This document shows, one piece after another, positions 1-39,988 of a stretch of DNA of 39,988 nucleotides. Source of the stretch: Planctomycetaceae bacterium (lineage in GTDB: Bacteria; Planctomycetota; Planctomycetia; Planctomycetales; Planctomycetaceae); NCBI GenBank assembly GCA_029243145.1, contig JAQWSQ010000109.1:1-39988 (forward strand), given 5' to 3'. A model generated the notes under the pieces. That model saw only the letters and a program-made list of their open reading frames with translations, made no database searches and was not told where the DNA came from. Each line of letters opens with the position of its first letter. The stretch's first letter is position 1. The translations under genes were made by a program, and so were the position numbers.

Positions 1-338
1 CCACAGCCCGGAATGGCAAAGTGGTCGACATTCTCTCGATCACCGAAGATGACGACATCCTGATGGTGACCTCTCAAGGAAAAATTCAGCGAATTCACGG
101 CAAAGACATTTCGGTCATCGGTCGTAACACGCAAGGCGTGCGACTGATTCGACTCGGTGACGGCGATACTCTCGCCGGTTGCGCCTCGATCCCCGGTGAG
201 CTTTCAGGAGACGACGATGAGGATCTCGGCGGTCCCGCTGTGGCACCGGTTGAAGCTGTGACACCGGCTGAAACAGATTCTGCCGAACCTGTGACAGACA
301 TCGAACCAGACGAGGATGCCATTGGTGAAGAAGAGTGA
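1..338 (+). CDS. gyrA: DNA gyrase subunit A, C-terminal end (partial)
   Basis: The reading frame is open from the window edge (first full codon at base 3) to TGA at 336-338, giving 111 visible residues. They cover the last blade of the GyrA/ParC beta-pinwheel, the domain that wraps DNA. The segment '[14 protein letters not shown]' is a typical GyrA C-terminal repeat. After it comes a tail of about 50 residues rich in Asp, Glu, Pro and Ala, as in the acidic tails that modulate supercoiling in other gyrases. The 5' part, with the catalytic tyrosine, lies outside the window. ParC is an alternative, but the repeat and acidic tail favour GyrA. rmlB follows after 57 bases on the same strand. Confidence 0.88.
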
Positions 339-395
339 CCCACAGGCAGCAGTCACAATACTTCTTTGCGAACTCCTGTGATCAAAGAGAGACCC

Positions 396-1421
396 ATGAA
401 AACCTTGCTCGTCACCGGTGGTTGCGGATTTATCGGTTCCAACTTCATTCGACTCGAACATGAACTAGATGACGACCTCCGCATCATCAATGTCGATAAA
501 CTCACTTACGCTGGAAATCTTGAAAATCTCGCCGACCTGAAAGATGATGATCATTACCTCTTCGCCAAAGGAGACATCGGCGACGCAGAGTTCATCGCGA
601 ATTTGATCGCCGATCATTCCCCTGATTCGGTCGTCAATTTTGCCGCCGAATCGCATGTCGACCGCTCGATTCTCGATTCCGGCCCCTTTGTGCAAGCGAA
701 TATTGTGGGTACTCAGGTACTCCTGGATGCCTGTCGAAAGGCGGAAGTCCCCCGGTATCTTCAAGTTTCCACGGATGAAGTTTACGGCAGCTTAGGTGCC
801 GAGGGTTTGTTTACCGAAGAGACACCACTGGCTCCAAACAGTCCTTATTCGTCTTCCAAAGCGGCAGCCGATTTGTTGGTGAGATCGTATTATCACACGT
901 TCGATTTCCCGGCAATCATCACTCGCTGCTCGAACAATTATGGGCCGTATCAATTCCCAGAAAAGCTAATTCCCTTGTTTGTCTCCAACTTGCTGGCCGA
1001 CAAAAAGATCCCCGTGTATGGAAAAGGGGAGAACGTACGCGACTGGATTCACGTGCGCGACCATTGTCGAGGGATTGACGCGGCATTGCGTCTCGGCCAA
1101 GCGGGCGAAGTTTACAATTTTGGCGGAAACTGCGAACTTCAAAACATTACGCTGACGAAGCTGTTGCTCAAAGCACTCGATAAGCCCGACTCGATGATCG
1201 AATATGTCACGGACCGCCCCGGACACGACTTACGATACGCCATTGATTGTCGTAAGGCGAAGCAGAATCTCGACTGGGAACCACAGGTCAAGTTTGAAAC
1301 GGGTCTCGCTGAAACGATTAATTGGTATCAAGAGAACTCAGGCTGGGTGGAACGTGTCCGGTCTGGCGAGTATCGTGACTATTACCAACAACAATATGGC
1401 AACCGACTTTCCGAGTCATGA
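396..1421 (+). CDS. rfbB: dTDP-glucose 4,6-dehydratase
   Basis: This is a 341-residue extended SDR enzyme (RmlB/RfbB) that converts dTDP-glucose to dTDP-4-keto-6-deoxyglucose, an early step toward dTDP-rhamnose and other deoxysugars. Residues 7-14 (TGGCGFIG) form the NAD-binding loop. The catalytic triad T126-D127-E128 sits in 'STDEVYG', and Y151xxxK155 is present. 'RCSNNYGPYQFPEKLIPL' is a family signature. The frame also opens at TTG 366, but ATG 396 starts exactly at the Rossmann strand and follows a purine-rich GAGAG, so 396 is preferred. The length is normal for the family. No other rml gene lies beside it, so the pathway genes must be elsewhere. Confidence 0.93.
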   Translation: MKTLLVTGGCGFIGSNFIRLEHELDDDLRIINVDKLTYAGNLENLADLKDDDHYLFAKGDIGDAEFIANLIADHSPDSVVNFAAESHVDRSILDSGPFVQANIVGTQVLLDACRKAEVPRYLQVSTDEVYGSLGAEGLFTEETPLAPNSPYSSSKAAADLLVRSYYHTFDFPAIITRCSNNYGPYQFPEKLIPLFVSNLLADKKIPVYGKGENVRDWIHVRDHCRGIDAALRLGQAGEVYNFGGNCELQNITLTKLLLKALDKPDSMIEYVTDRPGHDLRYAIDCRKAKQNLDWEPQVKFETGLAETINWYQENSGWVERVRSGEYRDYYQQQYGNRLSES

Positions 1422-1452
1422 TCGAAGTTAGCCTCTCAAGGAATAAAGACTG

Positions 1453-2575
1453 ATGGATAACGAAATTCGCGAACGCTGTTCGAAAATCACTGAGCGCATC
1501 ACTCTACTCAAGGACTCTCTTTGACTACGCCGGCAAAGAGGTAAGAGTCTCAGAAATCAACGAGAAGATGTCGGCTCCCAATTTTTGGGACAACGCGGAC
1601 GCTGCGCAAGTCACCGTCAAACAGCTTCAGCAAATCAATGGAAGCCTGAAGCCTTTGCAGAGCGTCGTCGCAGGAGCCAATGATATCGAAGTTCTGCTCG
1701 AATTCGCTGAAGAAGATCCATCCTCGGCCAGCGAACTTGAGCAAACCTTGACTCGTCTGGAAACGGAATTGGAGTCGGTTGAACTTCAGGCGATGCTCTC
1801 CGAGCCGGAAGACGCCTCCAATGCTTATCTCACCGTCCAGGCAGGAGAAGGAGGCAGCGACTCGGCCGACTGGGCCGAGATGCTGTTGCGGATGTATATT
1901 CGCTGGGCCGAAAATCACAAATACGAAATCGAACTGCTCGACCGATCAGAAGGTGAAGAAGCCGGCATTCGCAACGCGACCATCGCGATCCGTGGTGAAA
2001 ATGTGTTCGGCTGGCTGAAAGGGGAGACCGGCAATCACCGTTTGGTGCGGATCAGCCCGTTCGATTCAGCCGGACGCCGACATACTTCATTCGCGGCAGT
2101 CGATGTCTCTCCCGAACTGGATGACGACTTTGAAGTCGATATCAACTGGGATAAAGAGGTCCGCGTGGACACTTATCGTGCCAGTGGAGCAGGGGGGCAG
2201 CACGTCAACAAAACCGATTCGGCCATCCGCATGACCCACGAACCGTCCGGCGTCGTGGTGCAATGTCAAAACGAACGGTCTCAGCACAAAAACCGGGCGA
2301 CCGCCAAGAAAATGATGATCGCCCAACTCTACAAATTGGAGATGGAGAAACGGGACGCCGAGGCTTATGCCAAACATGGCCAGAAGTCAAAGATCGGTTT
2401 TGGTGGTGAAACACTCAGGAATTACGTTTTGCATCCTGATCAATATGTGAAAGATGCACGTACCGGACTTCGCGGCAACCCGATGAATGTGCTGGACGGC
2501 GGCGAGCTGGATAACTTCTTGGAAGCGTTTTTGAGAGGCGCAATGGCCGACGAGGATGAAGCCGAACAGAATTAA
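1453..2575 (+). CDS. prfB: Peptide chain release factor 2, made by +1 programmed frameshift
   Basis: Release factor 2 recognises UGA and UAA stop codons and triggers peptide release. The first 23 codons run from ATG 1453 to a TGA at 1522-1524. Translation then shifts +1 (base 1522 skipped) and continues from GAC 1523 to TAA 2573-2575, giving 373 residues. The RF2-specific tripeptide SPF is at residues 201-203 and the catalytic GGQ at 247-249, very close to their positions in E. coli RF2. The sequence 'AGGQHVNKTDSAIR' is diagnostic for class I release factors. AAGGA at about 1437 is a plausible ribosome binding site. A gene caller that ignores recoding would start this gene at ATG 1568 and lose 38 residues. 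Confidence 0.95.
1510..1525 (+). promoter_or_regulatory. prfB +1 programmed frameshift site
   Basis: The site reads AAGGA, then CTCT, then CTT TGA C. It has the slippery CTT codon, an in-frame TGA followed by C, and an internal Shine-Dalgarno-like AAGGA a few bases upstream. This matches the known RF2 autoregulatory element (AGGGGG-TAT-CTT-TGA-C in E. coli). Low RF2 slows termination at the weak TGAC, the ribosome slips +1, and more RF2 is made. The downstream frame aligns immediately with the RF2 N-terminal domain, which confirms the shift position. Confidence 0.93.
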
Positions 2576-2580
2576 TTGTT

Positions 2581-2680
2581 ATAGCCCGTAGTGCGCAAGC
2601 ACTCGGGATGCGGTCGAATGATGTTGTACGTCGAATGTTACTTGTATCCATCCGACTTGCTCGCGCAAGACGGCTATATC
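2581..2680. repeat. REP/BIME-like pair of inverted hairpins
   Basis: Two short hairpins face each other in the prfB-DUF1080 gap. Hairpin one (2585-2607) has CCCG pairing with CGGG and AGTGC pairing with GCACT around a GCAA tetraloop, with one bulged T. Hairpin two (2652-2673) has CCG/CGG and CTTGC/GCAAG around TCGC. The two arms are imperfect reverse complements of each other (2582-2610 against 2649-2676), including the flanking TAGCC...GGATG. This is the architecture of bacterial REP doublets. It could also act as the prfB terminator, but no T-run follows. Confidence 0.55.
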
Positions 2681-2707
2681 GCACAACGCCCGTCACGAGG
2701 ATAAACC

Positions 2708-4015
2708 ATGAAACAGTCGTTGACCATTTTCACACTTTTCCTGTTTCTCTTGCCCGGCTGCGTTCAGGAGGAACCCTCTAGCTCACCCACATCACCGACC
2801 GTTACACCGGCGTCGAATACACCCGAAACTCCCGCCAAGAAAGAAACTCCAAAACAACCTGCCGTCAAACCAATCATTGTTGATGAACCGGAAACCATTC
2901 CTGATCTTCTTCCTGCCGAAGAATACACAACCGGCTGGATTCGCTTATTCGATGGTTACACCTTGTTCGGCTGGGAACAACTGCACGCCGCGAAGTGGAA
3001 TGTGTCTGCGGAGGGCGTGCTCACTTCGCCTGCAGACGCTGATCCTTCCATTCTGATGACAACCGTTCCCTGGACCGATTTCGAACTACAATTGGACTAC
3101 AAATTAGCAGACGGAGGGAACAGCGGCATCTTTCTGCGAACGTCTCCATCACCCTCCAATCCGGCGGTCGATTGCTACGAACTCAATTTGTGTGACACAC
3201 ACGAAAAATTCAAAACGGGCAGTCTGGTAACCAGAGCACAACCGATCGCCGAAGTCACCGGAGATGGTGGCTGGCACACCTTGCGCGTCATCTGCGACGG
3301 AAACTGGATTCAAGCCTGGCTTGATGATGTTCATATGACTGATTTTCATGACGAGTCGGAGAAGCCGCTGCTCTCCGGTCGAATCGGACTGCAACAAAAT
3401 GGTGGTATGGTCGAATTCAAAAACGTCAAACTCAAACCGTTCAGCACAAACGCGTTGTTTGCGGGGGAATCACTCGACCAATGGAGTGTTGTTCCTGGTT
3501 CCAAAAGCACATTCGATATTGTAGAAGAAACCATCCACGTGGCCGATGGTCCCGGCTTTCTCGAAACCAAAGAAACCTTTGCCGATTTTGTCTTGCAAGC
3601 CGACTACAACATCAACGGCGACGGCTTGAACTCGGGGATCTTCTTTCGGGCGATGAAGGGGACCGAAGACGCTCCGTCCCACGGTTACGAATGCCAAGTG
3701 CATAACGCGTATGAGAACGGCGATCCACGACAACCAACCGACCACGGTTCGGGAGGAATCTTCAAACGCGTTGAAGCTCGCCGCGTCGTCAGCAAAGACC
3801 GGGAATGGAACACCATCACCTTGAATGCGTCCGGCAACCATTTCGCCACCTGGGTGAACGGCTACCAAACCGCCGACTGGATGGACACTCGCGAAAGGGA
3901 TGAGAACCCGAGAAAAGGTCGCCGAGACAAAGCGGGACACATAAGCCTGCAGGGCCACGACCCCACGACCGATTTGAATTATCGCGAGATCAAAATCACT
4001 CCGCATGCGGAGTGA
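2708..4015 (+). CDS. Lipoprotein with two DUF1080 (3-keto-disaccharide hydrolase-type) domains
   Basis: The 435-residue product starts with a lipoprotein signal (hydrophobic 5-15, lipobox LPGC with C18), so it is probably membrane-anchored outside the cytoplasm. A Ser/Thr/Pro/Lys-rich linker (about 19-70) leads to two concanavalin-like DUF1080 domains. The first is at about 76-243 ('GWIRLFDGYTLFGWE'). The second is at about 248-432 ('ALFAGESLDQWSVV'). Both carry the 'NSGIFxR' motif typical of the family. DUF1080 proteins are greatly expanded in planctomycetes and some are 3-keto-glycoside hydrolases; the substrate here is unknown. GAGGA lies just upstream of the ATG. The REP-like repeat separates it from prfB, so it is probably transcribed on its own. 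Confidence 0.85.
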   Translation: MKQSLTIFTLFLFLLPGCVQEEPSSSPTSPTVTPASNTPETPAKKETPKQPAVKPIIVDEPETIPDLLPAEEYTTGWIRLFDGYTLFGWEQLHAAKWNVSAEGVLTSPADADPSILMTTVPWTDFELQLDYKLADGGNSGIFLRTSPSPSNPAVDCYELNLCDTHEKFKTGSLVTRAQPIAEVTGDGGWHTLRVICDGNWIQAWLDDVHMTDFHDESEKPLLSGRIGLQQNGGMVEFKNVKLKPFSTNALFAGESLDQWSVVPGSKSTFDIVEETIHVADGPGFLETKETFADFVLQADYNINGDGLNSGIFFRAMKGTEDAPSHGYECQVHNAYENGDPRQPTDHGSGGIFKRVEARRVVSKDREWNTITLNASGNHFATWVNGYQTADWMDTRERDENPRKGRRDKAGHISLQGHDPTTDLNYREIKITPHAE

Positions 4016-4120
4016 GATAATTACAGGTTGAGTGAGATGAGTACAGCGAATCGTTAACCGACAAAACGGTTGGATGTCGAACTACATGTTGGCAAGCGAT
4101 GCGAACCTATATTTTTTCCT

Positions 4121-4145
4121 CTGCGTCTCCGCGCCGCTGCGTGAG
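4121..4145 (+). repeat. Direct repeat, copy 1
   Basis: This 25-base unit begins CTGCGTCTCCGC and ends CTGCGTGAG. It matches copy 2 at 4491-4515 at 21 of 25 positions. It is short, degenerate and intergenic. Phrases of this type recur in intergenic DNA of many environmental bacteria, which I recall but cannot check here. Confidence 0.5.
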
Positions 4146-4490
4146 ACATTTTTTCTGACTGACTGACAAGCCGACATTCCAAAAGAACAATTTCTCATCG
4201 CTCATGCCGATACAGAGTATCGGCCTTCAACAACGCTTTCACTTGCTCTGTTTATCCGTGACATCTGCGTAATCAGCGGTTCTCGTTTTGATGGCCACAA
4301 GAAACACAAGAAATCTCAAAGAGCAGTTTCTCGTGCCATCTGAGTTCGTGTGCCATGGTTCGCCTGTTGTCGTGATTTCAAAGACAAGAACACTGATTGA
4401 CCCTCATCTTCGCTCATCAGGTTCGGCTCAGAGCATTCGTGTTGATGTGTGTTTTCTTTTTTTTCACTTATCGGCGTTCAACTTGATTCG

Positions 4491-4515
4491 CTGCGTCTCC
4501 GCCCTTCTGCTTGAG
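4491..4515 (+). repeat. Direct repeat, copy 2
   Basis: This is the second copy of the 25-base unit at 4121-4145. The first 12 bases are identical and the 3' part ends CTGCTTGAG. It lies about 185 bases upstream of the acyltransferase start. Confidence 0.5.
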
Positions 4516-4700
4516 TCTATGACTGTATCAATTCAAATCAATTGATGAATACTGCGTTCGCACCAGTCCTGTGTTGTAGTGATACGCAAAACTGGACAGA
4601 ACGCAGATTTCTCTTGTGCAATATTTTCAAACGTACTATCTATTCCAGACTGAAATTCTGATTCTCCTAGTTTGAAACCTATAAGCTAGAAGGGTTGCAG

Positions 4701-6601
4701 ATGAAGGCATGGAAATACCGGCCTGAAATTGATGGTTTACGTGCGATCGCGATCTTGCTTGTCCTACTGTTTCATGCCGACTTAGGATTCAAGGGAGGAT
4801 TCATCGGAGTCGATGTGTTTTTTGTGATTTCCGGATATCTGATTACTGGAATCATTCTCAACAAACAACGAGCTAGTCAATTTCGGATTGGTGAATTTTG
4901 GGAACGGCGTGTCCGTCGTATTCTCCCCGCATCGATTTTCATGGTGACGGCAGTCTTGTGCTATGCCAGTTTCACGTTTATGCCTGATGATTTCTCACAG
5001 CTGAGTGAAACCGCACTGTATCATCAATGTTTATTGTCTAACGTCAACCTCTGGTTGACGTCGGGCTATTTTAATAATTTTGCGGAATCAAATCCGCTTT
5101 TACATACTTGGTCACTGGCTGTCGAAGAACAATTTTATCTTTTTTATCCGTTTCTTTTAATGTGGCTGGGACGTTACCGAGAAACAGTGCGTTTACGTGT
5201 ACTGACTGGGCTGTTTTTACTGTCATTGATCGGAAGCGAATATGCCGTTCACACCCAACCAGAAATGTCTTTTTTCCTGCTGCCCACACGCGCCTGGGAA
5301 ATGTTGTTGGGCGGAATTATTTGTTTTCTTCCTGTTTTCAATCGCGATCATTTTCGAGTCCGTGAGGTCGTAAGCACTGTGTCAGTATTAGGACTGATAT
5401 TTTGCGGCTGGTATTATCACGAAGAGCTACCTTTCCCCGGTGTGTCTGCTGCTCTTCCGTGTTTGCTCACAGCGGGATTTATCTGCTCAAACTTAAGAAA
5501 TCAAACGTCGATTGGTCGAGTGATGAGCTCCAAACCATTTGTCTTCGTTGGACTGATTTCCTACTCGTTATATCTAGCGCATTGGCCAATTCTTGCATTT
5601 CTCAAATACCAATATGGAGATGAATTGCTATTGACGACCAAGATCGCTGCCATTGTGGCCAGCTTTCTATTGGCAATCATTTCCTGGCGTTGGATCGAGC
5701 AACCCTTCCGTCGCCGAGTGATCCTGCCGAAGCCGCGGCATGTCTTGCTGGCAACATTCATCGCACCTGCGTTGCTCATCTCGGCATCCGTTGTCATTAA
5801 CAAAAATGACGGCTTTCCGAATCGATTACCAAAGGTGGCTAGTGATTATCTTGCAACTCGTCGTCGTATTGCTGAGCGAAAGTATAAGGATCGAATCAGT
5901 CCGGAGCAAATGGAGGCAGACGAGGTTCCTGTTTGGGGTGATCCCGAAGGAGAACACGAAATCTTGGTTTGGGGAGACAGCCATGCAATGGCGTTGATGC
6001 CGCTTGTCAGAAACTCAACATTAAGTGCTACCAAATTACTTATCCCGGAAATACTCCGCTCCTCGATTATGGTGTTGATATGAGAAGACATATTACCAAT
6101 CGTTCGATTGAGCGCAATCAGGCGGCTTATGAATTTCTTGTTCGGAATAAAATTCCTCTGGTGGTCATGGTGGCCTATTGGGGGAAGTCTTATCGAAGTC
6201 ATTCTTCAATTTTTGAGAAATCGGTCCGGGATACCGTTGACCAGCTGGAGCTGGCTGGAGTTCAAGTTGTGATTGTAGAAGACAACGCCTCTTTCAACTA
6301 TATGGTTCCTCATCGACTTGCGAGGCTCGCATGGCTTGGACAAGAGACCACAGGAGTCGGTATCTCTCTCGAAGAACATTACGAATACAATCGAATCCCT
6401 CGTGAAGTATTTCATTCACTCTCGAACAGAAATGTACGAGTCTACGATCCGACTCCCTATTACGCGGGTGACTCGAATGTCTGGCCCGCTGAGATTGACG
6501 ACATGAGCATGATACGGGATAAGCATCATCTTTCCGAAGCAGGAGCTATTGGGGAGTCGATGCCTCAAATCGCAATTGAGTCTGAGAAACAATTTCATTG
6601 A
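4701..6601 (+). pseudogene. OafA-type membrane acyltransferase with SGNH domain, frameshifted
   Basis: The N-terminal part (from ATG 4701; AGAAGGG ends 6 bases upstream, so TTG 4695 is rejected) is an acyltransferase-3 domain. It begins 'RPEIDGLRAIAILLVLLFHA', has the 'GGFIGVDVFFVISGYLITG' motif and about ten membrane segments. Such enzymes O-acylate cell-surface glycans. The C-terminal SGNH domain starts in the same frame at GDSHA (S427), but that frame then ends at 6083. The rest of the domain, including the D-K-H-H catalytic motif (from 6518), is in another frame that stops at 6601. Restoring one base near 5990-6010 gives a 633-residue protein, normal for this family. It may be a true frameshift mutation or a sequence error. 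No homopolymer marks the site. Confidence 0.8.
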
Positions 6602-6905
6602 TAGATAAATCTAAGATTAATTTTACTCTTTAGCGACCCTCTTTTAATTCGCTTTTCGAATCGAGAATGAGCGATCCTAGTTCATCCGTGCTCTCTTCAT
6701 CGCGGTTGGTCCCGAAAGATTCCCTCATGTCGGCAAGGATCTGAGCAACAAGACAGCGGGGCTGTAGAAGTCAGGCAGAGACTACTGCTTTATCGATTCA
6801 AATCAGTTGTCAGGTTACGGCTCGCTTCACTCGGCTAATACCACCTACGATCGCGCGGTGAGATCTATTCGTTTCATTGGTGTTCGTCGTGATAACAAAT
6901 CGGGA
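6602..6905. other. Intergenic stretch with a possible gene remnant
   Basis: No intact gene is seen. On the minus strand, 6757 down to the stop at 6630-6632 reads as a protein-like frame of about 41 residues. It contains 'VAQILADMRESFGTNRDEES' and then an acidic end, and it is closed upstream by a TGA with no good start codon. This may be the 3' end of a decayed gene. The family is not recognised. The rest of the stretch, from about 6790 on, shows no gene and no clear terminator. Confidence 0.25.
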
Positions 6906-7691
6906 TCAAACCTTTGCCCCACTCAACGCCTCCAGAATCAAGGCCGCGCTCAGATTCTTCGGGAGCAAGACATCAACGCCGGCGGCTTTCGCGGCAGATT
7001 CTGCCAAGTCGTGAACGATGTTTCGTAATCCAATAATGCGGCATCTGGTGTCACGCCGACGATAGATTTCCAATTGTCGGATGCGGTCTGGTTGCCAGGG
7101 ATCACAATCCCAGAGGACGGCTTCTGGTTGCTGTTCGAGGGAAACAATTTTTCCTCCACAGGACACAACCAATTCGGTCCAGTAGCTTCGCAAGTCACGA
7201 TCCGGTGTAAAGAGCCCGACCGTAATTCCCTCCAAGTCCATTTGATCGGGAAGTTCGGCATCGCGAAGAAATGTTTCTTCCAACGACGCGGTCATTGGCA
7301 AGGGTTCGCGATTTTCGCGTAAAACATCCAGTTCTTGTCGAAAACGGATCTCCAAGCGTTCGCGGGGAACGCAACATCCGGGAGGTAGCCAAGGCCAATG
7401 CCGAATCGCCGAATCGCTCCAACCATCTTGAATGATGATCCAGCGGGCCAAAGGCAATTCGTTCCAGAGTTCGGCGAACTCATCCAGCGACCAGGCTTGT
7501 GTGTAACCTGCCGAGAGAAGTACCAATCGCGGCGGCTGGTCCATGTGAAGTCCGTCACGAATCACTTCAGAGAGGTCGGCATACACGACAAGCTCGGCGT
7601 TCGGGACATGCGCGAGAATCCAATCCTGTAAATCACGGCGAGCGTGAATATCGGAAGCCAAGAGCAGGATTTGAAGTGATTCTGTGGGCAT
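6906..7691 (-). CDS. Protein of unknown function with two receiver-like halves
   Basis: This is a 261-residue soluble protein. The first half (about 5-125) begins 'LQILLLASDIHARRDLQDWI' and alternates hydrophobic strands with helices like a CheY-type receiver. The second half (about 155-260) begins 'ITVGLFTPDRDLRSYWTELV' and ends 'AAGVDVLLPKNLSAALILEAL', again receiver-like, with a Lys near the expected last strand. The usual paired acidic residues and phospho-acceptor Asp are not clear in either half, so these would be pseudo-receivers. ATG 7691 has AGGA 8 bases upstream. The frame extends to 7802, but that extension runs into an intergenic repeat. It is divergent from the pseudokinase gene, which suggests a shared promoter region and possibly related roles. 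Confidence 0.6.
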   Translation of the reverse strand: MPTESLQILLLASDIHARRDLQDWILAHVPNAELVVYADLSEVIRDGLHMDQPPRLVLLSAGYTQAWSLDEFAELWNELPLARWIIIQDGWSDSAIRHWPWLPPGCCVPRERLEIRFRQELDVLRENREPLPMTASLEETFLRDAELPDQMDLEGITVGLFTPDRDLRSYWTELVVSCGGKIVSLEQQPEAVLWDCDPWQPDRIRQLEIYRRRDTRCRIIGLRNIVHDLAESAAKAAGVDVLLPKNLSAALILEALSGAKV

Positions 7692-7760
7692 TTGTGAATT
7701 CCTGGGCAAAGGGGAAGCGTAATCGGAACCAATGACACGAGACAAGTGCAGTTTTTTTCG

Positions 7761-7788
7761 GCTTTCCGCTTTCCCGTTTCCGCTTTCT
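7761..7788. repeat. Short pyrimidine-rich tandem repeat at the kinase 5' end
   Basis: Four degenerate units of the form GCTTTCC occur in a row between the two divergent genes. Both genes have open frames that extend into this tract, producing artificial-looking N-termini on both strands. This is the main reason for preferring the internal starts at 7691 (minus) and 7813 (plus). Confidence 0.4.
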
Positions 7789-7812
7789 ACTCGCCTCTTC
7801 ATCTTGCTGAAT

Positions 7813-10143
7813 ATGGCGAGATCTGGGATAAACTCAGATTACACGGATGTCCCGAAGGAATCACACGACGTGCTGGAACCACTCTCTCCCCGAATGAAAG
7901 AACTGTTGCTGACACACGGCTTGTGTGTTGCCTCAGATCTGCGTCGTTGCCGGCGGAAGGTGAAGCGATTAACCTCGGATCTTCCGGCGTTCGATTCGGT
8001 CTGGATCGATGCTTTGGTCAGTCAGAAATCACTGACCCCGTATCAGGCCACATTGTTAGAATCTGAGCACCCTGAACGGATCACGTCAGGAGAGTACATC
8101 CTGATTGATCGACTTGGTGGCAGGAATCGCTCCGAAACTTTTCTGGCACGAAACCGCAAACGAAAACGATTCTGTCTGGAAACTCTCTCTCTACGTCCAG
8201 AACAACTCGACTCCTCAGAGAATCATCTCAAAGAGACGATTCGCCAACTGGCAGAATGGCATCATTCTCATGTCGTGACTCCCAGAGAAGTCATCAAGCA
8301 GCAAGAATCACTCGTTGTTGTCAGCCAATACATTCCAGGGCTTAGCCTGCGTGAACTTTTGGTTCGACGAGGTCGCTTTCCAGTCCCCGTGGTCATCGCC
8401 ATTGCCCGGCAGGTTCTCACCGGCATGAAGGCTTTGCAGAAAGAAGGGGTCTTCCACGGCGATTTGCGTTTAGAGAACGTGAAACTCTCTCCACGGGGAA
8501 GGGCGATGCTGGTGGAAACGGGAGTCCAAAATGCCGTCACCCCGCAACTTTCCTACGTCACCGACTTATCCACCGAACAGTGTGAAGGAATCGCTCCCGA
8601 ACGAGTCGCAACGGGAAATCGTGTCGACGAACAGACAGAACTTTATGCACTGGGCTGCCTATTATGGCAATTACTGGCAGGACGCCCGGCGATCAAGGAA
8701 GCTGATCCGCTCGCCAAATTAACCGCCCACCAACAACGAGACATCCCCGATGTCCGCGAATGGGCTACCGATGTCCCGGAGAAAATCGCACTGGCCGTCC
8801 GTCAGTTGACTCAACGCGATCCAGAAAAACGTCCCGAATCATTGATTGCGGCTGCCAAACTCTTCGGACGTTCTTCACTCAGTGATCGCAGCAAGCTTCG
8901 TGAATATCAAGCATATTTCCTGTCTCAAGCCCCCGGATGGACAATCAAAGAGCTTTCCGCACGACGCAAAACGTGGCCCTGGATGTTGGCAACTTCTGCC
9001 AGCCTACTCATGATTTCGATGGTGCTCCAGGATGAAGGTGCTCGCACAGAGTTGTTGTCACTGGCAGATCGGGTCACACAAAAGACCGAAGAAATCTTCG
9101 CCGCTCCGCAACCGATTGTTGAGGAAGAAGTCACTGAGTCAAACTATCTGAAACTGCCGACAGCAGATGCCGACGGTGTCATTCTCATCAAAACTTCTGG
9201 CGAATATGAAGCGAAAGATCTGAACGTCGTGGGGCCATTAAAAATCATGACTGACGATGGCATCACGGCCACTCTCATCGTCAAAGAGTCTTGTGAGATT
9301 AGTTGTGAATCACTGACGCTGGAAAATCTCACTGTTCAACAGGAGTTCGTCGCAAAACAGGGCGCCTTGCTGGCGATTCAGTCGCTTGATGTCAAAATCT
9401 CCAACTGTGTATTCGACATGCGAATTCGTTCGTCCCAACTAGCCGACCAACAAACCATTGAACCTTCTCAATTGATCGCGGTTGCCTGGAAATCGATTGA
9501 CCCGGAAGACCGTAGCGGTGGACGTTTTGAACTGGAAAATTCAGTATTCCTCGGCGGAGGAACTCAGCTTTATCTGGGAACCGCTCCCTCATACTGGACG
9601 GTCGAAAATTGCCTGTCGGTTGGTGCCAACTCGTTTGCCCGATTTCGAACTTGGCCAGAACCCGAGAGTCCCCTCACTGGCCAATGGAAGAATCTCAGTC
9701 TTCGTGGGACTGATTCAGCCCTGATTTTCGACCCTGTCAAAACCGATTCACCAGTTGCCGGCGAAATACGACTCACCGCGACTGGTTGTGTTTTCGACCT
9801 GACAGATCAACGTGGCGCATTGTTTCTCTTCAAGCAGGATCGCGTACCGGAAGGTCAATTCTCGTATTTGTCTCTCATGGGCGAAGATTGTGTCGGATCA
9901 GAATCACTCATCGTCGCGGGACACTGGAAATCAGAGAATCAAGTATTACCGCTGGAAGCAAAACGATTACAGATTGAGGGTCTGATTCTGGCTCCGATTC
10001 AGTTCAAGGGTAAATTGACATCGAATCCGACCGATTCTGTTGTGCTGGAAGTCTCTGGACCGCGACTTTCCGCTGATTTTCCGGGGATCGATGCGAGTCA
10101 ATTGCCAATGAATACTGAGGGATTTCTGAAAAGCGATCCTTGA
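7813..10143 (+). CDS. Pseudokinase-like membrane protein with beta-helix-like C-terminus
   Basis: The 776-residue product has an N-terminal helical region like that of other planctomycete Ser/Thr kinases ('LVSQKSLTPYQATLLE'). A Hanks-kinase fold follows (about 93-352). The catalytic loop HGDLRLEN (215-222) and APE (261-263) are kept. The glycine loop is degraded, the VAIK lysine is Glu (123), and DFG reads ETG (235-237). ATP-dependent phosphotransfer is therefore doubtful. One membrane segment (about 388-405) leads to an extracytoplasmic region of about 370 residues with repeating short strands, resembling a right-handed beta-helix ('CESLTLENLTVQQ', 'VKISNCVFDMRI'). The start is uncertain: the frame opens at ATG 7732, but 7732-7812 is repeat sequence. 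It may sense a surface ligand and signal by scaffolding, which is an inference. Confidence 0.72.
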   Translation: MARSGINSDYTDVPKESHDVLEPLSPRMKELLLTHGLCVASDLRRCRRKVKRLTSDLPAFDSVWIDALVSQKSLTPYQATLLESEHPERITSGEYILIDRLGGRNRSETFLARNRKRKRFCLETLSLRPEQLDSSENHLKETIRQLAEWHHSHVVTPREVIKQQESLVVVSQYIPGLSLRELLVRRGRFPVPVVIAIARQVLTGMKALQKEGVFHGDLRLENVKLSPRGRAMLVETGVQNAVTPQLSYVTDLSTEQCEGIAPERVATGNRVDEQTELYALGCLLWQLLAGRPAIKEADPLAKLTAHQQRDIPDVREWATDVPEKIALAVRQLTQRDPEKRPESLIAAAKLFGRSSLSDRSKLREYQAYFLSQAPGWTIKELSARRKTWPWMLATSASLLMISMVLQDEGARTELLSLADRVTQKTEEIFAAPQPIVEEEVTESNYLKLPTADADGVILIKTSGEYEAKDLNVVGPLKIMTDDGITATLIVKESCEISCESLTLENLTVQQEFVAKQGALLAIQSLDVKISNCVFDMRIRSSQLADQQTIEPSQLIAVAWKSIDPEDRSGGRFELENSVFLGGGTQLYLGTAPSYWTVENCLSVGANSFARFRTWPEPESPLTGQWKNLSLRGTDSALIFDPVKTDSPVAGEIRLTATGCVFDLTDQRGALFLFKQDRVPEGQFSYLSLMGEDCVGSESLIVAGHWKSENQVLPLEAKRLQIEGLILAPIQFKGKLTSNPTDSVVLEVSGPRLSADFPGIDASQLPMNTEGFLKSDP

Positions 10144-10211
10144 TCGTTGATGCGGAGCGTAGCCATTGTTAAGCTTGACCAGTTTGTTTTTTACTGTCCG
10201 CGGAAGAGACA

Positions 10212-11180
10212 ATGTCCACTGAGAGACCAAGTCGCGTCTGGAATCGAAAACATATCCTCGGATTGGAAGAATTATCCGCGGAAGAAATCACTCAGATCCT
10301 CGATCAGGCTGCCGAGTTCAAACAGCAGACGAAAGAGGGAGTTTTGAAGCTCAATTCCCTGCGAGGGAAGGTCGTTGCCAACCTTTTTTTTGAGCCCTCA
10401 ACCCGCACACGAACAAGCTTTGGCCTAGCCGCAAAACGCCTAAGTGCCGATACCGTCGATTTCTCTCCTTCGGGCAGCAGCCTTTCCAAAGGCGAGACGT
10501 TTATCGATACGGCCAAGAACATCGAAGCGATGGGAGTCGATCAGGTTGTCGTCAGACACATGACACCCGGCGCACCGCATCTGTTGTCCAAACACTTGAA
10601 AGCTTCGGTACTCAACGCGGGTGACGGCACACACGAACATCCCACACAAGCCCTCCTCGACATTTTCACGATCCGAGAACAAAAAGGGACGTTGGAAGGG
10701 CTCACTGTGACTTTAGTGGGCGACATTCTGCATAGTCGCGTTGCCCGCTCAAATATCTGGGGACTCAAAAAACTAGGGGCACGAGTCATTGTTTGCGGCC
10801 CCTCCACCCTGATCCCCCGCGACATCACACAACTCGGTGTCGAGATTTCCTACGACCTTGACGCCGTCCTGCCGGAAACAGATTGCGTCAACTTACTCCG
10901 TGTCCAATTTGAGCGCCAACGCTCGGCGTTCTTCCCTTCGATTCGCGAGTATGCCCACTTGTTTGGATTAAACACCGAACGTGCCTCTCGTGGTAAAGAG
11001 GGAATGGTCGTATTGGCTCCCGGACCGATTAACCGGGGTGTCGAGCTTTCGACGGAAGTAGCCGATGGCCCTCATTCAGTCGTTCTCGATCAGGTAACGA
11101 ATGGATTATTGGTCCGCATGTCGTGTCTCTATCTACTCAATCAATATCAGGATCGACAAGCCGAAAGGGGAGACTCATGA
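10212..11180 (+). CDS. pyrB: Aspartate carbamoyltransferase catalytic subunit
   Basis: This 322-residue enzyme joins carbamoyl phosphate and aspartate, the committed step of pyrimidine synthesis. Carbamoyl phosphate-binding STRTR is at 63-67, 'SLSKGET' supplies the lysine at 93, and HPTQ is at 143-146. '[10 protein letters not shown]' (269-278) is the aspartate-binding loop, with Ala where many homologues have His. '[13 protein letters not shown]' is also typical. The N-terminus is about 10 residues longer than in the E. coli catalytic chain, and overall the sequence resembles the Pseudomonas-type PyrB that works with an inactive dihydroorotase. GGAAGAG precedes the ATG. The stop overlaps the next start (ATGA), implying translational coupling. 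No pyrI lies beside it. Confidence 0.95.
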
Positions 11181-12484
11181 CCAGCCTGTTGATTCGTGGT
11201 GGACGACTTATCGATCCCTCACAAAACCTGGACCGGACAGGAGATCTCTTAATCCGCGATGGAGTGATTGCCGGTGCGGGAGATGTCGCAGGCCACGCTG
11301 ATGAAGTCATTGAGGCAGAAGGATTGATCGTTTCTCCCGGCCTGATCGACTTACACGCCGCCTTACGTGATCCGGGTGACGAAGAAGACGAGACAACCTA
11401 TACAGGCACCGCGGCTGCATTAGCGGGAGGATTCTCCAGCATTGCCTGCCTTCCCGACACCACCCCTGCCATTGATAACCGTGCCGCGGCCGAATTCGCA
11501 ATCTTACAGGCTGCCCGCGCAAGGAACTGTCACGTCTATCCACTGGGAGCAGTGACGAAAAGTCTCAAAGGCGAAGAACTCGCCGAGATGGGACAACTCG
11601 TCGATGGTGGAGCGGTCGGTTTTTCGGACGGCAAGCATCCGCTACACAACGCCGAAATCATGCGCCGTGCCCTCGAATACAGCCGAATGTTTGATCGTCC
11701 GATCTTCAATTTCCCGGAAGTCGAAGAATTGAGTCGCTCTGGTGTGATGCACGAAGGGTATTACTCGACGCTGTTAGGATTACGGGGGATGCCGGCGGCG
11801 GCGGAATCGATCATGGTCGGTCGAGATTTGGCGTTGGCCGAAATGACGGACGGAAAACTGCACGTCACAACAATCACTGTCACAAATAGTGTCAAACAAA
11901 TTCAGCAGGCAAAAGAAGCCGGAGTGAAAGTCACCTGTTCTGTGACTCCCCATCATCTGACACTCGACGATTCGACGCTGCAAAGTTTCGATTCCGCGTT
12001 CAAAGTGAATCCACCTCTGCGTTCGCGGGACCACATCGACTCACTAATTCGCGGCTTGAAAGATGGCACGATTGACGCCATCAGCTCCGATCATCAACCG
12101 TATTCGATTGAGAAAAAACGAAATGAGCTGGATCAGGCACCTTTTGGCATTGCCGGTCTCGAAACGGTTCTCCCGATTTGCATACAATCACTTATCGATC
12201 CCGGTCATCTTTCATGGTTGCAATTGATCGACAAACTCTCGACAAGGCCGGCTGCCATTCTGGGACTCTCCAAGGGAACCCTGAAAGAGAACTCAACGGC
12301 CGACATCACATTGATCGATCCTCATGTCGAGTGGACAATCGACCCTAAACAGTTTTTCTCACGAGGACGAAACACACCCTTTGAGGGATGGACTGTGAAA
12401 GGGCGAGCACATACCGTCATAGTCGGTGGCGAAGTCCGCTACTATCTGGGACAGATCGCATCTCGCATCAATCCTGCAGTGTAA
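11177..12484 (+). CDS. pyrX: Dihydroorotase-like protein lacking metal ligands (PyrC'/PyrX type)
   Basis: This is a 435-residue class I dihydroorotase homologue. In active enzymes two zincs are held by an HxH pair, a mid-sequence Asp, two further His and a late Asp. Here the HxH is H60-A61-A62, so the second His is lost. 'HCED' is replaced by F179-P180-E181, and the third His by T232. D151 (GFSDG), D305 (SSDHQ) and the substrate Arg R64 remain. With three of four histidines gone it should not cyclise carbamoyl aspartate. Pseudomonas pyrC' is the precedent: inactive, overlapping pyrB by 4 bases, and needed for assembly of the ATCase dodecamer. The start at 11177 in ATGA follows AAAGGGGAG. A frame opening at 11123 is rejected because it lies inside pyrB. 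An active dihydroorotase should exist elsewhere. Confidence 0.88.
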
Positions 12485-12524
12485 CTTCAAGGTATGGAAA
12501 CATCAGAGGGGAGTGACGTGAAAT

Positions 12525-13307
12525 ATGGCCACTCCTTATCTCATTATTGATGGTTACAACCTGATGCATGCCGCGGGCCTCGCTCGCCCCACTTATGCAC
12601 AAGGGGATCTGGAGCGTTGCCGTCATCGGTTACTCAGACTGCTGGTCAATTTTTTGACCAATGAAGAATGTGATCGGGCCAAAGTTGTGTTTGATGCTTG
12701 GGAAGCACCGCAGGGACTCCCCAATCGCATGAAATTTGACGGGTTGCAAGTCCGCTTTGCTGATCCCGGCCACGATGCCGACTCCCTCATCGAAGAACTG
12801 ATTCTCGCTCACTCAGCACCACGTCAGATCATTGTGGTTTCCGGTGATCGTCGCCTCCAAAAAGCCGCCCATCGACGGCGGGCGAAATATATTGGCAGCA
12901 TCGCTTTTCTGGACGAGATCGTCCAACGTCCTCCTCGCCGTGATCGAGAAAACGACGTTGCCGAGTCGCACCCCAAGTTCGAGGGTGGTTTGACCTCGGG
13001 TGAACTCGAACACTGGATGGAGCTATTCGGGGATGTCGAAAAATTTGCAGAGAAGGAACAGGACAAGCTCGCCAAACGGGAAATTCACGATCAGCAATCA
13101 GCATCTGAAGCTCAAGCGAAAGCAGTGCCCAAAAGCAACGACGAAGATGAAGAGCAAGTCGACGAGGATGAATGGGCCGACCTTTATCAAGAACTCGGTT
13201 TACTAGGTGATGAATTGGCCAGCGAAATGATGAAGGATGAAACTCTGGATCGCTTACAAGCCGAAATTGACCGAATGATTGATGAAGAAGGGGGAGGCTT
13301 GTCCTGA
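12525..13307 (+). CDS. NYN-domain ribonuclease of the YacP/Rae1 family
   Basis: The 260-residue protein begins with a PIN-like NYN fold. Visible acidic residues are D9 and N12 in 'IIDGYNLMH', D57 in 'VVFDAWE', D84/D86 in 'GHDADSLIEEL' and D108 in 'VVSGDRRLQ'. This arrangement matches YacP (DUF901), whose Bacillus member Rae1 cuts mRNA on the ribosome. The last third is a charged, acidic extension not needed for the fold ('NDEDEEQVDEDEWADLYQEL'). It starts 40 bases after the pyrC'-like gene with GGGGAG upstream, so it is probably cotranscribed with pyrBX. No functional link to pyrimidine synthesis is known to me. Confidence 0.82.
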   Translation: MATPYLIIDGYNLMHAAGLARPTYAQGDLERCRHRLLRLLVNFLTNEECDRAKVVFDAWEAPQGLPNRMKFDGLQVRFADPGHDADSLIEELILAHSAPRQIIVVSGDRRLQKAAHRRRAKYIGSIAFLDEIVQRPPRRDRENDVAESHPKFEGGLTSGELEHWMELFGDVEKFAEKEQDKLAKREIHDQQSASEAQAKAVPKSNDEDEEQVDEDEWADLYQELGLLGDELASEMMKDETLDRLQAEIDRMIDEEGGGLS

Positions 13308-13506
13308 ATAGGTGGAATTGTAGATTTTCTCCCCTAAACCCGGGAGAGACCTGCACGTGAATCGCGTCTGAACAAGGTAGGGATATCTCGTTCTTGACAA
13401 AATCAAGTTTTTCAACGGAGTGTTAGGCAGGACAAATCATTGACACGCCACACAATCTGACGCACAATCTGTCTAACCCCAGCCCTGAACTAAAGATGCA
13501 CCACGC

Positions 13507-14313
13507 ATGAAACACTCACAAAAACACCGCCAACTACTCATCCCCAGCATTTGTGCTGTTCTGTTCATTGCAGCCGGATGCGGCAGTGAAGCTTACAACA
13601 ATCGGCTCAATGCAACCAATCAACTTTTTCAGTACACCAACAAGCTGAAAGAGAATCTGGGGCCAGCCTGGAATCAGTCGGGTGTCGAAGTCCGCATGCC
13701 GGCTCAAATGGTTGAAGTCGCACCTCCTCCGATGGTGAAAAACGAAGAGGGAGAATGGGTACAAGATGGTCTCGATGAACGAATCCCACCTGAATTACCA
13801 TCTCTCGAACTTCCCGGCTTGATTGGTGCCTGGAAAGGGATTGTGGAAGCGGATGTCTCGGGTGAATTCAAAGAATTGCCCGCATATGCGTTTGTGATGT
13901 CGAATGGTTATCTCTGGGCAGAGAATAACGCAGAAGAAGCGATGGAATACCGTAATATCATCGCTGAAAAAGTTATCGATGGACTCAATCTACCATATCC
14001 TGATCGGAGCGTCTGGAAACAAAAGCAATACCCGGCCACTCCCGGATTTGTCCCACAACAAGGCGCCTCCGTCTGGGTCACACAAACTGAGATTTTTGTT
14101 GGCGAAACAACAGCTGAGATTTCATTACATCTGTTCGGAGCAGGGGACGTGACCGTTTATGTCTTGTTTATCTATCCTGAAACGATCGCGAGGAAGAAAC
14201 ATTTTGCGGAACGAATCGACCTGGCATTGGAAACGCTCAAAATTTCAGCCGACAAACCGACAGCGGGAGCAGCTCCCGGCACGGCTCCCACGAAGCCTGG
14301 TGGTGGATTTTAG
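13507..14313 (+). CDS. Lipoprotein of unknown function
   Basis: The 268-residue product begins with a basic N-terminus, a hydrophobic core and a lipobox (AAGC) ending in a Cys near residue 25, so it is probably exported and lipidated. The mature part shows no family I recognise. It contains 'GAWKGIVEADVSGEFKELPAY' and ends in a Pro/Gly/Ala-rich tail ('TAGAAPGTAPTKPGGG'). Many planctomycete surface proteins look like this. It ends 29 bases before the permease gene. The preceding 200 bases contain two copies of CACAATCTG (about 13451 and 13463) but no clear promoter. Confidence 0.7.
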   Translation: MKHSQKHRQLLIPSICAVLFIAAGCGSEAYNNRLNATNQLFQYTNKLKENLGPAWNQSGVEVRMPAQMVEVAPPPMVKNEEGEWVQDGLDERIPPELPSLELPGLIGAWKGIVEADVSGEFKELPAYAFVMSNGYLWAENNAEEAMEYRNIIAEKVIDGLNLPYPDRSVWKQKQYPATPGFVPQQGASVWVTQTEIFVGETTAEISLHLFGAGDVTVYVLFIYPETIARKKHFAERIDLALETLKISADKPTAGAAPGTAPTKPGGGF

Positions 14314-14342
14314 AGACCACTTGAGAGACGAGAAAGTTTAGT

Positions 14343-15800
14343 GTGTCTCGCGTGACGACATCAACAGACGCCCCGGACTCTGTGAATACATATTCTCAGA
14401 GAGGGTTAGTACGAGTCTTAGGCCCCGGCATGGCCATGGCGATGGTTGTCGGCAATGTCATTGGTAACGGGATTTTTTCAAAACCGGGTGAAGCAGCGGC
14501 AGCCGCCGGAAATGTGAGCCTCGTCACATGGGCCTGGATTGCTGGCGGGTTGGTAAGTCTCATCGGTGGGCTCTGTTTCGCGGAACTCGCGGTTGCCTAT
14601 CCACGAGCAGGTGGCATTTATGTCTATCTCAAAGAAGCTTACGGACGCAGTATTGCCTTTCTGTTTGCGTGGAGTGAATTTGTCTTTGGCCGCCCGGCAT
14701 CAATCGGTGTGTGCTGCATCATTCTGATGGCTCAAGTGAAAGCCATTTTCAAAACCGACATTATGATGTGGGAAGAAATTGGCCTCTCGCTCATCGCCAT
14801 TGCCATCATTGCAACCCTCAATATTCGTGGCGTCATCTGGGGAGGCCGCGTGCAAGGTTTCACCACGCTGCTGAAATGTCTCATGCTGATTCTGTTGGCG
14901 GCTTTACCATTTGTTCTCACAGGACGAGGAGAAATCGGATTCGACACCGACAATTTCGCCAGCACCATGAAGGTCGATAATCCTTCTCTTGCGGTAAGGT
15001 TTGCGGGTGCGCTACTTGCCGTCTCTTGGGCCTACAACGGTTGGCATGCGGTTTGTCCCATTGCTGAAGAGATACGAAACCCCAGCCGGAATATTCTGAT
15101 TGCCATGATGGGGGGCTTGATGATTATTTTTCTGGTCTACGGGTTACTGAACCTCGCCTATCATGGTTCGATGACACTGGACGAGATCAGTCAAGCAAAC
15201 TACATGCTGCCGCAGGTGATGATCGAGAAACTGTTGAACCCGGTGAGCACAAAGTTGGCTCAATTCGGTTCGCTGGTGATCTCCATCTCCATTTCTTTGA
15301 GCATGATTGGCGGGATTAACGTCAACCTCATGAATGGCCCGCGTGTGGCACTTGCCACCGGACGTGACGAACCGGCCCTCGAACGACTCGGCGTGACGAG
15401 TGAACGATTTCACACACCGAAATTCAGCATCATTTTTCAAGCAGTCATGTCGGGAGTGACATTAGCCGTCGTGGCATTGTATCTGGAACTCACCCAGCAG
15501 CCGGGTTCGCTCAATATCTTTTTTACGTTGACAAACTACGTGGTCTACTCGGCCAGCATTTTCTTCATGCTCACCGTGGGTGCGGTCATCGTCTTGAGAA
15601 AGACAGCGGCTGACCGCGAACGTCCCTTCAAAACGCCTCTTTACCCTTTCTTGCCAATCGCTTATCTAATTTTTAATGCGTGGTTTCTGTACGCCGTTTT
15701 CATCGGGCAGCCCGTTCATGCGATGGTCAGCATCGCATTGAGCCTCATTGGTTGGCCGATTTGGTGGATGCTGCAACCAAGAGATCGGCACAATTCATAG
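14343..15800 (+). CDS. APC-superfamily amino acid permease
   Basis: This 485-residue integral membrane protein has about twelve hydrophobic segments. The first helix carries 'GPGMAMAMVVGNVIGNGIFS', the unwound substrate-binding motif of amino acid/polyamine/organocation transporters. 'ELAVAYPRAGGIYVYLKEAYG' and 'VSWAYNGWHAVCPIAEEIRNP' are family hallmarks. It resembles the LAT/y+LAT-like branch, but the substrate cannot be told from sequence. The start is GTG 14343 (a GTG at 14341 is out of frame); ATG at about 14430 is an alternative but would fall inside helix 1. The neighbouring lipoprotein gene is close enough for cotranscription. Confidence 0.88.
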   Translation: MSRVTTSTDAPDSVNTYSQRGLVRVLGPGMAMAMVVGNVIGNGIFSKPGEAAAAAGNVSLVTWAWIAGGLVSLIGGLCFAELAVAYPRAGGIYVYLKEAYGRSIAFLFAWSEFVFGRPASIGVCCIILMAQVKAIFKTDIMMWEEIGLSLIAIAIIATLNIRGVIWGGRVQGFTTLLKCLMLILLAALPFVLTGRGEIGFDTDNFASTMKVDNPSLAVRFAGALLAVSWAYNGWHAVCPIAEEIRNPSRNILIAMMGGLMIIFLVYGLLNLAYHGSMTLDEISQANYMLPQVMIEKLLNPVSTKLAQFGSLVISISISLSMIGGINVNLMNGPRVALATGRDEPALERLGVTSERFHTPKFSIIFQAVMSGVTLAVVALYLELTQQPGSLNIFFTLTNYVVYSASIFFMLTVGAVIVLRKTAADRERPFKTPLYPFLPIAYLIFNAWFLYAVFIGQPVHAMVSIALSLIGWPIWWMLQPRDRHNS

Positions 15801-15950
15801 CTGTTATATGAGTGGGCTGCGAAATTATTGAACTTACGGACGCTGCGACTTTGTCTCGGTCCCTTCATTTTATTGCAATGGGGATGCTCTCAACGACGAT
15901 TCTTTCTAAAATATTGATCTCTCATGGAATGAGATTGGATCCGCTTTCTA

Positions 15951-18362
15951 ATGACTTTTTTGAATGCCGCAATTCTGTTCGGCCTTGGAATGACCGCAAT
16001 CCCGGTCATTCTGCATCTGTTATTGCGCAATCGGCCTAAGAAGCTGCCGTTTCCTGCATTACGGTTGTTGATGCAAACCAAAAAATCAAACACACGTCGG
16101 CTCAAACTCAAACACTTGTGGCTACTGTTATTGCGCGTTCTGCTAATCGCGCTGGTCGTCTTGGCATTGGCAAGGCCAACATTACCGGCTGCGGATTACT
16201 CACTCATCGGGGGGGATTATTTCCGACTGGGTCTCATTCTACTGCTCGCCGTCATCGCTGACCGCGTGATGTCCCATTTTGGGAATCGAAAACCATTACT
16301 ATCTTCGGTCTTCCGATCACGACAAGCTGCGTTTCGTAGCCTCATCGGAGTCACGGCATTTGTCTTGTTCTTACTGTTGTTCCTGTGGCCATACGGGGCT
16401 CGCATCACGGCACAGTGGAAAGACCCTCAATCCCCCATTCAAGAAAATTTCCCGGTCTCTGCCGTGCTATTATTTGATGTTTCGCCAAGCATGGAATATC
16501 GGGAGCAAAATTTCACTCGCCTGGATGCTTCTCGCGAAATGGCGGAACAGCTTCTTTCCCGATTGCCAAACGCCAGTCAGCTTTCTGTCACTCACAATGC
16601 CTCGAAAGACCCCGCCGTTTTTCTGAGCGATTCGACGGCTGCTCGTAATCGGCTCGACCAATTGCAAATCAATGAGCTGACGGAGACACTCGACCGTCGC
16701 GTGAAAGCAGCCATCGATTTACAAGTTCGAGATCGCGAGCGAATTCTGGACGAATTGGGGACATCAGCCGACACCGCAGACAATGATCGTTTCATTCGTG
16801 AAATCTATGTTTTTACGGACATGTCCGCGAGCGACTGGCGTCTGTCTGCTTCTCAGTCACTCCAAAAACAGATGGAAGAAAATCCGTGGTTGGCCGTTTA
16901 TCTGATTGATGTCAGTGCGGTCAGTTCTCGCAACATGACATTGGCTCATCCCAAATTGTCTGCCGAAAAAGTGGCCTTCAATTCCACACTCGTCATCCGC
17001 AGCGAATTACTTTCGACAGAGATCAACAACGACCATCAAACTGTAGAGTTATTCGTTCACGATGCGTCGGGAGAATTGGTAAAACAAGGGCGACAAGATA
17101 TATCGCTCTCTGAAGAGGGTGGGGCGGTGGTTGAGTTCCCGCTGAAGGCTCAACGACCCGGATTTCTGACAGGAGAGTTGCGACTCGTTTCATCCGACCC
17201 ACTTAACTTTGACAACGTCCGCTATTTCACAGTCGATGTCACCGAACCCTCACGAGTTCTGGTTGTTTCCAACGATCAGTCTCGGAGAGAATTGTTTTCG
17301 ACCATGCTCAAACAACTGCGATACAAGGTCTCCGAACAACCCCCCGCAGCGCTCGATAATGTTGAATTACCGAATTTCGATGTCATCTGTTTGTTGAGTG
17401 TCCAGGACATGTCATCAACGGCATGGTCACGTTTGGAAAATTTTGTTGAGACAGGTGGCGGACTCTTCATTTCCTTAGGCCAGAAAAACATTAACGCCAG
17501 CAGTTATCTCAATTCAGTGTCGGCAAAGAATTTACTACCCGGATTGCCGGCAGCATTTCTGAAATTTACACCACCCGAGTTTCTGGATTTTGGTCAAAAC
17601 GAACACCCTCTGGTCGGAAAAGCGGACGAACTACTCGTGCCGGATGGTTTCGCAGGAGCCGAAATTCGCCGATGGTGGAAAGTCGATGTGGCAGACGATG
17701 CAAGAACGATTTTGTCATACACAAAATCCGCTCAAACACCGGCTCTGCTGGAACGTGCCGTCGGACGTGGCCGAGTCCTGATGTTGACGACCTCGATTGA
17801 GCCGGGAGACTGGAACGATCTGTTTTATTCCGGCCCCGCGTTTTTCATTCTCTCTGACCTGATGCTGCAATCACTTCGCCCGCGAGACATGCGATCACAC
17901 AACTTACAAGTGGGTGAGTCTGCCGTTATTCCTCTGCCGCGAAACCGTGAGTTTAGTCAGTATTTGTTTCGCACTCCGGGACTCGAACAGACAGGCGGTA
18001 ACATTGAACCCGGAGCCGAACAATTGCCACTTGGCCAAGTGGCACAGGCTGGACATTACGATTTTCGCTCAAAACCAAACGGTTACCGCATCGTCTTCTC
18101 CGCCAACATCACCGAATCGGAGTCGGACTTAACTCGTTTGACTGATCCAGACTTAACCGATTTGTTTGGAGAAGGACGTTATGGAATTGCCCGCTCACTG
18201 GAAGAACTCGAACCCGTGGTCCGTAGTCGTCGTTTGGGACAAGAAGTGGTTCCTCTGTTAGTGATTCTGGCGGCGATACTTTTTGCTTTGGAACAATTGA
18301 TTGCCAATCGCTTTTACAATGATGACCTCTCCGCATCTTCCTCCCTGAAAGAAGCTCTCTGA
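15951..18362 (+). CDS. BatA/VWA-domain membrane protein
   Basis: The 803-residue product opens with the BatA (aerotolerance regulator N-terminal) module: a membrane helix, 'LRNRPKKLPFPALRLLMQ', and a second helix. Two further membrane segments (about 91-105 and 131-149) follow. A von Willebrand A domain has the MIDAS motif DVSPS at 176-180. The middle (about 440-560) looks like a glutamine-amidotransferase-like fold ('NFDVICLLSVQDMSSTAW', 'VETGGGLFISLG'). A C-terminal helix (about 763-785) anchors the end. Related proteins occur beside MoxR ATPases and DUF58 proteins. Here those partners are absent from the window, with an APC permease upstream instead. The next gene starts 19 bases downstream. 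Confidence 0.82.
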   Translation: MTFLNAAILFGLGMTAIPVILHLLLRNRPKKLPFPALRLLMQTKKSNTRRLKLKHLWLLLLRVLLIALVVLALARPTLPAADYSLIGGDYFRLGLILLLAVIADRVMSHFGNRKPLLSSVFRSRQAAFRSLIGVTAFVLFLLLFLWPYGARITAQWKDPQSPIQENFPVSAVLLFDVSPSMEYREQNFTRLDASREMAEQLLSRLPNASQLSVTHNASKDPAVFLSDSTAARNRLDQLQINELTETLDRRVKAAIDLQVRDRERILDELGTSADTADNDRFIREIYVFTDMSASDWRLSASQSLQKQMEENPWLAVYLIDVSAVSSRNMTLAHPKLSAEKVAFNSTLVIRSELLSTEINNDHQTVELFVHDASGELVKQGRQDISLSEEGGAVVEFPLKAQRPGFLTGELRLVSSDPLNFDNVRYFTVDVTEPSRVLVVSNDQSRRELFSTMLKQLRYKVSEQPPAALDNVELPNFDVICLLSVQDMSSTAWSRLENFVETGGGLFISLGQKNINASSYLNSVSAKNLLPGLPAAFLKFTPPEFLDFGQNEHPLVGKADELLVPDGFAGAEIRRWWKVDVADDARTILSYTKSAQTPALLERAVGRGRVLMLTTSIEPGDWNDLFYSGPAFFILSDLMLQSLRPRDMRSHNLQVGESAVIPLPRNREFSQYLFRTPGLEQTGGNIEPGAEQLPLGQVAQAGHYDFRSKPNGYRIVFSANITESESDLTRLTDPDLTDLFGEGRYGIARSLEELEPVVRSRRLGQEVVPLLVILAAILFALEQLIANRFYNDDLSASSSLKEAL

Positions 18363-18381
18363 AAGGATTATCACTGCTGAA

Positions 18382-20655
18382 ATGAAAATGGTATTCTCCC
18401 CCATCATGAGTTGGCCAGCGACGTTATTGATCGCCGCTGCGCTGGGTTTTGTGATCTGGTGGAGCTATCGACCCAAACTCAAACGACTCTCGCCGTTTCG
18501 GGGTCGATTATTGTTAACGCTGCGAGCTACCTCCCTCTTGGTACTTTTGCTCGTGATGCTACGCCCTTCGTTAGAATTCACCTCCAGTGAAACTGAAGGA
18601 ATGGTTCTGATCATCGCCGGCGACTCCTCTCGCAGTATGGAAACCCCCGATGGGCTTGGTTCACAATCACGACGGCAAGCATTACTCAACACATTGAATG
18701 AAAATCAGGAGACTCTCGAAGGCCTCTCTGAGAAAGTCACCATTCTGCGATACGATTTTGATGAAACGCTGGTTGAGCGAGATAAGCTAGATCTTTTAAC
18801 CACCGGCGAACAAACCGCGGTGGGAGCAAGCCTGGAAAAACTGTTGCAAGAGACAGGCAACGAACGTGTCGTGGGTGTGCTACTAATGACAGACGGAGCA
18901 CAGCGTGCATTTGCTCCGCTGAATATCGACCCAAGAACAATCGCGCTCAGGTATGGTGAACAGCGAATCCCCATCCATCCTGTTCCCTTCGGAGGGACGG
19001 GACAAAGTGAAAACGCTCTGGACTTGGTCGTCGAAGAACTGTTTGTCGATCCGATTGCGTTTGAAAAGACCACCATTCCGGTCACCATCCGCTTGCGAGC
19101 ATTGGGGGCTGCCGGTCGAAAAATCAGAGTGAAACTGTTGGTCGAAGAACGCCGCGGACGGGCTCCCGGAGATGTGGGAACGATGGGAATCCCCTTGATC
19201 ACGGGAGATGACCGCCCCGTGAAAGAAATCACGATCAACTCGTCTAACGAAGTGCAAACAATCGACCTCAGCTTCACGCCTCAAACGACGGGAGAATTCA
19301 AACTCCGCGTTGAAGCGGAGCCTCTCTCCAAAGAAGTGAAGACCGTCAACAATTCTCGGGAGACGATTATTACCGTCCAAAAAGGTGGTATTCGAGTCGC
19401 CTATCTACATTCGATTCCCCCAGAAGCGAAGTTCATTCTCAAAGTGGGAGGCACAGAACAAATCCAGATTGAATCGAACTTGATGTATCTGGGGGCGTTG
19501 CAAAAGCAAAACCGTATTCCCGATGACTGGTTCGAACCAAATCGGTTTGATGTTTATATGATAGGCGACATCCCCGCAGAGCTGCTCTCTGACGAACAAA
19601 TGACGGCTCTCGCGGAACGTGTCTCGGAAGATGGAGCCGGCTTGATGATGCTGGGCGGATTACGAAGTTTTGGCCCTGGAGGTTATGCGGGCACACCGTT
19701 GGAAAAACTGTTGCCGGTGGTGATGAAAGAAGCAGAAAAGTCCGATGGTCGCGTGTCTCCCGACCTACACTACTTCCGAGATCTGCAAATGCGACCAACA
19801 CCACGCGGTCGGTCTCATTATCTGATGCGACTCGATAACTCGGCAAACCCGGCAGAAATTTGGTCGGAACTTCCCCCGTTACAAAAAGCGAACAAACTAC
19901 AAAAACGTCACCCACTCGTCCAAGTGCTTGCGGAAAGTGAGGAGGGAGCACCGCTATTGTTTGCGCAGGAATTCGGACCAGCACGCGTGTTGGCTTTCGC
20001 CGGGGACACAACATGGTTATGGCATTTGAATGGTTTTCAAGAAGAGCATACGCGATTTTGGCAACAGATCATTCTATGGCTGTCCCGCAAAGAGCTTGAT
20101 AGCGACTCCTCAGTCTGGGCGCGTGTTGATCCTCGAAACTTTCGCCTGGGGCAACGTGTGCCGATCACTTTTGGTGCTCGCAATGACCGGGGAGAACCGT
20201 TGGCCGATGCAATCTTTCAGGTCACTGTGAAAACTCCCGATGGCAACGAGTTCTCACCCTCACTTCTAGGATCCGGGGGAGAACGCAGGATCGAAGTGAT
20301 CGATACTGACCAACCCGGTGACTATTGGGTCAAAATAGACGCGATACGTGATGGACAGCCGGTCGGCCCAACTGCTTGGACACGTTTTCTGATTGATGCC
20401 GGTGATCCTGAACTCGACAATCCCGCAGCCGACTTCCAACTCCTTGAGGAAATTGCGAAATTGAGCGGTGGTTCGATGATTCCACCCGAAGATCTCGACG
20501 ATTATTTAAAACAATTGCAGGACGAGCGATTACCGAGCCAGGAATTGACTGAAATTCGCAGAACCTCTTTATGGGACAACAGTTACGTAATGATTTTGTT
20601 TGTAGTGATCATTTCTTCAGAATGGTTCCTACGTAAGAAGAATGGTTTGGTTTAA
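18382..20655 (+). CDS. VWA and glutamine-amidotransferase-like membrane protein
   Basis: This 757-residue protein has two N-terminal membrane helices (about 12-28 and 43-61) and a VWA domain with MIDAS DSSRS (81-85). A beta-rich middle follows, then a class I glutamine-amidotransferase-like domain (about 385-470; 'DVYMIGDIPAELLSDEQ', 'DGAGLMMLGGLRSFGPGGY'). A final membrane helix is near 735-752. The amidotransferase-like fold lacks an obvious catalytic Cys, so it is probably structural. It is a paralogue-like partner of the preceding protein and shares its layout. AAAGGA lies just after the previous stop. Proteins of this kind are taken to be envelope-associated; their exact role is unknown. 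Confidence 0.82.
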   Translation: MKMVFSPIMSWPATLLIAAALGFVIWWSYRPKLKRLSPFRGRLLLTLRATSLLVLLLVMLRPSLEFTSSETEGMVLIIAGDSSRSMETPDGLGSQSRRQALLNTLNENQETLEGLSEKVTILRYDFDETLVERDKLDLLTTGEQTAVGASLEKLLQETGNERVVGVLLMTDGAQRAFAPLNIDPRTIALRYGEQRIPIHPVPFGGTGQSENALDLVVEELFVDPIAFEKTTIPVTIRLRALGAAGRKIRVKLLVEERRGRAPGDVGTMGIPLITGDDRPVKEITINSSNEVQTIDLSFTPQTTGEFKLRVEAEPLSKEVKTVNNSRETIITVQKGGIRVAYLHSIPPEAKFILKVGGTEQIQIESNLMYLGALQKQNRIPDDWFEPNRFDVYMIGDIPAELLSDEQMTALAERVSEDGAGLMMLGGLRSFGPGGYAGTPLEKLLPVVMKEAEKSDGRVSPDLHYFRDLQMRPTPRGRSHYLMRLDNSANPAEIWSELPPLQKANKLQKRHPLVQVLAESEEGAPLLFAQEFGPARVLAFAGDTTWLWHLNGFQEEHTRFWQQIILWLSRKELDSDSSVWARVDPRNFRLGQRVPITFGARNDRGEPLADAIFQVTVKTPDGNEFSPSLLGSGGERRIEVIDTDQPGDYWVKIDAIRDGQPVGPTAWTRFLIDAGDPELDNPAADFQLLEEIAKLSGGSMIPPEDLDDYLKQLQDERLPSQELTEIRRTSLWDNSYVMILFVVIISSEWFLRKKNGLV

Positions 20656-20742
20656 CGGTTCGTCGGGAACTCTTGTCCTTTCATGAGCGTCTTTGTCGAT
20701 AGAATGAACATGAGTCATTGAACATCGGAAACTGGGTATTTC

Positions 20743-23700
20743 ATGTCATCCACCACTCCATCCAAAGCTTCTTCAAAATATGTCGAGTACGATGAATTCG
20801 TCGACTATCAGTTGGAAAAAACGCGCAGTGAGATCAAGTGGAACGATGTACTAACCACACTGGCCGGCATTGCCACACTCACACTCGCATATCTGTTCAT
20901 GTTCACAATGTTAGATCATTGGGTTATCGACGGAGGCTTCACACGTTCGGCACGAGCCATATTTTTATTCTCACTGGTGATTGTGAGCGCAGGATGGGTG
21001 CTCTGGAAAATTGTGATCCCTTGGTGGCGAAAAGTGCATGCTTTATTTGCGGCTCGCATGATTGAAGAACATGTCCCCGGTTTAAAAAGCAATCTCATCA
21101 ATTTAATCGATCTCGAATCGGCAGGACATAAACCGAATCCTTCGATTCTCAGAGCGATGGAGAAACGATCAGCCGTCGAACTCTCAAAAGTTGATATGGA
21201 GAATGTGATTGATCGCCGACAGCTCTTACGAATTTGTGTCATTCTGCTCGGAGTCGTCGTTCTCTTTTGCCTCTACGCACTCTTCAGCCCGAAACCAATT
21301 TCATTTCTACGACCTCTCACAATCGCCAATGTCCCTGTGGCGACGCAGACGCGAATTGTGGAAGTGAAACCGGGTGATATTTCTGTTCTCGCACGCCGAT
21401 CTTTACCTGTGACGGTCACCCTGCGTGACAAGAAACCGGATCGCGTTCTGTTCCATTACACGACGGACGACGAATCATTCGTGAACGAAGAATTGGAGAT
21501 GCAACCGAATGAGGAAAAAGAGGGCGAGTATTTGTTGATGTTTGCGGGTGAGAACGGCGATGGCATCGGTCAGAAAACAACCTATTATGTCACAGCCGGT
21601 GATGCTCGTTCCGAGACATTCACCATTGGGGTGCAACAAGTCCCCACGGCGACCATCGAGCGAATTGAATATCGTTATCCAAATTATATGGAACTGGAGC
21701 CGCGATCACAGTTCATCGGAGCCATTGATGCCTGGGAAGGCACCGATATTTTTCTGGACGCCCGCATCGGGAATGATGTTCCGGTGAAATCGGCAGTTGT
21801 GCAGTTCGTTGATTCCGACATGAACTCAACAGGATATGAAGAAGTTCCACTAACTGTGATCGACGGCAATCGTTTGCAAGGTTCGTGGAAACTGGAATTT
21901 CGCAATGACGGAACCTACGCACGAGAGTACCGAATTCTGTGCAAGTCGGAAGCAGGACTCAGTGAAGACGATCCTCCCACATATCCGATTCTCATCCGCC
22001 CCGACACGGCCCCCGAAGTGGGATTCGTCGATCCTTCGGGAGACATCGAACGTCCCGCGAATGCAGTCATCCCATTGGTTTACAAAGCCAGAGATCCAGA
22101 TTTCCAACTCCGGTATGTGACACTCCGCGTGGAAAAAGAAGGGGAAGAACTGCAAAGCTATCAACTCTTTGGTGGGCAACAGAAAGCGGTCGCGGATCGA
22201 TTTCGCTGGGAATTGAAACCGCTGGGACTCCAGCCGGGAGACATCGTCAGCTTCGCGTTGGAAGCCCGCGACAACAAACAACCCTTTGGGAATCGTCGTT
22301 CCTCGCAACCACTCAAATTGACCATCACGGCTCCTGCCGAGCCAGAAGTGATCGAAGAACAACTTCGCAAAGAGGAAGCCGAGCAGGAACCTCAACTGCA
22401 AGACGAACAACAAGATGCCGCTGAAGAGAACGGCGAAGAAGGTGGTGACTCATCCTCCGAAGAAGCCGGTGAAGAATCTGGCGAGAACACCTCTGAAGCG
22501 GGGACCGAAGAGACAGAGGGCAACAAATCAGAAGACAATAAAAGTGGTCCGCCAAAAGGAGACCAACCGAAGGATAAAAACTCAGACCCGCAGAACAAGC
22601 AGCAAGAAGATCAACCGAAAGAAGGAGACAATCCGACTCCCGACGATCAACCAAAAGCTGAGCCATCTGACACGGACGGTATGGGCGATGAATCTGAAAT
22701 GCCAGAAACTGGTGAAGAAAACGGAAAACAGGAAGGAGAGCCAAACGCCCTCAAAAATGATGGCACCGACGATGCCGAGGCTCTCGAAAAGATCATCAAG
22801 GATCAGAAAGAGAAGGGGGACCAAGCATCGGGAGCTGGTGAGAGTGGTGAAGAACAATCCGGCGAAGAGGGTGGCTCAGGCGCAGAAATGCCCGATGACG
22901 AAGCCTCCAACGATCCCGCTCAACCGGGAGCCGGTAACGGTGCCAACAAAAAAGAGCAGAAGTCGGACGATCCCAAGAATCCCGGCAACAAAGTGGATAT
23001 TCCCTCGAACGATGAGACGGGTGAAGAGAGCGAGGGCCCCGGTGACGAGAAACGCCCCGGCGACCCTAATGCAAAAGGAACCGGAACACCTGAAGAGAAT
23101 GCCAATTCCGAAAACGCCACCAAAGCCAATGATCCTGACAACATCAAACGAAAAGACGGTACCGACCCGAGTACAGTTCCTTCCGAGGATCCCCATAATT
23201 CCGACAATCCCAAAAAAGAAAACACCGATCAATCTACGGACCGACCTCCCAATGCGGGGGAAGAAAAAGGAAATCCGAACAGCCCCGGCGCGAAAAACCA
23301 ACCTGATGGACCCGATCGCCCCGATCCGGGCGAAGGCGATCCAAAAGAGCAACGCTCGAAAAACCCGGATTCGGGAGAGACCGGAAGTTCTCAACAAGCT
23401 TCTGATGGTCAAAAAGGCGGCACCGAAAAAGGGAACGGCGAAAGCACAGAAAAACCAGGTGACACAGCAGAGAATCCCGAAGGGAAACCGGGTGGCAAGC
23501 CGGGAGAACCGATGTCTGATCAAAAACAATCAGGCGAAGGAAAACCGGGAAGCGAGAAATCATCAAAGGGAGAAGGGAAAGGGGAATCTTCGGGTGAAGG
23601 TTCCGGTAGTGGAGAAGGGAAGGGGGATCCAAAAGGTGAACTCGGCGAAGGCTCTGCGGGAGGAATAGGGACAAAGCCCGGCACGAACGGCGGTGGAGCC

Positions 23701-24144
23701 GGTTCGAGTGAAGCAGGTCCAAGCAGTGATTCAGGAAAGACCAGCTCGGGAACTCCTGAAGAACAAAACCTCGATCACGCCAAACAAGCCGCCGATCTTG
23801 TATTGAAACGTCTGGAACAACAACTCAAACGGGGAGAAGTGAGCGACGAATTGCTCGATGAACTCGGTTGGACTGAAGGACAAATGCGAGCATTTGCTGA
23901 TCGAATGCGCCAACAACTCGCACAGAATCGAGCAGAATTGACGAACGAGGAACAAATCCGACAGCGTCAGTTTGAAGAGATGTTAAAAAACATGAATTTC
24001 CAACCCAAAGAGGAAACGTCTCAAAGTAATAACTCTCAGCTAGGTCGAGCGACTCGAAGTTTCGGCAGTCGAAACATTCCCGTACCCATCGAATACCGGG
24101 ATGCGTACGAAGCATTCACGCGTGAATTGGGGCGTAAGAAGTAA
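20743..24144 (+). CDS. Large membrane protein with a long charged low-complexity region (DUF4175-like)
   Basis: The 1133-residue product has three N-terminal membrane helices (about 37-57, 72-92 and 164-186). A beta-rich extracytoplasmic region follows to about residue 535. Next come about 470 residues dominated by Glu, Gly, Lys, Asn, Asp, Pro, Ser and Gln (about 536-1006). The C-terminal part is helical ('AADLVLKRLEQQLKRGEVSD', 'FADRMRQQLAQN'). The layout resembles DUF4175-type proteins next to BatA/VWA genes in other planctomycetes. The low-complexity region is likely disordered. It leaves long spurious open frames on both strands. It ends the co-directional block begun at 15951. Confidence 0.75.
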   Translation: MSSTTPSKASSKYVEYDEFVDYQLEKTRSEIKWNDVLTTLAGIATLTLAYLFMFTMLDHWVIDGGFTRSARAIFLFSLVIVSAGWVLWKIVIPWWRKVHALFAARMIEEHVPGLKSNLINLIDLESAGHKPNPSILRAMEKRSAVELSKVDMENVIDRRQLLRICVILLGVVVLFCLYALFSPKPISFLRPLTIANVPVATQTRIVEVKPGDISVLARRSLPVTVTLRDKKPDRVLFHYTTDDESFVNEELEMQPNEEKEGEYLLMFAGENGDGIGQKTTYYVTAGDARSETFTIGVQQVPTATIERIEYRYPNYMELEPRSQFIGAIDAWEGTDIFLDARIGNDVPVKSAVVQFVDSDMNSTGYEEVPLTVIDGNRLQGSWKLEFRNDGTYAREYRILCKSEAGLSEDDPPTYPILIRPDTAPEVGFVDPSGDIERPANAVIPLVYKARDPDFQLRYVTLRVEKEGEELQSYQLFGGQQKAVADRFRWELKPLGLQPGDIVSFALEARDNKQPFGNRRSSQPLKLTITAPAEPEVIEEQLRKEEAEQEPQLQDEQQDAAEENGEEGGDSSSEEAGEESGENTSEAGTEETEGNKSEDNKSGPPKGDQPKDKNSDPQNKQQEDQPKEGDNPTPDDQPKAEPSDTDGMGDESEMPETGEENGKQEGEPNALKNDGTDDAEALEKIIKDQKEKGDQASGAGESGEEQSGEEGGSGAEMPDDEASNDPAQPGAGNGANKKEQKSDDPKNPGNKVDIPSNDETGEESEGPGDEKRPGDPNAKGTGTPEENANSENATKANDPDNIKRKDGTDPSTVPSEDPHNSDNPKKENTDQSTDRPPNAGEEKGNPNSPGAKNQPDGPDRPDPGEGDPKEQRSKNPDSGETGSSQQASDGQKGGTEKGNGESTEKPGDTAENPEGKPGGKPGEPMSDQKQSGEGKPGSEKSSKGEGKGESSGEGSGSGEGKGDPKGELGEGSAGGIGTKPGTNGGGAGSSEAGPSSDSGKTSSGTPEEQNLDHAKQAADLVLKRLEQQLKRGEVSDELLDELGWTEGQMRAFADRMRQQLAQNRAELTNEEQIRQRQFEEMLKNMNFQPKEETSQSNNSQLGRATRSFGSRNIPVPIEYRDAYEAFTRELGRKK

Positions 24145-24171
24145 GGATGCAAGCGGCATTCATTGGCATCC
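24145..24171. terminator. Possible bidirectional terminator hairpin
   Basis: GGATGC (24145-24150) pairs perfectly with GCATCC (24166-24171) around a 15-base loop. It sits between two convergent genes, the large membrane protein and the nitrilase-family gene. The loop is long and there is no strong T-run, so the call is tentative. Confidence 0.3.
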
Positions 24172-24193
24172 ATTCTTGCTGGCAACTGATCTT

Positions 24194-25045
24194 CTACTCT
24201 CGTCCCGGTTTCGGTAGCTGATGAGCTTCAACGATACGATTGTAGAATTCCGGGCGACGGTCGGCGAGTCGATCAATCGAATGTTTTCCGGGAATTCGTT
24301 CCACTCGTTTCTTGCGAGCTGCTGCCGGATCAATATCGGCATAGAGAATCGCTTCGTCGCGATGATTGGCGACGGCCAATGTTTCTCCCGCAACACCACA
24401 AATTCGACTTTGACCAATGAAGTCATAACCTCGCTCGTGCCCAACACGATTGACGGCAGCGTAATAAACACCATTCTCCATCGCGCGAGTGTTAATCGCA
24501 TGCTCGGCGACATGCTCGGCACCGGGAGGCCAATTCGTGGGAAGCGCAATCAAGTCAGCCCCTAACAGGGTCAGCTCTCGTGACGACTCGGGAAAGGCAG
24601 AGTCGTAACAGATATTCAGACCCACCTTGAGATCTCCCGCATCGATCACATCAAAGGGCCGATCTCCGAACGTCGAAAACTGATCGACTCCCAAAAATGG
24701 CAGATGCACCTTGCGATATGCGCCCAGCAGACCATTCCCGTTGACCATCACCGCTGCGTTAAAAACACCGTTCTCACCAACCGGCTCCAACATTCCAAAG
24801 ACAACCATGCCACCAAAATCGGCACACGCATCAATCATCACCTGCACACTCGGTCCGGGAATAGGTTCCGCAAATTGACGGGCTTCTTCGAGAGAATCAA
24901 AACAGTAACCGTTGAGCGCACATTCCGGGAAGATGGTCAGGTCTGCTCCTTCTGCACGAGTTTCTTTGAACCGTGCGATCATCTTGTCGAGATTCTCGCT
25001 GACTTCTCCGATTTTTACATCCATTTGTATGCCGGCAATTTTCAT
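24194..25045 (-). CDS. Carbon-nitrogen hydrolase (nitrilase superfamily)
   Basis: The 283-residue enzyme has the full nitrilase triad: E41 in 'TIFPEC', K112 in 'YRKVHLPF' and C146 in 'LNICYDSAFPESSR'. Such proteins hydrolyse amides or nitriles, for example omega-amides, N-carbamoyl compounds or polyamine intermediates; which one is not visible. The length and closing 'RRPEFYNRIVE' fit the family. ATG 25045 begins directly with 'MKIAGIQMDV', the first strand. Upstream in-frame Met codons (to 25078) add residues with no homology look. It is divergent from the sulfatase and convergent with the large membrane protein. Confidence 0.9.
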   Translation of the reverse strand: MKIAGIQMDVKIGEVSENLDKMIARFKETRAEGADLTIFPECALNGYCFDSLEEARQFAEPIPGPSVQVMIDACADFGGMVVFGMLEPVGENGVFNAAVMVNGNGLLGAYRKVHLPFLGVDQFSTFGDRPFDVIDAGDLKVGLNICYDSAFPESSRELTLLGADLIALPTNWPPGAEHVAEHAINTRAMENGVYYAAVNRVGHERGYDFIGQSRICGVAGETLAVANHRDEAILYADIDPAAARKKRVERIPGKHSIDRLADRRPEFYNRIVEAHQLPKPGRE

Positions 25046-25172
25046 CGATCTCTCACTCATTCGTTTCAGGGCTTGCAATTGGGGCTTGTGTCATTGGAAG
25101 ATAGAGAACGTACCAAGCGGACGGGTTCACCACACACCAAAGAACTTTTTGCTTTCCCTGAAGGATACACGA

Positions 25173-26657
25173 ATGCGTTCTCATTTTCTGCTGGCTCTCC
25201 TGATTCTGATCTCATCGGTCACATCAACACTATCAGCGCAGGAGATCCTCAAACGACCAAACATACTTTTTGCGATCTCCGACGATCAGTCGTACCCACA
25301 TGCTGGAGCTTATGGGGACCAAGGGGTCAAAACCCCCGCATTTGATCGTGTTGCGCGTGAAGGAGCGCTGTTTCACACATGTTTGGCAGGTTCACCCGGT
25401 TGCAGTCCCTCAAGGGCCGCGTTACTCACCGGTCGCCATACATGGGAGATTGAACAAGCCGGCACTCACGCCAGTTCTTTTCCGAAAACGTATCAGGTTT
25501 ACCCAGACATTTTAGAACAGGCGGGATACTTCGTTGGCTATACCGGGAAAGGGTGGGGGCCGGGAAATTGGAAAATCAGCGGTCGTACCCGAAACCCTTG
25601 TGGAGAAAACTACAGCAAGATCACAGCAAAAACACCTCCCGGAATTCGCTCGACCGATTACGCAGCCAACTTCGAAGCGTTCCTCAAAGATAAACCAGCC
25701 GATGAGCCGTTCTGCTTCTGGTACGGTGCTTCCGAACCACATCGCAGTTACCAAAAAGGAATCGGCCTCGAACACGGAAAAACGCTCGAAGACGCGACCG
25801 TGCCGTCATTCTTGCCCGACACACCTGAAATTCGTAGCGACATCCTCGACTACTATTTTGAAATCGAATGGTTTGACAAACACCTCACTCGCATTCTGAA
25901 GACACTCGAGGAATTGGGAGAACTTGATAACACTTTGATCATTGTCACGGCAGACAATGGTATGCCATTTCCCAGAGCGAAAGCCAACGGCTATGAATAC
26001 GGCGTCCATGTTCCCTTGGCGATTCGGTATCCAAAATATGTTCCCGCAGGTGTTGACGTAAAACAACCGGTCGATTTTGTGGACTTAGCGCCAACGATGC
26101 TTGAGGCGGCAGGCCTGTTTCCGACCATCGCAATGAGCGGAGAAAGCCTATTCCCACTGATGCAGGGAAAGTCGAATGATTATGGCCCCGCGTTTTCAGC
26201 ACGGGAACGTCACTCCTCATCACGATATAATAATATGACATACCCCATCAGGAGCATGAGAACGGACGACTATCTACTGATTTGGAATCCGCGACCGGAA
26301 CGTTGGCCCGCCGGCCATCCGGCACCTTTCAAGAACGATCCCGTTGGCTTTTATGACATCGATGCATGCCCATCAAAGACGTTCCTGTGGGAAAATCGAG
26401 ACGATGAGAAAATCGGTCCTTACTTTCAGCTCTCTGTCGATAAACGCCCCGAATGGGAACTTTACAACCCAAAAAGCGATCCGGGTAATCTCCACAATCT
26501 GGCAGACGACTCACAGTTCAAATCGAACTTGTCGACGCTTCAAAAAACGATGCTTGAATATTTGCGGGAGACGGCTGACCCTCGCGTCATCAACGGTGGC
26601 GACATCTACGAAGATTACATTCGGTACTCACAGATTCGCAAGTTTCCTGAAGAATAA
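25173..26657 (+). CDS. Secreted sulfatase, heparan N-sulfatase-like
   Basis: This 494-residue type I sulfatase has a signal peptide (about 1-22). Metal-binding D37/D38 are in 'ILFAISDDQS'. The formylglycine motif C77-S-P-S-R81 is followed by 'AALLTGRH', so an FGE-type maturase should be present elsewhere. 'GYFVGYTGKGWGPGNW' and 'VTADNGMPFPRAK' match the N-sulfoglucosamine sulfohydrolase branch. It probably removes sulfate from imported or extracellular polysaccharides. ATG 25173 follows AAGGA by 8 bases. The frame extends upstream to 24912, but that part overlaps the nitrilase gene antisense and is not believed. Confidence 0.9.
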   Translation: MRSHFLLALLILISSVTSTLSAQEILKRPNILFAISDDQSYPHAGAYGDQGVKTPAFDRVAREGALFHTCLAGSPGCSPSRAALLTGRHTWEIEQAGTHASSFPKTYQVYPDILEQAGYFVGYTGKGWGPGNWKISGRTRNPCGENYSKITAKTPPGIRSTDYAANFEAFLKDKPADEPFCFWYGASEPHRSYQKGIGLEHGKTLEDATVPSFLPDTPEIRSDILDYYFEIEWFDKHLTRILKTLEELGELDNTLIIVTADNGMPFPRAKANGYEYGVHVPLAIRYPKYVPAGVDVKQPVDFVDLAPTMLEAAGLFPTIAMSGESLFPLMQGKSNDYGPAFSARERHSSSRYNNMTYPIRSMRTDDYLLIWNPRPERWPAGHPAPFKNDPVGFYDIDACPSKTFLWENRDDEKIGPYFQLSVDKRPEWELYNPKSDPGNLHNLADDSQFKSNLSTLQKTMLEYLRETADPRVINGGDIYEDYIRYSQIRKFPEE

Positions 26658-26698
26658 TACCAATTGGACGTTCTCACGCTTTCTTTGTTGACTACTAT

Positions 26699-26712
26699 TA
26701 ACCATATGGCTA
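26699..26712. promoter_or_regulatory. Candidate ArsR-type operator palindrome
   Basis: TA-A-CCATATGG-C-TA is a palindrome at 12 of 14 positions, with a perfect CCATATGG core, ending 12 bases before the ArsR start. TTGACT lies just upstream (about 26688) and TATAGT just downstream (26715-26720). ArsR-family repressors often bind such sites over their own promoter. The TATAGT is so close to the ATG that the transcript may have a very short leader. Confidence 0.35.
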
Positions 26713-26724
26713 TTTATAGTCATT

Positions 26725-27096
26725 ATGATCCATTCACGCGAAATCGAACTCGATGAGACATTTTTTGCGCTCTCCGACCCTACGCGACGGGCAATTTTGG
26801 AGCGATTGACCGCCGGCCAAGCGACGGTTTCCGAACTGTCAGAGCCATTTGATATCTCTGCCCCCGCAATTTCCAAGCATCTCCGCGTACTCGCGAAATC
26901 TGGACTTCTCGAACAAACAAAAGAAGGTCGTCATCGCATATGTCGATTACGCGCTCAGCCTCTGCAAGAGGTGAACGAATACGTGGTTCGCTATCGCAAG
27001 TTCTGGGATAAACAACTCGACCAACTGACTGACTACCTGGAATCATTGGAGAATTCTGCTCCACAACAATCATTCAAACAGGAACCCTCTTCATGA
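26725..27096 (+). CDS. ArsR-family transcriptional regulator
   Basis: This 123-residue winged-helix protein has 'FFALSDPTRRAILERL' as helix 1-2 and 'VSELSEPFDISAPAISKHLR' as the recognition region. 'VLAKSGLLEQTKEGRHRICRL' is the wing. No metal-binding ELCV(C/G)D motif is present, so it belongs to the non-metal branch that is commonly paired with AHSA1 proteins. Its stop overlaps the start of the AHSA1 gene by 4 bases (ATGA). It probably autoregulates this four-gene cluster. Confidence 0.9.
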   Translation: MIHSREIELDETFFALSDPTRRAILERLTAGQATVSELSEPFDISAPAISKHLRVLAKSGLLEQTKEGRHRICRLRAQPLQEVNEYVVRYRKFWDKQLDQLTDYLESLENSAPQQSFKQEPSS

Positions 27097-27554
27097 TTCA
27101 ACCGACCCCGACTTCAGAATTCACGCTGGAACTTTCCCGCGTCATCAAAGCCGACCCGGCCACCATCTTTGCCGCGTGGACTGATCCCCAACAACTCACA
27201 CAATGGCTCAAGCCGACTCCCGAGTTTACACACGGAAAGGTTTCCTGCGATGCTCGAAAAGAAGGAGAGTATGAGATCGAATTCATCTCTCCCGATGATA
27301 CCCATCATCTGGTCAACGGAACCTACACAAGGTTCGATCCACCACAGGGATTATCATTCACTTGGACTTGGCAAAACGGCAATCCCGATCACCAGGGAAT
27401 TGACACGATCGTGCACATCGACCTCAAAAAAATCCCCGACGGAACAGAACTAACACTGCGTCACGAAGGACACAAAGATGACGAGATGAAACAAAGCCAT
27501 GGTCACGGCTGGGGTGGAGCCCTTGAACAACTAGCCACACTTCATGATCAATAA
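27093..27554 (+). CDS. AHSA1/SRPBCC-domain protein
   Basis: The 153-residue protein has a START/SRPBCC hydrophobic-pocket fold typical of the AHSA1 (Aha1 C-terminal-like) family: 'IKADPATIFAAWTDPQQLTQWL' at the start and 'HGHGWGGALEQLATL' at the C-terminal helix. These domains bind small hydrophobic ligands; the ligand is unknown. It is translationally coupled to the ArsR gene by ATGA overlap. This pairing is common across bacteria and suggests ligand-dependent regulation. Confidence 0.88.
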   Translation: MIQPTPTSEFTLELSRVIKADPATIFAAWTDPQQLTQWLKPTPEFTHGKVSCDARKEGEYEIEFISPDDTHHLVNGTYTRFDPPQGLSFTWTWQNGNPDHQGIDTIVHIDLKKIPDGTELTLRHEGHKDDEMKQSHGHGWGGALEQLATLHDQ

Positions 27555-27609
27555 TTGATTTCAGAAATGCTTTCAGAATTCCCAAACATCACAACAACAG
27601 GAGAACACG

Positions 27610-28110
27610 ATGCACGCCAGAGACGTTTTAATTGGGACTGTCGAAATGGGTAACAAAATGCTGCTACCCATGTTTCAAGATTTACAGGACGCACAACTCG
27701 AAGGAACTTTGCCCAATGGTGGCAACAGCGCTCATTGGATTCTCGGCCATCTGATCGTGAGTGAGGCTCAGATGTGTCGAGGATTTGCAATGGGGCAAGA
27801 AAGTCCGTACGAAAAATGGAACGCGCTTTTCAAAGGAGGATCGACACCCGATCCTGCAGGAAAAGACTATCCCTCATACGAAGAACTGATGAAAATCTTG
27901 ATCGAAGAACGCGCCAATACCGTTTCCATCTTGCAAGGAATTTCTGAAGAGGATTTGGAAGCGAAACCGGCTATTGTGATGGAAGGATACGAAGAGTTTT
28001 TCCCCAACAAGGCGGCGGTCTTTATCGTGAACACGAACCACCCATTCATGCATTATGGACAACTGGCCGACATCCGGCGACGACTTGGTCGCGATATTTT
28101 AATGGGCTGA
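27610..28110 (+). CDS. DinB-superfamily protein
   Basis: The 166-residue four-helix-bundle protein carries the DinB metal-site pattern: a His in 'NSAHWILGHLIVSE' and two His in 'NHPFMHYGQLADIRRRLG'. DinB-fold proteins include thiol-S-transferases such as those using bacillithiol or mycothiol, but many are uncharacterised. GGAG lies about 8 bases before the ATG. It sits between the ArsR/AHSA1 pair and the TfoX-N gene with short gaps, so it is probably in the same transcript. Confidence 0.85.
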   Translation: MHARDVLIGTVEMGNKMLLPMFQDLQDAQLEGTLPNGGNSAHWILGHLIVSEAQMCRGFAMGQESPYEKWNALFKGGSTPDPAGKDYPSYEELMKILIEERANTVSILQGISEEDLEAKPAIVMEGYEEFFPNKAAVFIVNTNHPFMHYGQLADIRRRLGRDILMG

Positions 28111-28120
28111 AAGTAGCACG

Positions 28121-28465
28121 ATGACTCAAGAGAATTCCGAAATCGGCACACAAACCGAAGACCGTGTTCGCACTCTCCTGAAACGCCGAAAAGGATTTGA
28201 GGAGAAGCGAATGTTTGGCGGTCTCGGTTTTCTTCTTCACAGCAACATGTGCTGCGGCGTCCACAAAGGGCGACTGATTCTAAGACTAGGTATTGAAGTC
28301 GCCGAAGAAGCTCTGAGAAAAAAACACGTCAAGCCATTCGACATCACCGGTCGCCCCATGCGCGGCTGGGTGATGATCGAATGCCGGTTGATCGGTGGAG
28401 ACGAAAATCTGAAAGAATGGGTTTTGCTGGCAGTTGATTTCTGCCGATCGTTACCACCGAAGTAA
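28121..28465 (+). CDS. TfoX N-terminal-domain protein
   Basis: This 114-residue protein consists of the TfoX N-terminal domain only: 'KRMFGGLGFLLHSNMCCGVH' and 'GRLILRLG' are the conserved core. Full-length TfoX/Sxy activates competence genes with CRP, but stand-alone N-domains like this one occur in many bacteria and have no known role. It starts 10 bases after the DinB gene. The ATG is preceded by a weak purine stretch (AAAGTAG). Confidence 0.85.
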   Translation: MTQENSEIGTQTEDRVRTLLKRRKGFEEKRMFGGLGFLLHSNMCCGVHKGRLILRLGIEVAEEALRKKHVKPFDITGRPMRGWVMIECRLIGGDENLKEWVLLAVDFCRSLPPK

Positions 28466-28471
28466 ATCCTC

Positions 28472-29257
28472 TTACTGAAAGAACGGGGCATCCGTTCCTG
28501 CACCAAGTTCGACGTGCTTCGTTTCTGGCTCGGGTGCGAGCACTCCCGAATCAAATGGTACTGCCTGGGCATCGTCGAGTTCGACAGATTGTTCGACTTC
28601 AGAAGGGTCACTGGCTGTCTCAACGATCAACCCCACCTCTGATAACGCCAGATACCCGAGAAACATCACCCCGGCCCAACAAAACGCATTGGCGGGAACG
28701 CTGTGGCCAAACGATTTGAGAGCGCTCCCAGCAGATTTGGCCAGTTTGATTCGGGTTCCCGTCCATTGAACACTATAAATTTCATCGAGCACAAGGTGCG
28801 AGAGAAACCCGATTCCCACACCACTTGCCATCAACAGTCTCACTTCGACGTTGTCATGCTTATAAAACAGAAACGTCGTCAGCGCGACAATCAATAACGC
28901 CGGCACACTGTGATACATTCCTCGGTGGACACAAAGTTTACCGAGTAGCAGAGGACCGAAATTTCGTAATCCGATGTAAAACAGAAGCACAATCAGCAGC
29001 ACACGCTCTGGATCGCCTCCCCAGGAAATCAGGTGTTGCATCAAAATCAGTGGACCGATGACAGAGACGACACCAAAGATTTCGCGGACTGGCCGTCCCG
29101 TTTGCGAATCGATGTCCGGTAGCATGCCGGCAAACCAAGTCAGCAGAAAAACAATCGTTCCCTGCACAGGAGTGAACCCGAACACCCACGTCGCAGTCGT
29201 CCCCCAGACAAGGCCCAATACGCCGCTGAATCCAATATGTTCCTTGTAACCTGCCAT
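28472..29257 (-). CDS. DUF457/YdjM-type membrane-bound metal-dependent hydrolase
   Basis: The 261-residue product has about six membrane segments. It carries the two family motifs 'GMLPDIDSQTG' and 'VHRGMYHSVPAL', plus 'LSHLVLDEIY', all with putative metal ligands. The last 50 or so residues are an acidic soluble tail ending 'GTDAPFFQ'. The family includes the LexA-regulated E. coli YdjM; the enzymatic activity is unproven. GTG 29260 is an alternative start; AGGGG lies 7 bases before ATG 29257. It converges on the TfoX-N gene with only 6 bases between stops. Confidence 0.8.
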   Translation of the reverse strand: MAGYKEHIGFSGVLGLVWGTTATWVFGFTPVQGTIVFLLTWFAGMLPDIDSQTGRPVREIFGVVSVIGPLILMQHLISWGGDPERVLLIVLLFYIGLRNFGPLLLGKLCVHRGMYHSVPALLIVALTTFLFYKHDNVEVRLLMASGVGIGFLSHLVLDEIYSVQWTGTRIKLAKSAGSALKSFGHSVPANAFCWAGVMFLGYLALSEVGLIVETASDPSEVEQSVELDDAQAVPFDSGVLAPEPETKHVELGAGTDAPFFQ

Positions 29258-29481
29258 CACTTGCCCCTGAACTGTTCACGTGTGGACAAGTTGTAGAAGA
29301 TTCAGGGGGTAAAGAGCAACCGAAGTTTTCTCACGGCAAAAGAGGAGTCATTGATCCACGATTTGCGTTTAAGTTCATTTCTGAAACTCGCAGATTCTCG
29401 CCTCAAACATCACGAATGAGCAGAAAACACCCAGATCATCAGGATAGCATTTTGAGAGCACTTGATGCTTGGTAAGTCGCG

Positions 29482-30882
29482 TTACTTCTCTGTCCCGTTC
29501 TTTTCACTCGCGAACAGTGGAAACTTCTCGCTCGGGGTGTGAGCTTGATCCATGAGTTTCACCAGTTCTTTCAGCTTCTCGGGTTGTTGTTTCGCGAGGT
29601 TGATCTTTTCTCCCAGATCGTTTTTCAAGTTGTACAACTCGGGAGCTTTCGGTTTTTTGGAACTGACTTTCAACTGCACGACCTTCCAATCTCCCTGACG
29701 CAAAGCACGTTTTCCACCTTGTTCGGAGAACTCCCAGTAGAGAGATTCGTGCTTAAATTGTTTCTCCGGTTGGTCGAGCAACGTCGGTAGAAAACTGATG
29801 CCATCAATATTGTCGGGGGGCTCGACATTCACCAGTTCGGCGAGTGTCGGCAAGACATCCTGAAAACCGGAGATGTGATCGGTCACTCGTCCCGGTTCGA
29901 TGACTCCCGGCCAGCGGGCAATCATCGGCGTGATGATGCCACCTTCGTAGAGATCCCGTTTGATCCCACGATAGGGGCCGTTGCTGTCAAAGAAGTCTGG
30001 GTCGGCACCACCGGCAGAAGTCGCTCCATTATCGCTGGTGAACATGACGAGTGTCTTCTCATCAATATTCAACTCTTTGAGCAAGTTCATAATACGACCG
30101 ATATCGCGATCCATATGAGTGATCATGCCGGCGAATGTGGCGTGAGGATGCTTTTCGTGCCGATAATGTTGGCCTCCCGGTGTGCCGTAAGGTTTTTCGG
30201 GTTCGAGTTTTCCCAGATACTCGGCTTTGGAGTCTTCGGGAACGTCGAGATCGACATGTGGGATCGTGAACGGCAGATAGAGGAAGAACCGTTCTTTCTG
30301 ATGTTGTTTAATAAATTCAAGGGCGTCTGACGCAAACAGGTCGTGGCTGTAATGAGTGCGCTCCGTGGGGTTATCGGGATATAGAACTTTCTCGCCGTCG
30401 TTCCAGAGATAGTCCTGATAGTAATGGTGAGCGCGGCTTTGATTCAGATAGCCGAAGTAGTGATCGAAGCCCTGTTTCCAGGGTGCGCCGGCATCAGACT
30501 CCGACCCGACTCCCCATTTCCCCATCGCCCCCGTGACATAACCCGCCTGCTTCATGATTTCACCAATGGTGACATCTTCGTCAAGCAGGTGAGCACCTTT
30601 GCCGTTACCGCGAACGCGAGTGTGACCGGTATGTTGGCCGGTCAATAAAACACTGCGCGAGGGAGCACACACAGTGCTTCCCGAGTAATGCTGAGTGAAC
30701 TTCAATCCCTCGTCACACAAGCGGTCGACATTCGGAGTGCGAATGATTTTTCCGCCATAACAACCGAAGTCTCCTATGCCCGCATCATCGGCCATTATGT
30801 AGATGACGTTGGGAGCAGCGGCATCAAGTGGTGAAAGATTGACAGAAATCATCACCAATAAAACAACGATCAGAGAGCGCAT
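29482..30882 (-). CDS. Secreted arylsulfatase
   Basis: The 466-residue type I sulfatase has a signal peptide (about 1-22). Metal-binding D32/D33 are in 'IMADDAGIGDFGCYGG', and the formylglycine motif is C72-A-P-S-R76 with 'SVLLTGQHTGHTRVRGN'. 'MFTSDNGATSAGG' supplies further metal ligands. It resembles the arylsulfatase A/atsG group common in planctomycetes. The substrate is probably a sulfated glycan. It lies 47 bases downstream of the next sulfatase on the same strand, so the two are probably cotranscribed. Confidence 0.92.
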   Translation of the reverse strand: MRSLIVVLLVMISVNLSPLDAAAPNVIYIMADDAGIGDFGCYGGKIIRTPNVDRLCDEGLKFTQHYSGSTVCAPSRSVLLTGQHTGHTRVRGNGKGAHLLDEDVTIGEIMKQAGYVTGAMGKWGVGSESDAGAPWKQGFDHYFGYLNQSRAHHYYQDYLWNDGEKVLYPDNPTERTHYSHDLFASDALEFIKQHQKERFFLYLPFTIPHVDLDVPEDSKAEYLGKLEPEKPYGTPGGQHYRHEKHPHATFAGMITHMDRDIGRIMNLLKELNIDEKTLVMFTSDNGATSAGGADPDFFDSNGPYRGIKRDLYEGGIITPMIARWPGVIEPGRVTDHISGFQDVLPTLAELVNVEPPDNIDGISFLPTLLDQPEKQFKHESLYWEFSEQGGKRALRQGDWKVVQLKVSSKKPKAPELYNLKNDLGEKINLAKQQPEKLKELVKLMDQAHTPSEKFPLFASEKNGTEK

Positions 30883-30929
30883 GGTACATGTCCCCTATTA
30901 AAAATGCAAAATCGAATGAGAACGATCGC

Positions 30930-32390
30930 TTAATCAATCTCGGGGATTGGATCGGTCGGGGCGACATCTTTGCCTTCCCAATTCACCTGGCCGTTTTTGA
31001 ATGTCAGGATGCGATGAGCGCTACCCGGAACCGGATCGACATCGACTTTCGGTAACCATTTGCGATGCTCGGCGATAATCTTTGCGTAGCCTTTGTCGGC
31101 AGCAACGTTGTTCCACTCTTGCGGGTCTTTTTGCAAATCGTAAAGTTCTTCTGAACCATCGGCGTAATGAATGTAGCGATAGTTTTCCGTGCGGATGCCG
31201 TGATTGCCGGTATTGTGAGTGGTGATGGCGGGCCATTTTCTCGTAGCGTTTTGGTCTTTGAGTTGCGGGACCAGTGAGTGACCTTCGAGTCCACCCGGAG
31301 AGGAGAGACCACACAGTTCATTCAGAGTGGGGTAAATGTCCAATAATTCCGCAGGAGAGGTCACTTTGCCTCCGGCTGTGATTCCAGGACCGGCAAAGAT
31401 CAGCGGCACACGGGTGCCATCGTCCCAAAGCGTATTCTTGCCGGTGATCTCTTTTTCACCGATGTGCCAACCGTGATCCGACCAGAGCACAATGATGGTG
31501 TTGTCTCGAAGTCCTTTTGCGTCGAGAGCCGTCATGATACGACCGATTTGATGATCAACAAAGCTGGTACAGGCCAGATAGGAACGACACAGATTATGCC
31601 ATTCGTTGGCTTCTTGCAGAAACTGCAATCGTGGTTCGGGAAGTTTCCAATGGAGATACCAAGAGAATCGCGGGGTGTCTTTGCGGTCGTCGAATTTCAC
31701 GGGAGGCAAAACGGAATCGTCGTCGGGGTAGAGGTCGTACCATTTTTGAGTGGTATAACAGGGAACGTGTGGTAGGAAAAAACCGACTGAGAGAAAGAAC
31801 GGATCTTTAGGGCCTTTTTCGATCTGGTCAACAGCCCACGACGCGACGACGTAATCTTGTTTGTCTTTGTCTTCATGCGGGAAGACTCCCCAATCGACGA
31901 GAGGATGCGGGGCAGGGGTCTTGACCAGTTTTTCTTTCGGTCGTGCGCCGACACCGGCGGCGGGGCCGAGAGTGTCAAACTCGTTGTCCGTCTTTCTGCG
32001 ACCATAACCGCCGTGATAAATTTTTCCGGTGGAGTAAGTGTGATAGCCATTCGCTTTGAGGTGCTGAGGTAAGCTGGTCACGTCTTTCCATTGGGGGACT
32101 TGTCGAAACCACGGGGCCAAACCATAAACGCCTGTGGTTGAGGGACGTTTGCCCGTCATCAGGCTGGTGCGTGAGGGATTACAGAGCGGAGACTGACAAT
32201 GGGCGTTCAGGAAGATGGTCCCCGCTTCGCCGATCTTGTCGATATTGGGAGTTTTGGCGAGAGGGTGACCGCCCAGACATCCGATCCAGTCATTCTGGTC
32301 ATCAATGGCAATGAACAGGATGTTGGGTTTCTCGGCTGCGGAGAGAGTTGCGGTCAGCAAAAACAGGCCCAGACATAGCGACTTGCGCAT
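30930..32390 (-). CDS. Secreted sulfatase, iduronate-2-sulfatase-like
   Basis: This 486-residue type I sulfatase has a signal peptide (about 1-19), D30/D31 in 'FIAIDDQNDWIG', and the formylglycine motif C70-N-P-S-R74 with 'TSLMTGKRPSTTGVYG'. 'GFFLPHVP' and 'LWSDHGWHIGEKEITGKNTLW' are typical of iduronate-2-sulfatase relatives. It probably acts on sulfated uronic-acid-containing polysaccharide, which is a family-based guess. It is the first gene of a two-sulfatase transcript on the minus strand. Confidence 0.92.
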   Translation of the reverse strand: MRKSLCLGLFLLTATLSAAEKPNILFIAIDDQNDWIGCLGGHPLAKTPNIDKIGEAGTIFLNAHCQSPLCNPSRTSLMTGKRPSTTGVYGLAPWFRQVPQWKDVTSLPQHLKANGYHTYSTGKIYHGGYGRRKTDNEFDTLGPAAGVGARPKEKLVKTPAPHPLVDWGVFPHEDKDKQDYVVASWAVDQIEKGPKDPFFLSVGFFLPHVPCYTTQKWYDLYPDDDSVLPPVKFDDRKDTPRFSWYLHWKLPEPRLQFLQEANEWHNLCRSYLACTSFVDHQIGRIMTALDAKGLRDNTIIVLWSDHGWHIGEKEITGKNTLWDDGTRVPLIFAGPGITAGGKVTSPAELLDIYPTLNELCGLSSPGGLEGHSLVPQLKDQNATRKWPAITTHNTGNHGIRTENYRYIHYADGSEELYDLQKDPQEWNNVAADKGYAKIIAEHRKWLPKVDVDPVPGSAHRILTFKNGQVNWEGKDVAPTDPIPEID

Positions 32391-32546
32391 GGAAAGACTT
32401 TCCGTGATGTCATCTTGTGAGTGTGTGGATATCCAAACGAATATCCAGAGTCGCGGTTTTAGAGCGCGATGTCAAATTGCGAGTCAAAAAAGAATCGCAG
32501 AGCCTCTCTGAGAACTAGAAAACGTGGGAACCCTGCCACCACTCGA

Positions 32547-33569
32547 TCATAACATGACTTCATGCCGGACTTCCGTGGGCCAGCCAAGACCGCGAGTTTT
32601 GAGAGTCTCAAGGATGGAACTCAGAAATCGGCTCGCATTTTGGGCAAGTTCTCGAAATTCCGGTGGCTCTTTCTCGGCATTCGAATCGTCTCGAAGTATT
32701 TTGACGATCTCTGCAGACGACATCTGTCTCAGAAACAGATTATAGCTGTCAAGAATTTGTTTCTGGTTATTGTCATCGGCAAATAAACAAACTCTTTCCA
32801 GCGGCGTGAGTGGCAATCGCTGCATCAGCCATTCCTGGGAATCGCCTGTTTGTGCCGAAGCTTCACCCACTAAAATTAGCAATCCAAAGATCAGCAAGTT
32901 TCGACTGTGTCGAAACTTGACGTTGATGTAACGCCATTCTCCCAATGAACGATCATCGAGCCATAAAGATCGTGCCCCGAGAGCCTTCCAGTAGCGGATG
33001 ATTTCAATCAAGAGACCAAGCCATTGCGAGGGGTTGTTCGATTCCGGCTCACGAGAGAAACGATTCAACACGACGCGTTGCAACTCCCGAAACCGATCAG
33101 CTTGAAAGATCGGCTGAGAATCAAGGAGCAATTGAATCCGTTTTCCATACACGAACTGATCTTCATCAACTTGTCCCCGGTGTGTGGGATCGACGAGTTG
33201 TTTCCATGTCACTGTCTCGGAAAATATTCCGTTCGGTTTGGGACGAATCATGCCGAGGGATTCGAGACGGCTCCAAATCTCTCCGTAGAGTTCTTGCGCG
33301 AGGTCTGAGTTTGGCAAGATGTCGTTTGAAGTCACTATGACCAGATCGCAATCTGAACTTGGGATCTGCTCCATACGACCGAGCGACCCACAGACATACA
33401 TTGTCTCAACAACGAGTGACAATGGCTTTTCGAGAAAGAGTTCTCTCAGTCGGGAATGCGTTTCTCGCGACCGTTGCCAACTTTCCGCAAGAACGCTCGG
33501 TAATTCTTCGATCAAGCTCTCGCGGCTGGCAGGAAAGGAGTTTTGAGTTGTGGAATCGAAATCAAACAT
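32547..33569 (-). CDS. Nucleotidyltransferase-fold protein (DUF294-like)
   Basis: The 340-residue protein has the nucleotidyltransferase signature 'VCGSLGRMEQIPSSDCDLVIV' with G61-S62 and the metal-binding D73/D75. The remainder is mostly helical. It resembles the putative nucleotidyltransferase domain found with CBS/cNMP modules and in GlnD-like enzymes, but no such modules or HD domain are visible. Substrate and partner are unknown. It is divergent from the Gfo/Idh/MocA gene, separated by 62 bases. Confidence 0.72.
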   Translation of the reverse strand: MFDFDSTTQNSFPASRESLIEELPSVLAESWQRSRETHSRLRELFLEKPLSLVVETMYVCGSLGRMEQIPSSDCDLVIVTSNDILPNSDLAQELYGEIWSRLESLGMIRPKPNGIFSETVTWKQLVDPTHRGQVDEDQFVYGKRIQLLLDSQPIFQADRFRELQRVVLNRFSREPESNNPSQWLGLLIEIIRYWKALGARSLWLDDRSLGEWRYINVKFRHSRNLLIFGLLILVGEASAQTGDSQEWLMQRLPLTPLERVCLFADDNNQKQILDSYNLFLRQMSSAEIVKILRDDSNAEKEPPEFRELAQNASRFLSSILETLKTRGLGWPTEVRHEVML

Positions 33570-33631
33570 ATCGCGAGTTGCTCAATGGTTGTGTATGTTA
33601 AGAGAACCTGTGTTCCAGAAAGTTTTCTATC

Positions 33632-34756
33632 ATGTCTGATGCCGAATCCCAAGTCTCGACCGATCTTGATTATCTTCCCAAGCTACCCGAGAACCGAAAT
33701 GTGCCAATTGGCTGTATCGGTTCTGGGTTCATTATGTCGGATTGTCATCTCGTAGCCTATCGGAACAACGGATTTAATCCGGTGGCCATCGCTAGCCGCA
33801 ATCCCGATCATGCCAGACAGGTCGCAGAACGACACCAGATTGGCAAAGTCTACGACCATTACACAGAATTGTTGAACGACCCCGAAATTGAAGTTCTCGA
33901 TGTCGCCGTGCCTCCCGATGTCACGATCGAAGTCATTCGCGCCGCCGTCAAGCATAACGACCATTTGCGGGGAATCCTTTGCCAAAAACCGCTGGGGATG
34001 AACTTCACCGAAGCGAAAGAAATCGTCGAGCTTTGTGAAGACGCTGGCATTGCACTGGCCGTCAATCAGAACATGAGGTACGACCAATCAATCCGAGCTT
34101 GCAAATCATTACTGCGTCGGGGAGATCTGGGTGAACCCGTTTTAATGTCGATTGATATGCGAGCCGTTCCCCATTGGATGCCTTGGCAAGAGCGACTCGG
34201 CTGGGTGACACTGCGTATTATGAGCATCCATCACCTCGATGCATTTCGTTATTTGCTGGGAGATCCGCAACGAATCTTTGCCAGTATCCGCAGCGACCCG
34301 CGGACGGCAGAAATATTTCCTCATCAAGACGGTATTTGCTTATACATCCTGGAATATGAAAGCGGACTCCGCGCGACTTCACTGGATGATGTTTGGACCG
34401 GCCCGGTCGTGGAAGGAAGTGAAAACGAACCTTCGATCCATTGGAGACTGGAGGGAACAGATGGGCTGGCGAAGGGGACCATAGGTTGGCCCAGTTATCC
34501 CGAGAGGACTCCCAGCACATTGGACTACATCAGTGCCACAAAACCCGGCGTCTGGCAGTCGCCTCGTTGGCCGGAAGTTTGGTTCCCGGATGCATTTGTC
34601 GGCCCGATGGCTCATTTGTTGTGCGGATTGGAATCAGGACGCACACTCGAAATCAGCGGACGCGATAATTTGAAGACGATGGCGCTGGTGGATGCTTGCT
34701 ATTTGTCAGCCAAAGAACACCGTGCCGTGGAGATTGAGGAAATCATGCGGGAGTGA
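33632..34756 (+). CDS. Gfo/Idh/MocA-family oxidoreductase
   Basis: This 374-residue NAD(P)-dependent enzyme of the glucose-fructose oxidoreductase/inositol dehydrogenase family has its Rossmann loop GCIGSGFI at 27-34. The usual 'EKP' motif reads QKP (118-120), keeping the catalytic lysine at 119. '[13 protein letters not shown]' supplies the conserved His and Asp. It has no signal peptide, so it is cytoplasmic, unlike the many exported planctomycete members. It probably oxidises a sugar or cyclitol. Confidence 0.88.
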
Positions 34757-34822
34757 AGCTCACTATTCTGAATTACAACGCTCACGGTCGGCACAGGCCC
34801 GCTACCCCTCAAGATGCTCTGG

Positions 34823-35527
34823 TTATCCTGTGAACATGTAGCCGATCAATCCGAGAGCAAAACCGGCAATACTACCCAAAGCCGGTAAGCGAGAGTTTTT
34901 GAGCACCGCCTGCGGTGCAATGTCTTCAAAGGTGAGGTAGAGAATACCTCCACTGGCAAACAGCATCAAAACGCCAAGCGAACCCTCTCTTTCGGCGAAG
35001 AATTCGAGACCGATGAATGCCGCGGCTGGCCCCAACAGTGACAGCAAGCTGAACGCGATAAGAACATTCCGCGAGGAGAGTTGTGAATCGCTAGTCATTT
35101 CGCGATAGGAATTAAATCCTTCGGGAAGATTTTGGAGTCCAATCATGCCGGCAATCAACAATGCCGACGATTCTCCCGAGGCAAACGTGGCTCCCAACGC
35201 GATGGCCTCAGGGATGAAATCTGAGACCATAGCGACCAACTGCGCAACCGAGCCTCCCAGCCGATCAAGCAGACAATCGAGACCATAAAATGCGATTCCA
35301 CCAAGAACAAAGGAGACAACGGCGGGGAGAGGAGTCAGTCTGGCGGCACCTTCGGGCACAAGCACCAAGGCAACTGCGGATAGAAGTGCTCCACCGCCGA
35401 AGGCAATGATCGAATGATGAAATTCTTCTTCTCCCCAGTCGGGAGAAATTTTATCGCACCAGGCGAGGAATCCTCCGACGGGAATTGCCAGTCCAGCGAT
35501 GAAAGCAAAAAAGAGAGCCGTTGTCAT
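34823..35527 (-). CDS. ZIP-family metal transporter
   Basis: The 234-residue membrane protein has about eight hydrophobic segments and the two paired ZIP motifs. The first is SDFIPEAIALG (102-112) and the second QNLPEGF (132-138). In typical zinc ZIP proteins the positions before N and D are His; here they are Gln and Ser, so metal choice may differ. 'FHHSIIAFGGGALLSAVALVLVPEG' near the N-terminus is also family-like. It faces the SDR gene divergently with about 100 bases between starts. Confidence 0.8.
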   Translation of the reverse strand: MTTALFFAFIAGLAIPVGGFLAWCDKISPDWGEEEFHHSIIAFGGGALLSAVALVLVPEGAARLTPLPAVVSFVLGGIAFYGLDCLLDRLGGSVAQLVAMVSDFIPEAIALGATFASGESSALLIAGMIGLQNLPEGFNSYREMTSDSQLSSRNVLIAFSLLSLLGPAAAFIGLEFFAEREGSLGVLMLFASGGILYLTFEDIAPQAVLKNSRLPALGSIAGFALGLIGYMFTG

Positions 35528-35624
35528 CGAGAATTTGATCCATTGTCAATCGCGTGGAGATGCCTAAAGTTTCTTGCAGCATCATACTCCTTTTAAATCA
35601 TACAAACACGTGCTTGGAGCTACT

Positions 35625-36377
35625 ATGGATCACGGAGTTCTCATCTTTGGAGCGACCAGTTCTACGGGAATCGAGTTGAGTAAACGTCTTCATCAGGCGG
35701 GTTATTCACTATTTTTATGTGGTCGGTCTGATAAAAAACTATCAAGTTTGGCGAAAGAAGTGGACTCCGAATATGCCGTCATCGATAGTTGGGAGAAATC
35801 GTCAGTCGACAATGTCGTTAAACAGGCGCATGAAAAACTCGGATCGATCACTGCAGTCACCAATCTCGTGGGCTCACTGCTGTTGAAGCCGGCTCATAGC
35901 ACGACTGACGATGAATGGCAGCAAACTCTTGAAGCGAATCTCACTTCTTGTTTTTTGATCTTGAGAAGTGTTATCCCCGTGATGCAAAAAGGGGAGGGTG
36001 GTTCGATCGTATTTGTGTCATCTGCGGCAGCCCTCAAAGGGATGGCCAATCACGAAGCGATTGCTGCGGCCAAGGCTGGAGTCGTCGGACTTTCACGCTC
36101 CGCAGCCGCGACCTACGCTTCTCGGGGAATTCGCGTCAACTGCGTGGCACCAGGTCTCGTTCGTTCTCAGATGACTGAAAAAATGCTCTCAAATTCGATG
36201 ACCGAGGAAGTCTCACTTTCAATGCATGCGATGGGACGTTTGGGCGAACCTTCAGACATCGCTTCAATGATTGAGTGGTTACTCACCCCTGAAAACAGTT
36301 GGGTGAGTGGGCAAGTATTTTCCGTCGATGGTGGACTGTCGAGCTTGATGCCAAAAATGAAAGCGAAAGTCTCGTAA
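35625..36377 (+). CDS. SDR-family protein with the active-site Tyr replaced
   Basis: The 250-residue short-chain dehydrogenase/reductase fold has cofactor loop GATSSTG (9-15), Ser at 132-133 in 'VFVSSAAA', and K150. The YxxxK tyrosine is Ile146, read directly from codon ATT at 36060-36062. 'NLVGS' stands in for NNAG. 'GIRVNCVAPGLVRSQMTEKM' and 'SGQVFSVDGGL' are normal. ATG 35625 follows GGAG by 6 bases; the frame extends to 35574 but that part adds no fold. It may be inactive, use another acid, or bind cofactor only. Confidence 0.85.
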   Translation: MDHGVLIFGATSSTGIELSKRLHQAGYSLFLCGRSDKKLSSLAKEVDSEYAVIDSWEKSSVDNVVKQAHEKLGSITAVTNLVGSLLLKPAHSTTDDEWQQTLEANLTSCFLILRSVIPVMQKGEGGSIVFVSSAAALKGMANHEAIAAAKAGVVGLSRSAAATYASRGIRVNCVAPGLVRSQMTEKMLSNSMTEEVSLSMHAMGRLGEPSDIASMIEWLLTPENSWVSGQVFSVDGGLSSLMPKMKAKVS

Positions 36378-36384
36378 CGAGCAT

Positions 36385-38821
36385 TTATCGACGAATTTTG
36401 AAGAGCTGATCTCCCATCACGGGACGGCATTGATTGCCGAAGTAAACTTTCAAATCGCCGTTATGAATCATCGTCTCTTTTATCGACAACTGATGCCTCC
36501 CTTTATCAAGTGACAAAGGCACACAACGAAATAACTTGTCGGAAGGGGGTAACTCGACGGGTACTCCATTCAAAGTGACTTCGAGATCAAACCCGCTGCT
36601 GACTTCCAATTGATAGAGGTCCTGCTGATCGGCATCGTGATAGCCGGTCAATTCAAAGGTATCGTCCATTTCCAGACCGTTAGCTTGCATCCAGTCGGTA
36701 TTGCGAGTGTTTTGCAATTCGACTTTTCCGGTTTGAGTGGTTAGTAATACCCCTGGTTTCAATGGCAATCCGCGTGCGGGGCCAATTGCTTTTCGAAGTG
36801 GAAGAGGTGCAATTTTGACCGACAAAGGCTTTGAACGGATGCTCCATCCGTCACCCTCCGCGATGGCATGAAGCTGGACATCACCAAGACCGATGACATC
36901 TGCGAGGACTTCCAGTTCTCCTTCTGCTCCTTCAATCGTGCCGAGTAGTTTTGAGAACTGATAAATTTTTATGGTTTCTGCATCTTTACATGTGGCTTTT
37001 AAGGTGACACTTTCTCCCAAACTGCAACAACTCTCTGGTTGATCATCAATCTTTTTCGTTTGCAAAGCGAGGTCGATGCTCTTCCCATACCGTTTGACAC
37101 TGAACGGTACCGACTTGCGGCCATCTGTTTGTGGTTGTTGCTTTGCCGTGGCAACGACGGTGAGCTCATGGCTGCCATCTGCAAGATCATTGATTCGCAA
37201 GAAGTCTCGGACGCCGGGAATCGAACTCGACTGTTCAACGCCGTCAACCAGAACAGTAAAGCGATCAATCTCGTCTTTATGTTGAGTAAGCAGCGGAACC
37301 GAGGAACCCAATTCTTGTCCCGCCTCAAATTCGAGATTAAAACGGGGGGAACTGGACCAAGGTTGACAAAGCGGGTCGCCGAGAATCAGCAATTGATACG
37401 GAGACTGCACAGAGAGACAGAATGATTCCGCCAAAGAGTAGCCACGAGAATAATAAACATGCAGAAAGGCAGTCGGAAACTTGGGCTGCAAGGCGAACGG
37501 TTCGTAAACAGTCCCACTGGTCCCCGAGGCTCCATAGCGAATCCACTCACTGATGGGAGTTTGAGTTGCGTCATCATTCATCATTCCACCAAAACTGGTG
37601 AGATGTTCGCAAATTGCCCCCGGCGTCATTTTGGATTGCGATTTGGGCCAATCAAAACCGGCAGTGCCAGACATCAAGCCTCCCACATCTCGGCGGAACT
37701 TGGGAACATCATCCTTGATGATCAACGCATGACGGCCGTTTTCTCTTAATTTGGCAACAGCCGCATCGAACCAGCCATCGCGAGTTGTTGAACGAATATC
37801 TTTGGTTCGGGAAAAATAAAATGAGGCGGCTGGTAAATTCTCATCCGCTTCCACGCTCGTTCGCAAGCACTGCAAGATCTCCGAGACCGAGTTTCCCCTC
37901 CCAACAGTGACACCCAACATCGTCGACATCATGTAATGGATTGGTTTTTTCGTGAAGGGAAGACTATAAGCGGTCTGGTGAGAGAATGCGTAGGCGTCTT
38001 CGGTTTCAAACAAAGGGTTTCGCATTTTAGCAAGCAGATCACGAAAACCTTCTGTCGAGCGTCAGGGGCGCAGCGACTCGTCTTTCTCGGCTTGCTCAGC
38101 ATTGACAAATCCATTCGTGACCGCTTTTTCCAACGCCTTCAAGCTATCGAGATATTTTTCATCCTCAGTCAAACAACGTGCGTAGTAATACCACAGCAAG
38201 CCGACATGATCGTGGGTGTCCAGCAACCGCTCCAAGATTTTTTTGGCATCACCGAACCGGCTTTCCTCCATCATCTTGAGCGTTTCGCGATATTGAACCC
38301 CTTCGCTCTCGTTGGGCAGGAAAGGACCGCCTGCCTGGACTCTCTTTCGGAAATAGGCATTCGAGCTGAGTTGCAAATAGTTGATATCTTCGCGAAACAC
38401 ATACTCAACGAGATACGTCATCCCCGTGAGCGAGCCGTAGGGAGTTAAATAGTGCGGTGGCTTTTGACCGGGAGTTTTATCGATGTCTGATTTCAGGCCG
38501 ATCTGCCAAGGGAAGTCAGCAGAATAGGTGATACATTCAATTTGATTGGCGATCCCTCGCTCGGAGATCGTCAAAATAATTGGTTTCAGAATGAGCTGGC
38601 GAAACTGCTCGACATCGATGGCCCAAGTGTCGGGGATGTCTTTCAGATAGATGACGTTCGCCGGGGGAATATTTCGCAAACGGATATATTCGTTGGCGAC
38701 CGCTTTCGAAGTCCAGCTATCTTCATTCACAATCACCGCAACATTGTGGGGGTGATAGCCCGGCTTCCAGAGACGAAAGCATAGACACAGCGAAAAGACA
38801 CATCAAGAAGAAGCGTTTCAT
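36385..38821 (-). pseudogene. TIGR03790-family exported protein, interrupted twice
   Basis: Read from ATG 38821 the product begins with a signal peptide ('MKRFFLMCLFAVSMLSSLEAG'-like, about 21 residues). The frame is then lost at a run of five C on the coding strand (38748-38752). Removing one C gives 'SPHNVAVIVNEDSW', the expected start of TIGR03790. The middle holds 'YLTPYGSLTGMTYLVEYVF' and TPR-like helices. An in-frame TGA at 38062-38064 then interrupts 'EKDESLRP'/'RSTEGFRDLLAKM', and the same frame continues to TAA at 36385. The C-terminal part has 'GDPLCQPW' and a beta-rich end. Repaired length is about 811 residues. It may be a decaying gene or carry two sequence errors. TIGR03790 function is unknown. 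Confidence 0.75.
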
Positions 38822-38988
38822 CTGAAATCTCTGAGAGTCAAAAGGTATGATGACGTCGGACTTGCCGGGAATATGTATGTTTCCCACGACTAATTGGCCC
38901 AGTCAGCAGGAGAAAACGCCGCTTCCCTACAAATCCCTACATTTTACGGTTCAATCCAGAGAACCTGTTTTCTCTGCCGCTAAACAAC

Positions 38989-38994
38989 TATAAT
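38989..38994 (+). promoter_or_regulatory. Possible -10 box for the PSD1 gene
   Basis: A perfect TATAAT lies 70 bases upstream of the PSD1 cytochrome start. No good -35 is seen at 16-18 bases upstream; the best is CTGTTT at 38965-38970. A hairpin (39001-39022) follows in what would be the leader. Confidence 0.25.
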
Positions 38995-39000
38995 GGAGGT

Positions 39001-39022
39001 GCGGAGCAGACACACGCTCCGT
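39001..39022. repeat. Short hairpin in the PSD1 leader
   Basis: GCGGAGC (39001-39007) pairs with GCTCCGT (39016-39022, one G-T pair) around an 8-base ACACAC-like loop. It may be another small intergenic hairpin repeat or a leader structure. No T-run follows, so it is not called a terminator. Confidence 0.4.
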
Positions 39023-39063
39023 CCTACCTACAAAACGATTTTCTCATCGAATCACCCCGCCTT

Positions 39064-39988
39064 ATGCATCGAATTTACCTATTATTCGCAGCTTCTTTGA
39101 TGTGCCTGGGATCAAGCTCCCTCCAAGCGGAAGCTCCACCGGTCACCCCCGAGCAAGAGAAGTTCTTCGAAACAAAAATCCGGCCTATCTTGGCAAAGTC
39201 CTGCTATGAGTGTCATGGACCCAAAAAACAACAGTCCGGCCTGCGTGTTGATCATCGGCAATTCCTCATCAAAGGAGGCGATACCGGCACGGTTTTGACT
39301 CCGGGAAAACTCGACGAGAGCCGTCTATGGGCTGTGCTACAGCACGACCCGCTCGATACTCAGATGCCACCTGATGGCAAACTGGCAGGCTCCGTTCTTG
39401 GCGATTTCAAAACCTGGATTGAGATGGGGGCTCCTTGGCCTGCCTCTGATCTGCCAAAAACCACTGCGAGTGAGCATGGCATCGATTGGCAATCACATTG
39501 GGCTTATCAACCCGTTACAAAACCCGAGCCCCCCAATTTGGCAGACAGTTCCTGGCCCGTGAATGCCATTGATCAGTTTGTGTTACAAAAGTTGCGAGAA
39601 AACGATCTCAGCCCCAGGCAAGCCGCAGATCGTGAAACATTATTGCGTCGGTTGAAATACGATTTGCTCGGGCTGCCTCCCACAATCGAGGAGCTTCAGA
39701 CATTCCAGAATGATACTTCTCCTGACGCCTACGCCAAACTGATTGATCGTTATCTGGCCTCTCCCCATTTTGGAGAACGCTGGGCTCGACATTGGTTGGA
39801 TGTGTCTCGCTACGCAGACACCAAAGGGTATGTTTTTCAAGAAGATCGAAATTATCCTGATGCGTGGCGTTATCGGGAATGGGTCATCAATGCCTTTAAT
39901 CAAGATTTGCCATACGATCAATTTATTGTGCGGCAAATCGCCGCCGATCAAGCGTCTGAAAATGAAGACGACCTGCATGCAATGGGTT
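39064..39988 (+). CDS. PSD1/cytochrome c-DUF1549 protein (N-terminal part)
   Basis: The frame is open from ATG 39064 to the window edge (308 codons). After a signal peptide (about 1-22, ending in 'SLQAEA') comes a planctomycete-type cytochrome c (PSCyt1) domain. Its haem motif is '[19 protein letters not shown]', and the distal methionine is probably in 'DTQMPPDGK'. The DUF1549 (PSCyt2) domain starts at about '[17 protein letters not shown]' and includes '[16 protein letters not shown]' and '[22 protein letters not shown]'. The C-terminal DUF1553 domain should lie beyond the window. These exported proteins are a hallmark of planctomycetes and often sit beside DUF1501 and sulfatase genes. No clear ribosome binding site was found. 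Confidence 0.9.

Follow-up and report, generated by a model that had tools for sequence, protein, structure and literature searches.

A membrane pseudokinase family of the Planctomycetaceae with a predicted extracytoplasmic beta-helix and a putative receptor role

The locus considered here, which lies in a window of 39,988 nucleotides from a Planctomycetaceae bacterium (contig JAQWSQ010000109.1 of assembly GCA_029243145.1), raises the question of what a membrane-bound protein with a kinase fold does when several residues of its catalytic centre have been replaced. The original prediction described a pseudokinase joined by a single membrane helix to a beta-helix-like outer region, and suggested that it signals by binding and not by phosphorylation. 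The reading frame is open on the forward strand from an ATG at 7732 to 10143, and the ATG at 7813 gives a protein of 776 amino acids (Table 1). The AlphaFold2 model, built from 60 aligned sequences comprising the window protein and 59 loci on named contigs (L183, which has an internal stop, was omitted from the structure alignment), displays an N-terminal helical domain (helices at residues 26-90), a protein-kinase fold (95-350), one membrane helix (388-404), a further helix (408-428) and a right-handed beta-helix with strands from 456 to 747. Mean pLDDT of the whole protein is 85.5 and pTM 0.51, so the relative orientation of the domains is not fixed by the model. Both the kinase fold and the beta-helix that had been guessed from the sequence were nevertheless recovered by this prediction of residues 1-776.

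Table 1. Features of the pseudokinase gene, in window coordinates
Feature	Position	Strand	Evidence
Whole gene, 776-aa membrane pseudokinase with beta-helix ectodomain	7813..10143	+	ORF reading, Pfam, AlphaFold2, orthologues
N-terminal helical domain, residues 20-92	7870..8088	+	AlphaFold2, alignment
Protein-kinase fold, residues 93-350	8089..8862	+	Pfam PF00069, Foldseek 9ymt E 4.2e-17, VIA Z 29.7
Beta-3 motif FCLE, VAIK Lys replaced by Glu123 (codon GAA)	8170..8181 (codon 8179-8181)	+	Alignment
Alpha-C Glu position, Thr142	8236..8238	+	Alignment
RRGRFP, residues 185-190, alpha-D/alpha-E segment, candidate partner surface	8365..8382	+	Alignment
Catalytic loop HGDLRLEN, residues 215-222, with Asp and Asn intact and Arg at the catalytic Lys	8455..8478	+	Alignment
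ETG replacing DFG, residues 235-237	8515..8523	+	Alignment
APE, residues 261-263	8593..8601	+	Alignment
Membrane helix, residues 388-404	8974..9024	+	Hydropathy, AlphaFold2, K/R balance
Right-handed beta-helix, predicted extracytoplasmic, residues 446-765	9148..10107	+	AlphaFold2, Foldseek, VIA

The kinase part combines a profile match above the curated cut-off with a two-lobed fold. The Pfam Pkinase model scores 88.3 bits over residues 100-342 (E 7.4e-25; curated cut-off 31.7), and a second, related model, PF07714, also matches; Stk1 is the nearest solved relative both by sequence (phmmer E 3e-21) and by fold (Foldseek rank 1, E 4.2e-17), while MST3 (8qlq) aligns over 268 residues with a VIA Z of 29.7 and an rmsd of 2.3. 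The motif reading of the original prediction stood both on direct inspection and on the alignment: HGD, its Asn and APE are kept, the VAIK Lys is Glu and DFG is ETG. Two lesions that it did not list are Thr142 at the alpha-C Glu and Arg219 at the catalytic-loop Lys, and the Arg of HRD is Gly. Measured against a canonical Hanks-type Ser/Thr kinase, the window protein thus has the HRD Asp and the Asn but lacks the beta-3 Lys, the alpha-C Glu, the catalytic-loop Lys and DFG.

Whether these losses are conserved was judged from one orthologue per genome of the same GTDB family. Among 155 matching genomes 147 sequences were taken (G037, G165, G012, G013, G082, G084, G131 and G163 being outside the first-round set), and removal of the frameshifted L086 left 146 rows, some of them cut by contig ends. 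The 146 also exclude the second matches of G088 and G129, as well as five sequences read later: L303, L304, L305 and L307 (a contig-end piece), which come from four of the eight genomes just named, and L306 (from G058, which has no match at 1e-30). The loss of the VAIK Lys did not prove to be a conserved trait: the beta-3 residue is Lys in 84 orthologues, Arg in 24, Thr in 16, Ser in nine, Ala in six, Ile in three and each of four other residues in one, with Glu found in the window protein alone. Indeed the two same-genus orthologues, which are 89% and 72% identical to the window protein, read FCLK while keeping ETG, a motif that is therefore genus-wide among the three genomes seen. As the GAA codon at residue 123 is replaced by the Lys codons AAG and AAA in these two relatives, Glu123 is either a recent change or a sequence error; present in one assembly only, it could be the latter.

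Other positions have been lost far more uniformly. The alpha-C Glu is retained by just three of the 146 orthologues (Leu 96, Val 16), although all six aligned kinases from the same genome carry it. The catalytic-loop Lys occurs in none (Arg 77, Val 19, Ser 16), and the Phe of DFG likewise in none (Ala 50, Pro 39, Thr 30, Gly 17, others), so no orthologue has a literal DFG. These three are the conserved, family-wide lesions. The remaining elements are kept to differing degrees: in HRD the His is found in 143 rows, the Arg is Gly in 138, and the third position is Asp in 108 and Glu in 25; the catalytic-loop Asn is present in 126, the DFG Asp in 91 and its Gly in 107; and the three APE positions are conserved in 137, 143 and 143 rows, respectively. 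The beta-3 Lys, HRD Asp and DFG Asp occur together in 58 orthologues, of which 56 also carry the Asn, and all three are missing from 15. Not one of the 146 proteins combines these three residues with the alpha-C Glu and the catalytic Lys. Orthologues with intact VAIK and DFG, which by the original prediction's own standard would refute it, thus exist only by half: 58 keep the Lys and both Asp residues, but none has DFG itself.

As a control, 26 of the 27 further kinase matches in the same genome were read (L008, with an internal stop, was omitted; L321, L323, L327, L329 and L330 are incomplete or poorly aligned). The beta-3 Lys, alpha-C Glu and DFG Asp were each present in 23 of the 26, the HRD Asp in 25 and the catalytic Lys in 24, the misses being mostly cut-off or misaligned rows. 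Since these kinases are largely intact, the losses mark the pseudokinase family and not the other kinases of the genome. Separately, one of the same-genome kinases (L324, contig C64) reads VAIR at beta-3 and keeps HGD and DFG, and is possibly a second non-canonical kinase.

Replacement of the alpha-C Glu by a hydrophobic residue and of the DFG Phe by a small one eliminates both the Lys-Glu bridge and the regulatory spine in its usual form. With alpha-C Glu, DFG Phe and catalytic Lys all lost, no member of the family is likely to carry out canonical phosphotransfer, and we consider that catalysis has very probably been lost. It could be argued, however, that the protein still binds ATP or Mg and serves as a nucleotide-dependent switch or a weak non-canonical kinase. 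The HRD Asp (108/146) and Asn (126/146) are widely kept, beta-3 is Lys or Arg in 108 of the 146, and the 58 orthologues with both Asp residues and the beta-3 Lys make weak activity or ATP binding possible in part of the family; furthermore, PMC12599244 describes DYD pseudokinases that lack the alpha-C Glu and have been modelled with ATP. Against this, the catalytic Lys is absent from all 146 orthologues and the alpha-C Glu from all but three, the window protein has Glu at beta-3, and orthologues in sister families lack the Lys and the Asn and mostly also the DFG Asp. As an account of the family a nucleotide switch is therefore rather unlikely, although nucleotide binding may survive in those members that keep the KDD residues.

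The distribution of the gene argues that the protein does something useful. Orthologues matching at E <= 1e-30 were found in 155 of 170 family genomes and 55 of 58 genera, with a single match in nearly all, and a profile search of contigs with alignment located 80 named loci in the Planctomycetaceae, including Gimesia, Schlesneria, Fuerstiella and Planctomicrobium. The gene is likely to be truly absent from at least one genome, the single-contig G003, which has no match at 1e-30 and in which the best profile match (4.5e-44) is at the level of an ordinary kinase. When 297 genomes from across the class were searched, the full-length profile found matches over all or nearly all of its length in seven sister families as well (f2, in genus g59 only, f3, f4, f108, f109, f112 and f116), and a gap separates these orthologues from ordinary kinases, which match only over approximately positions 49-335. 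In 14 sister-family rows the beta-3 Lys, alpha-C Glu, catalytic Lys and Asn are absent throughout, the HRD Asp remains in eight and the DFG Asp in two. The three sister-family proteins searched against Pfam (L251, L252 and L253) match no family at E <= 1; in these and in L292-L302 the kinase part is eroded or shortened, yet the proteins still carry the N-terminal motif, the beta part and, from the RGR segment, the GR.

A single quick tree, in which some long-branch joins are unsure, places the 146 rows in one clade relative to nine other kinases (SH-aLRT 100) and implies minima of 8 changes of the beta-3 Lys, 16 of the HRD Asp and 13 of the DFG Asp. Such repeated replacement of catalytic residues is what would be expected of a kinase decaying without function, but this explanation is barely credible, contradicted as it is by constraint on the reading frame and by matches in 155 genomes of 55 genera. 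Compared with the nearest relative, the gene as a whole has a dN/dS of 0.114; by region the values are 0.046 (N-terminal domain), 0.097 (kinase part), 0.084 (linker) and 0.116 (beta-helix), and the neighbouring pyrB gives 0.018. The kinase part is under purifying selection that is weaker than that on pyrB.

What selection has fixed lies largely away from the catalytic centre. Over the 146 rows conservation is 1.00 at R185, G187, R188, G281, R291, R340, P58 and Q78, and 0.97-0.99 at F60, W64, D61, D66 and other positions, such that P58, F60, D61, W64, D66 and Q78 of the N-terminal domain are nearly or fully invariant. W64, D66, Q78, G187 and R188 are present in all 14 sister-family rows, while R188 and R185 are shared by 3 and 2, respectively, of the 26 other kinases of the genome. 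The RRGRFP segment, which is distant from the phosphate site, is hence a candidate contact surface. A similar N-terminal helical domain with an LT..Q motif precedes, by eye, several other kinases of the genome (L003, L005, L007 and L321 among them), and the pseudokinase therefore seems to derive from this common kinase type. The same pattern of conservation bears on the proposal that the altered fold has acquired a new enzymatic activity, for which the AMPylase SelO and the glutamylase SidJ are precedents (PMC12599244). In contrast to a conserved new active site, the pocket varies freely (beta-3 K/R/T/S/A/E; HRD position D/E/A/N/H; DFG position D/N/H/A/E/S) and the most conserved positions lie outside it, making this proposal very improbable.

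The single membrane helix that had been proposed to join the kinase to the repeat-strand region is likewise predicted, at residues 388-404. In the window protein the best 19-residue hydropathy of the linker is a weak 1.37, but it is at least 1.6 in 51 of the 60 rows; another hydrophobic segment occurs elsewhere in eight. Lys and Arg predominate on the side of the helix that faces the kinase in 41 rows, are rarer there in 13 and evenly split in six, a balance that favours a kinase inside and a beta-helix outside.

The C-terminal region consists of coiled short strands and matches solved beta-helices across the domain, and the beta-helix-like character first ascribed to it is well supported: modelled alone (mfafc7ebdb55a) it reaches a pLDDT of 90.4 and a pTM of 0.91, and in VIA the PL6 alginate lyase 7dmk_B ranks first (Z 21.8; 15% identity over 268 aligned residues at an rmsd of 3.4). 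Pectate lyases, tailspikes and other beta-helix proteins follow among the lower VIA matches, and the one chain that Foldseek places below E 0.001 is chondroitinase B (1dbg, 7.3e-4). With glycan-acting enzymes as its nearest solved folds, the outer part could itself be a polysaccharide-lyase-like enzyme that the inner half merely anchors or regulates. In PL6 enzymes, however, catalysis is located in the first beta-helix, and the region matched here is the second (residues 435-747 of BcAlyPL6), a resemblance of fold alone. Furthermore, mean column identity in the domain is 27% with few invariant polar residues, its constraint is no stronger than that of the inner half, no Pfam family matches it in any of the 60 rows, and the beta-helix profile found no significant match among the sequences of solved structures. 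A lyase is thus an improbable reading.

Taken together, these data lead us to favour, with a confidence somewhat above even, a conserved receptor-like pseudokinase that acts by binding, without phosphotransfer; that it would signal by binding, as originally suggested, is a fair inference. Outside the inner membrane the right-handed beta-helix would bind a glycan or wall polymer, and the membrane helix would couple it to the cytoplasmic pseudokinase with its helical N-terminal domain. The state of the outside ligand, or clustering, would then alter the arrangement of the pseudokinase, which would bind a partner, most likely an active Ser/Thr kinase of the cell or a kinase substrate, through the conserved N-terminal domain and the RRGRFP and alpha-F surfaces. 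The parts of this proposal differ in strength: a receptor or scaffold role is reasonably probable, a glycan ligand for the beta-helix is possible but falls short of an even chance, and an active kinase as the partner is a tentative suggestion. A bolder version is doubtful as a whole: an ancient, order-wide receptor pseudokinase, one copy per genome, would bind glycans outside and allosterically control active Ser/Thr kinases inside, its catalytic centre having eroded throughout the existence of the group, with a single binding surface left unchanged.

The surroundings of the gene provide little guidance to a partner. In 126 testable loci pyrB lies directly downstream in 25, too few to retain a link to pyrimidine synthesis, and a divergent receiver-like gene lies just upstream in 11; the commonest other neighbour cluster occurs in 15 of 120 loci, and no neighbour indicates a partner. 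As no neighbour is general, the gene is not tied to one operon and its function cannot be read from context. The PADLOC kinase models PD-T4-6 and mad6 match the kinase part, as they possibly would any kinase, and a defence role, which gained no further support, was set aside. The searched text of an essential-gene paper on Planctopirus limnophila (PMC10632474) does not contain the word kinase. In the window the divergent gene (6906-7691, reverse strand) encodes a 261-aa receiver-like protein with, by eye, two receiver-like halves; it has no NCBIfam match, and a longer reading of 298 aa has no Pfam match. Elsewhere in the window, a 1133-aa protein (20743-24144, forward strand) without a Pfam match contains a long low-complexity stretch rich in Gly, Glu, Ser, Asp and Lys, which causes an AT skew of 0.447 at 22-24 kb, and three sulfatase genes (24912-26657, 29482-30882 and 30930-32390) lie inside 8 kb.

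To our knowledge, little is known about how the large kinomes of planctomycetes are coordinated. A first look at the family genomes gave 17-140 kinase-like candidates in each, and Gemmataceae kinomes comprise 98 to 140 kinases, according to the searched text of PMC11032199. A single-copy pseudokinase receptor found across the family and its sisters would be a defined, testable node in such kinomes. It could have been overlooked, since the KDD scoring of the planctomycete kinase survey described in that text (PMC11032199) would count 58 of the 146 members as functional. The family also grades from Gimesia orthologues that bear KDD to orthologues of f2 with a kinase part beyond the reach of Pfam, a series that would let one examine what the fold retains after catalysis has been lost.

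The open-access literature searched yielded no description of this pseudokinase family, and the searched text of PMC12599244, which treats seven bacterial pseudokinase families, makes no mention of planctomycetes. Membership of the GLW pseudokinases was rejected because the window protein has HGD and the His is kept in 143 of 146 orthologues, and membership of the DYD pseudokinases because the window protein reads FCLE and ETG and the second motif position in the family is A, P, T, G, V, S or H. The original statement that such a design is not commonly described in bacteria was, however, too strong, as both MviN and EssB/YukC are presented as membrane pseudokinases in PMC12599244. There, MviN of mycobacteria has a cytoplasmic pseudokinase domain of the ActPs3 family that recruits FhaA without phosphotransfer, the same combination of membrane protein and cytoplasmic pseudokinase as in the window protein; it differs in being an essential peptidoglycan-synthesis protein of actinobacteria with VALT and no HRD (PMC12599244), whereas the window protein has one membrane helix and a beta-helix ectodomain, keeps HGD and APE and belongs to a planctomycete. 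EssB/YukC, described in the same text as a monotopic transmembrane pseudokinase and scaffold of type VII secretion in Firmicutes (PMC12599244), is part of a secretion machine; in contrast, the window protein has an outer beta-helix and no common neighbour gene.

A related beta-helix-like part appears to occur on active planctomycete kinases. L250, L254, L256 and L258 have a C-terminal match to the beta-helix profile (E 1e-9 to 1e-15) behind the kinase domain, but in the tree these kinases (L250 being represented by L002) lie outside the clade of the pseudokinases, and they keep their catalytic motifs, except for HRE in L250. The L250 protein (L250:2756-6655, contig C165 of the same genome; 1299 aa, profile match E 1.4e-9) has HRE for HRD while keeping VALK, the alpha-C Glu, the catalytic Lys and DLG; six other profile-matching kinases read HRD. 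The second beta-helix of the PL6 alginate lyases has the same fold as the outer domain without a match at the sequence level. In PknB and Stk1 a kinase is followed by a single membrane helix and an outer PASTA sensor. The window protein shares this plan of kinase, one helix and outer sensor, but has lost catalytic residues and has a beta-helix in place of PASTA. Thus, membrane pseudokinases being already known, the new aspect is a mostly single-copy, family-wide pseudokinase that is built like a receptor and has a beta-helix as its putative sensor.
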